The notes below the pieces were generated by a model. That model did no database searches and was not told the DNA's origin. It worked only from the letters and a program-made list of their open reading frames with translations. From the NCBI GenBank assembly GCA_036924085.1, contig JAVGWX010000002.1, positions 88,555,704 through 88,619,703 on the forward strand: 64,000 nt of DNA, in the 5' to 3' direction. Both the position numbers and the translations under genes were made by a program. Of this stretch, positions 1 to 64,000 are shown piece after piece. This DNA comes from Ariolimax columbianus. Taxonomy: Eukaryota > Mollusca > Gastropoda > Stylommatophora > Arionidae. The stretch's first letter is position 1. Every line of letters starts with the position of its first letter.

Positions 1-463
1 ATATTTTACATCATCATCATACCAGAAGGATATAATACTTCAATATATAATTACAGGGCCGAATATCCATTGGCTAAATTCGACAACTTGTCCTGGTCAA
101 TGTGGCTTATTAGTCCTCTGTCCAGGGGTCCGGTCTGGTCCGACAGAGCTACCGAGCTCGAAAAGTTGTGGGGGACCGGCGAAGTCTTGAAACGCAGTCT
201 CTTTCGAGAACCTCGCCGAACTAGAAACACAGCATCAGTTGATCGATGAAGAAGAATAATAACTATTTAATATAAAGACATTTAAAGTGAAAATTATAAT
301 TTATTTTTATATGAATCCATTTACTCCTGACATATTTATCACTAATTGTACTTAATCTGTAACATAGATTATGATACAGTATACTAATTAGAAACAATAC
401 GCAAATGTAATTTATACAATCATTTGAACGTACGCTGACAAAAGAATTTTATTAACACAAATA
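1..463. other. Non-genic stretch, possible LINE 3' tail
   Basis: I see no gene here. Around 225-262 the plus strand ends a GC-richer block with gatgaagaagaataataac and then becomes AT-rich. This resembles the short-repeat 3' tail of a non-LTR retrotransposon, but no protein domain is readable upstream. The remainder is AT-rich filler up to the fold-back transposon that starts at 464. Confidence 0.3.
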
Positions 464-1131
464 CGAGGCGTGTTAAAATGAGACCGGACCGAGCTGCAAC
501 TAGTAAACATACGTACTATGCGTATGAAGACGTGACTTCTGGTGTAAACAGCACATACCAACTGTTGACATCATGGCGGGTATGATATAGAATCCTCGCA
601 GAGTTGATCAGCGAGCGGTGATTTGGTTTCGAAGAGCTTAAGAATGTCGACCAGTTGATATTCATCGCAAAATGCAGGCAGAGTATGGTAACAAAAGTGT
701 GTCGTAGATAATAGTGAAGAACTGGACAACGAGGGACATGAGAAGGACTTGAGTTAACGAAGGATCGTCCGAGATCAGGTCAGCCGCATATCGTTGCGTC
801 AGAAGCTGCCATCGCCACAATTGATGCAGGAATTCGGGTGGACCGTCGCCAGAGCTTACGTTCAACACGATGTTGTCACTATACACTGCCTGCATTCTGC
901 AATGAACGTCAACTGGTGGACATCCTTCAGCTGTTACAGACTGAATCACCGCTCGCTGATCAACTCTGGATGCATTCCGTATTACACCCGTCGAATTTTC
1001 AACGGTCTGCTTGCGGAAACTATGAGCCGGAGAATAAGGAAATCTTGCAAAATTGACGGTTGATATGTCATACGCATTGTACGTATGATCAATTGATGCA
1101 GATAGGTCCGGTTTCATTTGAACATGCCTCG
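464..1131. mobile_element. Fold-back mariner-like element, non-autonomous
   Basis: The ends form a terminal inverted repeat. The left end starts cgaggcgtgttaaaatgaga and the right end, reverse-complemented, starts cgaggcatgttcaaatgaaa; about 27 bp match with few mismatches. TA precedes the left end, as expected for the Tc1/mariner superfamily. From about 570 to 870 the plus strand carries remnants of a mariner-type N-terminal DNA-binding region: first helix-turn-helix around VDQRAV, second around IRVDRRQSLRS. From about 880 to 1131 the first part of the same region returns on the minus strand (RVDQRAVIQSVTAEGCPP). The catalytic DDD domain is absent. It therefore cannot make transposase and would have needed one supplied in trans. 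A closely related copy lies at 60043-60775. Confidence 0.8.
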
Positions 1132-1585
1132 AAATAATGTACTTGTTTGAAGAAAAAAAAATTGATTACGGCCAAAGCGGATTGTGGGGCCTAGACTGTA
1201 GCTTATTTAGCTGAGAACTATATCCGGCCCTGGAAACTATCGTCGCAGGCGATATAAATGTTGATAATCATATTGATTATTCTAAAGGTGATCCTGAAAG
1301 TAATTGGACAGGCAGCGAATACAATATCGACTATTGTTGACTGAGCAAAGAAAAATAAAGGGTACTTGCATCTTAATTCACCCTTAACAAAAGAAGTAAA
1401 TATTTTTAACCCCGAATTTGACAGTGATGTCATAGAATACTTTACTTTCTAACTGTTGGAGGTGTCAAGCATTGTCAGATAAAAGACGATAATTTGTTGA
1501 ATCTGTCAACGCTGGTAAATGGTAATGAGATCCATTTTCTACAGTAGCATGGCATTATCCATGCTGTCAGATAATGCAATAACAA
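1132..1585. other. Non-genic stretch
   Basis: No recognisable domain, RNA or repeat. The sequence is AT-rich and every frame is broken by stops. It separates the fold-back element from the telomere-like array. Confidence 0.5.
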
Positions 1586-1589
1586 TCGT

Positions 1590-1905
1590 GTTATCTAACT
1601 ATGTTATCTAACACTAACCACAACCCTAACTCTTAACATAACAATAACCCTCATCCTAACCCTAAGCCTATCCCTAACCCTACCCCTACCCTATCTCTAA
1701 ACCAAACCATTCCCTAACCCTAAACCTAACCGTAACACTAACCCTGACATTAATCTCAACCCTAGTCCCCTCTCTAAACCTAACCATAAGCCTATCCCTA
1801 ACTCTAAACCTAAACCTTACCCTAACTCTAAACCTAACCCTAACCCTTCCTTAACCCTAAACCCAGACCTGAACCTAATCTTAAACCTAACCCTAACCCT
1901 TGACA
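1590..1905. repeat. Degenerate interstitial telomere-like array (CCCTAA)n
   Basis: This is a run of imperfect six-base units around CCCTAA (aaccctaaccctaacc and variants such as ctctaaac, cctatcc). It equals the TTAGGG telomere repeat on the other strand. Unit decay and flanking unrelated DNA on both sides show it is internal here. Confidence 0.85.
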
Positions 1906-2340
1906 AAACTGAATATAATCATATTTTCTGCACTTCTATCATTATCTATTTCTTTACCATTTATTGAAAATAAAACATATTGACCTTAACCCGAAATACA
2001 ATGCGCCTCTTTACGTACGATGTGAACCCAGGGGTGAATTAATACACAAGTACTATCTCAATTTGCAGATGAACCTACAGATACAGTTGGGGATTCATGT
2101 GAAATGTAAGAAACTGGAGATTGGTTTGGCGTTGAAAGTGATATTAAATAGGAAAGGTCAAATGTCGGAACTGATTGGAAAGACAAATGATCCGAGATGC
2201 TTCAGAATTGTATCTCAAAATTGCGTTCGATTTTGGAAAGAGAGGGTCCCGTAAGACTGTGAGAATTAGAAGAGACCTTTGACAAATGTGTCGGGCCTAC
2301 AAAGTTAAGTTGTCACAGAAAGAAACAAATGTAAAAATAT
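1906..2340. other. Non-genic stretch
   Basis: A 96-codon open frame on the plus strand (1964-2254) has no recognisable motif and no flanking gene signals. I see nothing else. Confidence 0.4.
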
Positions 2341-2342
2341 AT

Positions 2343-2660
2343 TTTTGAGGAGAGGTTAATGTCTGGTCAGGAAAATATACAGATCAGACATGTTAGTCAG
2401 GGTTAGACAAAATATGTTGACCAGTATATTTAATTCGATTTCCTCGCAGTTCTCCCTGTAAACGGGCTGTTTCCTAGATAGCCTGGCAAACGAGGTAGGA
2501 GATCGACGTGGTCATCGTAGTATTGAGCGACAAGCAGATGAAGCCAAGCATAGTTAGAACCGCTGGGAGGTTCTCGGGCCACCTTCATCAGCGCCTTTTC
2601 AGGCGGACAAAATGAGTAAACTTACTCATTGCGGACATTAACAATAACAACAAAAACATT
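2343..2660 (+). mobile_element. Dispersed family E element, copy 1
   Basis: This is the shortest readable copy of a family found at least seven times in the window. It has a 5' part with about two short units of the type gatcagacatgttagtcagg, a middle conserved block (aaacgggctgtttcctag, gatgaagccaagcatag), and a 3' block around cattgcggacattaacaa that passes into (CAA)-rich sequence. There is no coding capacity and no tRNA-like promoter. A small non-autonomous element with a tandem-repeat core is the best description. The layout resembles Helitron-related elements of bivalves, but I cannot see diagnostic ends. Confidence 0.65.
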
Positions 2661-2669
2661 TGTAAGAAC

Positions 2670-2845
2670 AAACTGTTCTGCTGGGGAATTCATTGCCTAA
2701 TCAAATCACCTGATACCATAGATATGCTACAATACGCGAGGAGCTGTCGATGAAAATTATGAAAGTTTAATGTTCTGCGGGGTATGATTGGCTGACCGAA
2801 TCACGTGATATTATTATTAGGCTACAATATGTGTTGCGCTGTCGG
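2670..2845. repeat. Imperfect direct duplication of about 80-100 bp
   Basis: The stretch gttctgctggggaattcatt to about 2750 is repeated in diverged form from about 2771 (gttctgcggggtatgattgg). Both copies continue through an aatca-c-tgata block, atgctacaata or ggctacaata, and end in gctgtcg. No function is apparent. Confidence 0.5.
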
Positions 2846-3044
2846 GAATATAATGAATATCTTAAATGTGTCTTATCTGTTTTTTTGCGCGCCAAATTCG
2901 GCGCATACGGCAGAAACAAATGATCTCCAATTGGAACGGTGTGGTGCCACTGTTTTCAGATCTTGTATGGTGCTGAGCATGACCATATGTAGTTTAGATC
3001 TAGTAGTATATCTAGAGTAGGTCATGTGCTGAGGCCCACAATTG

Positions 3045-4070
3045 AGCCCCTCGGATGATTGTACTTCTGAGTGTTTCCTTGGTTCTCCCTCTTTTCCGAA
3101 CTCCCCTTAGTGTCCTTTCGAGTGCTTGCAATGGAAGACGGTTGTTGTTCATTCTAAGGACATGTCCGATGAATGTCCATCGTTGTTTTCCGGATGATGG
3201 TCGACACGTATAGATGGTTTGTCTCTATTCTTATCGAGTCATTAGTTATGAACTGCTCCCAGCGTATATTCAATAATTTTCATAAACATTGATTTTCAAA
3301 GATATTTAGTTTGTTTTCCAGCGCTTTTGTTGTCTTTCAACTTTCATATCCATATGTCAGGACTGACATTACGATTGAGTTGAATAGTCTGAGCTTGGTA
3401 TGTTTGCTTGGTGTAGCTCATTTCCAGTAGTTGGAAAGCTGATTAAAGGCGCACGAGGCCAAAGCAATTTCATTGGAAATTTCTTTCGTGGCATCTCTTT
3501 TTTGTGTCATTTTGCTTCCCAGGAATGTGTAGTGTTGGGCATTTTGTAAAGATGTCCCCTGTAGCTTGATATCAACCGTTGTGGTTGTGGAAGCCATACT
3601 TTTCGCCTTTGGGGCGTTTACTTGAAGTCCTATCTGTTCTGACCATTGGTATAGTCTATCTATATTTTCTTGTGTTTTTTCGTTAGTGGTACTAAGTAGC
3701 GCTATGTCGTCTGAAAAATCAAGATCTTCTAAGGTCTTGTTATCGGTCCATTCTATGCTTATCATGGGCATAGTGTTTCATAATCCAATCTATAGCTATA
3801 CCAAATAGTAAAGGTGGTAAAATACATCACTGTTTTACTCCTGTTTTGATGTTAAATCATTCAGTGTTGCCTTCGAACACAGCATCGTAAATTATCATAT
3901 AAGGCTTTGAAAATATTTATGTATTTTGAGGGTAAGGCATAGTTCTTTAGAATGTTCCATAATGTTGGACGGTGTAGACTGTTAAAGGAAGTGTCCAAAT
4001 ATTGTCCATTTATATATTTGATAGCCCGAGTGTCTCCTGAGCTCTTTGTGTATGACAAGGACAAGAATAG
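3045..4070 (-). pseudogene. LINE reverse transcriptase remnant
   Basis: Read on the minus strand, this is the RT and C-terminal part of a non-LTR retrotransposon. An N-terminal piece near 3880-3990 reads FNSLHRPTLWNILKNYALPS, a typical RT palm entry (usually DFxKAFDSxxR). Further on come FSDDIALLS, a decayed form of the YADD catalytic box, and FLGSKMTQKRDATKEI. The C-terminal tail at about 3060-3200 contains RWTFIGHVLRMNNNRLPLQ and an RKRGRTKE stretch typical of these elements. Frameshifts and stops separate the pieces and no endonuclease part remains. It is dead. The first Tyr-to-Phe and Ala-to-Ser changes in the YADD box are direct evidence of decay. Confidence 0.85.
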
Positions 4071-4089
4071 CACCACTGCCTCACAGAGA

Positions 4090-4670
4090 GGCATAAGATG
4101 CGACTAACTGTGTGAATATGGCATTATACCAGCCATGGTAAGGTAATTTGTTTAGAAAAACACAGATGGCGCCTAACAGACTGCGGGTCTACTTTTTGTC
4201 TGGTCGTAGAGTCTATTAAGATGGACTCTCACATTGGTTAACCACCCTCCGTAAGCGCTTGTGCCGACGCAGCGGAGTATTAAGCTGCTCGAGCCTAGGC
4301 CGCTGAGCAGGAAACCCTTCTCCCGACAACATCCAGCTCATACCAGAGCTGGGACCTGCACATGGGTACCTGCCTTGTAGAAGTACAGGTCGAATAAGAA
4401 CTAAGTATTTGTGATGCCAGTGAAGAAAGTTCGATGTCAGATCTCTACTTTGCGAATTTGATCCCAAATTAAGATCTTCAATGTTCTTTACTCCATCACT
4501 GGTTGGTCAGTGTAGTGTCTATCAACATCAGCGTGACGTTGGTACAGCACCATTAAAAAAGGGGACATGGATAGTTACTTACGTCTTAATTCACCCCAAA
4601 CAGAGTTATTTGGGTTCTCATCGTAGATATTTGATAGCTGGTGCCTGTAACGGAACTTTCCATTTACATG
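4090..4670. other. Unassigned stretch with short dispersed motif
   Basis: No domain is recognised. Around 4165-4195 lies a short motif, agatggcgcctaacagactg, followed by cgggtctact. It recurs near 20858 and 57988 in unrelated surroundings, which suggests the edge of another dispersed repeat. Confidence 0.4.
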
Positions 4671-4674
4671 AGGA

Positions 4675-5775
4675 CAAGTCGAACCCCAAAACTAACTCCA
4701 ACCAAAATCCTAACCCCAATTATAATCATAACCCCAAGAGTAATTCTAACCCAATCCTAATCCTAGCCCCAGCCCTAATCATAATCCGAACTCTAACCAC
4801 AAACATAATCATAACCCTAATTCTAACCCCACCCCTAATCACAACCCCACCCTAAGCCTAACCTCAACCCTAATCCCAACCCTAATCCCAACCCTAATCC
4901 AAAATCCAACCCTAATTCTAACATCAACCCTTATCTTAACCACAACCCTAATCCTATCCCAACTCAAAACCTAACCACAACGCTAATCCTAACCATAATC
5001 CTAACCCCAACCTTAATCCTAACCCTAAGCACAACCCTAATCCTAACCCCAACCCTAGTCATAACCGTAACCCCAATCTCAACCCTAATCATAATCCTAA
5101 CCCAAATGATATTTCTCATTCTGATCCAAACCCTAACACAAACCCTTATACAAACGCTAATACTAATCCTAGCCCAAATCCTAACCTTTATCCTACCCTA
5201 ACACAAACCCTAATTCTTATCCAAATAATAACCATAATCCTAATACTAATCCTAACTCTAATGATAGTCCTAATCCTGATCTCAATCCTTATCGTAACCC
5301 TAATCCAAACCCTAACACAACCCTAATCCAAATCCCAACCAAACCCTAATCCAAACCCAAACCCTAAATCTAATCCAAACCGTAACCATTATCCTAATCC
5401 AAACCCTAACCCAAATCCAAACCCTATCCCACATCATGATCCTAATCCCAATCCTAACCATAATCCTAATCCCAACCCTAACCATAATCCTAACCCTAAT
5501 CCAAACCCTGACCATAATACTAGCCCTAATCCTAATCCAAACATTAATCATAATCCAAACCCTAACCATAATCCCAACCCTAATCCTAATCGAAACCCTA
5601 ATCCTATTCCAAACTCTAAACCTAATCCTAACCATAATCCAAACCCTAATCACAATCCAAACTCTAACCCAAACCTTAATCATAATCCAAACCCTAATCC
5701 TAATCTAAACCCTAGCCATAATCCTAACCCTAATTCTAACCCAAACCCTAACCCAAATCATAAACCTAACACATG
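4675..5775. repeat. Long degenerate telomere-like array (AACCCTAATCCTAACC)
   Basis: About 1.1 kb is built of six-base units drifting around CCCTAA, AACCATAATCC and AATCCAAACC. Frames remain open over long parts on both strands because unit length is a multiple of three. The open frames have dipeptide-like composition ([15 protein letters not shown]) and are not genes. This array is more diverged than the 1590-1905 one. Confidence 0.85.
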
Positions 5776-6044
5776 AAATCCATTGCTAATACAGCAGGAA
5801 TAAGGTCCAGAAGAGATTCGCTTCTAATTCTGACAGAATGTTTGACACACCCAACCCCCGTCCCCATTGGTTAAAAATGGGACAGTTCTAGGACGTCACT
5901 AACTCAAATCCGATACTAAAAATATAAACCTCTTTTGTTTCATTGTTCGTGCGGAATTAATGCGCAAGTAGCCCATGGACAAATCTGTAAAATAGATCGT
6001 CCGGGCTATAGCCATCTATAGTCTAACCTTTAGATATCCGTGTC
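5776..6044. other. Non-genic stretch
   Basis: I see no domain, RNA or repeat between the telomere-like array and the short RT remnant. Confidence 0.45.
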
Positions 6045-6200
6045 CGGTCTGCCTGCCCTCGTCCATTCATAAACGCTTCACCAGAGTGATCGCCAACAGA
6101 GTAGACTGGCTACTGAATGATAACCAACAACGAGAGCAGGCAGGTTTCAGGAATGACTTCTCAGCCACTGACAACCTTGGAATACTTGGATTTCTGGTAT
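6045..6200 (+). pseudogene. Short LINE reverse transcriptase remnant
   Basis: The plus strand frame beginning tccattcataaacgcttc reads IHKRFTRVIANRVDWLLNDN and then QQREQAGFRNDFSATDNLG. This is RT domain 1-2 of a non-LTR element (family pattern: K-x-F-x-R-hhh-NR ... QAGFR). Only about 45 codons survive. It is one of only two LINE pieces in the window on the plus strand. Confidence 0.8.
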
Positions 6201-6349
6201 TCAAACAGGCAGGTTAAAGTCTGTTGCCAGGTAGCCGAATGCTTCGCATTTATGTAGTTGGTATTTGTACAACTTCCTGCGACTTACTAGGCCAGAGGGA
6301 AGATACACATAATTTGGGTAGATTTTTAACAAGAATTTTTGTCCGGGTA

Positions 6350-6775
6350 GCATCCGTTTAGCCTACTCCATGCTCAACACCGAACACGGGAGTCCGATCT
6401 CATTACCCAGAGATCAGGGTTCCGATCTCACTACCAAGAGATCAGGGGTCCGATTTCACGACCCGGAGATCAGGGGTCAGATCTCACTACCCAGAGATCA
6501 GCGGCCGATCTCCCTACCCAGAGATCACGGGTCTGATGTCACTACCCAGAGATCACGGGTCCGATCTCACTACCCAGAGATCACGGGTCCGATCTCACTA
6601 CCTAGAGATCAGGGGTCCGATCTCACTACCCAGAGATCAGGGGTCCGATCTCAACAACCAGAGATCAGCGGAATTTTGACCAGAAAGTCCCCGTGAAAAA
6701 AAGTCAGTCTCCACCATGATTCGAACTCGCAACCTTCAGCACTCGAGCACTGAGAACCACTTTCAACTTATACAC
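6350..6775 (-). mobile_element. tRNA-derived SINE (family D) with expanded internal repeat
   Basis: Read on the minus strand, the right end is tRNA-like: an A-box region aagtggttctcagtgctcga and a B box gcgagttcgaatcatggtgg. The body (gagactgactttttttcacg) follows. It matches the SINE copies at 20505-20745 and 35960-36215, where the same head is followed by ggtggagacaccgac and tttttcacgtgga. The internal segment gatctctgagtagtgagatc, present once in those copies, occurs here about eleven times in tandem (separate entry). RNA polymerase III promoter boxes are recognisable by eye only. Confidence 0.75.
6380..6665. repeat. 28-bp minisatellite inside a SINE, about 11 units
   Basis: The unit is gggtccgatctcactaccca followed by gagatcac, with single-base variants. 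It corresponds to the reverse complement of the single internal segment of family D SINEs. The 108-codon plus-strand open frame across it is a by-product. Confidence 0.85.
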
Positions 6776-7370
6776 TTCCTCCTCTCAATGTCACTGTTTG
6801 TCCACATTGTATATAACCTTCTTCCCCACATTCCTCCTCCCTCCTCAGCCTATGTGCAAGTTAAAAGTACATCGCTGCTCAAATTTCATCTCCACCCCCC
6901 CCCCCCAACTGTCGACATTACAGTACAACACACCCCTTCCCTCACATACACACTCTCACATACACCCCACCCACTGGCACACGTGTCGTCACTCATTGTC
7001 GTAAACACGAAACCCACCCCGTGTCTCGTATCACTTGACATGATCTTGATCTAGCTGCACAAACTGCACGCAATCCTTGGGCGACACGACCACCAACGTG
7101 GGATCAAGTCTCAGACAACGATCTTTGATGTCTTTAATTACCGGATCTGTTCGAAATTGGCGTTCTTTAAAATGCCAACAAAACACGAGGTCTTGTAGGC
7201 GTCTGCATTAGTTTAAATCCATCTTTTTCTCTCATGACTAACCAGTTTCCATTTCTTCTCTCGTTACCTTACAGTTTATCTCTAACATTTGCAAATACCC
7301 ATTTATATTTCTCTCCCGATTAAGCAGGTTCTCAACCTGGTTACCTTCCCATTTTTTCTTTCTCAAATTT
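6776..7370. other. Non-genic stretch, C-rich in part
   Basis: About 6880-7020 is C/A-rich low complexity (cacaccccttccctcacata). The rest has no recognisable content. Confidence 0.5.
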
Positions 7371-7586
7371 GACATCTATTTCTCTAAGTTAACCATATCT
7401 ATTTCTCTCAAATAGCCACATCTATTTCTCTCAAATAACCACATGTATTTCTTTATAATACCAAAATCTATTTCTGTCAAATAAGTATTTCTATTTTTCT
7501 CAAATAATAACATCAATTTCTATCACATAATCACTTCTATTTCTCTCAAGTCAGCAGCTTGACAGTCTCACCTTAGTTTTTCTCTC
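7371..7586. repeat. Left half of a split minisatellite (tttctctcaaataaccacat)
   Basis: Degenerate units of roughly 23-30 bp resemble tttctctcaaataaccacat. The same unit resumes at 13282-13427, immediately after the composite retro-insertion. Its last 20 bases (7567-7586, CTCACCTTAGTTTTTCTCTC) are the left copy of a perfect direct repeat. Removing the insertion and one copy would restore a normal unit (tttttctctcaaataacatc). Confidence 0.8.
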
Positions 7587-7599
7587 TTCTTCTTCTTCT

Positions 7600-8462
7600 T
7601 CTTCGTACGCAGTCAGACAGTAACCATAATTTTTTTCGAAAAAAGCGGCGGTCATCCTGAGGCTGTCGCCACTGCAATAGTGCTTGTCTTGCAGTTCCAC
7701 TGGTGATGGCCACATCTGCTCTCTCTCTGATCCTCGTATGTCGGGCAGTTCTGCAGCAGATGTTCAGCGGTCATTTTACCAGTACCGCACGGGCATTCGT
7801 CGGTACCACCTATCTTCAATTTGTTGAATAGGTGGTACCTCAGTCTATTGTGGCCAGTGCGAAGTCTGAAGACAACGACCTGCTCTCTTCGGCTCAACTG
7901 GTAATAGGCATCGTTTTTGGTGTAACCAGTATGTTCGGTTTCCCATTTGGTCATGATCTGGCTTTGATAAGCCGTTTTGACTCTTCGTACGTCATACTAG
8001 TATCTGTTTGTGGTAGTCTTGCACCTTCTTTTGCCAGTCTGTCTGCCTCCTCGTTGCCTTGGATGTTGCAGTGTGATGGGACGCACTGTACCACTACCCT
8101 TTTTGGTGCGGACTGCTGGCACAGTTTGCAGAGTGCTGCTCTTAAGTCATTAAGCTCAGTGTTTTTCTGGCTTTTTAGCGCTGTGACTACGACGAGAGCA
8201 TCTGTAAGCAGGACTATATGGCTTTCATTTTCATTGTGTGTCATCATTTCTTCCACTGCCGCCCTCAGTGCCTCTGCCTCCGCTCTGAAATTGCTTGTGT
8301 ACTTACCAGTAGCGAATGACAGTGTTATTTTTCTGCCATTTGGTAGGTTCTGGAATGCTCCTGCCCCTCCGTTCTGTGTAGTGTTTGTTACAGAACCGTC
8401 GGTGTATGCATGGGTCCAGTCCATGCTTGGGTAGCTTTTCGATATGAAGCTTAGGGTAGTAT
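7600..8462 (-). pseudogene. LINE ORF2, RNase H domain and zinc-knuckle C-terminus
   Basis: The minus strand reads WTHAYTDGSVTNTTQNGGAG (first catalytic Asp in YTDGS), then AEAEALRAAVEE (Glu), LLTDALVVVTAL (Asp) and VPSHCNIQGNEEADRLAKEG (His and last Asp). All four acidic residues of RNase H are therefore still encoded. After a frameshift near 7955 the C-terminus continues with FRLRTGHNRLRYH and CPCGTGKMTAEHLLQNCP, the Cys/His motif common at the end of I- and Jockey-group LINEs. The piece upstream is lost: the RT thumb ends at about 8475 and RNase H begins almost directly. More than a hundred residues of the usual connection are missing. Confidence 0.9.
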
Positions 8463-9638
8463 CTCTCCTTTCACTCGAGAACTGGTCTCACTCTTCCAGT
8501 GTACAGTTTCTTTAGTAGGCCTTCGTCTGCTCCCCAGCTTGTGCCAGCAAGTTTCCTCATGATTGCCATTCTTTCTCTGGCTCTCATTCGGTTTCTCTCA
8601 ATCTGACTTTTCCATGTCATGCGCTGATCAAATGTGACTCCCAGATAGGTTGGGTTGTCGTTTGGCTGCAGGAATTTGCCATTTAGACTTAATTTTGTAT
8701 TTTGGGGTTTTAGTGAGAGCGAGAATATTGTGCATGTGGTTTTCTCCTCGTTTATTTTGACCAGCCATGAGTTCGCCCACTCTTCCAGCGATGTTAGGGC
8801 CGTCTGCATCCGATTTCTTGCTATGGTGAGATTCTTTTCAGAGGTCCACATAGCCAGATCGTCTGCAAACATTGAGCTATGGACTCTCCTTGGTATATTC
8901 TCTGTAATGTCGTTTATATATACCAGAAAGAGTGTGGGTGACAGTACTCCCCCTTGGGGTACTCCCTGCTCGTGTGTCACCTTTTTGCTCATCTGCCCTT
9001 GTACTTGGACTCTGGCCGTTCTTTGTTTGAGGTAGTGGTTGATCCACTTGTACATTTTCCCACAAACATCACTTCTTCTTAGCTTGACTCTAAGTCCGTC
9101 TTTCCAGACTTTCTCAAATGCCTTTTCCAGATCCACCCAAACAGCTACTGTATGTTTCTGTGCCTGGTAGGCATCTTCTATTTCCTGGGCTATGAGGATG
9201 ACCTGGTCCTCAGTGGATATGTGCTGTCTAAAGCCTGCTTGCTGTGGAATTAGTATGCGTTTTTCTTGCAGATGCCACATCAGTCTGGTGTTTATCATAC
9301 CGGCTGATGGGCCTGTATCCATTTGGATCTGTTTTGTCCTTTCCTGTTTTTGGTACTGGTACCAGTATTGCGTCTTTCCATGCCTGGGGTACAATTCCCC
9401 TTTTCCAGCTTTGGTTCAGGACCGATAGCAGTTTCCTCTTCGCTGTTTGGCCCAGCCCCATCAGCATTTCGTTTGTTATCCCGTCTTTTCCGGGAGATTT
9501 CCTTTTCTTTAATGTTCTCATAGCCTCTTCCATTTCGCTCATTGTTAATTTGGCCATCATGTGCTCTTCAGGTGCCGTATTCATGTTGTCGTGCCCCTTT
9601 AGCTCTTCGCTAATGTCTGTATGCTTATCTGCAGGGAC
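8463..9638 (-). pseudogene. LINE ORF2, reverse transcriptase domain
   Basis: The minus strand encodes a recognisable non-LTR RT. It begins with MRTLKKRKSPGKDGITNEML and PNGYRPIS, then QQAGFRQHISTEDQV, VAVWVDLEKAFEKVWKDGL (palm Asp), GVPQGGVLSPTLFLVYIND and MFADDLAMW (catalytic FADD), ending with YLGVTFDQRMTW and LYTGRVRPVLE. A deletion with frameshift lies near 9300: PNGYRPIS joins MINTRLMWHLQ in another frame and the usual LTSC segment is absent. A stop codon follows RPVLE. The catalytic aspartates survive but the reading frame does not. Confidence 0.92.
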
Positions 9639-10418
9639 CTAGATGTGGTTTGCTCTGGCATAGTGATCGACAAAAGCGTTTGCGGCTTTCTTACCTGTGA
9701 GCAAGTTTTCGCCCTGCTTGATGGTAATTTGTTTATTTGACGGGGTTTCGTCGTTCATGGCTCTGACTAGCTTCCATAGCTTGTTCCCGTCTCTGTCCAG
9801 GTTTAGGCTTTCCGTTTTATTTTTCCTGCTTTCTCTTGCTGTTTGCTTGAGAGTGTGTTTGTATTTCGCCGTGGCGGCTTTGAGGGCGATGTTTGCCTCC
9901 ATGGATTGGTCTCGCTCTGCCATGTTCCTAGCATTTGTCACTGCATCTTCCGCTTTCTGCAACTCATCATTCCAGTAGGGCTTATAGTTTTTCCTAGCTC
10001 CTCTTGGGATGGTTTCAGTGGCGGCTTGCATTATTGCCTTGCTTAGGCTTTCCACCATGGGCTTCATTTTGTTGTTTCGTGTGTTGATGGTTTCACACAG
10101 CCCATCTGTCAGGCTTGCAAATCTGTCCCGGTCGGCTCGTTTGTAATTCCAACGTGGGAGCAGTTTTGTTTCCTGTGGGCCTACTTCCATGTCAATGGTT
10201 AGCCTGATCGGCCTGTGGTCGCTACCTGCCAGTTGGTTTAGCACCTGGCGGTCTATTTTATGGTGTATGTGCTGTATGGAGAAGGCCAAATCTGGAGTCG
10301 AGGTGGTATGCCATGTTCTTGAATAGAAGCTAGGGCTATCCTCCGGCCTATTGATTAGGGAGAGATTTGTGTCTATCTCCCAATCTTCCACTTCGTCACT
10401 TCTGCTGTCTGTGTCAGA
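9639..10418 (-). pseudogene. LINE ORF2, endonuclease end and linker
   Basis: The minus strand continues in the same frame as the endonuclease piece. An in-frame TAA at 10419-10421 and TAG at 9639-9641 are its two breaks. WHTTSTPDLAFS and LAGSDHRPIRLTID are the last conserved boxes of the apurinic-type endonuclease (SDH motif). The following region, rich in Lys, Glu and Asn and ending with WKLVRAMNDETPSN, is the usual linker before the RT domain. Confidence 0.85.
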
Positions 10419-10862
10419 TTATCCCCATCTCTCCGAGTGGCTGTTGAAATCTCCAACTACTATGCAGTTGGAGTCTCTGACCTCCATACTCGAGAGCGAT
10501 AGGTCTCTATTTGGTGGTCCGTACAGATTGAAAATGCGGAGCTTCGTCTCTTGAGCCATTATGTCAACTCCTACAATTTCTGCTTGTCCGGTGTGACTGA
10601 CAGCTACCGCGCTACTCGGTATGCAGTTTCTGGTCAGTATCAGGACCCCTCCTTTGTGGCCTTCTCTATCGAGACGGAAGGTCTGGTATCCTCTGATTGA
10701 GAATTTATGATTATTGTTGAGGTGCGTTTCCTGGATACATGCCACGTCAATCTTACCTTCATGCAGGTGGTGTGTTAGGGAAAGTTTTTTGATAATGATT
10801 CCCTCCGCATTCCACTGTAGTATTTTGAGGGTCTTGAGTTTTTGGTCAATAAAAGTTGCCCC
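10419..10862 (-). pseudogene. LINE ORF2, N-terminal endonuclease domain
   Basis: The minus strand starts just after a TAG at 10863-10865 and reads LKILQWNAEGIIIKKLSLTH. It then gives ACIQETHLNNNHKFSIRGY (catalytic Glu in QETH), GGVLILTRNCIP, FNLYGPPN (Tyr) and VVGDFNSHSERWG (Asp and Asn). These are the exonuclease-endonuclease-phosphatase boxes of LINE endonucleases that nick target DNA. The true start codon is unclear: the first Met in the open frame falls inside the domain (MACIQETH), so an upstream non-AUG or lost start is likely. The domain itself is complete up to the first stop. Confidence 0.9.
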
Positions 10863-10865
10863 CTA

Positions 10866-12240
10866 GCCATGTGCCTTGACTCCATGACACATGGGTGGGT
10901 GACCACCAGTAGTCAAGGGTGGGCCCCTTCGAGGCGTGGGGCCCGGCACTATCGCTGCCTCGCGGGACTCCGCAGGATGAGCACCATGCGTTTTTCTAAT
11001 CGGTTGTACTGTCATCATGCTGCGATTTACGTTGCACTGTTTTGTTAGGCTTGCGGCCCCGTGCATCCGATTTCAACAGGCGTTTCTGTAGGGATGCCCT
11101 CCTTAGCCTATCTGCAAGGCAGTAGTTGTTTATGATCAGAGTTGTCTCTCTTAAGGAAGTTGTCTTACCAGACTATCGAGTCTTCACTACTCGTGTCTAT
11201 AAGGTGCGATGATGATATGTGAGATGATATATGAGATATATGATATGGACTGGTTTACCCGGAAGAGAGGCAGTCCAGTGTGTCTGTACCCCAGGATCGT
11301 CACGTCCTGCCAGAAACGTAGCATTTGCATGTGAGTGGGGTATCTCTTTCTCCCTTTTTTGTCTTGGCTTCTATGCAGAGATGGTACGCCTAGCATTCCC
11401 CGCGACCTGGGATGTTGACACAGTGGGGCAGGTGTGCAATGTCAGCTGGTCTGCATCTCTTCTGCGTCCAGCATGATAGCTGTATGGCTGATAACGTACA
11501 GAGGTAAATATCGAAGCAGAAGTGCATTTAACCAGAGGACAAGCCTGGTAATGTCACAGAGATGTTGTTCGCCTAGTGTGCCGACAGATCTCATGGTCAT
11601 TGGTTGAGTCTCGACAGTTCACAGTGAGGTGGCTGCTCTACTGTTTTCGACACCCCGACCAGGAACTAAGTCTTATGTTGGTGGTTTCGCACCCCATCGC
11701 CGTATAAGGTGAGTATCAAGCAGCTGTCCGCCCGCTTTGATCGGCGGACGGCAGAGACCTCTTTCTGCGGCTCTACCGGATAGGGCTGGGGCGCGAGCCC
11801 CAGGTCCCGAACATGTAGGAGCCTCCCATTGCAGTGGTGCTGATATTTTGGGCGGGATTGCGGCTTACAAGGGTTCGGCCGTAATCCCCCACATGGTAGC
11901 CTCGCGCCATTGGCTTATCAGCCTGGTACGTGAACCAAAGTGTCTGCGGCTCCTCTCGATATGAGCTGGTTTTCCGTAGCAACGCCCTGTCATTAGTAGG
12001 GTAAAACTGACCTGTCTTCATGTGGTCTATTTCCAGCACCCGTTCACTATTTGGCCAGACGAATTTATTGAGGGCTTTTGTTTGTCAATGACCAGGTATT
12101 TGAAATCTGCGGTTTCTGCGTGGTTAAACACGATTTCCGTAGCGTTCTTTCATTAGAGTGTTAGAGAGCTGACTTGTCTTCCGTGAGTCTAATACCAGCG
12201 TACGTTCATTATTAGACCCAACGGTAGTGCTCTCGATTTG
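10866..12240 (-). pseudogene. LINE 5' region, ORF1-like remnant and tandem units
   Basis: No frame is intact. On the minus strand the region holds a Cys-containing stretch around 11290-11460 (TCKCYVSGRT, DIAHLPHC) that could be a decayed gag-type zinc-knuckle segment. There is also an 88-codon frame at 11773-12039 with NSERVLEIDHMKTGQ-like text just upstream. Three diverged tandem units share ccagcacccgttc followed by tattag-c-ca-acg (at about 12033, 12195 and 12376). Position between ORF2 and the 18S piece suggests ORF1 and 5' UTR of the same element. I infer this from order and strand, not from a clear domain. Confidence 0.5.
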
Positions 12241-12261
12241 TCAGTCGTTCTACAGTATTGG

Positions 12262-12288
12262 CGTGTTCAGTCAAATTAAGGCGCAGGT

Positions 12289-12324
<36 letters not shown>

Positions 12325-12325
12325 G
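12262..12325 (-). rRNA. Short 18S rRNA snippet (second copy)
   Basis: On the minus strand this matches 18S from TAAAGGAATTGACGGAAGGG through the caccaggagtgg helix to CTTAATTTGACTGAACACG. It duplicates the last about 65 nt of the larger 18S fragment. It sits at the same relative position in the adjoining tandem unit, so it is part of the unit and not a separate rDNA insertion. Confidence 0.8.
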
Positions 12326-12448
12326 CGAGACAATCAAGTTTTTTAGAGGGTAGCCCCAGATTTTCGAGGGTCTAATTCCAGCACCCGTTCCATATTAGAC
12401 CCAACGAAAGTGCTCTCGGCATGTGAATCATGTCAGTGTTTGGCCCAG

Positions 12449-13271
12449 TTGAGTCAAATTAAGCCGCAGGCTCCACTCCTGGTGGTGCCCTGCCGTCAAT
12501 TCCTTTAAGTTTCAGCTTTGCAACCATACTTCCCCCGGAACCCAAATACTTTGGTTTCCCGGAAGCTGCCTGCAGAGTCATCGAAGCAACTCCTGCGGAT
12601 CACTAGTCGGCATCGTTTATGGTCAGAACTACGACGGTATCTGATCGTCTTCACGCCTCTGACTTTCGTTCTTGATTAATGAAAACATTCTTGACAAATG
12701 CTTTCGCAGTAGCTCGTCTTGCGGCGATCCAAGAATTTCACCTCTAACGCCGCAATACGAATGCCCCCGTTTGTCCCTGTTAATCATTACCTCCAGTTCC
12801 GAAAACCAACAAAATAGAACCGAGGTCCTATTCCATTATTCCATGCACCATTATTCAGGCATCCGAGGCCTGCTTTGAACACTCTCATTTTTTCAAAGTA
12901 AACGCGCCGGCCACCCAGGACGCTCAGCAAAGAGCACCCGTGGGAGAGAGCCGGCAGACGGTAGGGCAGGAGACAACGGGCAGTGAACCGGCGCGAGCCG
13001 GACCGCCCGCCTGCGCCTGAGATCCAACTACGAGCTTTTTAACTGCAACAACTTTAATATACGCTATTGGAGCTGGAATTACCGCGGCTGCTGGCACCAG
13101 ACTTGCCCTCCAATAGATCCTCGTTAAAGGGTTTAAAGTGTACTCATTCCAATTACGGGGCCTCGAAAGAGTCCCGTATTGTTATTTTTCGTCACTACCT
13201 CCCCGTGCCGGGAGTGGGTAAGTTGCGCGCCTGCTGCCTTCCTTGGATGTGGTAGCCGTTTCTCATGCTCC
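12449..13271 (-). rRNA. 18S rRNA internal fragment (pseudogene)
   Basis: The minus strand gives universal 18S landmarks in order: GAGAAACGGCTACCACATCC, GTGCCAGCAGCCGCGGTAAT, GCTCCAATAGCGTATATTAA, GAGGTGAAATTCTTGGA, GATACCGTCGTAGTTC and AAACTTAAAGGAATTGACGG, stopping at CTTAATTTGACTCAAC. That is about 823 nt of a roughly 1.8-kb molecule; both ends are missing. Conserved stems carry scattered substitutions, so it is a nonfunctional copy. The variable region after AGTTGGATCTCAGGCGCAGG looks like molluscan 18S. It ends abruptly at 13271 beside the target duplication. Confidence 0.93.
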
Positions 13272-13422
13272 CTCACCTTAGTTTTTCTCTCAAATAACAT
13301 CTACTTATCTAAAACAGCCACATCTGCTTCTCTCAAATATCTATATCTGCATTTCTCAAAAAATCATATCTACTTCTCTCAAATATCCTTACATTTTTCT
13401 CTCAAATAACCACATCTATTTT

Positions 13423-13427
<5 letters not shown>
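13272..13427. repeat. Right half of the split minisatellite
   Basis: It begins with the second copy of the 20-bp direct repeat (13272-13291) and continues with units such as ttctctcaaatatctatatc and tttctctcaaataaccacat, matching 7371-7566. Confidence 0.8.

Positions 13428-13479
<52 letters not shown>
13428..13479. repeat. (AT)n microsatellite
   Basis: About 50 bases of alternating AT, placed between two unrelated minisatellites. Confidence 0.95.
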
Positions 13480-13480
<1 letters not shown>

Positions 13481-13715
13481 CCCATATTTCAGTCGATATA
13501 TTACCCATCTTCAGTCTATGTTACCCATTCTTCAGTCTGAATGTTACCAATTATTTAGTATATATGTTACCCATTCTTCAGTCTATATGTTACCCATTAT
13601 TCAGTCTATATGTTACCCGTTATTCAGTCTATATATTACCCATTCTTCAGTCTAAATGTTACCCATTCTTCAGTCTATATGTTACCAATTATTCAGTATA
13701 TATGTTACCCATGTG
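13480..13715. repeat. Minisatellite, about 23-25-bp units (ttcagtctatatgttaccca)
   Basis: About nine to ten units of ttcagtctatatgttaccca plus tt or ttatt, with small changes. Confidence 0.9.
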
Positions 13716-14495
13716 TACCAGAGCTGATCGATTTGATGGAGCTCTGTCGCAGACGGTAAACGATTCTGCTCTATTCTATTTCCCTCTACATTCACTCTAA
13801 ACAAATTCAAATAACACTAAATATAAACACAGAACAACAGATTATTTATTCAAGTAACACTGCCAACTATAAACTCTCTAAAAACTAAAATTCTTTCACT
13901 CACACGTTTATCTGAAACACTCCTACCGCTAGCTAACCTTTCCGACACTGTTATTTTCCGGTTCTTTCTCCTCTCCTAATCTGGTCTGCTATGATCGAAC
14001 TTTTGTTGCGGATTTCTGCTGAATGTGAAGTTCGTAGGTTCTATACCCAAGAATGACGTCCGTGTTCTTGTTCCTCTTTGTCGACGGTAGATCAAAGTGG
14101 TCTCGACGTGGTCAGGATAGACTGCGTCAAATATGATTCGAGAAAACTGTCTCTAGCTGCGACTGACGATTTACGATTTACATTCACGTGATCAAAGTAA
14201 TGTCGACGTGATCAGTGGGACTGCATCAATATGATGAATGGGATTACTGGAAGACTGCCTCTATAAGCTACTGACGACTTGTAATTACGACCACTGCATA
14301 ATATGAGGGTAGTTACATTGCTTGCTGCGTGTCTATCTCAACAGCCTCTCTCCGTCGCCTAAATCTCAACTCAAATCTGCCTCAACTGCATATTCTCGTC
14401 GCCTGCCCTCCACTGAGCGCCTCTTTCGAAAGTGCCTCTGTCTCTGACGTGAAGTGTTCTCTCTCTAAAGTGAAATGTTCTCTCTCTATCTCTGT
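13716..14495. other. Unassigned stretch with a diverged duplication
   Basis: No coding or RNA feature is recognised. The block near 14087-14180 (gatcaaagtggtctcgacgt) recurs diverged at about 14190-14290 (gatcaaagtaatgtcgacgt); both run on to an agactgc-tct-ta-gct-c block. This is a tandem duplication of about 100 bp. Confidence 0.45.
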
Positions 14496-14499
14496 TCTC

Positions 14500-14715
14500 A
14501 CAACCCATGGAAACCTAACAACCCATCGAAACTTTCTAACAACCTATCAAAACCTAACAACCCGTCAAAACCTTCAAACAACCCGTCAAAACCTTCTAAC
14601 AACCCATAAAAACCTAACATCCCGTAAAAACCTTCTAACAACCCGTAAAAACCTAACAACCAGTCAAAATCTTCTAATAACCCGTCGAAACCTTCTAACA
14701 ACCCTTCCAAATCGC
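14500..14715. repeat. Minisatellite, aacaacccgtcaaaaccttc units
   Basis: Units of about 15 and 20 bp alternate between aacaacccgtcaaaacct and aacaacccgtcaaaaccttc forms. They give a minus-strand Gly/Leu/Phe-rich open frame that is not a gene. Confidence 0.85.
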
Positions 14716-15135
14716 AACTTAGATCCTAACCTCCTAAAACTAACTGGAACCGCAGATGTGGGTACAGGTCGTCACTTGACCTTTACATAAATTTTCGGGA
14801 CCACAACTGGTATCCTAACATCCTAAAAACTAATTGGAACAAAACACTGGAGTTAATGATCGTCACCTAACCTATAAATAGCTTGTCAGGACCCCAACTC
14901 CTAAAACACTAACTGAAACCCAATCGGTGGTTAACGGCAGTCGTTACCTAACCTTTAAATAACCTCTTAATAACTCCAGGGCCGCAACTGTAGTCAAACT
15001 GAAGCTGAACCCCATCTGGGTTTATGGCACATTAATGACCTTTCAGAACTCCACCAGGGGTCATATCCTCCCAGTGAATCATGGGAATCCGAGCTTGGGT
15101 CGCTATACCTCAATAACTCTACATGAACCCCAACT
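14716..15135. repeat. Highly diverged minisatellite
   Basis: Loose units of roughly 70-90 bp carry ctaaaa-cta-ctggaac, cgtcacctaacct-taaata and ggaccccaact. In reverse orientation they resemble the stretch at 17530-17770. Periodicity is weak. Confidence 0.45.
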
Positions 15136-15640
15136 ATGTAATCGAAGACAATAACAAAGAATAATATATGCCATTAACTACGTCATACAAACTATATTTA
15201 TTAGTCCGATCAGACCAATACAAATTTGATTGTTTGAGTAATCGATCTGAACCAATAATCCGATTTGCTTGTAAAAGAAAGGCACGTCAGGCCATGTATT
15301 CTGTATATGAACAACTGTTTGCGTTCTGGTGAATTTGTTAATATGAGTGTTCGTGGAATTGATTTAACCTGCTTGTATCAATGGCTGTTAGTGGAATCGA
15401 TGTCGTGTACGCTATATATCAGAGGCGCTGCGACAATGTAAGGGCCCCAGGGTATCAATTAAGCTGTTCAAGGATCCGAATATGATTGGTTCAATATCCA
15501 TAATTGATATACGACAATTTTCAGTGTTAAAAAATGAACACAGACTGTGCTATCTGTACAATGAAAAGGTATTGAGATTTCCAGGGGATATAAATAAAAG
15601 GGGTCTAAATGACATGGGGAGGGCGGGGTTGGTGTAGGAA
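15136..15640. other. Non-genic stretch
   Basis: No domain or repeat recognised. Confidence 0.45.
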
Positions 15641-15735
15641 TAGGTGACATCTGTGGATATGGGAGGGGTATTTAATTCTGGGGACGTGGGAGGGGGTATT
15701 TACATTTGTGGACATGGGAGGGCTATTTACGCTGA
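15640..15735. repeat. G-rich minisatellite, three units
   Basis: About 35-bp units of gtggacatgggagggctatt and close variants at about 15650, 15683 and 15709. Confidence 0.75.
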
Positions 15736-15754
15736 AATTATGATGTCAAGCGCG

Positions 15755-15862
15755 TAACCGCATCGAAGCTTGGCTGAAATAGACCTCTCACAGCATCTGT
15801 TTCTGTGCTGTTACCGCATCGAAGCTTGGCTGAAATATACCTCTCACATCATCTGTTTCTAG
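15755..15862. repeat. Tandem duplication of about 50 bp
   Basis: taaccgcatcgaagcttggc with the following tgaaatagacctctcacagc is repeated almost exactly as taccgcatcgaagcttggct with tgaaatatacctctcaca. Each copy ends with catctgtttct. Confidence 0.85.
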
Positions 15863-16065
15863 CCTTCGGTGATACACTCCGCCAAACTGTTGTCAGTCCA
15901 TCTCTTGACGTTGTCTTCCCACTTAAAGCGATGTCTTTCTCTTATCAACCTATCTTTCCCTCCAGTATTGTTTTCAGCAGTGTGTCTCTTTATGTGTCCA
16001 AAATATTTGACTTGTCTGATGTGTATATCGTGAGGCGTCTTAGTGCAGCTCATAGCGAGCAAGCA
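15860..16065 (-). pseudogene. LINE C-terminal remnant
   Basis: The minus strand reads RQVKYFGHIKRHTAENN and then RFKWEDNVKRWTDNSLAECI. This is the conserved C-terminal tail of a non-RNase-H LINE (usual form KLKYFGHIKRH ... RRRWTDNIKEWTG). It is of the same type as 59640-59890 and the tail of the element at 37.6 kb. Nothing upstream of the tail remains. Confidence 0.8.
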
Positions 16066-16089
16066 ATTTGCTATTTATGTGGTAAAAAT

Positions 16090-16315
16090 GTACCTTGGTT
16101 CGGATCGCGTCCGGAGATTAAAAACATCCGGGATTGGGATTTTAATCGGGGACCGCTTCTCCAGTCAAACCATCTGTAAATGGGTACCTGACGCATAAGG
16201 TAGGGAAAGTTAAAATAGCGAAAAAGGGCATTGGCCACCCAACCTCTCACAGGCTGCGGTTTAGTACAATGGAGTCTTCAAAAACTCCATTTCCAACCAG
16301 CGGTTAATTCTGCTG
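16090..16315 (+). mobile_element. tRNA-like SINE, family B, copy 1
   Basis: The body (tttaatcggggaccgcttct, ctgtaaatgggtacctgacg, ggaaagttaaaatagcg, cacaggctgcggtttagtac) matches 31690-31995 throughout and 18945-19050 in part. A decayed B-box-like ggttcggatcgcgtccgg lies at its start. The 3' end is ccatttccaaccagcggt. Confidence 0.7.
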
Positions 16316-16534
16316 AATTTCTACTTGACTTTTTAAAGTGTATATCCTTCAGTGTTTCTCTTCCCATTCCCAAATCTCTTAATGGCTTCCCTATTTGTTC
16401 GCTATTCCTTCCATCAGACGCGACCCAATTTTTTCTATACCCAAATTACAACTTTATCCACTCGCTGATGGTTGTTTGTCCATGTTTCCCCATCATATAG
16501 CAAAGACGAGTATATATATATATATATATACTTC
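16316..16534. other. Unassigned stretch ending in a short (TA)n
   Basis: No clear domain. A minus-strand reading has HGQTTISEWIKL-like text that could be LINE-derived, but I cannot place it. A (TA)n run of about 18 bases lies at 16512-16530. Confidence 0.35.
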
Positions 16535-16806
16535 CTTGACTAAGTGGTTAAGCTCGATCGGGTGGTGTGAGTTCGACTCCGGACTCCGCCGTCTTTTTCA
16601 CGGGTACTTGATGCGGAGTCCACTGCATCTCGTTGTCGCCCCCTCGTCGTCTTGTCCTTGACTTGACACTGGGGTTGGGCAGCTCGAGAGCAGAGATTGA
16701 GGATGAAAAGTAGCACAATTGATCGTTCCTAAAAATGGCGCTAGCAAAATTAATTATGCCATCATCGTCTACTATAGACGGCGGCCTTTGCCTTTATATA
16801 TATATA
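16535..16806 (+). mobile_element. tRNA-derived SINE, family C, copy 1
   Basis: The tRNA-like head has an A-box region (gactaagtggttaagctcga) and a B box (gtgagttcgactccggactc). The body carries cacgggtacttgatgcggag and gccatcatcgtctactatag, and the end is ggcggcctttgcctttatat with a (TA)n tail. Two reverse-oriented copies lie at 24594-24885 and 41750-42038. Confidence 0.85.
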
Positions 16807-17049
16807 AACATAAACCATTGGCGACTTTTATTTTCAGTGTTTTGTTAATTGTCTGAATGTTAATATATTGTTCATATTGTTTAGTATGTTTTTTGGCCAT
16901 TCCTATTCTGTTTTTGATCTTAAGGCACATCTCTCTTGTGGACAGATCGGCCCTCGCTTTGTGCATTCCTGCATCAGAATACGCCGCGGCAGTATGGGAC
17001 GAGTCAGCTGGCACGAGACACGTTGATGCCACAGTAAATGAAGCTTGTC
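16807..17049. other. Non-genic stretch
   Basis: I recognise no feature here. Confidence 0.4.
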
Positions 17050-17345
17050 GCTTTGTTACATCAATGGGAAAAGCTTATGCAATGTGCGACTGACATGACC
17101 AAAACATTGCAGTCTTTGCTGCCAAAGGAAAGTGGACACTCTTGAAAGACCGGTACGAGAGTGCAGCACTGCATCTGTTACCCTATCCCTCCATGTAACT
17201 CCACTACTGGATCGAGGGGGCCGTAGATGGAAAGTGTTGAGCCTGTATTCTTGTTTAGCATAGGTTGCCCAAGTTTCGCTCCCATAGACAGGTGACGACG
17301 CATGCAATGTAAACCATGACCTTGATTTTAATTGTGAGCTTCTGG
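17050..17345 (-). pseudogene. LINE RT C-terminal remnant
   Basis: The minus strand reads VYGSETWATYAKQEYRLNTF and HLRPPRSSSGVTWRDRVTDA, then LHSRTGLSRVSTFLWQQRLQ and CFGHVSRT. This is the classic tail of a non-LTR RT (usual YGSETWTLYARQE-RLN-FH ... GITWRDKV ... R-LRWLGHVVRM). About 85 codons are in one frame. The RT core is missing. Confidence 0.88.
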
Positions 17346-17529
17346 TTTAACCAAACACGTTTTTCAATGTCCAGCTAAACCCACATACGTCATCTTCAGA
17401 TCTTGTCTTTACTGTTAAGTTCTTTCAAGGCTGAAAATCCCTATTTTGACGACGAATATTTAGTAGCTTGGTTCACATAATGTTGTTGAGTCACCGCTTT
17501 TCAAATGATATGTTGTATTGATAGTCACA

Positions 17530-17770
17530 ACCCACGTTTGGGTCTCGATGGGTTTTAAGATCCACGGCTCCAGTTGGGTCATGGAGTTATTACAAAGTCA
17601 TGATCAGAGTTGGGATCCCGAGAGGCTAATTAAGGATCAGGTGATGGATTCAGTTGTAGCCCCGATGAGTTATTAACATGGTGAAACCCGATTGGGGTTC
17701 CAATAGGTTATAAAGGAGTCACGACCCCAGAAGTAGTCCAGATGGGTTACTAATAGGACATGCCCCAGTT
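17530..17770. repeat. Diverged minisatellite (gttgggtcatgg units)
   Basis: Loose units of about 35-40 bp carry cccagttggg-tc, gatgggtta-taa and agtcatgacc. They resemble 14716-15135 in reverse orientation. No exact periodicity. Confidence 0.45.
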
Positions 17771-18494
17771 GACATGCCGCAACGGTAATGAAAATTACGT
17801 TTTATGTATAGATAAGTGATTAGTAAGTAAGTTATCTTTTCAATTATTCTTTTGAGCCCATATACCAGCGTTGCATGGCCATGAGTGGAAGTTGATTAGC
17901 ATTGTGCATTCTCATGAGATCACAAAAACAATGTATTTTGTGCCTGGAAATGTACTCTGCGCAAGACATTGTGTCAACAAAACTTGGAATGTCATCGTTT
18001 TGCATTTTGTCATCAATTGTAGCACCGATGACCTTCCTCAAACACTTCATTTCACACGTAGACAATCTGCTCTAACGCATTGGGCAGAGGGAATAAATAT
18101 ACTGTTTTTCAGGTGGTTCTTTGTTGCCAAACTAATGCTCAGGTGCCTAATCAGGTCTGACATCTGATATCACAGCATATGCTTTCTGATACCTAGTCTC
18201 GATTTCCTTGTCGAAGCCGCAGTCTGCCGAAAAGAATACTACCAAAGAATGTGAATTCATGAACCTGTTCAAGAGCAATATCATTGACCCTTATGTTCAG
18301 TGGCCGAGGTGTTCTAGTGATCCTCATAGTTTTTGTTCTCTTCTCGTTAATTCACATGTTGCATTTGGCACAGGTTGTCACAAGCGCATCAATGTCAATT
18401 TGCAGTTCATTTCCATCGTCGTACAACATTGCAAAGATCAATTCGTGTATTGAGTTCGAATCTACTGCGGATGTAAAGTGCCTAGTCGACAGTA

Positions 18495-18935
18495 AGTAGG
18501 CTTACTTAACTGGGATTACAGTTTGCCAGGGTTCGAACCCACGGACGAATAGAAGAAAAATCCGGCCGTGCTTCGTGTCTGGTGCGACCCTCGGCCCAGC
18601 TGTTGTTGTTGAATGCCAACAATGAGTAGGATTCTGTTTGTACCCCGTGAAAAGGACGTTTAGTGGTGGGTTGTTGTAGCTTTCAACACATTCCGAGCGT
18701 GGTGATGAAATTGGATCAGAGACTTCCATACGATAGTGCTATTCTTGGCGTCATCTGCGTGTCGCTCACTATTACGGGACGTCTATTCCTCACCTCGTTA
18801 GCCAGGCTGCCATGGCAACAGCCCGTTTTCAGGGAGGACTTCTGCGAAGTAGCTCGAGGCCAGTATATTTTGCCTGACCCTGTCTGACATGTCTAATCAG
18901 CATGTTTTATCTGACCAGATGTTAGTCTTCCTCCC
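18495..18935 (-). mobile_element. Dispersed family E element, copy 2 (reverse)
   Basis: On the minus strand it has agactaacatctggtcagat, two gattagacatgt-agacaggg units, the aaacgggctgttgccatggc block, gatgacgccaagaatagcac, aatgtgttgaaagctacaac, and ttcacggggtacaaacagaa with cctactcattgttggcattc and (CAA)n. This is the most complete 3' part among the copies. It sits inside a LINE remnant. Confidence 0.75.
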
Positions 18936-18944
18936 CGTCGTAGC

Positions 18945-19050
18945 TGTAAATGGGTACCTGACGCATGAGTTTGGAAAGGTAAAAACAGCAAGTACGTGAA
19001 CTGCTACCCCACCTCACATAGACTGCGGCTTAGTGCATGAAGAGTTAACT
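18945..19050 (+). mobile_element. Family B SINE fragment, copy 2
   Basis: gctgtaaatgggtacctgac, ggaaaggtaaaaacagcaag and ctgcggcttagtgcatg match the body of the family B copies at 16090 and 31690. The tRNA-like head is missing. Confidence 0.7.
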
Positions 19051-19619
19051 TCATCCCCGACAGCAAATGTTATCGTAGGACTGACCTTGACCTACTTCAG
19101 ATGTCTCAATTTGACGGGCCTCTGGTGTGATTGTGTCTGTGTAGATGTTAAACAGCAGGTGAGAAAGCACACACCCCTGCCCCACGTTGGTAGTGATTAT
19201 CATCTGTGATATATATATATATATATATCAGTAGCTCTGACGACGTTTGTTCTAGAACGATACAGTGCTCTCACATTATCATGTGGCTGACCTTGTACAT
19301 CATAACCTTCTAATATCGTCCAGAGCTTTATTCTGTCAACACTAAAAAAAAGAAAAAAAAAGAAAGGAAAGTAACCCAAAGCAAAACTCTGTCTACACTA
19401 TTAAACGCTTTTCTTGGTCATTGAACGCAAAGTATATATTTCCATTATATTCTATCGATCTTTCGCTCAATTGCCTTAAGTAAAGGAATTAAACTATTTA
19501 AATGGTACTTATTTAAGGCCAAAAGGTTTGGATGTTCACAATAGGGAAGATCTATTTAAATGGAAAAGAAGTAGACATGGGGAACAGTTGTGTCAATGCT
19601 TGAATTTTGTGGACACGTT

Positions 19620-19632
19620 TTATCTTCTTCTT

Positions 19633-19663
<31 letters not shown>

Positions 19664-20245
19664 GTTCGCCATGATTTTCCTTGTTACGTCTACATGTGAA
19701 GTGAAGTTCTCCGGATAAAGGCTGACGTAGTGGAGAGTTCTTCGGGACTTCCAAACAGCTTTGTGTGGATAGTTTTCCATATACCAGTCTTCCATGATAT
19801 GTTGGGATGTCTGTGCTGCCTGCCCACACAAGCAAATTGGCGATGGAGCTAATTTTAGCCAGCGTAAATGGCTTTTCTATCTGTTTTGTTCCATTCTCAA
19901 GCGGAACAGGATCACTTGTTCTGCTCGATCAAGACAGTGATAGTTGTCTTTCGTTTGGTCAACTGTCCTCATTGCTTGGATAAGTGTAATTTTTTCTTGG
20001 AATGTGATTGTTTGTTCGTTTTGTTCTTGTGTTGCTCCCTAATTTGCCAACCTGTCTATCATCTCATTTCTTGGAACGCCACAGTGTGATGGTATCCATT
20101 GTAATAATACCCTTCTCTTGGCTTTCAGTTCGTCTAAGCCTTTCTAAAGCTGTGGCAGTTTATCATTTTTGAGGGTTTGCAGAACTGAAAATCCGTCTGT
20201 AAGGAATACAATCTACTGACATTGGCTTGTTGTATTGCAAATATT
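19620..20245 (-). pseudogene. I- or Jockey-group LINE RNase H and 3' tail remnant
   Basis: On the minus strand a broken RNase H end is readable near 20040-20110 (ALERLRRTESQEKG, then TLWRSKK.DDRQVGKLGSN, decayed from PSHCGVPGNE-D-LA). It is followed by a C-terminal region (LLVWAGSTDIPTYHGRLVYG, LHFTCRRNKENHGELRR) that runs directly into a (GAA)n tail at 19623-19662. The same type of tail ends the composite element at 7587, which suggests related families. Confidence 0.65.
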
Positions 20246-20504
20246 TTATAAATATACCGTTAGAGGAATATCAATCGGTCAATATCAATAAAGATAACTT
20301 CCAATCTGCTGATGATAATTCCTTTTGATGGCTACAATTACATTATATGTACAAGTTAATCGTAGCTAAGAGTTAATCATAGACAATATGGTTATTGTGT
20401 TAGTGTTTCAAATTAAAAAGAGTCTTCAGTCAAATTAGAAAAAGACAAAAGAAAGCGACATCTCACAGTAACATCATCCTCAAACTGCTGTATAAAGCAA
20501 ATGA
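20246..20504. other. Non-genic stretch
   Basis: AT-rich, no feature recognised. Confidence 0.45.
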
Positions 20505-20745
20505 GATAACCCAGTGGTCTCGAGGTAAGGTGTTCTTCTCGGGTGCTGGAGGTCGCGAGTTCAAATTACGGTGGAGACACCGACATTTTTTCACGTGGAT
20601 CATCTGGTAAATATTTCCCTTGATCTCTGAGTAGTGAGATCAGACAGCCGTGTTCAGTGGCCCGCACGTTAAAAACACCGTAGCTGTTGGAAATGGAAAA
20701 AAGGTAGGCCTAACGGCCGCCGCTCGGACAAAATTCAAGTTAATA
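20505..20745 (+). mobile_element. tRNA-derived SINE, family D, copy 2
   Basis: It has an A-box region cagtggtctcgaggtaaggt and a B box ggtcgcgagttcaaattacg. The body gatctctgagtagtgagatc, the cacgttaaaaacaccgtagc block and cggccgccgctcggacaaaa follow. It matches 35960-36215 along its length and 6350-6775 in reverse. Only a single copy of the internal segment is present here. Confidence 0.85.
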
Positions 20746-21070
20746 ATCTACTCAAATTATCCTAGCGATTCTCACCCCACAGAGAATATGTCGCAAAAAA
20801 GGTGACTGTGTGGCTGTAACAACAGTTCTTGGTTATGTGGTTAGCGGAGCGGCTTAGATGGCGCCTGACAGGCTGCAGGTCTACCTTGCTCTAGTTTACG
20901 CTTCCACCTCAACGAATCTCAAAAATAGGCGATCGTATATTCCAGGGGCTAACAGATGCTGGGATTGACCTGGTAAGTTGCCAGTGGATTTTCACCTGCC
21001 CCAAAAAAAATTAAACAAAGGAGGTCGGACCTCTTCACGACATTTAACGGCATAGGTAGACTCAAGATAG
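20746..21070. other. Unassigned stretch with short dispersed motifs
   Basis: The motif agatggcgcctgacaggctg (about 20858) recurs at 4168 and 57988. The motif ctgggattgacctggtaagt (about 20960) with gccagtggattttcacctgc recurs diverged near 40510-40570. No coding content. Confidence 0.45.
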
Positions 21071-21073
21071 ATA

Positions 21074-21725
21074 GATGGGACGGGATGGATGGGACGGGAT
21101 GGATGGATGGGATGGGACGGGATGGATGGGATGGGACGGGATGGATGGGATGGGACGGGATAGATGGGATGGGACGGGATGGATGGGATGGGATGGATGG
21201 ATGGGACGGGATGGATGGGACGGGATGGATGGATGGGATGGGATAGGAAGGGACGGATGGGATGGGACGGATGGGACGGGATGGATGGGACGGGATGGAT
21301 GGATGGGACGGGATGGATGGATGGGATGGGATGGGACGGGATGGATGGAACTGGATGGATGGGACGGGATGGATGGGACAGGATGGATGGGACGGGATGG
21401 ATGGATGGGATGGGACGGGATGGATGGGATGGGACGGGATGGATGGGATGGGACTGGATGGGATGGGACGGGATGGATGGGATGGGACGGGACGGGATGG
21501 ATGGATGGATGGATGGGACGGGATGGATGGGATGGGACGGGATGGATGCGATGGGACGGGATGAGTGGGATGGGATGGGACGGGATGGATGGGATGGGAC
21601 GGGACGGGAGGGATGGATGGGATGGGACGGGATGGATGGGATGGGATGGGACTGGATGGATGGATGGGATGGGACGGGATGGATGGATGGGATGGGATGG
21701 GATGGGACGGGATGGATGGATAGCA
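21074..21725. repeat. G-rich minisatellite (gggacgggatggatgggat)
   Basis: About 650 bp are made only of ggatg, gggac and gggat words in shifting order. The plus strand has a GGG or GG run every few bases. All six frames stay open over most of the array because five-base words exclude stops; none is a gene. The plus strand has strong G-quadruplex potential. Confidence 0.95.
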
Positions 21726-21759
21726 TATATAGTATATATACTCATTTGTCATTATACGT

Positions 21760-22000
21760 AAATCTTGTTGACCCGTTTCTCAGCGTAGCGGCTGGTCCCA
21801 AATCTGTCTCCAGTTGACCCTGAAGACCAGTGCATGGTAAGCCCTCCTCTAGAAGCGTTTCGGATGTTGTTGTATACATCAAGGGAGTCGTGCCAAAGCA
21901 TTCGGGGTCTTCTCCGTGGTGCCCTTTTATACCGGGAGTACCAGATTGCTGTCGCCGTGCTCTATCGACCATCGTTTCGTCGCAACATGTGACCTACCAT
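21760..22000 (-). pseudogene. Probable LINE C-terminal remnant
   Basis: The minus strand gives YSRYKRAPRRRPRMLWHDSL and DVYNNIRNASRG. The basic run followed by W-DSL resembles the C-terminal tails of LINE RTs (GRPR-RW-D-L). No other domain supports it. It may belong to the same event as the LINE at 22350. Confidence 0.5.
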
Positions 22001-22349
22001 TCAATATTTAGCACTATTTGCAAAGATTACTGCATCATTCACCAAATGCAATTGTACGTCAGAATTGTGGAGATTTTGCATACATTGGTATATATATATA
22101 TATTGATATCTGAAGTTGGCAAAACTCGCCGAAGTACAGATATATCGAACTGACATTTTCAATGAACCTCCTGAGAAAAGATTTGTAGATGAGTGCAGCT
22201 TAATTCACAATTTATGAACGAATTATCTTGGCAAGCGTGAGATTCATATCGGACAAGATAGTTTGATGGCCTTTTGACATGATCTACAAAGAAGCGTGTG
22301 GCCCAACAGTTCATATGCCTTCTTGCTGACAAGGAGGCCAGCAGATCAA

Positions 22350-22351
22350 TG

Positions 22352-22382
<31 letters not shown>

Positions 22383-23145
22383 GTTTAGTTTTCTTTCCAC
22401 TTGTGCCGTTTAGCGCCGTGGGGAGCTTGAGTAGTCTATCCTGTGCCAAGTGCGTAACGTCGGTCAATGTGAGCCCTTGTCGTTGCACAATCACTCTAAT
22501 GTCATCTATCCACCTACCTCACGGCCGGCCCCTTGCCCTGTAGCCAGACCTACCAGCATTGTAAGCCATCAGTGGAAAATGATGAGGGTGCATTCTTATG
22601 AGATGACCAAACCAACTTGTTTTCTGCCTGGAAATGTATTCGGCACAAGACGTAGTGCCGACCATACTTCGAATGTCGTCATTCCGCATTCTGTCTCTCC
22701 TGGTAACACCGATGACTTTCCTCAAACACTTCATTTCACAAGTCGAAATTCTGGTCTCGCATGCCCTTGATTGATAGAGGCCGTGTTTGGCACTGGTAGC
22801 ACAAAATCGACATAAATATAATGTTTATCAGCTGTTGCTTTGTTGCCAAACTAATGCTCGGGTGTCTAAGCAGTGGGGACAGCTGATAAGTCACCGCATA
22901 TGCTTTCTGGCACATTGTCTCGATTTCCCTGTCGATCCTACCGTCTGCCCAAAAAATACTGCCCAAATACTTTGAATTCATGGACCTGTTGAAGAGCAAT
23001 ATCATTTAGACTTATATTGAGTGGCCCAGATGTTCTACTGATCATCATAGTTTCTGTTTTGTTCTTGCTAATTCGCATTTTGTATTAAGTACAGGTAGTG
23101 GCAAGCGCGTTCATGTGGTGTTGCACTTTGTTTTCATCGTCGTAC
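22350..23145 (-). pseudogene. LINE RT C-terminal half with (TA)n tail
   Basis: The minus strand reads SKYLGSIFWADGRIDREIET, QLSPLLRHPSISLATKQQLI and NIIFMSILCYQCQTRPLS, then EMKCLRKVIGVTRRDRMRND, SCAEYISRQKTSWFGHLIRM and VDDIRVIVQRQGLTLTDVTH. Frame changes occur near 22735. The 3' end runs into a (TA)n tail at 22352-22374. It is a better preserved relative of 17830-18480, with further copies at 41290-41640 and 57180-57640. RT palm residues are missing, so the element is inactive. Confidence 0.88.
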
Positions 23146-23225
23146 AGCATATATATATATAAATGTATATGTACGCACGCACGCGTACATGTACGTACAC
23201 ACACACGCACACACACATGTCACAC
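23146..23225. repeat. Mixed microsatellite (TA)n, (CGCA)n, (CA)n
   Basis: Short tracts tatatatata, acgcacgcacgcgtac and acacacacgcacacacac are adjacent. Confidence 0.85.
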
Positions 23226-23335
23226 ATTGTTTTCTAACAACAATAAAACTAAATGAGATGATAGTTTGAAAACCATTCTTTATTGCACTAACATTGTTTT
23301 TTATTTCTCAATATGCTCATCAGTCTGATTCTGCG

Positions 23336-23830
23336 TACATGTCCTTGTCCATTTCTCCCCTCCGCCCCCCCCCCATGTTCCATTTCTGTGTACATGTCCT
23401 TGTCCATGTCCTTGTCCATTTGAGTGTACAAGTCCTTGTCCATTTCTGCGTACACGTCCTTGTCCATTTCTGTGTACATGTCCTTGTCCATGTCCTTGTC
23501 CATTTGAGTGTACAAGTCCTTGTCCATTTATGCGTACATGTCCTTGTCCATTTCTGTGTACATGTCCTTGTCCATTTCTGTGTACATGTCCTTGTCCATC
23601 TCTGTGTACATGTCCTTGTCCATCTCTGTGTACACGTCATTGTCCATTTCTGTGTACACGTTCTTGGCCATTTCTGCGTACATGTGTTTGTCCATTTCTG
23701 TGTACACGTCCTTGTCCATTTCTGTGTACACGTCCTTGTTCATTTCTGCGTACACGTCCTTGTCCATTTCTGTGTACATGTCCTTGTCCATTACTGCATA
23801 CATGTCCTTGCCCATTTCTGTGCACCCACG
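23336..23830. repeat. 24-bp minisatellite, about 20 units, open in six frames
   Basis: The unit is tccttgtccatttctgtgta plus catg, with a few 12-base half units. Because 24 is a multiple of three and the unit lacks stops in any frame, every frame is open. On the minus strand one frame reads MDKDMYTE repeated. No promoter, start context or splice signal argues for expression. Confidence 0.92.
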
Positions 23831-24164
23831 CTGTTCTGGCGGGCATGTTCCGTCTTCGGTGTTGGAAATTCAAGGTTCTTTCTATCCATGACCCGGAACA
23901 TCCAAACATTGCCTGTCGGTGGTCAGGTTTTAATTGACGTGAGGGTAGGCCACCTGGATGGGACCTTGGCGGGGATAATTGAAAGACGCTAGAGAATATT
24001 AGCAACTTCTGTCCTTGACCTCTTTGGATCAAATGTCTACTCAGATGAACCATGAGAGGAAGCAGTGTAGGAAAGGAGGTGTTGTGGGATGTATAAAACA
24101 ACTGCAGGGCGGGCCAATATAGAAATGGTAAGTTCTCAAGGGAAATCCTCTAGAAATACAAGAA
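23831..24164. other. Non-genic stretch
   Basis: No domain or repeat recognised. Confidence 0.4.
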
Positions 24165-24540
24165 CAACAAACTGCTAGAGGCAAAATGGTTATAGGACCA
24201 CAAAATATTTTTTTTTTTTTTTTGCGAACACATGCAAATCATACAGGCCACGCAAGGAGAACCACCAGATGCCATGAAAAGAGAACTGATCTGTTTGCTT
24301 AATAAACTCTCACACCACAGCAGTACCACTCTCCAGCGGATCACATCTCACTGCGGCAAATCGGGAAATTAGAGGGTAGACAAACTCGCCAGAGATGGCA
24401 GACAAAGAGAACAATTCACCGAGCCAATACCACGACCAGAAGTAAAGGCACACATTCAAAACAAATATAAACAACTGTGGGGGAAAAAGAACAAACAGCA
24501 ATCAAGCACAAGACCCCATGAACAGACAGGAATCAGTGTA
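24165..24540 (+). pseudogene. LINE RNase H remnant (plus strand)
   Basis: The plus strand reads MKRELICLLNKLSHHSSTTL and then QRITSHCGKSGN, a stop, and RVDKLARDG. This corresponds to the last RNase H box (usual PSHCGI-GNE-AD-LAKEG), with the Glu codon replaced by the stop. Downstream, PRPEVKAHIQNKYKQLWGKK matches the region following RNase H in I- and Jockey-group LINEs. An A-rich or T-rich run (24208-24223) interrupts the upstream part. Confidence 0.72.
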
Positions 24541-24593
24541 CCACAATTTGTCGCTTTAGAATAACTTATTCTTAGGTAAAAATTCACACATAA

Positions 24594-24885
24594 AAAAGGC
24601 AAAGGCCGCCGTCCTTCGTAGACAATGATGGCATAATTTATTTTGCTAGCGCTGTTGTTTAGTAAGGATTAGCTGCGCTACTTTGTATCCTCACTCTCTC
24701 GTCTCGTGCAGCCCGACCCCAGTGGCAGTGGTAAGTCAAGGACAAGACGACTAGGGGCTGACTACGAAATGCAGGGGACTCCGCATCAAGCACCCGTGAA
24801 GAAGACGACGGAGTCCGGAGTCGAACCCACACCACCTGATCACGAGGCCGATGGCTTAACCACTTCGCTACGAAATCCACACATA
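24594..24885 (-). mobile_element. tRNA-derived SINE, family C, copy 2 (reverse)
   Basis: The minus strand starts with tagcgaagtggttaagccat (A box) and ggtgtgggttcgactccgga (B box), followed by cgtcttcttcacgggtgctt. It ends with gccatcattgtctacgaagg and gcggcctttgcc. It is nearly colinear with 41750-42038. The 73-codon minus-strand frame here is incidental. Confidence 0.88.
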
Positions 24886-25061
24886 AATAACATTAAAACA
24901 GCACATACTGCACAATGCACATTTCAGAGGGGCTCCATGCACCAAAACACATCTCGGTAACATGTCTACGTGAGAAGAACTGATCCAAAGAGAAAAGCAC
25001 GGAACTATCGGAGACCATTGAGGACCTACGGTTGACGTATCTGTCCATTGAAGCTGTCCAT
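24886..25061. other. Non-genic spacer
   Basis: Short spacer between two SINE-like copies; no feature recognised. Confidence 0.4.
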
Positions 25062-25395
25062 TAGGGATCAAGATGCTGAGCAGCGCACGAGCTGCAGCGG
25101 TCAGCGACCCATAGCTGACTGCTAGCGTCAGGGCCAGCAAACCACGTGGTGATCCTGGATAACAGGCTGCAGCAGGGCAGACTGGATAAGAAGAAGGGAT
25201 AGAAGAGGGAATGCTAACCCGGTACTAAAAAAATGCTTTATGAAGTCGGATGTGTTGGACCGAAAGGTGCAAATGTCGCAATCAAGTTGTAAACTACGAC
25301 ACACCGCATTCCATTCTCTGGACTACATTCAGCTACTAAAGCCCTTTCAGGGTTTTGTAGCGGGAGATTGAGAACGAACGAAGCCAAGCCAAGAT
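25062..25395 (+). mobile_element. SINE-like family A, copy 1
   Basis: It starts gggatcaagatgctgagcag, continues with ctgactgctagcgtcagggc and gtggtgatcctggataacag, and ends in a short five-base tail gaagccaagccaag. A 7-bp flanking repeat tgtccat is present on both sides. The family has no clear tRNA-like promoter, and its insertion signature is that of a non-LTR-mobilised element. Six other copies or fragments lie at 32138, 48875, 49627, 58735, 61567 and 62080. Confidence 0.8.
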
Positions 25396-25755
25396 GTCCA
25401 TCTGGTGGCATGTCCCGAGCATACGAAACTACCAATTTCTCTACATAATTTACTCTAACATTGATACAGTTGTATCGCTTTATGAACGAACCAATAACTG
25501 TAGCAGAGAAGTCTTTGATTGCAGTCTCAGCCAAATTTGCACTTCACGTTAAACTTCTTCGTCATTCGCCAAACGCATCATACCAAGGTGATATTATGCA
25601 ATGCGTTGTAGGCTAAACCATGCAAACACACACATTCAGTTGCTACACTATCTATCATTACACACCTGTCAGCTCGAGTCATCTCTCCATACAGCGTACA
25701 TACGCTTCTGTCCCACCCTGCTAAGGACGACCGGGTCCGTCGCTTAGTGTTTCTC
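25396..25755. other. Non-genic stretch
   Basis: No feature recognised. Confidence 0.45.
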
Positions 25756-26244
25756 TGAATCTCACTTTCTATCTATCTCTCTTTTAGTGTCCTCCCCCAC
25801 CCCTTTCTCTCTTTCTCTCTCTCTCTTTCTTTCTCTCACGTTATCTCTCTCGCTCTTTGCCTCACTTTCTGTATTTCTCACTATATATCTCTTCAGTTTC
25901 TCACAATGTCTCACTTTCTTTCTCCGTATCTCTTGACCTAACATCTTTATACTCATTTAAAAGATTCTGCAGAGTCTGTATACAGCCAGTCTCATTAACA
26001 TTTCCTTGCTCTGAAAGATACGTGCCTCCAATCTATTCTCTCATCATCTCTACATTTCTCGAGTCGTCTCAACCTATTTCTCATCCTTTCTGTCACACAT
26101 TCTCCTTTCGACACTCACTCCCTCCCTGTCTCCCTCTTTGAATTTCTCAAGTCGCCTCAACCTTTTTCGCAACATCTTTGTCACTCCCTCGGTCTCACAC
26201 AGTCACTCCCTCCAACTCTCTCCCCCCCCCCCCCCCCCCCCCCC
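25756..26244. repeat. CT-rich low-complexity tract with C homopolymer
   Basis: Dominated by tctctctttct words in its first part and by CT-rich text to 26222, followed by about 22 consecutive C residues (26223-26244). Open frames here are compositional. Confidence 0.75.
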
Positions 26245-26774
26245 GCTACAAAGAATTGGTCAACAGCTGACAAGCGCTAAGCTTTTGGTCGACACGAAGA
26301 ATAATTGTAAGCCATTGCTCAAACACGCACACAACACTGTGTTCGGGTGGAGTCACGCGTACCCAACGTCTGTTTGAGCTTGAGCGCGCTCATCCGTGCC
26401 ACAATACGTAATATGAATAAATTATCGACACACCCAGGTGGGGACGGAGAGTGACATCATGGCCAAGTGAAACATACTGATCAAGGCGCCCCTTTCCCCC
26501 CCCCCCCCCATCTCATGCCCGCGTGGGGCTGAATTGAAAACGCGCTGAATCACTGGAGGTAAGCCAAGGGCGGCAATGAGCGAAACTATGATCCCCATAG
26601 TGTTGAGTTTATTGAAGAGGCTCGCATTGCACTACAGACAGGCAGGCTCAGATCCACATCTTCGGGTAGCTCTCGGGAAGTAAAAAAAGCCTTTGTAACT
26701 AACCACTACAAGAACGTCGTTAAGAATCGAATTATATCATTGTGGATGAATTCAACAGCAACGACAAGAAGACG
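26245..26774. other. Non-genic stretch
   Basis: No recognisable feature apart from a C run at about 26498-26509. Confidence 0.4.
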
Positions 26775-27835
26775 GATGCTGCACGTCCATGTATGCTGCA
26801 CGTCCAGGTATTCTGTATGTCCAGGTATGCTGCATGGCCAGGTATGCTGCACGTCCAGGTATTCTGCATGTCCAGGTATGCTGCATGGCCAGGTATGCTG
26901 CATGTCCAGGTATGCTACACGTCCAGGTATGCTGCTCGTCCAGGTGTGCTACCGGTAGTCCAGGTATGCTACACGACCAGGTATTCTGCATGTCCAGGTA
27001 TGCTGCATGTCCAGGCAGGTATGCTGCATGTCCACGTATGCTACACGACCACGTATGCTGCATGTCCAGGTATGCTGCATGTCCAGGTATACTACCCGTC
27101 CAGGTATGCTACACATCCAGGTATGCTACACGTCCAGGTATGCCACGCGTTCATGTATGCTGCACGTCCACAAATGATCCACGTCCTTGTATGCTACCCG
27201 TGTGGGTATGCCACGCCCAGGTATGCTACATTTCCTCAGATGTTACACACGTTCATATATTTGCCGCTCGTCCACATATGCTACACGTCCAAATACGTCC
27301 AGGTATGCTGCATGACCACATCTGCTACACGCCCAGGTATGCTACATTTCCTCAGAGTTTACACACGTTCATATATTTGCCGCTCGTCCACATATGCTAC
27401 ACGTCCAAATACGTCCAGGTATGCTGCATGACCACATCTGCTACACGCCCAGGTATGCTACATTTCCTTAGATGTTACACACGTTCATATATTTGCCGCT
27501 CGTCCACATATGCTACACGTCCAAATACGTCCAGGTATGCTGCATGACCACATCTGCTACACGCCCAGGTATGCTACATTTCCTCAGATGTTACACACGT
27601 TCATATATTTGCCGCTCGTCCACATATGCTACACTTCCAAATACGTCCAGGTATGCTGCATGACCACATCTGCTACACGCCCAGGTATGCTACACGTCCA
27701 TGTATGCTACACGTCAATGTATGCTACACGTTAATATATGCTACACGTCAGTATACGCTACACTTTATCCATTGCTACTGGTTGAGGTGGGCTACACGTC
27801 CAGGTATGCTACACTCCCAAGTGTGCTAAACGTCC
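26775..27835. repeat. 17-bp minisatellite with 116-bp higher-order block
   Basis: The base unit is gtccaggtatgctgcat and variants (tacac, tgcac, acgacc). From about 27301 to 27690 several variant units including ttcatatatttgccgctcgt form a 116-bp higher-order unit repeated almost identically; equivalent positions are 27301, 27417, 27533 and 27649. Open frames up to 252 codons are artefacts. Confidence 0.92.
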
Positions 27836-27984
27836 ATAAATGCTACATGCTTTTACCTTCTCCACTTAGTGCCATTTGAAGTAATGACTACTCTTATGGA
27901 CGGCCACTTATATTACACTGCACCAAAGCACTGTGTCCTGTAATGGTGGTTTCTGTAGCACTTTTGTCAGTCAGTCTCTCTTGG

Positions 27985-28175
27985 TTAGTATGTTTCATCT
28001 GGCTCTGGCGTGTGACAGTTGTCTTGGTCAGTATGTTTCACCTGGCTCTGGCGTGTGACAGTTGTCTTGGTCAGTATGTTTCACCTGGCTCTGGCGTGTG
28101 ACAGTTGTCTTGGTCAGTATGTTTCACCTGGCTCTGGCGTGTGACAGTTGTCTTGGTCAGTATGTTCCACCTGAT
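27985..28175. repeat. 43-bp minisatellite, four units
   Basis: The unit contains ggctctggcgtgtgacagtt and gtcttggtcagtatgtttca. It shares its half tcttggtcagt-tgtttcacc with the adjoining 42-bp array, so both derive from one ancestor. Confidence 0.92.
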
Positions 28176-28600
28176 TGACATAAGAAGAGGCTTTGGTCAG
28201 TGTGTTTCACCTGACTTTCACTTGAGATGAGGTCTTGGTCAGTGTGTTTCACCTGACTTTCACTTGAGATGAGGTCTTGGTCAGTGTGTTTCACCTGACT
28301 TTCACTTGAGATGAGGTCTTGGTCAGTGTGTTTCACCTGACTTTCACTTGAGATGAGGTCTTGGTCAGTGTGTTTCACCTGACTTTCACTTGCGATGAGG
28401 TCTTGATCAGTATGTTTCACCTGACTTTCATTTGAGATGAGGTCTTGGTCAGTGTGTTTCACCTGACTTTCACTTGAGATGAGGTCTTGATCAGTATGTT
28501 TCACCTGACTTTCACTTGAGATGAGGTCTTGATCAGCATATTTCATTTGATTTTGACTTAAGATGAGGCCTTGGTCAGTACGTTTCACCTGGGTCTGGAG
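28176..28600. repeat. 42-bp minisatellite, about ten units
   Basis: The unit is cagtgtgtttcacctgactt followed by tcacttgagatgaggtcttggt. Because 42 is a multiple of three, the minus strand is open as a 14-residue repeat (KHTDQDLISSESQV). I see no sign that this is a real protein: there is no start context or flanking exon. Confidence 0.92.
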
Positions 28601-28769
28601 GTGAAGTGAAGTCTTGGTCAGTATTTGTTTTCTTAACCTTGACGTGAGATCGGTCTTGGTTAGTACCTTTTACCTGAACTTGAAATTAGCCTCTCGGCTC
28701 CTATATATCGAGTTTTAAAAACAATTAATTGTAGTCCATCTGCAGTCAGACATGACATTTGAGAAAATT

Positions 28770-29215
28770 AACTATACCAGGACGCAGACATTGTGAAGTG
28801 GTATGGCCACTTGCTTTTCTATCTACCATATTATTCTTGACAGTAAAACTTTTCCAAACTTATTCATCCTTCTTCACTAAAGTCCATGTTTCAGCCCCAT
28901 ACAGTGCAATTGGTCATACATGATTGTCGATTAATCTTTTCCTCACTTCTATCCTGATATTCTTTGAGGTTAACATTTTTTGTTTTCTCCTTTTTATCCA
29001 TTGTAGTCCATGTCTTAATCTGGGATTGCGAGCATCTTCTGTGATGGTTTATTGTAATATGTAAATTTCTGTACCTGTTCGATTATTTCTCCATTGATGG
29101 TTATATTCATTCACATATGCTGCTTTGATATTGCTACAATCGTTGTCTTCAGCGTGTTTATTTTCATGCCAAACTCTTTGGTTGTGCTATACATTTGTTC
29201 AACGGTCATGTTAGT
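28770..29215 (-). pseudogene. LINE RT remnant, strongly decayed
   Basis: Minus-strand fragments include AKEFGMKINTLKTTIVAISK-like text near 29110-29180 (tail of the RT thumb: K-hN--KT-hM) and LKEYQDRSEEKINRQSCMTN near 28910-28990. The protein is broken by many stops. Placement rests on a few short motifs. Confidence 0.55.
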
Positions 29216-30325
29216 TTAATTAAAACCTTTAGGACGCTACATTTTTTGGTGGAAATTTGCGCAACTTTATATTTCGCCATGGTAGTTACTTTCAAAGCTT
29301 GTAACTTTTCTGTTTGTTCGTAAATAAATATGATTTTGTGTGTGTGTAGAGACACAATTGAATAAAGAACGTGTGGGTGTTATTGTTTTTGTTGTGTGTT
29401 TGTTAGTTTCTGAGATACAAAATGATGAAGGTGAAAATTTATGGAAAACCCAAAGAAATTTGGATTCGACCACTAGGCCTAGTCGCTCAGATCCATGGAA
29501 ACCACAACAAGGTATCGATACTGTGTTTACAATATCGACACAGCTGTTAGTTTCCAATTCAAACGTAGTTATTACATCTAAACAAACAAAATAAACAGAT
29601 CTACTCGATAAAGACCTTTCCCAACAACCTACTTCACCTTTCGCAAAAAGTCGACTTGCTCCAATCGGCGTAATAAGAAGGAAAATCATTCAAAATCCAT
29701 TTGTAATCTAACATACAATTGTTTTACCGGCAATAAAAGCGTGTGTAGATGGACCGAAGGTATCCATCATTTAAAAAATGGCTATGGGTCCGTGCAAAGA
29801 AAAAAATTATTTTTTAAATTTCGAATTTGTAGGTCGAGTCTGTCCACTGTCAGTGTACGCTAGCATCCTAAAGGCTTTTTAAAAAAAAATAAAGCTTGTA
29901 ATAGCAGAGCCACTCTAACCAGCTACCACATAAATGTCGTTAAAAGTGAACTCGCCACAATTAAGTTTGTACAACAACAACGACTCTGCTAATCAGGTCT
30001 GCACTGTTGCATAACGACGCGTGAACATACGGGTGATTTGCTTAGCATATTGTCCACATGTATTAATGGTGGCAGATTTATTTCGCGCATGTTTACATTC
30101 ACCCGCTTGCTACCTGGACCAGGGAACGGAATCAAAGTGTAGTCAAACTGTAACGTGTCAAGCCTGGTGTGAGATACGATTATATAGTGTTTGGCATAGG
30201 ATCGGGTGCCATAAACTGTGGAAGCTGTAAGTTACAAATACTTCTACAAAATGGACCCAAAAAAAGTAAAGTACAATAACACATAGCATTACTGCCGTAG
30301 GGGTGTGAGGTGTTAGCGATCTCAC
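29216..30325. other. Non-genic stretch
   Basis: About 1.1 kb of AT-rich sequence without a recognisable domain, RNA or repeat. It is the longest stretch of the window with no repeat identified. Confidence 0.5.
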
Positions 30326-30329
30326 ATTT

Positions 30330-30535
30330 CAAAGGTTCGGCTATATGAGGGCAGCAGCCATCTCATCTCCCTCGCCGTTTTTACTCCTCGGACTGAACCG
30401 GTATCCATTTGAGGCTGGGTCGACCCAGGATCAGTTGCGGAAAAAAACATTTCCACCTCAACTGGGGAATGAACCACTCAGATGCGAAGCCAGCTCGCTA
30501 ACCACTGCGCCACGCAACTTCGTAATGTATTCAAG
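30330..30535 (-). mobile_element. tRNA-derived SINE, singleton (reverse)
   Basis: The minus strand begins gttgcgtggcgcagtggtta (A box) and has gcatctgagtggttcattcc (B box). The cgcagtggttagc string is a hallmark of tRNA-like heads. A body of about 150 nt follows. Its head resembles that at 59262. Confidence 0.75.
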
Positions 30536-30624
30536 GTAAAAAAAAGCAGTCCTCTTAATAATTAGTGTGAGAGCTTGAATCTGCACACGGTCAATAGAGG
30601 AGATTTTATTAGTGCTTACAGTAG

Positions 30625-30795
30625 TCTGCATGGGAAGGCAATAGTGAATCACTAGTCGTTCGTATCCAATGGGAAGCCAATAGTGAATCACTAGTCGTTC
30701 GTATCCAATGAGAAGCCAATAGTGAATCACTAGTCGTTCGTATCCAATGGGAAGGCAATAGTGAATCACTAGTCGTTCGTATCCAATGTTGGAGA
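30625..30795. repeat. 39-bp minisatellite, four units
   Basis: The unit is gggaagccaatagtgaatca plus ctagtcgttcgtatccaat; units are nearly identical, so the array is young. Both strands stay open (13-residue repeats). Confidence 0.95.
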
Positions 30796-30839
30796 AGCAC
30801 TTATTACTAGCTCACCACAATATGGGCTAGCGGGACTTT

Positions 30840-31275
30840 TCTTCTTCTTCTGTTGTCCTACTGCTCTTGTCGTGATGCGTCGCAGAGAGGCGTCAGGCGT
30901 AATTTCTTGTTATCTCCAGGTGGGAGACTTGTGTCACAGACACCCTCAATCCACCGACGTCAAGGACGGTTTTGTGGACGTGGATCGGATACCTGTATAT
31001 GAAATGCTCTTATTGCAAGCTGGTTGAAATGCATTCTGACTAAATGAGAAAAAAAAACGCGCTTGATTTTTTTTTTTGTCAATGTAGTCACTCACTGGGT
31101 TTGTCCCCACTGTCTGCCTCATAGTGGTGTTGAGGATTCGGTCACGGATTGTCTTTCCGACTGCACTTCTCACACAGCGCATCTCACAGCTCTGGATCTT
31201 ACTCTTATGTATTGTTAGAACGGACCATGACTGATACTGGTAACATAATGTTGGAATAAACAGTGCATTTATCAG
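30840..31275 (-). pseudogene. LINE RT C-terminal remnant
   Basis: The minus strand reads CEMRCVRSAVGKTIRDRILN and TNPVSDYIDKKK, then LVRMHFNQLAIRAFHIQ in a shifted frame and RRWIEGVCDTSLPPGDNKK. The order CEM-C-R ... GH-hRM ... RRW-- matches LINE tails elsewhere in the window (22350, 41290). A T-run near 31068 marks the frameshift. Confidence 0.85.
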
Positions 31276-31296
31276 CCTCCTCTTTTGTTTTAAATT

Positions 31297-31690
31297 AAAG
31301 AACTCTAGGCTGGAACTAAAACTCTAGGTTGGAACTATAACTCTAAGTTGGAACTGTAACTCTAGGTTGGAACTAGAACTCTAAGTTGGAACTGTAACTC
31401 TAGGTTGGAACTAGAACTCTAGGTTGGAACTAAAACTCTAGGTTGGAACTAAAACTCTAGGTTGGAACTAAAACTCTAGGTTGGAACTAGAACTCTAGAT
31501 TGGAACTAGAACTCTAGGTTGGAACTAAAACTCTAGGTTGGAACTAAAACTCTAGGTTGGAACTAGAACTCTAGGTTGGAACTAGAACTCTAGGTTGGAA
31601 CTAAAACTCTAGGTTGGAACTAAAACTCTAGGTTGGAACTAAAACTCTAGGTTGGAACTATAACTCTAGGTTGGAACTAAAACTCTAGGA
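31297..31690. repeat. 19-bp minisatellite, about 20 units
   Basis: The unit is aactctaggttggaactaa with only single-base variants (aactag, aactat). Units are very homogeneous. Confidence 0.97.
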
Positions 31691-31995
31691 TGAGTAGATT
31701 AGCTCAGTTCATATCTAGCAATTCACTATTTTCTGTGGTAACAGCGTGCCTCGGTTCGAATATCGTCTGGAGCCTTTAAAAAAGATCAGGGTAGTGATTT
31801 TAATCCGGTACCGCTTCTCCAGTCAACCCAGCTGTAAATAGGAACCTTACGCATGAGTTATGGAAAGTAAAAACAGCAAGGGAGGGCACTGGTCACCCCC
31901 ATCTCTTACAGGCTGCGGCTTAGTACAATGGATTTTTTTTTTTTTAAACTCCATTTCCAACCAGCGGTAACTTCTGCGGAATTTCCCATTTTTGG
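31690..31995 (+). mobile_element. tRNA-like SINE, family B, copy 3
   Basis: The head gagtagattagctcagttca and B-box-like gcctcggttcgaatatcg are tRNA-like. The body includes taatccggtaccgcttctcc, agctgtaaataggaacctta, ggaaagtaaaaacagcaagg and gctgcggcttagtacaatgg. It begins exactly where the 19-bp minisatellite ends. Confidence 0.8.
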
Positions 31996-32029
31996 ATTTT
32001 TTTCAAATTCGGTGCAGTTTGATAGCGGA

Positions 32030-33540
32030 CACTGTTCGCCATCTGAATGTTAAATGCGATCTATCTGTTCACTCTGCCGCCATCAGTGGAAATGCTACCT
32101 AGGTATTTGAACTGCCGAGTGTACTTTGATTAGGTTTGGCTTGTCTTGGCTTCGTTCGTTCTTAATCTCCCACTACCAAACCCTGAAAGGGCTTAAGAAG
32201 CAGAATGTAGTCCAGAAAACTGAATGGGTTGTGTCGTAGTTTACAGCTTGACTGCGATATTTGCACCTTTCGGTCTAACACATCCGATTTCAGCAACCAT
32301 TTTTTTAGTACCGGGTTAGCATTCCCTCTTCGATCCTTTCTCCTTAGTCAGTCTGTCCTACTGCAGCCTGTTATCCAGGATCACCACGTGGAGGTGTAGA
32401 AGGGTCTTGGCAGCTCTGGTTCGCTGGCCCTGACGCTAGCAGTCAGCTATGGGTTGCTGACGACTGCAGCTCATGCGCTGCTCAGAATCTTGATCCCTGA
32501 TTAGGTTTAATCACTTGCTTGCCTTAATCCTAATATTGCAGAGGTGACTGTTCAATTTCACTTGTCTGTTCAGTGTTGCTACCAGATAACATTCCCACTT
32601 CATTTTTATACTATTTGATCTCCTGGATTTTTTTTAAAAATAAGAGGAAATGGCGAATACGGCTTTCTCTGTTAATCTTGAGTTTCTATAGTTCGCAGTA
32701 AACTGGAAGCACTCTGTTGATCTTGGCCTTTTATAACATTGTATATTTCAGCGCGGTCCAGATGGCGAGATCATCAGCAAGCTGTGCGTTTGAGACATTT
32801 AGATGTTTAATGAGGTCATTTATAGAAATGAGAAGGACTTTGTGGTAGTCTTACCAGCGATTGTTTTCCCTCGATGTTACACCTACAAAGTTGGTACCCA
32901 TGGTTAGAATCCATCATACATGCTGTATACATCTAAAGAGGGGATCATCCGTGCGATGTACCTGTCTGAACCCTGCCTGGCTACTATAAAGGAGGTTATT
33001 GTTTTCCAATCGTGAGACCCTTCCATTACAATTTGGTTGGGCTAGCCTCTGAGAGCGCACAAACCTAGCATAGGTACATACAGACGAACACACACATCCA
33101 AGCACTGGTTTATGCATCTTAATATTGTCCAGTTGACTACGGTCTGGGGTTGAATAGGCGCACCTCCGCCAGTTGAAACTAGTGAGGCAAAAAACATAAA
33201 ATACAAAAATACAAAAATAAATCGTCAATACAGTTTTATGTTGAAAATCCTTTCAACTAGTTTGACTAAACATGAGCCTAGGATCGCAGACCTTCAATAT
33301 CCTGGTGCTCCTGATTGTTTCCCTTTCTTCAGTATGAGTTTAGTTACTGATAGCCATATTCAAGGCAGCTGTTCTTCGTCCCATGTGCTGATGATAAACC
33401 ATGAAGGTACTTTTTTTTCCATAGCTCCTAATTGGCTTATGATTTCGATTTTAACTTTTTCTGGTACTGAACTTTTTTGGGGGGTCAGTTTTTTCATTGC
33501 CATACTTAGTTCTTATGTTTTTCTGTTGGGGGTGAAAAAA
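32030..33540 (-). pseudogene. Jockey- or CR1-like LINE RT with nested insertions
   Basis: On the minus strand the RT entry near 33290-33500 reads MAMKKLTPQKSSVPEKVKIE, IISQLGAMEKKV and LILKKGKQSGAPGY, continuing LGSCLVKLVERIFNIKLY. After about 200 bp of foreign sequence (about 33020-33228), LENNNLLYSSQAGFRQVHRT resumes. Further down ISINDLIKHLNVSNAQLADD and LAIWTALK carry the catalytic box with Tyr replaced by Leu. A family A SINE lies at 32138-32497 within the 3' part. Frames are broken repeatedly. Confidence 0.85.
32138..32497 (-). mobile_element. SINE-like family A, copy 2 (reverse) with 11-bp duplication
   Basis: It is flanked by the perfect 11-bp direct repeat tgattaggttt at 32127-32137 and 32498-32508. 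On the minus strand it runs from gggatcaagattctgagcag to gaacgaacgaagccaagaca. The duplication defines both ends of the element at about 360 bp. It interrupts a LINE remnant, so it is younger than that LINE. Confidence 0.92.
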
Positions 33541-34120
33541 ATAAACATAGCTAGCACACGACGTGGTGACAGCAGTGGCGAAACGGTCTGTAGTCTTCAG
33601 CCTTCAAAACCCCTCGACTACCCCAGCAGTGGAAAAAATGTCGTATGACAGAATTACAGTTCTTGTGTAGTGAAGTGATTTTGAAAGGCAACTCCTTGGT
33701 TGGCAAATCTATTATTTTGATTTATTGGTAGTGTTCTCTTCGGCTAAGAATCAACGTCATTTAACTCTGGGCAGAGCCATAGAGACTCCTCTCAGCAAAT
33801 GGCAAAGTGTAGACACTGATGGCTCGCTGGCTGGACGCGCTTCTCCTCCATCCTCTCAGGCGTCGCTCTCTGCCGGACCGCGTATTATTTCAAAATGGGG
33901 CAATCTGTTCTTCGCCGACAGTGACTTCATCCACAAGGTGGACGTTGATGAACTTCCATTACTGCATACCCCATAATGACCTGGGAAGGTTCCCTGAGGT
34001 TTGACGTCTCTATGTCCACTAACCACTCATGCCACAGCCAGCTCTTCTGCGCCTTCTCAAGTATGGATTCTGAACCCGAGACGATTACGGCCCTCATTAA
34101 AAAGGTGCCAGGTGGAGGAA
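33541..34120. other. Unassigned stretch
   Basis: Frames of 60-83 codons exist on the plus strand near 33725-34004, but no motif is recognised. It may be part of the LINE or of a further decayed element. Confidence 0.35.
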
Positions 34121-34124
34121 TACT

Positions 34125-34460
34125 AACGTCTGGTCAGGCAATATAAACTGATCAGACATGTTAGTCAGACAAAATATACTGGCTTAGACCCTCACCTCGG
34201 CTTCCTCGTAGCTCTCCCTGCAAACGGGCTGTTTTCACGACATCCTAGCTAACGAGGTGAGGGATCGACGTGATCCCCGTAGAAGTGAGCGACGGCGCAG
34301 TTGAAGCCAAGAAAAGCACAACCGCCTTGAGGACCCCGGCCAACCTTCATCAGCACGCTCGGAATGTGAGGAAAGCTACTGCAACCCGCCACTTAACGTC
34401 ATTTTCAGGGCGCACAAAAAAGTAAACCTACTCATTGTGGGCATTCGATACAACATAAAC
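34125..34460 (+). mobile_element. Dispersed family E element, copy 3
   Basis: actaacgtctggtcaggcaa, two gatcagacatgttagtcag units, aaacgggctgttttcacgac, cgacgtgatccccgtagaag, ggaatgtgaggaaagctact and actcattgtgggcattcgat follow in the family order. Confidence 0.8.
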
Positions 34461-34669
34461 AAAGAGATCACAGAAAACCACATTGGATACGAAGTCATTT
34501 CCTCGTTCTCCATTACAAGACTGTACATTCTCAGCAACGACCAACAACCTCTACCAGAGAAGCCTCAACCGGTCTTATTACCGCGTAGCACGTATTCATC
34601 GGTATAAATTACATCATCAGAGTCCTGGACTTTTCATGTGTTGTTTCGCCTCCATGTTAAAATAGTAGC

Positions 34670-34835
34670 CCAACTGCATGGAGGACCCATGTACACCCTC
34701 ATTAGCACGGAGGACACATGTACACCTTCATTAGCACGCTGGGAATATGAGGAACTTTACTGCATACCGCCACTTAACGCCCTTATCAGGGCGCACAACA
34801 AAACACACTTGCTCATAGTGAGCAATCACAACAAC
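34670..34835 (+). mobile_element. Family E element, 3' part (copy 4)
   Basis: attagcacgctgggaatatg, accgccacttaacgccctta and gctcatagtgagcaatcaca match the 3' block of the family. Its terminal segment passes directly into the 28-bp array that follows. The upstream ggaggaca-catgtacacc segment is itself duplicated. Confidence 0.75.
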
Positions 34836-35045
34836 CACCTCCATTGTGGGCAATCACAACAACCACCTCCATTGTGGGCAATCACAACAACCACCTCCAT
34901 TGTGGGCAATCACAACAACCACCTCCATTGTGGGCAATCACAACAACCACCTCCATTGTGGGCAATCACAACAACCACCTCCATTGTGGGCAATCACAAC
35001 AACCACCTCCATTGTGGGCAATCACAACAACCACCTCCATTCTAA
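34815..35045. repeat. 28-bp minisatellite, eight units, grown from family E tail
   Basis: The unit is tgggcaatcacaacaaccac plus ctccattg. Its first part equals the 3' end of the family E copy just upstream (tcatagtgagcaatcacaac). Units are almost identical. Confidence 0.92.
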
Positions 35046-35124
35046 TTATGTCCTCACTTCTGTAAACTAACGTCTGCTTACGATATCATATTTTTGATCG
35101 GAGAATATATATTTTAAACAATTC

Positions 35125-35420
35125 TTCCTAGTGTCATTGTTGGTGCACGTGTTTGTGTGTGTGCATTATTTCTAGTGTCATTGTTGGTGCACGTGTTTGT
35201 GTGTGTGCATTATTTCTAGTGTTATTGTTGGTGCACGTGTTTGTGTGTGTGCATTATTTCTAGTGTTATTGTTGGTGCACGTGTTTGTGTGTGTGCATTA
35301 TTTCTAGTGTTATTGTTGGTGCACGTGTTTGTGTGTGCATTATTCATAGTGTTATTGTCAGTGCACTTGTCTGTGTGTGCATTATTTCTAGTGTGATTGT
35401 TGGTGCATGTGTTTGTTTGT
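35125..35420. repeat. About 45-bp minisatellite, seven units
   Basis: The unit contains tttctagtgttattgttggt and gcacgtgtttgtgtgtgtgc with attat. Confidence 0.92.
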
Positions 35421-35689
35421 GGTATATTCCTTTAACAATCCGGGACTCGAACCTACATCTCTTATCTGTTATGTGTTGGGATAAGTTCGCACCTCTCCCT
35501 GTCATTTCTTTTCTTAAACGTACGACAGGTATCCATTTGTATCTGTATAGATACCTTTGCCATGATAAGCAACCACTCTAACCGCTTCTACTCACCAACT
35601 GAAATATTTAATCTGACATGATACCAATTGATATCGTCAAAAATGATGGTCATGGAGATTGGTAGTTACACACCCACAGCTGGTAGCAT

Positions 35690-35945
35690 CGTCTTCAATA
35701 ATATCATCATTATGTGCCCGTCTGGTTCCCACTAGAACACAGGTCCTCGGATATCCCATGCTTTCCTATTCTGTGATGTTTTCTTGAACTCATGTACTCT
35801 TTGATAATGTTTCTGGGCCTTCCCATTCGACTCTTTCCTTGTGGATTCCAATCCGGCGCATGACTAGTTATGCTGTTCTATCCATCCATACTTTTCTCGT
35901 CAATCTCCTGCATTATTGGTTTATTTCATGTGTTCTTACCTGTAT
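35690..35945 (-). pseudogene. LINE C-terminal remnant
   Basis: In shifted minus-strand frames it gives WNPQGKSRMGRPRNTIKEY and MSSRKHHRIGKHGISEDLCS. This is the familiar end of a LINE RT (usual LEWNPQGKRKRGRPKNTWRR). No RT core remains. Confidence 0.72.
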
Positions 35946-35959
35946 CTGTGTTTGGCATT

Positions 35960-36215
35960 ACCATTCGGGGGATTGAGTGGTCTCGAGGTAAGACGCAGGC
36001 CTCGAATATTGGATGTAGCTGGTTCAAACCACGGAGGTGACCTGAATTTGTGCACTTGAACTTTCTGCTATTTCCCTCCGGATCTCTGAGTAGTAGAGAT
36101 CAGACGCTCGCGTGCAGTGTCACGCACGTTAAAAAATCCCTCGGCAGCTGGAAATCGGAAAGAGTAGGCTTAGCGGCCGCTGCCCGCGCAAGATTCAGAA
36201 TTATGTTAAAAATCT
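35960..36215 (+). mobile_element. tRNA-derived SINE, family D, copy 3
   Basis: It has gagtggtctcgaggtaagac (A box) and gtagctggttcaaaccacgg (B box), then ggatctctgagtagtagaga, cacgcacgttaaaaaatccc and gcggccgctgcccgcgcaag. It is colinear with 20505-20745. Confidence 0.85.
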
Positions 36216-36289
36216 AGCCAAACTGTTAGTTCAGTTTACACAATAGGGCTCGCTGTCTTATGGTTTATAATCCTTCAGTAGCGCTTCGG

Positions 36290-36775
36290 AATGGATTGGA
36301 TACTGAAAGGTCAATTCCAGGAAGATAACTGTGTTAATTACAATCGATGACTGTGTTAATTACAATCTACTTGGAGACACCTTTAATGTCCTCCACATTG
36401 ACGAGTCACCAGCCTGGATGTGTTACCCGTAGTCACTTGCCGTGTCTCAGAGCCATATATCAGTACTGACTTGACATTTGTGTTAAACACCCTGATCTTA
36501 TTGCACACGGAGAACATCTATGAGTTCCATATTTGACGAACACAGTTGAAATCAAATCTGGTCTTAGACAAAACCGGACTTCAAAATCTTTGTTCGCTTT
36601 TCCGTCTGTTTCTATGTTACTTCCCAGAAAGGTCCAACGTTGCACTTCTGCATTAATCGTTATGGAGTCTCTTTGTTACCTATTTATTCCTTTGTTTTGT
36701 TCACACTAATCAGCAATCTCATCTTTGTTGCATCAAATGTTAGTCTATATTTCTTTGCAATGTGCTCATGTGACA
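36290..36775 (-). pseudogene. LINE RT remnant
   Basis: The minus strand reads MQRWTFLGSNIETDGKANKD and FEVRFCLRPDLISTVFV, with CLTQMSSQYWYMALRHGK further on in related frames. Upstream, HIAKKYRLTFDATKMRLLIS-like text is the region before the YLG-box. This is the RT thumb and connection. Confidence 0.75.
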
Positions 36776-36778
36776 ACG

Positions 36779-36782
<4 letters not shown>

Positions 36783-36816
<34 letters not shown>
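36783..36816. repeat. (TA)n microsatellite
   Basis: About 34 bases of alternating TA directly abut the left end of the mariner element, which targets TA. Confidence 0.9.
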
Positions 36817-36821
<5 letters not shown>

Positions 36822-37562
36822 GAGGTATGTTCAAAAAGTATCCGACCTTAATTTTTTTTTCTCCACGAAAACAAATGAAGCATGAATGTTGTCCTTGGGC
36901 TGAGAGGTACAGGGGACCCTCATGTGCATGTGTGAATATTTTCCCGCTCACAAATTGTGTCATCGCTGGCAGTGGGCCTTTAAGTGTTGAATGTAGTGAG
37001 CACCCGTCGTGTTTTCATTCCCCAGGTACGCAGCAATGTGAAAGTCGTGTTGACTGTTTGTGTTTTTTAACTCCCGTGGAGTTGTGCATCACAAATGCCC
37101 ACCGCAAGATCAATACGTTACCAAAGAGTACTAGCTGGAGATCCTTCGTTGCCTTTGTGAAGCTGTTCGACGCAAACGACTGGACCTGTGGACAACAGGA
37201 ACTTGACAGCTCTACATTGACAACGCACCCACCCATTCTTCGCATCTGATTCGAACTTTCTTGGCCAAACACAACATTCTTCAGCTTCGCCAGACTCCAT
37301 ATCCTCCGTTGTGGCTCCTTGCAATTGTTGGCTATTCCCCAAGCTGAACATTCTTCTAAAAAGGACCCGATTTGAGTAACGAGAAGAATTATGCACCTCT
37401 CTGAAATGCTTCAAAGGATGGCGGGACCGCTGGATGAAGTGCGTGGAGTCCCAAGGAGAGTACGTTGAATGGGTTATGGTCTCAAACCTCCAGGTGAGTA
37501 TTTTTATTCTTCCACACAATAAGTCGGATACTTTTAGAACACACACCGTGTATAAATGGGAT
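36817..37562 (+). mobile_element. Internally deleted mariner element, dead transposase
   Basis: The left end acacacgaggtatgttcaaa (with aagtatccgacc) is an imperfect inverted match of the right end (ggtcggatac-like, then acacaccgtgta). TA lies at both borders. The plus strand from about 37040 to 37505 encodes the second half of a mariner transposase: FNSRGVVHHKC, EAVRRKRLDLW, DNAPTHSSHLIRTFLAKHNI (second catalytic Asp), then in another frame WRDRWMKCVESQGEYVEW. The third catalytic Asp region (normally SPDLAPCD) is deleted or shifted (YPPLWLLAIVG). Stops and frameshifts abound and the N-terminal half is missing. Confidence 0.88.
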
Positions 37563-37564
37563 AT

Positions 37565-38945
37565 ACTAAACGTCATTGACTGGTGCAGGCCGCTGTGACC
37601 TTGTCAAATATGCTCGCCTTATCACGTAGCATGTCCTTTGTAGAACGTCGCTCCCATCACAGGCTGTCTGAAAGAAACTCGTTCTCTTGCCAAAACATCA
37701 GCTTCCGCCACTGTCATACTCAGGCACTCCTGGATATCTTGGTGCCATCGTCTTCTTGGTCTACCCCTTCCTCTTTTGCCTGGCACCATACCTTCCATCA
37801 CCGTTCTCTCAAGACCGTTGTGTCTCTTGATGTGACCAAAGTATTTGCATTTTCCAGCCAAAATGAAATTGATAAACCAGTTATCCTCTATGCTCCACTC
37901 TTGCCGAATGTCTACATTTTTTCTTTTCTCTGTCCAGGGTATTCTGAGGATCTTTCTGTAACATTTTGACGCGAAGGATTCGATTCTTTGTCTAGAAGAT
38001 TTGGTGATCGTCCATGCTTCACAGTCATTAGCTGCCACAGGAAAAACACAGGCTCTCAAGACTTTTACTTTTATCGTTTTGTTGGTGCCCTGCCATAATT
38101 TCTTCAGGCTGTTCAGTCTCTGCATTGCCATAGCTAGTCTTCTTCTGATTTCTTTCGAGCAGTCACCATTTTTGTCAATTCTGGAGCCCAGATATTCAAA
38201 ATGTGTAACCGGATCTATTTCCTCACCACCCACTGTAAATTTATGCTGACATTGTGTTTTTTCGGTGGTCATTATCTTTGTTTTATTTATGTTTATGAAC
38301 AGATTATGATCTTTACTATGTCCATTAACGGCTGAAAGTAGCTGCTCTAGCCCTTCCGCACTTCTTGATAATATCACTGTGTCATCTGCATATCGTAACT
38401 CTGGAATCTCGTACCCCCCAATCGTAAATGGGTCGAAACTTTCAATGTTCTCATCTTCTCGTACATTTCTCATTATACATTCCGCATATATGTTGTACAG
38501 ATAAGGTGAGAGGATACATCCCTGTCGGACTCCCTTTTGTACTGCAAACCAATCTGATGTTTGCCTACATACTCGGACAGCGGCTTGTTGATCTTGGTAT
38601 ACTGTATCAATGAGATGGACTATATGCAAAGAAAACCCCATTTCCTTCATGATTCTCCACAGATTTTGATGTTTTACTGTGTCGAAGGCCTTAGTGTAAT
38701 CAACGAATGTGTACAGGTCTACATTAAACTCTCTACATTTTTCATAGATATTCCTTAAATTGAATATGTGGTCCCGGGAACCTTTGTCTTTCCTAAAACC
38801 TGCCTGGACTACGTGAGTTTAAGATTTAAACCTTTTCTCTATCCTTCTTAATAGGATTCGCAAGAGTATCTTGCTAGCATGGCTGATCAGTGCGATAGTT
38901 CGGTAGTTCGTGCACAGCTTCAGGTTGCCTTTTTTGCGGAGGGGA
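37565..38945 (-). pseudogene. RTE- or CR1-like LINE, RT and C-terminal tail
   Basis: The minus strand has a 342-codon open frame (37622-38650): LIDTVYQDQQAAVRVCRQTS, VQKGVRQGCILSPYLYNIYA, ELRYADDTVILSRSAEGLEQ (intact YADD), FEYLGSRIDKNGDCSKEIRR, CKYFGHIKRHNGLERTVMEG and RGRGRPRRRWHQDI. Before it, 38650-38945 carries decayed RT boxes (QAGFRKDKGSRDHIF, KAFDTVKHQNLWRIM) in broken frames. No RNase H is present. The C-terminal tail is of the same type as 15860 and 59640. This is the best-preserved RT of its type in the window, but it lacks an intact upstream frame. Confidence 0.93.
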
Positions 38946-39735
38946 ATCTAAATTGATTTCTTCCATGCTTCTGGCCACTCTGCACTGTGCCGTATCTGTT
39001 TACACAGTTTGCGATAGACTCGAGCACATGCCTCTCCTCCTGCTTGTATTAGCTCTGCTGGGATATCATCGTATTCTGGGGACTTTCCCTTTTTCAGGCT
39101 TTTAATTGCAGAGCGTACTTCTTCCAATGTTGGTTCAGGTTCTTTCTCATTCTTTGGTAGGATTGTAACTGAGCGCTTTGTGCTATCTCCATACATGGTT
39201 CTGCAGTACTCTCTCCATCTATTCAGTATGTCTTTTGTTTCTGTTAATGTGTTATCCTCTTTGTCATGTATGACATGTGGAACCGGATGGAATTCCTTTG
39301 TCAGTGTTCTTATTGATTTGAATGCATCTCTTTCTCTGCCTTGTTGTTGTAGGTTTTCAATATCCTTACATGTTTCTACTGTGTATCTTCTTTTATCTTT
39401 TCTTATTTCTCTTCTAACTTTTCTTGCACAGTTTTTATATGCTGTCTTGGTCCCCTTACTTCCCATTTGTTTTAATTGTTTCCTTTCTGCAATGAGTTTC
39501 TGTGTTTCCTCTGTTATATAGCTCTGTGTCTTGTGCACTATCTTTGGAATCATTTCTTTTGTCGAGATCAAAATATCCCTTGCGTACGATGTCAACTCCT
39601 CCTGTATAGCAAGCAACGCCTCAAATTTGTTTTCTACTTTGATGTTGTATTCAGTAGGTATTGCTGATACATCGAAGCATATTGGCTGGCAACCTTTGTT
39701 GATCCTACGTAGTCTTATTTGGATAAACTGCAAAC
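38946..39735 (-). pseudogene. Same LINE, linker between endonuclease and RT
   Basis: A 261-codon minus-strand frame contains a Lys- and Glu-rich linker (YITEETQKLIAERKQLKQMG). It is followed by the RT entry EVRSAIKSLKKGKSPEYDDI, PAELIQAGGEACARVYRKLC and EWPEAWKKS. The pattern A-IK-LK-GKSPG-D-IP-E-h is conserved in RTE- and CR1-like elements. A frameshift joins it to the RT downstream. Confidence 0.9.
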
Positions 39736-40345
39736 AGTAGTTGGTGGTCCGTATCGCAGTCTGCTCCTAGCAGTGTTTTTGTCGCCAGCACATTTGATCT
39801 CCATCTTTGTTGCACTAGGATATAGTCTATTTGGTTTCTGCTGTTGCCATCAGGGGAGGTCCACGTGTACAGTCTTCGTGGATGTTGTTTGAAGAAGGCG
39901 TTGGCAATGGAGAGGTTGTTTTCCTTGCAGAATTCAACCAGTCTTTCTCCTCGCCCATTTCTGTGCCCCAAACCAAAAGGTCATCGAACACTTCTCTCCT
40001 CTTCGGCTCTTTCCTCTCCGACTTTCGCATTAAAATCGCCAATGATGACCAAGATGTCTCTTTTTTCAACATTTTCCATCGCTTCTTGCAAGGTGTTATA
40101 GAAATCATCCATTTCACAATCGTCTGCTGCTGATATTGGTGCATACACTTGAATTATTGTTAAATTTATAGTCTTTTTCTTTAGTCTGATTACAATTATG
40201 CGGTCGTTGACTGGATTGTAACTGAGTAATGAAGTTGCTGTCTTCTTTGACAGAATAAAGCCGACCCCGCTTTTTCCACCCTTGTCCGTCCTAAATGTTA
40301 ATATTGATCCAGAAAGAGATGACCTATGCCAACCCCGGAACCAAC
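39705..40345 (-). pseudogene. Same LINE, endonuclease domain (5' truncated)
   Basis: The minus strand reads SILTFRTDKGGKSGVGFILS, INLTIIQVYAPISAADD (Tyr box), VIIGDFNAKVG (Asp and Asn), YTWTSPDGNSRNQIDYILVQ (Asp) and LGADCDTDHQLL (final His). These are the endonuclease boxes 3 to 9 of an APE-type LINE. The N-terminal Asn and Glu boxes are absent because the element begins at about 40345. The frame shifts near 39970. Confidence 0.9.
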
Positions 40346-41289
40346 AACTCAGACCTCCCCAAGCGCCAGCATGACGTCGTGGGCCATGAACATTCTATTC
40401 GTCCGTTGGTCACTTTTTGACGAACCTGCACGACTGGACTGAGAACCTGCTTATCTACAGACTCTGCAGTCTTCTAACTCAGCGTTTTATGTTAAGTTAA
40501 GAGTAACTGGGATTGACCCGCACTGGGATTGGTCCGGCAAGCCACCATTGAATTTACGCTTGCCAAAAAGGAAACTATGGAAGACCTCAGCAGAAATGTG
40601 ACCAGTAATGTCAATAGAAACAAGAAATGACACAAACTTTCTTCTTATTTTCGCTTTGCTGTCCTGCTTGTACCTTTCAGCGTTAGGTTATGAAGAGGTT
40701 TCTTGACCGGGCGCTAGTTGGTGCTTCGTATATGGGGAGTTGTACTGCTTATGTTATTTCTGCTATATATATATATATATATATATACATTATTTCTGCC
40801 CCGGCTTTTCCTGGCTCTGTATCCATTGAATTTGTATTGCAATGCTTTCTGATGGCTACTTTCTGGATATCACGCTGAGTGATGTCTGTACGACCTCTTG
40901 TGGTTATGGAAAAGCCACGACACACAATGTAAGATGTCATCCCCCCTCCGCTGCCTTGCGGGATACCTGTTTACGGGAAAGGATTCGGGAGTAAACCCTG
41001 AGCAAAAATCTGCATCCTCTGCTATCTGCAGTCGTCTCGATAAATATCTTGCCACTGGCTAAAGGTAGCTCAGGACCAGAGAGTAAGTTTAACAAAAGAC
41101 GCTGTTCCTTCCTCACTTTAATCCAAATCACCGCACAAGTCACCCATTTCAGCGGACACAGTAAGAGAAAAGACTCTGTCCACACAGCTGAACAAAGAGA
41201 GTGGTCTTCATCACTTGTGATGAACGAACATCACTATCTGGTGTTTGACGCGTCACATGGCCGAGCCATTTTGTTTGTTGTCTCTTGAA
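40346..41289. other. Unassigned stretch with a short dispersed block
   Basis: The block ccgctgccttgcgggatacc with tgtttacgggaa and gagtaaaccctgagcaaaaa (about 40948-41015) recurs at 58640-58712. A (TA)n of about 22 bases lies at 40766-40788. The ctgggattgacc motif near 40508 recurs at 20960. No gene recognised. Confidence 0.5.
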
Positions 41290-41640
41290 GAGGTCTAGCA
41301 CTGCTGTTTCACCTACTTTCCCCTAATATCTTCGTTTCTGATTCTAACCATTCTTGTTACTCCAATCATTCTGCGCAGGCATTTCATCTCTGTTGTTACG
41401 ATGTGTCATTTATCTTTGTTAGTTAATGTCCAATTTTGGCACTGATAGCACAATGTGGGTAGGAATATTGTGTTGTATATTGTTCTTTTTGTATCCATTG
41501 TCACATGCTTACATCGTAATATCGGCGATATTTATCCAATGAAATGACTGGTTTTATTACATCAACATCGGCGTCAAAGATGGCACACATCAGAAAACTA
41601 CACTCCTCCACGACGTCTAATGAGACAAGTGGATAAATGG
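41290..41640 (-). pseudogene. LINE RT C-terminal remnant
   Basis: The minus strand reads MDTKRTIYNTIFLPTLCYQC and QNWTLTNKDKWHIVTTEMKC, then LRRMIGVTRMVRIRNEDIRG. It aligns with the corresponding part of 22350-23145 (LCYQCQ ... EMKCLRKVIGVTRRDR-RND). One frame carries about 70 codons. Confidence 0.88.
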
Positions 41641-41749
41641 TGATGATGATGATATATAAAATGGGAAATCAAGGGTTTACCAGCTGGTTACAAATGTCAA
41701 CTTTATTCTTGTTTTTCCGCCTTCTGTTTGCTGAATCCTCCATCCTAAG

Positions 41750-42038
41750 ACCAAAGGCAAAGGCAACGGCCGCCGTCCGTCGTAGACGATGATGGCATAA
41801 TTTATTTTGTTAGCGATATTGTTAGTAAGGATTAACTGCGCTACTTTTTATTCTCACTCTCTCGTCTCGAGTCGCCCGACCCGAGTAGCAAGTTAATGAC
41901 AAGACAACTAGGGGACGACAACGAAATGCAGGGGACTCCGCATCAAGCACCCGTGAAAAAGACGTCGGAGTCCGGAGTCGAACCCACACAACCTGATCAC
42001 GAGGCCGACGGCTTAACCATTTCGCCACGGAATCCCCT
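41750..42038 (-). mobile_element. tRNA-derived SINE, family C, copy 3 (reverse)
   Basis: The minus strand has gtggcgaaatggttaagccg (A box) and ggttgtgtgggttcgactcc (B box). It then has gacgtctttttcacgggtgc, ending gccatcatcgtctacgacgg and cctttgcctttgg. It is nearly colinear with 24594-24885. Confidence 0.88.
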
Positions 42039-42529
42039 AGGACCACGAGAAAGGTTATTGGAGACAGTAGGCATTTACGTCTGACCGTACTTTGAACTGT
42101 AAATGCGCCTACCACTCTGCCTACACGTGGCCTCAGTCATCATTATCAACTGTGAACTTCAGTCGTTAAACGTCTGGGGAAAATGCAGTCTTCTGTCGCA
42201 CATCACATGTGTAGCATATATTACTCTCAATACCTGCGTATGTGTTGTTTTTAAACACCTGTTGATCCAACTGTCTCTTGGTTTTCTCGTGTTATGTTGC
42301 CCTGATGTTTGGTGTAATAGACTAAACAGCGGTTGGGTACGGCAGTATTCTTGCCATACGTTGTGGAGTTGTTAGTGACAGGGCTCTGAACTCAAACTTT
42401 TTTGTATTCCGATTCATATAATGGCAAGGTCATGTTCACACGAGTATTAAATCCATTTAAATACGTCCTTAAATCGCCTTCATTTTTCATTGTGGTGCAA
42501 GACATACAATATTGCACAAAAAAGTCCAA
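42039..42529. other. Non-genic stretch
   Basis: No feature recognised. Confidence 0.45.
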
Positions 42530-42770
42530 ACTATTTAATGCTCTTTCTGTCTATATATGTCAACACTATTTAATGCTCAATCTGTCTATATATGTCAACA
42601 CTATTTAATGCTCAATCTGTCTATATATGTCAACACTATTTCATGCTCTTTCTGTCTATATATGTCAACACTATTTCATGCTCTTTCTGTCTATATATGT
42701 CAACACTATTTAATGCTCTTTCTGTCTATATATGTCAACACTATTTAATTCACTGTCTATGTATGTTAAA
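42530..42770. repeat. 35-bp minisatellite, about seven units
   Basis: The unit is tctgtctatatatgtcaaca plus ctatttaatgctctt. Units decay towards 42850. Confidence 0.93.
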
Positions 42771-42859
42771 ACTATTAATTTATTTGAATGTCATTATATG
42801 TTAAAACTAATGCATTCTCTATCTGCCATATATGTGCCAAAACAATGCCATTCTCTGGT

Positions 42860-43345
42860 CTGTCTATATATGTATACGTGGTGTTGCTCCAACTGTCTGT
42901 CGAAATGGGTAATCGACTTACTGTTATAGGAGTAAAGGCAGCGAGGAACAGTGTTGATCACTCTACAGCAGACGTGACCACGGACAGTGACGTCTTTAAC
43001 ATGTCATTCCCACCTTTAATGTCGGTTATGGAACTAATTCAATTTTGTATACATCATTTCCACCACCAGAAATGACAGCATGTGGGACCAACAAAGTAGT
43101 TGTTTATTGGGACAGACCCTAAAACTTAAGTATTGTAAGGGTTCTACGGCCTATTTAGGCCCCCATTCATACGAACAACGTGCGCGAGAGGGCAATAACG
43201 GTAAGATCATTTGTGTGTACTGGGTGGTGTGTTATGCATTAACTCTAACCGTGCGATAACTTCCTTCAGTGCATCGGTTGTTGAGTGTATATGGTTATTC
43301 TAACCAAAATATTACTTTCCTGCAGGATATTGGATGTTGTGTGTA
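42860..43345. other. Non-genic stretch
   Basis: No feature recognised; a 95-codon plus-strand frame (42788-43075) has no motif. Confidence 0.4.
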
Positions 43346-43905
43346 GAGTTAATTATAACCATTCAATATCACTCTTATTATGCATCGGATGTTGAATGTA
43401 TAATCAATTCTAACAGTATTATAACTGCCTTTCAGTATACACTTAATCTTACAATATGACAACTGCCTTTCAGTGTACACTTAATTCTTACAATATTATA
43501 AGCGCCTTTCAGTGTACACTTAATTCTGATCATATTTATGATAATTGCCTTGTAGTGTACACTTAATTCTAACCATGCGTATAATAACTGCATATCAGCG
43601 TGCACTTAATTCTAACAATATGTATGATAACTACCTTAGAGTGTGCACTTAATTCTAACCATATGTATTATAACTACCTTAGAGTGTACACTTAATTCTA
43701 ACCATATGTATGATCACTACATTAGAGTGTACACAAAATTATAACCATACGTATAATAACTACCTTAGAGTGTACACTATATTCTAACCATACGTATAAT
43801 AACTACCTTAGAGTGTACACTTAATTCTAACCATATGTATGATAACTACCTCTCAGCGTACACTTAATTCTAAACCTTGGATATCTCCCCTTCATTGTAT
43901 AAAGT
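43346..43905. repeat. About 43-bp minisatellite, diverged, 11-12 units
   Basis: The unit contains gtgtacacttaattctaacc and atatgtatgataactacctt. The first units are shorter and more diverged and the later ones nearly regular. Confidence 0.88.
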
Positions 43906-44690
43906 GTTTAGTGTAATTCTAAATCTTTGATATCTCCCCTTCATTGTATAAAGTGATTAGTGTCCTCAACTTAACGTGTTTACACTGGTTCAGAAAACTG
44001 TACATAGTCTGTATGCAATGAGTTTCTTTTACGTTCACGATCTAAAAACACCTACGCGCATCCAATCTGTTCTTCAATGCATAAATTTATCATACCTCCA
44101 CTATTTCCTGTGGAAATGCATTCCAAGCATTCCCCACTCTCTGACTTAAAAACAAAATATTTCCAGGTATGTAATCTGGACTTTTGAAAAAAAATTAATT
44201 CGTGGCTAACTGTCATTCAGTGCAGACTTAATTCAAACCGTGCGATAACTATATTTCAATGAATCAGGTGTTCAGAGTTCACATGTGGTCATTCCAACCC
44301 AAGAAAACTCCCATTTTGTGCATGGTGTGCTTACTGTATTCGTTAGTTCTAAAGGTGTGATAACTCTTCCTCATGTCTGAAACAAGTGTATGCTGTTGTG
44401 GCCCTTTCTGAAATCTTGAAGAATTATTTAAAATCAAGCAGGGCGTCTTAGAGATGTATCTAGTGGCCCGCAATGTAATTGATAGCACACGATATGATAA
44501 CATATAATATATATGTACTGAAACGTCATGGTGGTATAATAACAGAGATTGATATCGCGGATAAAGTGTTAGAGATTCAAGTCGGCTAAATTATTTCATT
44601 GTTATGATGTTGTTGTTGTTCCTGCTGTGTTGTTGTTGGTGGTGTTGTTGTTGTCTCTGCTATTGCTGATGTTTTTATTGTTCTTCTTGC
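43906..44690. other. Non-genic stretch
   Basis: Local small duplication ttgatatctccccttcattg at about 43880 and 43925. No gene recognised. Confidence 0.4.
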
Positions 44691-44775
44691 TCTTGTTCTT
44701 GTCTTTGCACTTCTTCTTCTTGCTGCTTCTCGTGTTGCTGATGCTGCACTTGTTATTGCTGCTGCCGACACTGTC

Positions 44776-45417
44776 ATCGTCGTAGAAGTAGTAGTAGTAG
44801 CAATTCTAGTAGTTTTAAGAAGCAGTGGTCGTAGTAGTAATATCAATAGTAGTAGCAGCAATAGAAGTAGTAGTAATAATAGTAGTAATAGGAGCAATGT
44901 CAGTAGTACTAGTAGTAGCAGTAGTAGTAGCAGTAATAGTAGTAGTAGTAGCAGTAGTAGTAGTAGCAGTAGTAGCAGCAATAGTAGTAGTAGTAGTAGT
45001 AGCAGCAGCAGTAGTAGTAGTAGTAGCAGCAGTAGTAGGAGTAGTAGCAGTAGTAGCAGCAGCAGTAGTAGTAGCAGCAGCAGTAGTAGTAGTAGCAGCA
45101 ATAGTAGTAGCAGCAGCAGTAGTAGCAGTAGTAGCAGCAGCAGTAGTAGCAGTAGTAGCAGCAGCAGTAGTAGCAGTAGTAGCAGCAGCAGTAGTAGTAG
45201 CAGCAGCAGTAGTAGTGGTGGTGCTGGTGGTGGCGGCGGCGGCAGCAGAAGCAGAAGCAGCAGCAGCAGCAGTAGTAGTAGCAGTAGTAGTAGTGGTAGT
45301 AGCAGTAGTAGTAATGGTAGTAGTAGCAGCAGTAAAAATAGCAGTAGTAGTAGTAGTAGTAGTAGCAGTGGTAGTAGTAGTAGTGGTAGTAGTTTTAGTA
45401 GTAATTTTAGTAGCAGT
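44776..45417. repeat. Long TAG/CAG trinucleotide tract
   Basis: About 640 bp of almost pure (AGT) and (AGC) triplets on the plus strand, blending into GTT- and CTT-type triplets on the left (44600-44775). Poly-Val/Ala (plus) and poly-Leu (minus) open frames of about 200 and 170 codons result from the triplet period. Confidence 0.97.
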
Positions 45418-45424
45418 GCCGCCG

Positions 45425-45665
45425 CTGCATAATCCCCATTTTGAGTAGTTTTACTCTTCTGTGCGCTCTAAAACGGGCTTAAAGTGGCCGGCTGCAGTAT
45501 CCTGCTGATGAAATGAGACCAGGGTCCTCTAGACGGTTGTGCTATGCTTGGCGTCATCTGTGTGACGACCACTACTAGGAGGATTGCGTGGATCCTCCAC
45601 CTTGTTAGCCAGTATGTCATAAAATGGCCTGTTCTAACAGTTTTTGTTTCCTCTCTGTCTTCTCA
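45425..45665 (-). mobile_element. Dispersed family E element, copy 5 (reverse)
   Basis: The minus strand has tggctaacaaggtggaggat, gatgacgccaagcatagcac, tttcatcagcaggatactgc, gcccgttttagagcgcacag and aagagtaaaactactcaaaa in family order. The 5' repeat core is missing. Its 3' end abuts the trinucleotide tract. Confidence 0.72.
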
Positions 45666-46029
45666 TTCTCAACAGAAATCACGTATCAATTTACAGCTGG
45701 GTCGACGTCACGTATCGAACGTGATGCATTGGTAAGCAATGTCAACGTGCAGAAATCAACACTGCAACATTAAACAGAGTGCTTTGTCGCGGGCTGCTTA
45801 TAGAGAGCCCTAAATAACGAATGTTTGTTCACGATAAAAATGGTGAGGAATTTTATTTTTTTTCTTACCAGCATTACAGGGAAGCCAATAAAACGGACAC
45901 CGGAAATCCACAGGAAGCCAAAATGTTAATTTCTCAACTGACATACCATTAATTTAACGAGCAATAAACATACCGATACAAAATAAATTCGGCAGGGTCA
46001 TAAAATATCGTTGAAGCTTTTCCTCATAC
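45666..46029. other. Non-genic stretch
   Basis: AT-rich, no feature recognised. Confidence 0.4.
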
Positions 46030-46145
46030 CTAAGATGCAGCAGTGAATGAGCTTAACAGCCATAGATTCATAGTTGCCTGCTTGCATCAGGATCGGCGAA
46101 CGACAGCTGACCAAGACCCTATTCTTTCTCCAAGCTGCGACCCAC
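46030..46145. repeat. Short dispersed block, copy 1
   Basis: aagatgcagcagtgaatgag with ctgcttgcatcaggatcggc matches 49510-49620 (aagatgcagcaggaaatgag, ctgcttgtatcagggtcggt). Nature unknown. Confidence 0.55.
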
Positions 46146-46239
46146 TTGAAGCAGGATGCAGAAGTGTAGTTTAGTTAAGAGATACGGATCGCAGATGGAA
46201 GGTCAGGTCATGTCATTTAGTAACCAATTAGGTAGTTGG

Positions 46240-46445
46240 GACACCCATGAAGACACCCGCACTACTCCAAGCCACCCGTCTCTGTCAGCGGGCGGTGTAT
46301 GTGCCTCCTTTGGTCGGAGATTGGTCCATTCTTTTATGTTGTCCTCCTATATCTTTTTGGGATGACCTCTTCGTCGTCTACCTTTCGCCTTTCTGTGCAG
46401 GATTGTATTTGCAAGACCGATTGATCTGAAATGTGGTTGTACCAC
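46240..46445 (-). pseudogene. LINE C-terminal tail remnant
   Basis: The minus strand reads SIGLANTILHRKAKGRRRRG and HPKKI, then after a one-base shift EDNIKEWTNLRPKEAHTPPA. This is the tail hhhG-h-GKRRRGRP-KRW-DNIKEWTGL of LINEs. Confidence 0.8.
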
Positions 46446-46449
46446 ACGG

Positions 46450-46912
46450 GAGGAACTGTTATGTCCTTTGAGGTGCAGAGCACTGACATACGAGGGTAAC
46501 AGTACTATCATTTGAGGTGCAGAGCACTGACATACGAGGGTAACAGTACTATCATTTGAGGTGCAGAGCACTGACATACGAGGGTAACAGTACTATCATT
46601 TGAGGTGCAGAGCACTGACATACGAGGGTAACAGTACTATCATTTGAGGTGCAGAGCACTGACATACGAGGGTAACAGTACTATCATTTGAGGTGCAGAG
46701 CACTGACATACGAGGGTAACAGTACTATCATTTGAGGTGCAGAGCACTGACATACGAGGGTAACAGTACTATCATTTGAGGTGCAGAGCACTGACATACG
46801 AGGGTAACAGTACTATCATTTGAGGTGCAGAGCACTGACATACGAGGGTAACAGTACTATCATTTGAGGTGCAGAGCACTGACATACGAGGGTAACAGTA
46901 CTATCATTTGAG
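46450..46912. repeat. 44-bp minisatellite, ten nearly identical units
   Basis: The unit is gaggtgcagagcactgacat with acgagggtaacagtactatcattt. Units are essentially identical, so expansion or homogenisation was recent. Confidence 0.97.
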
Positions 46913-46984
46913 TCTCGCAATACTGACAGTTGAGAGTGTGCCGTACTAGCATTTTAGAAGAGCATTATTGCCATTATGAGAGGT

Positions 46985-47590
46985 GAAATCATGACGTTCG
47001 AGAGATGTAATCGTGACCTTTGAAGGATGCAATCATGGGCTTTGACTGATGCAATCTTGTCCTTTGAGTGGTGCAATCATGGGCTTTGAGTGATGTAATC
47101 ATGGGCTTTGACTGATGCAATCTTGTCTTTAGAGTGGTGCAATCATGGGCTTTGAGTGATGCAATCATGGGCTTTGACTGATGCAATCTTGTCCTTTGAG
47201 TGATGCAATCATGGGCTTTGAGTGATGCAATCATGGGCTTTGACTGATGCAATATTGTCCTTTGAGTGGTGCAATCATGGGCTTTGAGTGATGCAATCAT
47301 GGGCTTTGACTGATGCAATCTTGTCCTTTGAGTGGTGCAATCATGAGCTTTGAGGTATGAAAAATGTAGCCTTTGAGGGATGCAATCATGACATTTGAGG
47401 TATGAAAAATGTAGCCTTTGAGGGATGCAATCATGACCTTTGAGGAATGCAATCATGGCATTTAGAGATGCCATCGTGACATTTAAGAGATCAAATTATA
47501 ACATTTGAGGGATGCAATTATGACATTTACAGGATGCAATCCTGACCTTTGGGGAATGCAATCATGACAATTACGAGTCGCAGCTCTAGC
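46985..47590. repeat. About 21-22-bp minisatellite, ~25 units
   Basis: The unit is gatgcaatcatgggctttga followed by g/c and t variants. A 63-bp three-unit pattern (gggctttgactgatgcaatc, ttgtcctttgagtggtgcaa) repeats about four times. The minus-strand 161-codon frame (ASLKAHDCTTQRT repeats) is a by-product. Confidence 0.9.
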
Positions 47591-48335
47591 ATTTAAGGGC
47601 TGAGACGAACGTGCACTGACAAATGTTTTCCCCAGCTTTATACATATTAACTTATAAATAATGCAACGGACAATCTATATTTTTTATTTGAAAATAAATA
47701 CCAAAACAACCGGATTGAATTTAATGAGTAATAAAATCGTATGGAACATTTATATATTATTCATTTTGATGTATCCTTGTTGAATGTATTTTGATAAGCC
47801 ATGTCTAGGGTCGAAACAACCCTTCCGTCCGCACAGCATATGGCTTTTAAACGAATTCTAGACTAACTTATTAATAAACACACCAATATGTAAGGGCACT
47901 CTGGATTTAACACTACGTTTAAAATGCGGTTTTGTCAAATCAGCGGTCGATATGTGTTTCTAGCGTAACGTCACAGATGTTACAGATTGCTACGGTTATG
48001 ACCCAGCCTAAAGCACACCACTCAAGTGACGCAATTAACAAAACATCATTTACCGTAAAACAAAACATAAATCCTTTTTGTTAAACTACAGTTAGTATTG
48101 TCAATAACTAACAATATTTGCATCATTTTAGGGCTAGGGCAAGCCTAATATCTGACACTAGGCTTTGATGTTGGGTCTAGTACATTTGTGGCTATTTTGT
48201 CTACGGTAAACATGTAACAGGTGGCGGGTAGGATCCTACAGTTGATCACGGAACACAACTACTTTCGCGCCTAAGCTACACGTCTATAATTGGGACTACA
48301 GTACCATGAAATGCACTAATTCTGACATGGCGTGG
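47591..48335. other. Non-genic stretch
   Basis: About 750 bp without recognisable domain, RNA or repeat. Confidence 0.5.
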
Positions 48336-49330
48336 GCGTTATCCAAATGCGAGAACTAGCATGGGCGATTCCTAAAAATAAGAATTAACAAGTGCAATAT
48401 CTAAGGTGAAAATTAGCATTGGCGATATCTAAAGATAAAAATTAACATGGGCGTTTCGAAATTTAAGAATTAACAAGGGCGATATCTAAAGGTAATAATT
48501 AGCAAGGGCGATATCTAAATGTAAGAATTAGCAAGGGCGAAATCTAAGAATTAGCATGGGCGATATCTATAATGTAAGAATTAGTCAGAGCGATATCTAA
48601 AGATTACAATTAGCATGGACGATATCTATAATGTAAGAATTAGCAAGGGCGAAATCTAAGAATTAGCATGGGCGATATCTAAATGTAAGAATTAGCATGG
48701 GCGATATCTAAATGTAAGAATTAGCAAGGGCGAAATCCAAGAATTAGCATGGGCGATATCTAAATGTAAGAATTAGCCATAGCGATATCTAAAGGTTACA
48801 ATTAGCATGGACGATATCTATTGGTAACAGTTAACATAGACGATGTCTAGAGGAAAAATTAGCATTGTCGATATGGATTGGCTTCGTTCGTTCTCAATCT
48901 CCCGCTACCAAACCCTAAAAGGGCCTAAGTAGCAGAATGTAGTCCAGAGAACGGAATGCGTTGTGTCGTAGTTTACAGCTTGACTGCAATATTTGCACCT
49001 TTCGGTCCAACACATCCGACTTAAGCAAGCATTTTTTTAGTACCGGGTTAGCATTCCCTCTTCAATCCCTTCTCCTTAGCCAGTATGCTCTGTTGCAGCC
49101 TGTTATCCAGGATCACCGCGTGGAGGTGTAAAAGGGTCTTGGCAGCTCTGGTTCGCTGGCCCTGACGCTAGCAGTCAGCTATTGGCCGCTGACCACTGCA
49201 GCTCATGCGCTGCTCAGCGTCTTGATCCCACATTGTCGATATATAATGGTAGGAATTAGTATGGGCGATATGTAAAAGGAAGATGTAGAATGGGTGATAT
49301 ATAAAGATAACAATAAGCATATGTTCGAAT
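48336..49330. repeat. About 29-bp minisatellite split by a SINE
   Basis: The unit is gaattagcatgggcgatatc plus taaatgtaa, with many length variants. The array is interrupted at 48875-49230 by a family A element and resumes for two or three decayed units. Confidence 0.9.
48875..49230 (-). mobile_element. SINE-like family A, copy 3 (reverse) with 12-bp duplication
   Basis: It is flanked by the 12-bp direct repeat cattgtcgatat at 48863-48874 and 49231-49242. On the minus strand it runs gggatcaagacgctgagcag to gagaacgaacgaagccaatc. The target was a minisatellite unit. Confidence 0.92.
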
Positions 49331-49509
49331 TATGTTATATTATTTTATGATAAATACTGCCGACATCACTAAACTCCAGGCAGATAAATATATGATCAAC
49401 CCAAAAGTTTAAGATGGTGGATAAAAATACAGATGGTTGCTGTAGTTCACTGGTTGTACAAATGTTTACTTGGTTCGGCTTAAGTCTGGTGTCCAACTCT
49501 TCTAAGCGG
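49331..49509. other. Non-genic spacer
   Basis: No feature recognised. Confidence 0.4.
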
Positions 49510-49626
49510 TCGAAGATGCAGCAGGAAATGAGCTGACAGCAGCCAGCGGTTCAATGCTGGCTGCTTGTATCAGGGTCGGTGGCACATATTTGACCATAAT
49601 CCTATTCCGCGTCAAACGGACGGCAG
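49510..49626. repeat. Short dispersed block, copy 2
   Basis: It matches 46030-46145 (see that entry). It directly precedes a family A copy. Confidence 0.55.
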
Positions 49627-49985
49627 GGATCAAGATGCCGAGCAACGCATGAGCGGCAGTGGTCAGCGACCCATAGCTGACTGCTGGCGTCAGAACCAGC
49701 CAACCAGAGCTGCCAAGACCCTTTAAAACCTCTACGTGGTGATCCTGGATAACAGGATGCACCAGGGCACACTGGCTGAGGAGAAGGGATAGATGAGGGG
49801 ATGCTAACCAGGTACTAAAAAATGCTTGCTGAAGTCGGATGTGTTGGACCGAAAGGTGCAGATATCGCAGTCAAGCTGTAAAATACTACACAACGCATTC
49901 CGTTCTCTGGACTGCATTCTGCTACGTAAGTCCTTTCAGGGTTTGGTAGCGGGAGATTGAGCGCGAACGAAGCCAAGCCAAGCCA
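49627..49985 (+). mobile_element. SINE-like family A, copy 4
   Basis: It runs from gggatcaagatgccgagcaa through gtggtgatcctggataacag to gcgcgaacgaagccaagcca with a three-unit gccaa tail. Short imperfect flanking similarity (gacggca, gacggcg) may be a target duplication. The 3' ends of two family A copies are within 800 bp here. Confidence 0.85.
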
Positions 49986-50044
49986 AACTGACGGCGATGG
50001 AAATAAAATGAAACTATCAATCAATGTCCGCTGATCATTTCAGG

Positions 50045-51300
50045 GCATAGATCCTCTAGCAAGTTCGATCTTTAGCTCTCCTTGCTGCCTCTCTACAGGC
50101 GAGGAGCAGGGAGGAACAACATTTTTAAGTCTCATACTGATCGGGCAATGTTAGTCATGATCAGCCAAAACATTCTGATCAGTCAATGTTAGTCATCATT
50201 AGCCAAAACATTCTGATCAGTCAATGTTAGTCATGATCAGCCAAAACATTCTGATCAGTCAATGTTAGTCATCATTAGCCAAAACATTCTGATCAGTCAA
50301 TGTTAGTCATGATCAGCCAAAACATTCTGATCAGTCAATGTTAGTCATCATTAGCCAAAACATTCTGATCAGTCAATGTTAGTCATGATCAGCCAAAACA
50401 TTCTGATCAGTCAATGTTAGTCATCATTAGCCAAAACATTCTGATCAGTCAATGTTAGTCATGATCAGCCAAAACATTCTGATCAGTCAATGTTAGTCAT
50501 GATCAGCCAAAATATTCTGATCAGTCAATGTTAGTCATGATCAGCCAAAACATTCTGATCAGTCAATGTTAGTCATCATTAGCCAAAACATTCTGATCAG
50601 TCAATGTTAGTCATCATTAGCCAAAACATTCTGATCAGTCAATGTTAGTCATGATCAGCCAAAACATTCTGATCAGTCAATGTTAGTCATGATCAGCCAA
50701 AACATTCTGATCAGTCAATGTTACTCATGATCAGCCAAAACATTCTGATCAGTCAAGGTTTGTCATCATTAGAGAAAAACATTCTGATCAGTCAATGTTA
50801 GTCATGATCAGCCAAAACATTCTGATCAGTCAATGTTAGTCATGATCAGCCAAAACATTCTCATCAGTCAATGTTAGTTATGATCAGTCAAAACTTTCTG
50901 ATCAGTCAATGTTAGTCAGGGTATATCGTCTGTCTCAGATAGGACTAGGCACATATATCATTCTTCTCAGATCAGGGAAACTAACGAGGTTAGAAATTCA
51001 GCGTTTCTCGCTTTCGGTCGTTATTGCTTCAGATACTAACGCCTTACCTCAGATCGCGCTAAATAGTTTTCTGACTCATTGTAGGCTTTCGTTTGCACAT
51101 CAACATCTCAGCAATAATGTGATCCCCATAGTAGTGATCGCCACGCAGATGAAGCCAAGCATAGCATAACCGTCTGGAAGACCGTTGTCCACCTTCATCA
51201 GCATGCTCGCGATGTGAGGAAAGCTACTACAACCCACCACTTAACGTGCTTTTCAGGGCACACAAAAGAGTAAACTTCCTCATTGTGGGCATTAAACAAG
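50045..51300 (+). mobile_element. Family E element, copy 6, with large internal array
   Basis: The 5' repeat core is expanded to about 22 units (next entry). Downstream come aaactaacgaggttagaaat, atgtgatccccatagtagtg, cgcagatgaagccaagcata, gcgatgtgaggaaagctact, cttttcagggcacacaaaag and ttcctcattgtgggcattaa, the usual family order. Confidence 0.82.
50130..50925. repeat. About 36-bp minisatellite, ~22 units, inside family E
   Basis: The unit is ctgatcagtcaatgttagtc plus atgatcagccaaaacatt. It matches the two to three 5' units (gatcagacatgttagtcagg) of other family E copies. Two unit types (atgatcagcc and atcattagcc) alternate in the first half, forming a 72-bp higher-order unit. Confidence 0.93.
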
Positions 51301-51725
51301 AACTGCATTGAATGCCTCTCACTGATCCAAATGAAACTTATTGATATTGAAAATAACAATATATGTATGCAGTATACATGCAGTTGTTTTTTTTAAATTG
51401 ATTAATTGTGTGATCAATACAAATTATGTTAGTATGGTTACGCGTAAAATAATATAAATTGAATATATTTGAATACTGAATAACAAACAAAAAAGATAGT
51501 ATAATTTTTACATGGGAATATCAATGAGCCATATTCAAGGTCAGAAGTAGTTAAACAAAATTATAAACACAAGCCTTTTGAAGAGAACATCACACTTGCT
51601 TACTTCCCCTGTCGTTGGCGCGACGTCAGACATCATGTTTAAAATGTTCAGCTATTGCGATTACCTGGTCATTCTCCCTAACATTTCATCCATATTACAT
51701 GTTTCAAGAGGGTTTAGGTAAAGTA
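51301..51725. other. Non-genic stretch
   Basis: AT-rich, no feature recognised. Confidence 0.45.
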
Positions 51726-51729
51726 TTAT

Positions 51730-54700
51730 GGTGGTCTGGGTCTTGTGTTGCTCCACAGTCACATGTCTCATCATCGGGCGGTCTTGTGTTGCTTCACTGT
51801 CACATGTCTCATCATCAGGTGGTCTTATGTTGCTCCACAGTCAAATGTCTCATCATCAGGTGGTCTTGTGTTGCTCCACAGACACATGTCTCATCAGCAG
51901 GTGGTCTTGTGTTGCTCCACGGTCACATGTCTCATCATTAGGTGGTCTTGTGTTGCTCCAGTCACATGTCTCATAATCAGGTTATCTAAGTCTTCTGTTG
52001 CTCCACGGTCACATGTCTCATCATCATGTGGATTTATGTTGCTCCACGGTCACATGTCTCATCATCAGGTGGTCTTGTGTTGCTCCACAGTCGCATGTCT
52101 CATCATCAGTTGTCTGGGTCTTGTGTTGCTCCACAGTCACATGTCTCATCATCAGATGGTCTTGTGTTGCTCCACAGTCACATGTCTCATCATCAGGTTA
52201 TCTAAGTCTTCTGTTGCTCCACGGTCACATGTCTCATCATCAGGTGGATTTATGTTGCTCCACGGTCACACGTCTCATCATCACGTGGTCTTGTGTTGCT
52301 CCACGGTCACATGTCTCATCATCAGGTGGATTTATGTTGCTCCACGGTCACACGTCTCATCATCACGTGGTCTTGTGTTGCTCCACGGTCACATGTCTCA
52401 TCATCAGGTGATCTTGTGTTGCTCAACGGTCACATGTCTCATCATAAGGAAGTCTTGTGTTGTTCCACAGTCACATGTCTCATCATCAAGTGGTCTGGGT
52501 CTTGTGTTGCTCCACAGTCACATGTCTCATCATCAGGTTGTCTTGTGTTGCTCCACAGACACATGTCTCATCATCAGGTGGTCTTTTGTTGCTCCACGGT
52601 TACATGTCTCATCATCAGGTGGTCTTGTGTTGCTCCAGTCACATGTCTCATCATCAGGTGGTCTTGTGTTGCTCCACGGTCACATGTCTCATCATCAGGT
52701 GGTCTTATGTTGCTCCACTGTCACATGTCTCATCATCAGGTGGTCCTGTGTTGCTCCACGGTCACATGTCTCATCATCAGGTGGTCCTGTGGTTCTGCAC
52801 GGTTACACGTCTCATCATCAGGTGATCTTATGTTGCTCCACGGTCACACGTCCCATCATCAGGTGGTCTTGTATTGCTCCCAGGTCACACGTCTCATCAT
52901 CAGGTGGTCTGGGTCTTGTGTTGCTCCATGGCCACATGTCTCAACATCAGGTGATCTGGATTTTGTGTTGCTCCACTGTAAGATGTCTCATCATCAGGTG
53001 GTATGGGTCTTGTGTTGCTCCACAGTCACATGTCTCATCATCAGGTGGTCTTATGTTGCTCCACGGTCACATGTCTCATCATCAGGTGGTCTTGTGTTGC
53101 TCCACGGTCACACGTCTCATCATCAGGTGGTCTGGGTCTTGTATTGCTCCACGACCACATGTCTCATCATCAGGTGGTATTGGTCTTGTGTTGCTGCACG
53201 GTCACATGTCTCATCGTCAGGTGGTCTTGTTTTGCTCCACTGTCGCATGTCTCATCATCAGGTGGTCCTGTGTTCCTCCACGGTCACATGTCTCATCTTC
53301 AGGGGGTGTTCTATTGCTCCAGTCACATGTCTCATCATCAAGAGGTCTCGATCTTGTGTGTGCTCCACAGTCACATGTCTCATCATCAGGTGGTCTTGTT
53401 TTGCTCCACGGTCACATGTCTCATCATTAGGTGGTCTTGTTTTGCTCCACGGTCACATGTCTCATCATCAGGTGATCTTGTGTTGCTCAACGGTCACATG
53501 TCTCATCCTCAGGAAGTCTTGGGTCTTTCCACAGTCATATGTCTCATCATCAAGTGGTCTGGGTCTTGTGTTGCTCCACAGTCACATGTCTCATCATCAG
53601 GTTGTCTTGTGTTGCTCCAGAGTCACATGTCTCATCAGCAGGTGGTCTTGTGTTGCTCCACGGTCACATGTCTCATCATCAGGTTGTCTTGTGCTGCTCC
53701 ACAGTCACATGTCTCATCATCAGGTGGTCTTGTGTTGCTCCACGGTCACATGTCTCATCATCAGGTGGTCTTGTGTTGCTCTGCGGTCACATGTGTCAGC
53801 ATCAGGTGGTCTTATGTTGCTCCACGGTCACATGTCTCATCATCAGGTGGTCTTATGTTGCTCCACGGTCACATGTCTCATCATCAGTTGGTCTTGTGTT
53901 GCTCCACGGTCACATGTCTCATCATCAGTTGGTCTTGTGTTGCTCCACAGTCACATGTCTCATCATCAGGTGGTCTTGTTTCTCCACGGTCACATGTCTC
54001 ATCATCAGGTGATCTGGGTCTTGTGGATCTCCACGGTCACACGTCTCCTCATCAGGAGGTCTGGGTCTTGTGTTGCTCCACAGTCACATGTCTCATCATC
54101 AGGTGGTCTGGGTCTTGTGTTGCTCCACGGTCACATGTCTCATCATCAGGTGGTCTTTTGTTGCTACACAAATGTCTCATCATTAGGTGGTCTTATGTTC
54201 CTCCATGATTACATTTCTTATCATCAGGTGGTTTTATGTTGCTCCACGGTCAGTCAGATGTGTCATCATGAGGTGATCTGTGTCTTGTGGATCTCCAGTG
54301 ACATGTCTCATCATCAGGTGTTCTTGTGTTGCTCCACAGTCACATGTCTCATCATCAGGTGGTCTTGTGTTGCTTCACGGTCACATGTCTCATCATCAGG
54401 TGATCTGGGTCTTCTGTTGCTCCACGGTCACACGTCTCATCATCAGGTGGTCTGGGTCTTGTGTTGCTTCCCGGTCACATGTCTCATCATCAGGTGGTAA
54501 TGTGTTGCTCCACGGTCACACGTCTCATCATTAGGTGGTAGTGTGTTGCTTCACGGTCACACGTCTCATCATTAGGTGGTAATGTGTTGCTTCACGGTCA
54601 CACGTCTCATCATTAGGTGGTAATGTGTTGCTCGACGGTCACATGTCTCATCATCAGGTGGTCTTGTGTTGCTCCACGGTCACATGTCTCATCATCAGTT

Positions 54701-55795
54701 GATCTTTTCTTGCTCCACAGTCGCATGTCTCATCATCAGGTTGTCTGGGTCTTGTGCTGCTCCACAGTCATATGTCTTATCATCAGATGGTCTTGTGAGC
54801 TCCACAGTCACATGTCTGATCATTAGGTGGTCTTGTGTTGCTCCAAGGTCACACGTCTCATCATCAGGTGGTCGGTCTTGTGTTGCTCCACAGTCACATA
54901 TCACATCATCAGGTGGTCTGGGTCTTGTGTTGCTCCACAGTCACATGTCTCATCATCAGGTGGTCTGGGTCTTGTGTTGCTCCACAGTCACATGTCTCAT
55001 CATCACGTGGTCTTATGTTGCTCCACGGTTAGATGTCTCATCATTAGGTGATCTGCGTCTTGTGTTGCTCCACGGTCACATGTCTCATCATCACGTGGTC
55101 TTATGTTGCTCCACGGTTACATGTCTCATCATCAGGTGATCTGGGTCATGTGCTGCTCAACAGTCACATTTCTCATCATCAGGTGGTCGGTCTTGTGTTG
55201 CTCCACAGTCACATATCACATCATCAGGTGGTCTGGGTCTTGTGTTGCTCCACAGTCACATGTCTCATCATCAGGTGGTCTGGGTCTTGTGTTGCTCCAC
55301 AGTCACATGTCTCATCATCACGTGGTCTTATGTTGCTCCACGGTTAGATGTCTCATCATTAGGTGATCTGCGTCTTGTGTTGCTCCACGGTCACATGTCT
55401 CATCATCACGTGGTCTTATGTTGCTCCACGGTTACATGTCTCATCATCAGGAGATCTGGGTCATGTGCTGCTCAACAGTCACGTGTCTCATCATCAGGTG
55501 GTCTTATGTTGCTCCACGGTCACATGGCTTATCATCAGGTGGTCTTGTGTTGCTCCACGTTCTCATGACTCATCATCAGGTGGTGTTATGTTGCTCCACG
55601 GTCACATGTCTCATCATCAGGTGATCTTGTGTTGCTCCACGGTCACATGTCTCATCATCAGTTGGTCTTGTGTTGCTCCACGGTCACATGTCTCATCATC
55701 AGTTGGTCTTGTGTTGCTCCACGGTCACATGTCTCATCATCAGGTGATCTTGTGTTGCTCCACAGTCACACGTCTCATCATCCGTGTATCGCCAT
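51730..55795. repeat. 4-kb minisatellite of 41-bp units, about 95 copies
   Basis: The unit is tcttgtgttgctccacggtc plus acatgtctcatcatcaggtgg. Some units carry an extra tctggg (47 bp). A larger duplication covers about 54830-55070 and 55170-55400. Three units equal 123 bp, so frames stay open as a 41-residue pattern, giving plus-strand frames up to 735 codons; these overlap in other frames and have no gene context. A stray diverged unit lies at 56545-56610. Confidence 0.97.
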
Positions 55796-56654
55796 ATGTG
55801 TAAGTTTAAGTTCTCTTTCCCCCCCTCCCCCATCCATTGGGATACACCAACAAGGAGTGTATTTAGCCTCTTCGACAGTTGTGTAAGGCAAGAGGTGTCC
55901 AGACCCAGGTCTCATTTGCAGTTGGATCCAGGAAGCCCACGTCATTTCATTCCATTTTTCGATGCGGCGTGCTCTGGGACCAGTCTGTTGCGATCGTGTT
56001 GTCGTAAGAAACTTCCTCTAGATGTCAGTCTTGTGAACTGAACATGGTATCCAAACATAAAATACCTTTGCTCATTTCCTTTTTTCTCTCTTTTTCAATG
56101 TTCTATGCAACGCCTCCTCCTGTCCAAGGTTAAGCCACCATGATCACGAGACACACCTTCTCAGTTGGAGTTGGTTTTGTAGGAACCATGTAACTATCAG
56201 GCTAGAACAAAGGCAGGTGGAACAGAACATCTTAGGAAGAATGTAGTGCGGTTTCGGTCACAGACTACTAAAGCCCCAAGCCAGTATCACAAAGCAGTCT
56301 CTGTCATAGAAGGTAGGTATGAAGACCGCTTAGGCGACAAAAGCCTGTCGAGGCAGCCGTTTATGAACATAATGAGTGGCCGAGTCTCTGGCTGCATGCA
56401 TTGAGGTTGATATCCTTCAGATTTGACCTACTTACTTACTTTTTGTGTCCATGCACCATGTTATTCTGTATGTATCCATTATTCAACGACATGGATTGTC
56501 TTGTGATTTGCCTCTAGCATGTCGCAGCTATTGCATATTTCCTAGAGCAGATCATCAGGAGGTCAGGGTTCAGTATTGCGCTACAGTCACATGTGTCATC
56601 ATCTGTGTATCCCAATCGTTTCATATTCCTCTTGCACCGTGAAACACCAGTTTC
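55796..56654. other. Non-genic stretch with one stray minisatellite unit
   Basis: Only the diverged 41-bp-type unit near 56545-56610 (cagtattgcgctacagtcac, atgtgtcatcatctgtgtat) is recognisable. The end of the main array (catcatccgtgtatcgcc) reads similarly, so the intervening 700 bp may be an insertion into the array. Confidence 0.5.
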
Positions 56655-57118
56655 ACACCAGTTTCACAACAATGTGGAGAACGTAAGCTGCGGCGACGGT
56701 CCACCCGAATTGCTGCATTAATTTTGACAATGTCCTGATGCAACAATATGCGCCTGACCTGGTCTCGGAGAATCTGTCAATCTCACGTCATTCTTTAGAC
56801 ACCGTTGTCCAGTTCTTCACTTTTGTCTTCGACACACTTTGGTCACCATACACTGCCTGCATTCTGCGATGAATGTCAACTGGTCGACATCCTTCAGCTG
56901 TTAGAAACCGAATCACCGCTCGCTGATCAACTCTGGACGGATTCCGTATCACATCCGCCATGTTTTCAACGATCTCCTGAGGAAACTATGTGTCGGAGGA
57001 TAATGAAATTTCGCAAAACTTGACGGTTGGTATGTGGTGTTTACATCAGAAGTGACGTCATCGTGCGCATCGTACGTATGTTCAATTGTTGCAGTTAGGT
57101 CCGGTATCATTTGAACAC
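56655..57118 (-). mobile_element. Truncated mariner-like element, one arm only
   Basis: The right end ggtccggtatcatttgaaca matches the terminal repeat of the elements at 464 and 60043. The minus strand encodes the transposase N-terminal region (SADQRAVIRFL-type, GCRPVDIHRRMQ-like text near 56850-56940) and a linker. No opposite arm or left terminal repeat is visible, so it is either truncated or the single-arm form. A (TA)n run follows at 57119. Confidence 0.72.
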
Positions 57119-57179
57119 ATTTATATATATATATGCATTCGTCTCTCAAGTGGCCTGCAGTCAAAACTTGGTGTGTTAT

Positions 57180-57640
57180 AAGCGTACAGTAGGAACGTAT
57201 CAGGCACATTCGTACAAGATGAATGGACCATCACATTTTCTGTCTAGAAATAAATTCAGCATCAAGGGTAATTCCCACCACATTCCTGATGTCTCGTTCT
57301 TCATTCTATCTCTCCTGGTGACAGCGATGACCTTTCTTAGACATTTCATTTCCCATGTCGCTATTTTTCTTTTCTGGCCTTTTTAACAAATACCAAGTCT
57401 GACACTGGTAGCTCAGAGTTGATATAAATACACCGTGTATCAGTCTTTGTGTAGTTGTCAAGCTGATTTTCGGGTCATTCGGAAGTGGTGACTATTGATA
57501 AATCACAGCGGAGGCTTTCTGACATCGTGTTTTGATTTCTCTATCAAGCTTTCAATCTTCTGTAAAAACACTTCCCAGATATTTGAACGGCCGGGCACGC
57601 CGGTTGGACATTGTTTGCACTTGTAGTTAGTTATCTGGGA
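57180..57640 (-). pseudogene. LINE RT C-terminal remnant
   Basis: The minus strand reads ATWEMKCLRKVIAVTRRDRM, KNETSGMWW and SRKCDGPF-like text. It corresponds to EMKCLRKVIGVTRRDRMRND in 22350-23145. Upstream, FKYLGSVFTEDX-type residues are decayed (57540-57590). Confidence 0.7.
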
Positions 57641-58734
57641 CGTAACATTGACAGTGACGATATCGCAATCGGAGATGTTAGTGTTAGTACTAACATCGCT
57701 CACTGTTAAAATCTGCAGAATTATCTATGGGAAATACAATTGTGCTGTTCGACAGTGCTCTAACGTGTATCATACTATGGCTCGTAACCATCAATCAATC
57801 AATCTATCAATCAATCGCCTTTTTTTTCTTATTGGAGCATGTCCTCAAGAATCATGCGTTTGCTTTTTCTGTCTTCCACCACCTCCTGTTAGCTTTTGTT
57901 TGACAAGACAAGGCTATTTCCCTTCTTCAAGTGTGTCTGGGCCATCTTCTGCTCCTATTGCCCTTTGGGTCTATTAAAGAACAGCAAAGATGGCGCCTAA
58001 CCGGATGCGTGTCTATTTTACTCTCGTGTTTGAATCAATTATGTATGCCGCCAAGCACATTATTCGACGACTTACACCTGTGTCCACGGAAACGTGATGT
58101 GGTTTTTCATTTGAATTAAATAGTGTGTACGATTTATGGTGTTTTTCCCAGCAGCTATGCTGTCAGTCATCGGTTACTTCGCTTACTCTGTGTCCTTTTC
58201 CATGGTAAAGTGCGCACGGCTGAACTTGATGAAAATTATGTCTTTCGTGTTTCGACTTGCGGATGGCACAAATTTTGCATTTGCCGGTTGTCTGCTATAA
58301 CGTTGGTTACCTTGTTTGTGATACTTATCAGCCTCATTTCGTAGCCAAAGTCCAAATGAATTTATCAGCAACAATCGACTAGTTATTAGTTGTCTCCATT
58401 GATGACATGCTTGTGATTGATATCTTTGGTTCGAGAAACATCACAATTTGGCTGGATTACCTCCGCTGCCTCTTGTGGGGTTCAGGTAAGCCGGATTATC
58501 ATAGTGCGTCTCTCACTGTGTGGGTGGCTTTTATTTTCACTAATTATTTGGTACTTACAGTATCCTGTGTCATTTATAATGAAGACAGAAATTTAGTCCT
58601 GGTCATCCTACATTCGTTAACTTTTGGATGTCATTCCACTCCGCTGCCTTGCGGGATACCTGTTTACGGGAACGACTTCTGGAGTGAACCCTGAGGAAAA
58701 ATCTGCACCCACAGCAATTATTAGTGCAATTTAG
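57641..58734. other. Unassigned stretch with short dispersed blocks
   Basis: aaccatcaatcaatcaatct with ttggagcatgtcctcaagaa (57787-57855) resembles 62705-62765 and 50015-50060. agatggcgcctaaccggatg is at 57988. The block at 58640-58712 matches 40948-41015. No gene recognised. Confidence 0.45.
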
Positions 58735-59235
58735 ATCAAGATGCTGTGCAGTGCGTGAGTTGCAGCGGTCAGTGACCCACACTGACTGCTAACGTCAGGG
58801 CCAGCGACCCAAACTGACTGCTAACGTCAGGGCCAGCGACCCAAACTGACTGCTAGCGTCAGGGCCAGCGAACCATAGCTGACTGCTAGCGTCAGGGTCA
58901 GTGACCCACACTGACTGCTAGCGTCAGGGCCAGCGAACCATAGCTGACTGCTAACGTCAGGGCCAGCGAACCATAGCTGCCAAGACCCTTCTACACCTCC
59001 ACACGGTCATCCTGGATAACAGGCTGCAACAGGGCAGACAGGCTAAGTAGAAGGGATCGAAGCGGAAAGGCTAACCCAGTACTCACATACGCCTGCTGAA
59101 GTCGGATGTGTCGGACCGAAAGGGTCAAATATCACAGTCAAACTGTTAACTACGACACACGTATTCCGTTCTATGGACTACATTCTGCTGCTTGCGAAGC
59201 CCTTTTCGGAGCTTGGTACCGGGAGATTGAGAACG
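58735..59235 (+). mobile_element. SINE-like family A, copy 5, with internal amplification
   Basis: It starts gatcaagatgctgtgcagtg. The internal segment ctgactgctaacgtcagggc plus cagcgac is present about seven times in tandem (58760-58980), against once in other copies. The 3' part (ccaagacccttctacacctc, cctggataacaggctgcaac) then follows normally. Confidence 0.88.
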
Positions 59236-59261
59236 AAAAAGAGGATGTAGGCAATTTTATA

Positions 59262-59490
59262 ATTCTACGTATTGAGTATTCGAGCCTAGCTAGCGCAGTG
59301 GTTAGTGCATTAGTTTCCCAGCCGGGCGATCGGGGATCGGTCCTCAGTTGTTGCGGAATTTTCCGTATGAAAATACGGCTCCTGGTGTGATCCCCACCTA
59401 AAATAAAATGAGTACCACAATAATCTGGGAAAGTAAAGACGGCCGGCGGGATGTTGACCACCTCACCACTAGAGTACCGTTCGTAAATAC
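59262..59490 (+). mobile_element. tRNA-derived SINE, singleton
   Basis: The head gcctagctagcgcagtggtt with gggatcggtcctcagttg is tRNA-like. The body shares aaaatgagtac, gggaaagtaaagacggc and gttgaccacctcacc with the family B pattern, so it may belong to the same SINE superfamily. Confidence 0.75.
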
Positions 59491-59639
59491 AAACTATTAG
59501 CCTAACACAATATTCTAAATATGCCACATTGTTGTATTAATTGGATGTGATGTTTACTTTTTTTTACTTATTAGCGTGTATTTGAATTTGTACAAATGCA
59601 TCAATATCGTGAACTTTATCATCAAGTGTCGTCACCGCA

Positions 59640-59890
59640 TCAATGGTTGGCGGCAATGGTTGTCAAACTGTCTCTGTCCTAGGCTAGGTTGGTACACTAA
59701 GCCAGACTGTGCCCCGACCACATGTTAATGTTGTCTGTCCTTCTGTACCTCTGCCGCCCTCTGGCTTTTTTGTCCTTCACTCTTCCCACCAAGATAACCT
59801 TCAGTAGAGTGTCGTGTCGCTTGATATGAAAAATATATTTATTTTTCTGCTTTTTATTTCTTTCAGATGTGTCTCCTCTACACATTTAGT
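59640..59890 (-). pseudogene. LINE C-terminal remnant
   Basis: The minus strand reads FHIKRHDTLLKVILVGRVKD and KKARGRQRYRRTDNINMWSG. It is the conserved tail of the non-RNase-H LINE type (compare 15860 and 37622). Confidence 0.85.
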
Positions 59891-60042
59891 TGTCCCATTC
59901 TCTAATTTTTTTCCTATCTTTCCAGGAAACTCGTCCACGTCTTCTAAATACTCTCATTTCAGTACTCTTCTCGTTTTTCTTCAGGATCCAGGTCTCTACT
60001 AAATGTAATAAAACTGAATGCACATATCACAGATACATAACG

Positions 60043-60775
60043 TACGAGGCATGTTCAAATGAAACCAAGTGATCATACGTACATGCGCATGATGACGTCA
60101 ATTTTGATGTAAACAGGGCATACCAACCGTCAAGTTTGCAAAATGTCATTAACCTTTGACTCATAGTGTCTTCAGCAGACCGTTGAAAACATGGCTAGTG
60201 TGACACGGAATCTGTCCAGAGTTGATCAGCGAGCGGTGGTTCGGTTTATAACAACTGAAGGATGTCCACCAGTTGATATTCATCGCAGAATGCAGGCAGT
60301 GTATGGTAAGTGACAAAAGTGTGGCAAACGTAAGCTCCGGCGACGGTCCACCCTAATTGCTGCATCAATTTTGTCGATGGCATCTTTTGACACAAAAATA
60401 TGCGATTGACCTGGTCTGGGAAGATCTATCGTTATCTCACGTCCTTCTTTAAAAATCGTTGCCCAGTTCGTAACTGTTGTCTTCGACACACATTTGTCAC
60501 TATACACTGCTTTCATTCTGCGATGAATTTCAACTGCTCAATATCCTTCAGCTGTTAGAATCCTAATCACCGCTCGCTGATCAACTCCTGACTGATTCCG
60601 TATCACACCTGCCATGTTTGCAAGGGTCTGCTGAGGAAACTATGAGTCAAAAGATAATGAAATTTTGCAAACTTGACGGTTAATATGTGCTGTTTACATC
60701 AGAAGTGATGTCATCATGCACATCGTACGTATCTTCGCTTGTTGTATTTAGGTCGAGTTTCTTTGAACACGCCTA
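60043..60775. mobile_element. Fold-back mariner-like element, second copy
   Basis: The left end tacgaggcatgttcaaatga and right end tttctttgaacacgcct are inverted repeats. The plus strand near 60190-60305 encodes MASVTRNLSRVDQRAVVRFI and TEGCPPVDIHRRMQAVYG. The minus strand from 60516 to about 60280 encodes the same N-terminal region and beyond (YSDKCVSKTTVTNWATIFKE, IDKIDAAIRVDRRRSLR). The two arms are thus inverted copies of the transposase 5' region, with no catalytic domain. The architecture is the same as 464-1131. Confidence 0.85.
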
Positions 60776-61566
60776 GTGCATAAAATCACGAAATTACAGC
60801 ATTATTTCACAATGATTTGAATCATAGGCGTCCCAGTCTCTGCAGACCATACGCTTCGCACCCTGTGATGCGCAAGCCTGGGCGCTGAATATGGAGACCC
60901 TGGGCTGCCCAAATTGCAGGACCTCTCTCTCGGCCTCGCTGGTGTAATCCAAAGGAATGCAAAGCAGGACAATTTGGCACCAGCTCAGCTGCAGATACTG
61001 CCGGAATGAGTTGGCAATTATGAAACTATCCGCCCTAGGTGCTACAACTCCGGATTTTCTGTCTGGGTTTACTCCCGTAGCCCTACCCTCTCCAGAGGTT
61101 TCCACAAGGCAGTTTCTCAAGTAATTCAAGATGATACTCTCATCGCCCCAAGACTAACCATCACTCTCTGAGACTTGTGGGAACTGCCTGAACAGACTAA
61201 CGACCTTCGTCTAACCGGGTTTAGAGACAGAGTTGACCTTCTCTTAGATTGGCTGCCAACCAATACTAATGATCCCAATCTGCCCGCCCAGTTATACCGC
61301 CGGGTACTCGGTCGCGTCCCACAGCAGGCTCTGTAAGAAACAGAGGGCCCCTCATGAAGGTGCTGCGGGGGACACAATAATGTAGGAGAGGCCATTGACA
61401 TGGAAAGCCGAACAGTGAATCCAGCGGCGATCGCTACACCTGGAAAGGAGAGGCTTCACTTTCTTTTAACCACCGGGACGACCAGCAGAGAACTTGCTGA
61501 AACCATTCATTAGTTAGATTGGAAGCAGTTCTTGTATGCATCTGCTCAAATATATATATTTTTTGG
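60776..61566. other. Unassigned stretch
   Basis: Minus-strand frames of 111 and 91 codons (60794-61129, 61126-61401) are adjacent but carry no motif I recognise. Their composition is not repeat-like, so a decayed coding region of unknown type is possible. Confidence 0.35.
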
Positions 61567-61905
61567 ATGAAGATGTTGATCAGAGCATGAGCTGAATCGG
61601 TCAGCTATTCAAAACTGATTGCTAGCGTCATGGCCAGCGGTCCGGATCTGCCAAGACCCTTCCCAACCTCCACCTGGTGATTCTGGAAACCAGGCTGCAA
61701 CAAGACAGACTGGCTAAGGAGAAGGGACCGAAGAGGGAAAGCTAACATGGTACCAAAAAATGCCAGATGTGTCGGGCTGAAACGTACAAATATCGCAGTC
61801 AAGCTGTAAACTACGAGACAATGCATTCCGTTCTTTGGACAACATATTGTAACTTGCAAAGGCCTAGTTGGGCTTGGTAGCGAGAGTTTGAGAACGAACG
61901 AGAAA
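61567..61905 (+). mobile_element. SINE-like family A, copy 6
   Basis: gatgaagatgttgatcagag, ctgattgctagcgtcatggc, tggtgattctggaaaccagg, gctaacatggtacc and gtagcgagagtttgagaacg follow family A order but are more diverged than the other copies. Confidence 0.78.
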
Positions 61906-62079
61906 GAAGATTCATATCAGAAATAGGGATAGCAATTCACATTTCATTTCCAGTGACCTCCCCATAATTGCTATAGAAGCATCACAACAATTAAAAAATC
62001 AAGTTAAGAGATGAGAATCAAATTGACAATGGCTCCTAGAACCGATATCATTACACCTGTGTTCCTTCACATGTGCTCA

Positions 62080-62165
62080 ATCACAACGAATTCCGTTCTC
62101 CGCACTACATCCTTTGCAAAACCCTGTTCACGGCTTGGTAGCGGGAGTTTGGGAACGAACACACG
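62080..62165 (+). mobile_element. Family A 3' fragment, copy 7
   Basis: aacgaattccgttctccgca, ctacatcctttgcaaaaccc and ggtagcgggagtttgggaac match only the 3' third of family A. Confidence 0.65.
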
Positions 62166-62815
62166 AAGAAGAAAAAGTAGAGGAGGAGGAGAAGAAGAAA
62201 TGTGTAATGCTGGCGTGTCTTTCTGCTTTCGTAATGTTTCTTTTCGGTTACTACTGGATTGACTTACAGGACGACTGTGGTTGCATTAAACCCATAGCCG
62301 CAACTGTCAACTTCTTACCTGAACCGTCAATTCGATTCGGGGAGTGCAGTTTTGCTATCTCGAACTCTTCAATATTGCTAGGTACATTTTCATGAATTGA
62401 ATATTTGTCACAAACTACCGAAAATTTATTTGCGAATTACAAAAACACTTGCGAGCGACCTTTGGCGGCTGTGGCTTGTAAAGGGCAGTCTCCAATGAAA
62501 ACCTTTGATTCACATTGGACACGACAATGAGAATGATTGCAAATGTTTGACAACGAGCTTTATTAGACAGAGACCAGCTGCAGTAGTGGTCTTCGCTTCA
62601 CTTTGGTAGCGGGTGGTGAATCAATTTATGAATGAATGAAACACAAAAGCTCTGATAATATTGATTGTCTAGCCTTTTCCCACGTACACAACTAACAACG
62701 GGTAAACCAATCAATCAATCAAAATCTTTCAATCCCATGGGGAGCATAGGTCCTCAACAAATAATCACCAGGAGCTTCGATTAGCGACCAGGCACTCCTC
62801 TATCCACCTCAGACC
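62166..62815. other. Non-genic stretch
   Basis: The 93-codon frame at 62114-62395 begins within a SINE fragment and has no motif. A (CAAT)n-like motif lies at 62705. Confidence 0.4.
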
Positions 62816-62817
62816 AG

Positions 62818-63520
<703 letters not shown>

Positions 63521-63524
63521 CGGG

Positions 63525-64000
63525 GAGAGAAGACTAACGTCTAGTCCGGCAAAACATACTGTCTAGACTGGTTTAGTCACGGTTATACAAAATATACTGA
63601 TCACACCGTGTTAGTCAGGGTTACACAAAACGTACTGATCAGAATGTGTTAGTCAGGGACATACAAAACATACTGATCAGACTGGGTTAGTCACGGTTAT
63701 ACAAAATATATTGATCAGATATGTCTGCCAGTGTCAAGTAAAATATACTGGTCAGACCATGTTTGTCAGGGTCAGGCAACATATACTGATCAGACTATGT
63801 TAGTCATGGTCAGGCAAAATATACTGGTCAGATCATGTTAGTCACGGTCAGGCAAAACATACACATCAGACTATATTAGTCACGGTCAGGCAAAAAATAT
63901 TGGTCAGATCATGTTAGTCACGGTCATGCAAAACATACGGATCAGACATGTTAGTCACGGTCAGGCAAAAAATACTGGTCAAGAGTGGGGTATCGACGTG
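63525..64000 (+). mobile_element. Family E element, copy 7, with array, cut by window end
   Basis: agactaacgtctagtccggc starts the element. About ten units of actgatcagactatgttagt with cacggtcaggcaaaatat follow (36-37 bp, diverged). The final ggggtatcgacgtg at the window edge is the start of the conserved block (compare gagatcgacgtggtcatc at 2492), so the element continues beyond the window. Confidence 0.82.

Follow-up and report, generated by a model that had tools for sequence, protein, structure and literature searches.

A LINE family with a ribosomal RNA front end in Ariolimax columbianus

Fusions of LINEs with rRNA are regarded as rare accidents, and LINEs that reside in rDNA as site-specific elements; R7, for example, is a LINE in mosquito 18S genes. 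R8 is described as a LINE in Hydra 18S genes (PMC5035012), and R2 as a site-specific element whose RNA is an rRNA co-transcript that releases itself by an HDV-like ribozyme, with cleavage up to 36 nt upstream leaving an rRNA leader in many species (PMC3774820). R2 and R2/R1 SIDEs are internally deleted, non-autonomous elements in 28S genes that depend on rDNA co-transcription, and template jumps to small stable RNAs are reported in that study (PMC3414825). Drosophila R1 copies outside 28S genes carry upstream rRNA (7-28 bp of 28S) and short target duplications (PMC2718515), and human L1-RNA chimeras include 18 insertions with 28S fragments of 50-482 nt (PMC13174262).

We examined an insertion in a window of 64,000 nucleotides (the whole stretch of DNA that was analysed) for which a first-pass annotation had proposed that an RNA with 18S already joined to a LINE was inserted by a target-primed event. 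That proposal was borne out. The parts of the insertion, read from the element's 5' side, are as follows.

13272..13291, plus strand: target-site duplication copy at the element's 5' side, an exact 20-mer
12444..13274, minus strand: host-like 18S rRNA, host 18S nt ~407-1237 (Rfam SSU rRNA), its 5' end truncated relative to family members
12325..12443, minus strand: unit A, the body's first part, diverged 18S joined to diverged 28S, with ~14 nt missing after nt 1237
12092..12324, minus strand: unit B, where the 18S-28S join is repeated, starting TAAAGGAATTGACGG
11584..12091, minus strand: unit C, diverged 28S up to the LSU model's 3' end
10865..11583, minus strand: LINE 5' region without an Rfam rRNA match
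7652..10862, minus strand: ORF2 remnant (putative endonuclease, RT and RNase H), its frame broken by stops and frameshifts
7587..7604, minus strand: (GAA)n tail
7567..7586, plus strand: target-site duplication copy at the element's 3' side, an exact 20-mer

The annotated perfect 20-bp duplication around a minus-strand LINE holds, since the 20-mer occurs at these two positions only: elsewhere in the window there was no match with up to three mismatches allowed, where shuffles expect 0.01 matches. Its length is best given as 17-20 bp, because the minus-strand GAG at the element's 5' side could equally be 18S. The minisatellite noted on both flanks has an identical 23-bp unit either side. The 18S piece, likewise recognized earlier on the minus strand, is confirmed by the Rfam match and is identical to the host's own 18S (L038) at 821 of 830 positions, without gaps; it is cut at 18S nt ~404, which makes the window copy a 5'-truncated family member. 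Separate pieces of the window ORF2 matched the Exo_endo_phos (2.6e-10), RVT_1 (6.3e-30) and RNase_H (3.8e-16) profiles, in agreement with the annotated LINE ORF2; the annotated (GAA)n tail is likewise present. This predicted domain content would place the element among APE-type LINEs with RNase H (I/jockey group). Roughly 430 nt near 8472 that are present in other copies are missing from the window ORF2. Of the 120 RT relatives listed, the seven named by organism were all from gastropods.

The earlier list of blocks was right about the 18S, LINE and tail but overlooked that the fresh 18S is separated from the LINE by ~860 nt of older, diverged 18S and 28S rRNA, the 28S part of which reaches the LSU model's last position. 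The 28S identity of these relics is based on Rfam and on foreign 28S (L001, L004). In units A and B, the 18S tail taken by itself gives a weak match to foreign 18S, with 37 and 17 of 500 shuffles reaching the respective scores, and for the 28S parts of the same units 0 and 8 of 500 shuffles do so; under looser scoring none of the four A and B pieces beat the best shuffle, whereas unit C did (498 vs. 408). We accepted the A and B 18S tails because they recur in colinear order in LINE copies, in a partner family (below) and in unit B. The idea that the 28S relic had undergone compensatory change was considered and rejected, as the partner family has the same bases beside canonical loops; these bases probably reflect host 28S. 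Searches of public collections returned foreign rRNA only (0 and 1 viral contigs, 3 contaminant contigs).

Searching the assembly for other copies with the same 18S-LINE junction, a check proposed in the first-pass annotation, identified 39 places besides the window that match across the join (the best 40 of 7080 candidates scored), and identity across the join among the 40, window included, is 95-97%. Because these were the best scorers for an 18S-containing query, headed copies were favored. The next 20 copies after the window's own in this ranking were fetched. Copies fetched sit at differing sites with differing target duplications, not at the fixed site of an rDNA-specific R element. The unique chimera that had been implied gives way to a join carried by 39 other places and by a non-autonomous family. 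The window insertion belongs, as a 5'-truncated copy, to a large LINE family with a ribosomal RNA front end.

In 11 of the 16 LINE copies with upstream DNA read, this front end, or head, extends through the 18S and the whole 5'ETS to a common point, (A)TCTGGGG, which adjoins an AT-rich block of host rDNA and is probably the Pol I start; sequence upstream of it is absent from the heads. What had been described as an 18S fragment is indeed 18S, but it is the remnant of a head that begins at this probable start in full copies. Duplications of 11-13 bp surround seven of the 11 start-site copies. In L016, L023, L026, L027 and L028 the automatic duplication test picked up the wrong occurrence of ATCTGGGG, one within the body, and a separate reading was used instead, which gave one duplication at L023 and none clear at L016. 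The majority 18S of 21 LINE copies equals host 18S, with 0 fixed differences in 795 columns. When compared with the C222 array (L034 left out), 24 ETS columns differ in at least 70% of 15 LINE copies, but no column of 18S nt 1-1237 does, and the 18S was therefore under function until shortly before the insertions. One main ETS haplotype is present in the 14 LINE copies with comparable ETS.

The partner family has a body of only ~1.6 kb behind a head of ~1.9 kb that begins at the rDNA start. Set against an rRNA-derived SINE, which would be short, free of ORFs and transcribed by Pol III, the small body contrasts with this long head. Its body is 83% identical to the LINE body over 1405 aligned nt, the 3' end ..GCGTACGAAGAAG is common to both, and no ORF2 match was found in the one partner copy in which it was sought. 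With both ends in common with the autonomous element and the ORF missing, the partner appears, by sequence, to be SIDE-like. The nt-1237 join occurs in every one of the 12 partner copies examined, without a single headless copy among them; these were the first 12 of 39 matches other than L062 to a query without the nt-1237 head, so that heads were not selected for. Reading of the 18S extended all the way to the join in four of them (two complete from the late ETS, two truncated); in the other eight it covered the ETS side and the ~25 nt immediately preceding the join. The head of L069 is ~370 nt shorter, the deficit lying between those two sections. Ten of the 12 heads begin at (A)TCTGGGG and two are cut in 18S, duplications of 11-13 bp flank nine of nine copies tested as well as a double-headed copy, and in four partner heads the 18S shows 98.9-99.9% identity to the host's. 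The presence of the join in 12 of 12 copies is most simply explained if the RNA already contained it.

The ETS of the partner heads occurs in several haplotypes, and some of these contain alleles found in present-day arrays. Four classes of partner head sorted by eye proved partly mosaic and were abandoned, and linkage was tested by distances instead: in 10 copies, ETS haplotype and body distances were uncorrelated (Mantel r 0.03, p 0.35). Four gametes occur at 20 of 33 partner ETS columns, many being one indel. Exceptions are L072 and L076, alike in both body variants and most of the ETS, and L071, L074 and L075, nearly alike in both. The heads have apparently been renewed from the host again and again. 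Given the common 5' end, the common join, the host-like 18S and the several, unlinked head haplotypes on near-identical bodies, we take the copied RNA to be a pre-rRNA/LINE hybrid with a host-renewed head.

The account that fits best, to which as a whole we assign a probability of roughly 0.45, derives this hybrid from copies residing in 18S genes. The template would comprise the 5'ETS and host 18S nt 1-1237, then the LINE body with its older rRNA relics, ORF2 and (GAA)n tail. Active copies of the LINE and its partner would lie inside 18S genes at nt 1237, and read-through pre-rRNA beginning at the Pol I start would include them; the RT would reverse-transcribe this hybrid in full at unrelated sites that are nicked after TY, and would sometimes jump at RNA ends onto further pre-rRNA molecules. 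Relics A, B and C may be heads or jumps from earlier rounds. The earlier suggestion of a source LINE in rDNA is supported in its link to rDNA transcription, but no rDNA unit carrying the element was found. The site proposed for checking in rDNA, after CTTAATTTGACTCAAC, is the family-wide join, and two tests of the assembly, in which rDNA is only partly assembled, revealed no such unit: for a query that fused the partner tail to 18S from nt 1238, all 40 matches scored among 417 candidates were plain 18S, 16 of the 40 lying on the small contigs that hold rDNA units, and a pattern placing the tail near 18S had no exact match. No rDNA-like target was seen at the dispersed sites, which counts against resident sources. 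So does the diversity of ETS haplotypes, which would require more than one resident source, or recombination in the array. Rfam ribozyme families gave no match at E up to 5 in partner copy L065:1300-3300 and none at gathering score in the window, searches that divergent ribozymes could escape.

The main rival, which we regard as a serious but somewhat less probable possibility, is that heads are renewed at the RNA level. The element RNA would be short, with an 18S leader of at most 14-15 nt, and the RT, in the course of target-primed reverse transcription, would switch to a nascent pre-rRNA as a second molecule and continue to its 5' end. In the main families this switch would rely on homology at 18S nt ~1223-1237; elsewhere it would be end-to-end or use microhomology. 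Evidence of this kind comes from 16 dispersed loci chosen for 18S past nt 1237, a choice that favors unusual joins. In 11 of these loci such bodies are attached to a different position of the pre-rRNA. Six of the joins are in ITS1, three lying within ~15 nt of one another; the other five are in 18S, two at nt ~1708 on different bodies, two at 1736 in copies with an identical join, and one at 1814. L100 combines the usual join with a further, outer jump, while L091, L092, L096 and L098 have ITS1 and then 5.8S (recognized by eye), with no body within the stretch read. Heads beginning at the start were read for two of the 16 loci (L062; C6 within 8 nt). On the body side, seven of the 11 odd joins fall from 15 nt before to 32 nt after the body's first base, a clustering that suggests an RNA end there and not one uncut hybrid RNA. 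L093 and L097 keep a 14-15-nt 18S leader before the body (one mismatch in L093). One partner copy carries two heads in tandem within one 13-bp duplication, which shows a jump between pre-rRNAs within one insertion. The unlinked heads of the 10 partner copies and the failure of both assembly tests to find a resident copy in the partly assembled rDNA point the same way. The invariant partner join, with no headless copy, would however make transfer nearly obligatory, and the one main ETS haplotype of the LINE copies also speaks against RNA-level renewal. Obligatory transfer as such, in which the RNA ends in a short 18S leader and the RT completes each cDNA on nascent pre-rRNA to the Pol I start, strikes us as rather unlikely; if true, each new copy would gain a fresh host rRNA head, and the body relics would be layers from older transfers.

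It is improbable that the head was captured once and spread vertically, with dispersed copies transcribing themselves from the ETS start by a promoter inside the head. The join shared by both families would agree with such descent, but the bodies are 17% diverged, while the LINE 18S has no fixed change from the host and the 18S of the four partner heads keeps 98.9-99.9% identity to it; the partner's several ETS haplotypes, some with alleles of present arrays, and the absence of sequence upstream of the start also argue against it. A one-off template-switch insertion, as in human L1 chimeras, is what the locus alone looks like, but the 39 other places refute it and leave it a negligible chance. 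An assembly chimera, for which only the general difficulty of rDNA assembly speaks, is rejected as the origin and is just as improbable, since dozens of loci spread over different contigs have the identical join and many of the elements are enclosed by exact duplications.

These results suggest that a mobile element and the ribosomal RNA genes work in close association. In this genome both an autonomous family and its partner have a 5' pre-rRNA part renewed from the host; a LINE life cycle would then include either transcription by Pol I or strand transfer by the RT to pre-rRNA. The insertions also leave natural footprints, namely possible pre-rRNA 3' ends (18S nt ~1708 and a point in ITS1) and RT jumping within one insertion, and the way in which LINE cDNAs are completed at the 5' end therefore becomes testable by counting.

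R8 and R7 resemble the present families in their association with 18S but are site-specific rDNA residents. R2 offers the likeness of an rRNA co-transcript, which we propose here as well, but the sites here are scattered and the stretches searched contain no Rfam ribozyme match. The partner is non-autonomous like the SIDEs, but is scattered and has ETS-18S heads. Like Drosophila R1, the LINE has copies outside rDNA with upstream rRNA and short target duplications; unlike that case, the two assembly tests found no rDNA-resident copy, and the heads reach up to ~1875 nt, to the probable transcription start, in whole families. Human L1 chimeras also have sense-orientation rRNA at the LINE 5' end, whereas here the arrangement is multicopy and reaches the transcript start.

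The insertion in the window is bounded, as the first-pass annotation had proposed, by an exact 20-bp duplication that is unique within the window, and the minus-strand content expected between its copies (18S, a LINE 5' region, an ORF2 remnant and a (GAA)n tail) was recovered:

7567-7586 and 13272-13291, copies of the duplication
between them, minus strand, in order:
18S rRNA
rearranged 18S-28S units
28S piece
about 720 nt
ORF2 remnant
(GAA)n tail

The 28S piece matches up to the final position of the Rfam LSU model, and no rRNA match was found across the ~720 nt between it and the ORF2 remnant. ORF2 is broken, with ~430 nt missing; the organism-named relatives of its reverse transcriptase (RT), seven among 120 listed of 2610, are all gastropods (Nucella, Pomacea, Littorina, Elysia), which makes a gastropod host probable. 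The 18S is identical to the host's own at 821 of 830 positions. Since its first base is nt ~404-407, it is a truncated "head", that is, the host-like pre-rRNA (5'ETS and 18S nt 1-1237) fronting the LINE body. Three copies are 5' truncated at or within a few nucleotides of 18S nt ~404 (the window at ~13274; L029, C5:76785250; L089, C3:4433342), two of them LINEs and one a member of a non-autonomous partner family, and their truncation near the same base suggests a strong RT stop in 18S. Elsewhere in the window lie a (GTA)n/(GCA)n array (44782-45403), by eye similar to GTA-rich repeats in the intergenic spacer of host rDNA (L040), degenerate CTAACC-type repeats (1608-1900 and 4741-5770), internal on a 164-Mb contig, and a minisatellite with a 41-bp unit in about 95 copies (51739-55782).

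We searched the same genome (2.29 Gb assembly) with the 2541-nt 5' block of the element. Further 18S-LINE junctions, which the first-pass annotation had thought worth seeking, were found at 39 other places at 95-97% identity (best 40 of 7080 candidates, window included); every one of the 40 matches crosses the join, with 30 of the other 39 starting exactly at the query's 18S start. Twenty of these places were fetched with more flank, and each has 18S and the units, together with some or all of the LINE. The join falls at the same position, host 18S nt 1237 (..GACTCAACACGG|CCAAACACTG..), in all 21 copies including the window, four of which (window, L019, L023, L034) have point differences close to it; ORF2 is open (1299 codons) in only one. 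Upstream of the window copy's truncation point, 15 of the 20 fetched copies have further 18S, reaching or nearly reaching the end of the flank first retrieved and in several entering the 5'ETS.

Further upstream DNA was fetched for 16 LINE copies. The match to host rDNA starts at (A)TCTGGGGTAG in 11 of them (host 2570; BLAST starts 2558-2571), 638 nt upstream of 18S, and an exact duplication directly precedes this start in seven of the 11. The match begins further in for the other five; one copy, L034, has a diverged ATCTGGGG ahead of its rDNA match. In the host, TATATT directly precedes (A)TCTGGGGTAG. Two features make this common base the putative Pol I start: it is where the copied RNAs end, and an AT-rich block lies before it.

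The majority 18S of the 21 copies does not differ from the host over 795 columns. Individual copies carry 5-19 differences each, mostly private, with a shared minority base at 12 sites; transitions make up 112 of the 191 changes in total, and 49 of these transitions are at CpG. In each segment, two copies differ from one another 1.8-2.0 times as much as a copy differs from the majority, a star-like relationship. At 24 ETS columns, at least 70% of 15 LINE copies (excluding L034) carry a base other than that of the C222 host rDNA array, and three of these bases also occur in the C190 host unit; 18S nt 1-1237 has no such column. Because a detached head ageing neutrally would have accumulated changes in 18S as well, the LINE heads are, judging from this comparison, derived from functional rRNA shortly before the burst.

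The partner family came to light through one of the dispersed 18S loci, on C18. Over 1405 aligned nt, the partner and LINE bodies are 83% identical; the partner body holds the three diverged rRNA relic units (A-B-C) plus, by eye, an additional 28S piece, and shares the terminal (GAA)n motif. ORF2 was absent from the one copy tested. Thirty-nine places match the partner query at 99-100% from near the body start, the 40th being the query itself (best 40 of 4669 candidates). All 12 places examined have the nt-1237 join; ten extend to ATCTGGGG, and two heads are cut, at 18S nt ~404 and ~944. Full-length copies with a clear duplication (nine partner, seven LINE) all show a nick after T then T/C, which the window and C11 copies, read directly from sequence, also fit. 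No rDNA-like target was seen at these sites. Near-identical target DNA, GAATAGATGGTACC, similar to LINE ORF2 in antisense, follows LINE copy L025 (3' flank) and partner copy C11:54492957.

That C11 copy carries two heads within one 13-bp duplication (GAATAGATGGTAC): the first spans the start through 18S nt ~130, after which the second begins again at the start and continues. Evidently, RT ran to the RNA 5' end and then on along another pre-rRNA. Among 16 dispersed loci (L062, L090-L104) picked for 18S past nt 1237, 11 show a direct junction of pre-rRNA with a LINE or partner body away from nt 1237:

18S nt ~1708, two, different bodies
18S nt 1736, two, same join
18S nt 1814, one
ITS1, six

Three of the ITS1 joins lie within about 15 nt of each other, and two keep a 14-15-nt 18S leader ahead of the body. 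Seven of the 11 body-side join points lie in an interval from 15 nt upstream to 32 nt downstream of the body's first base. L101 and L103 share the nt ~1708 join point with different bodies; this is possibly a discrete 18S 3' end in the animal. Another locus, L100, has 18S to nt 1796, then 18S 908-1237, then body; the other four continue through ITS1 into 5.8S. In L091 and L092, the dispersed pre-rRNA sequence resumes with 18S after crossing ITS1 and entering 5.8S, a pattern resembling serial copying of several pre-rRNA templates.

The analysis shows that the copied RNA, taken alone or with a switch partner, has a single starting point in the rDNA and that heads are renewed from host rRNA; the route of renewal we infer. 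The constant join and universal head make residence of source copies inside 18S genes the simplest account (probability about 0.45), and such copies would supply hybrid RNA. When the partner tail, followed by 18S from nt 1238, was used as a query, all 40 scored matches (best 40 of 417 candidates) were plain 18S; 16 lay on the small contigs that hold rDNA units. No exact match came from a pattern placing the tail near 18S, and neither search showed a resident copy within rDNA units, where the first-pass annotation had suggested looking for the LINE. Possibly, and with less weight in our view, RT transfers at the RNA level onto separate pre-rRNA, which accounts for the odd joins, mixed haplotypes and missing residents but would need to be nearly obligatory. 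A single inherited head does not give the partner pattern, because ETS and body variation show no detectable link: ETS differ by up to 31 columns within the first ~410 nt while bodies differ by 0.7% on average, the two distances are uncorrelated in ten copies (Mantel r 0.03, p 0.35), 20 of 33 ETS columns (many from one indel) show four gametes with body class in those copies, and L073 and L075 have all informative body variants in common, yet differ at 31 ETS columns. Some partner ETS alleles are also present in sampled host units.

Open-access titles and abstract openings among the matches listed contained no LINE family whose head reaches the rRNA transcript start. Up to 36 nt of 28S can remain on R2 RNAs after ribozyme cleavage (PMC3774820); here no Rfam ribozyme matched in the stretches searched (the window at gathering score, and one partner copy, L065:1300-3300, at E up to 5). 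R1 copies outside 28S genes can hold 7-28 bp of upstream 28S (PMC2718515), human L1 forms 28S chimeras of 50-482 nt (PMC13174262), and SIDEs are internally deleted R2/R1 partners that rely on co-transcription (PMC3414825).
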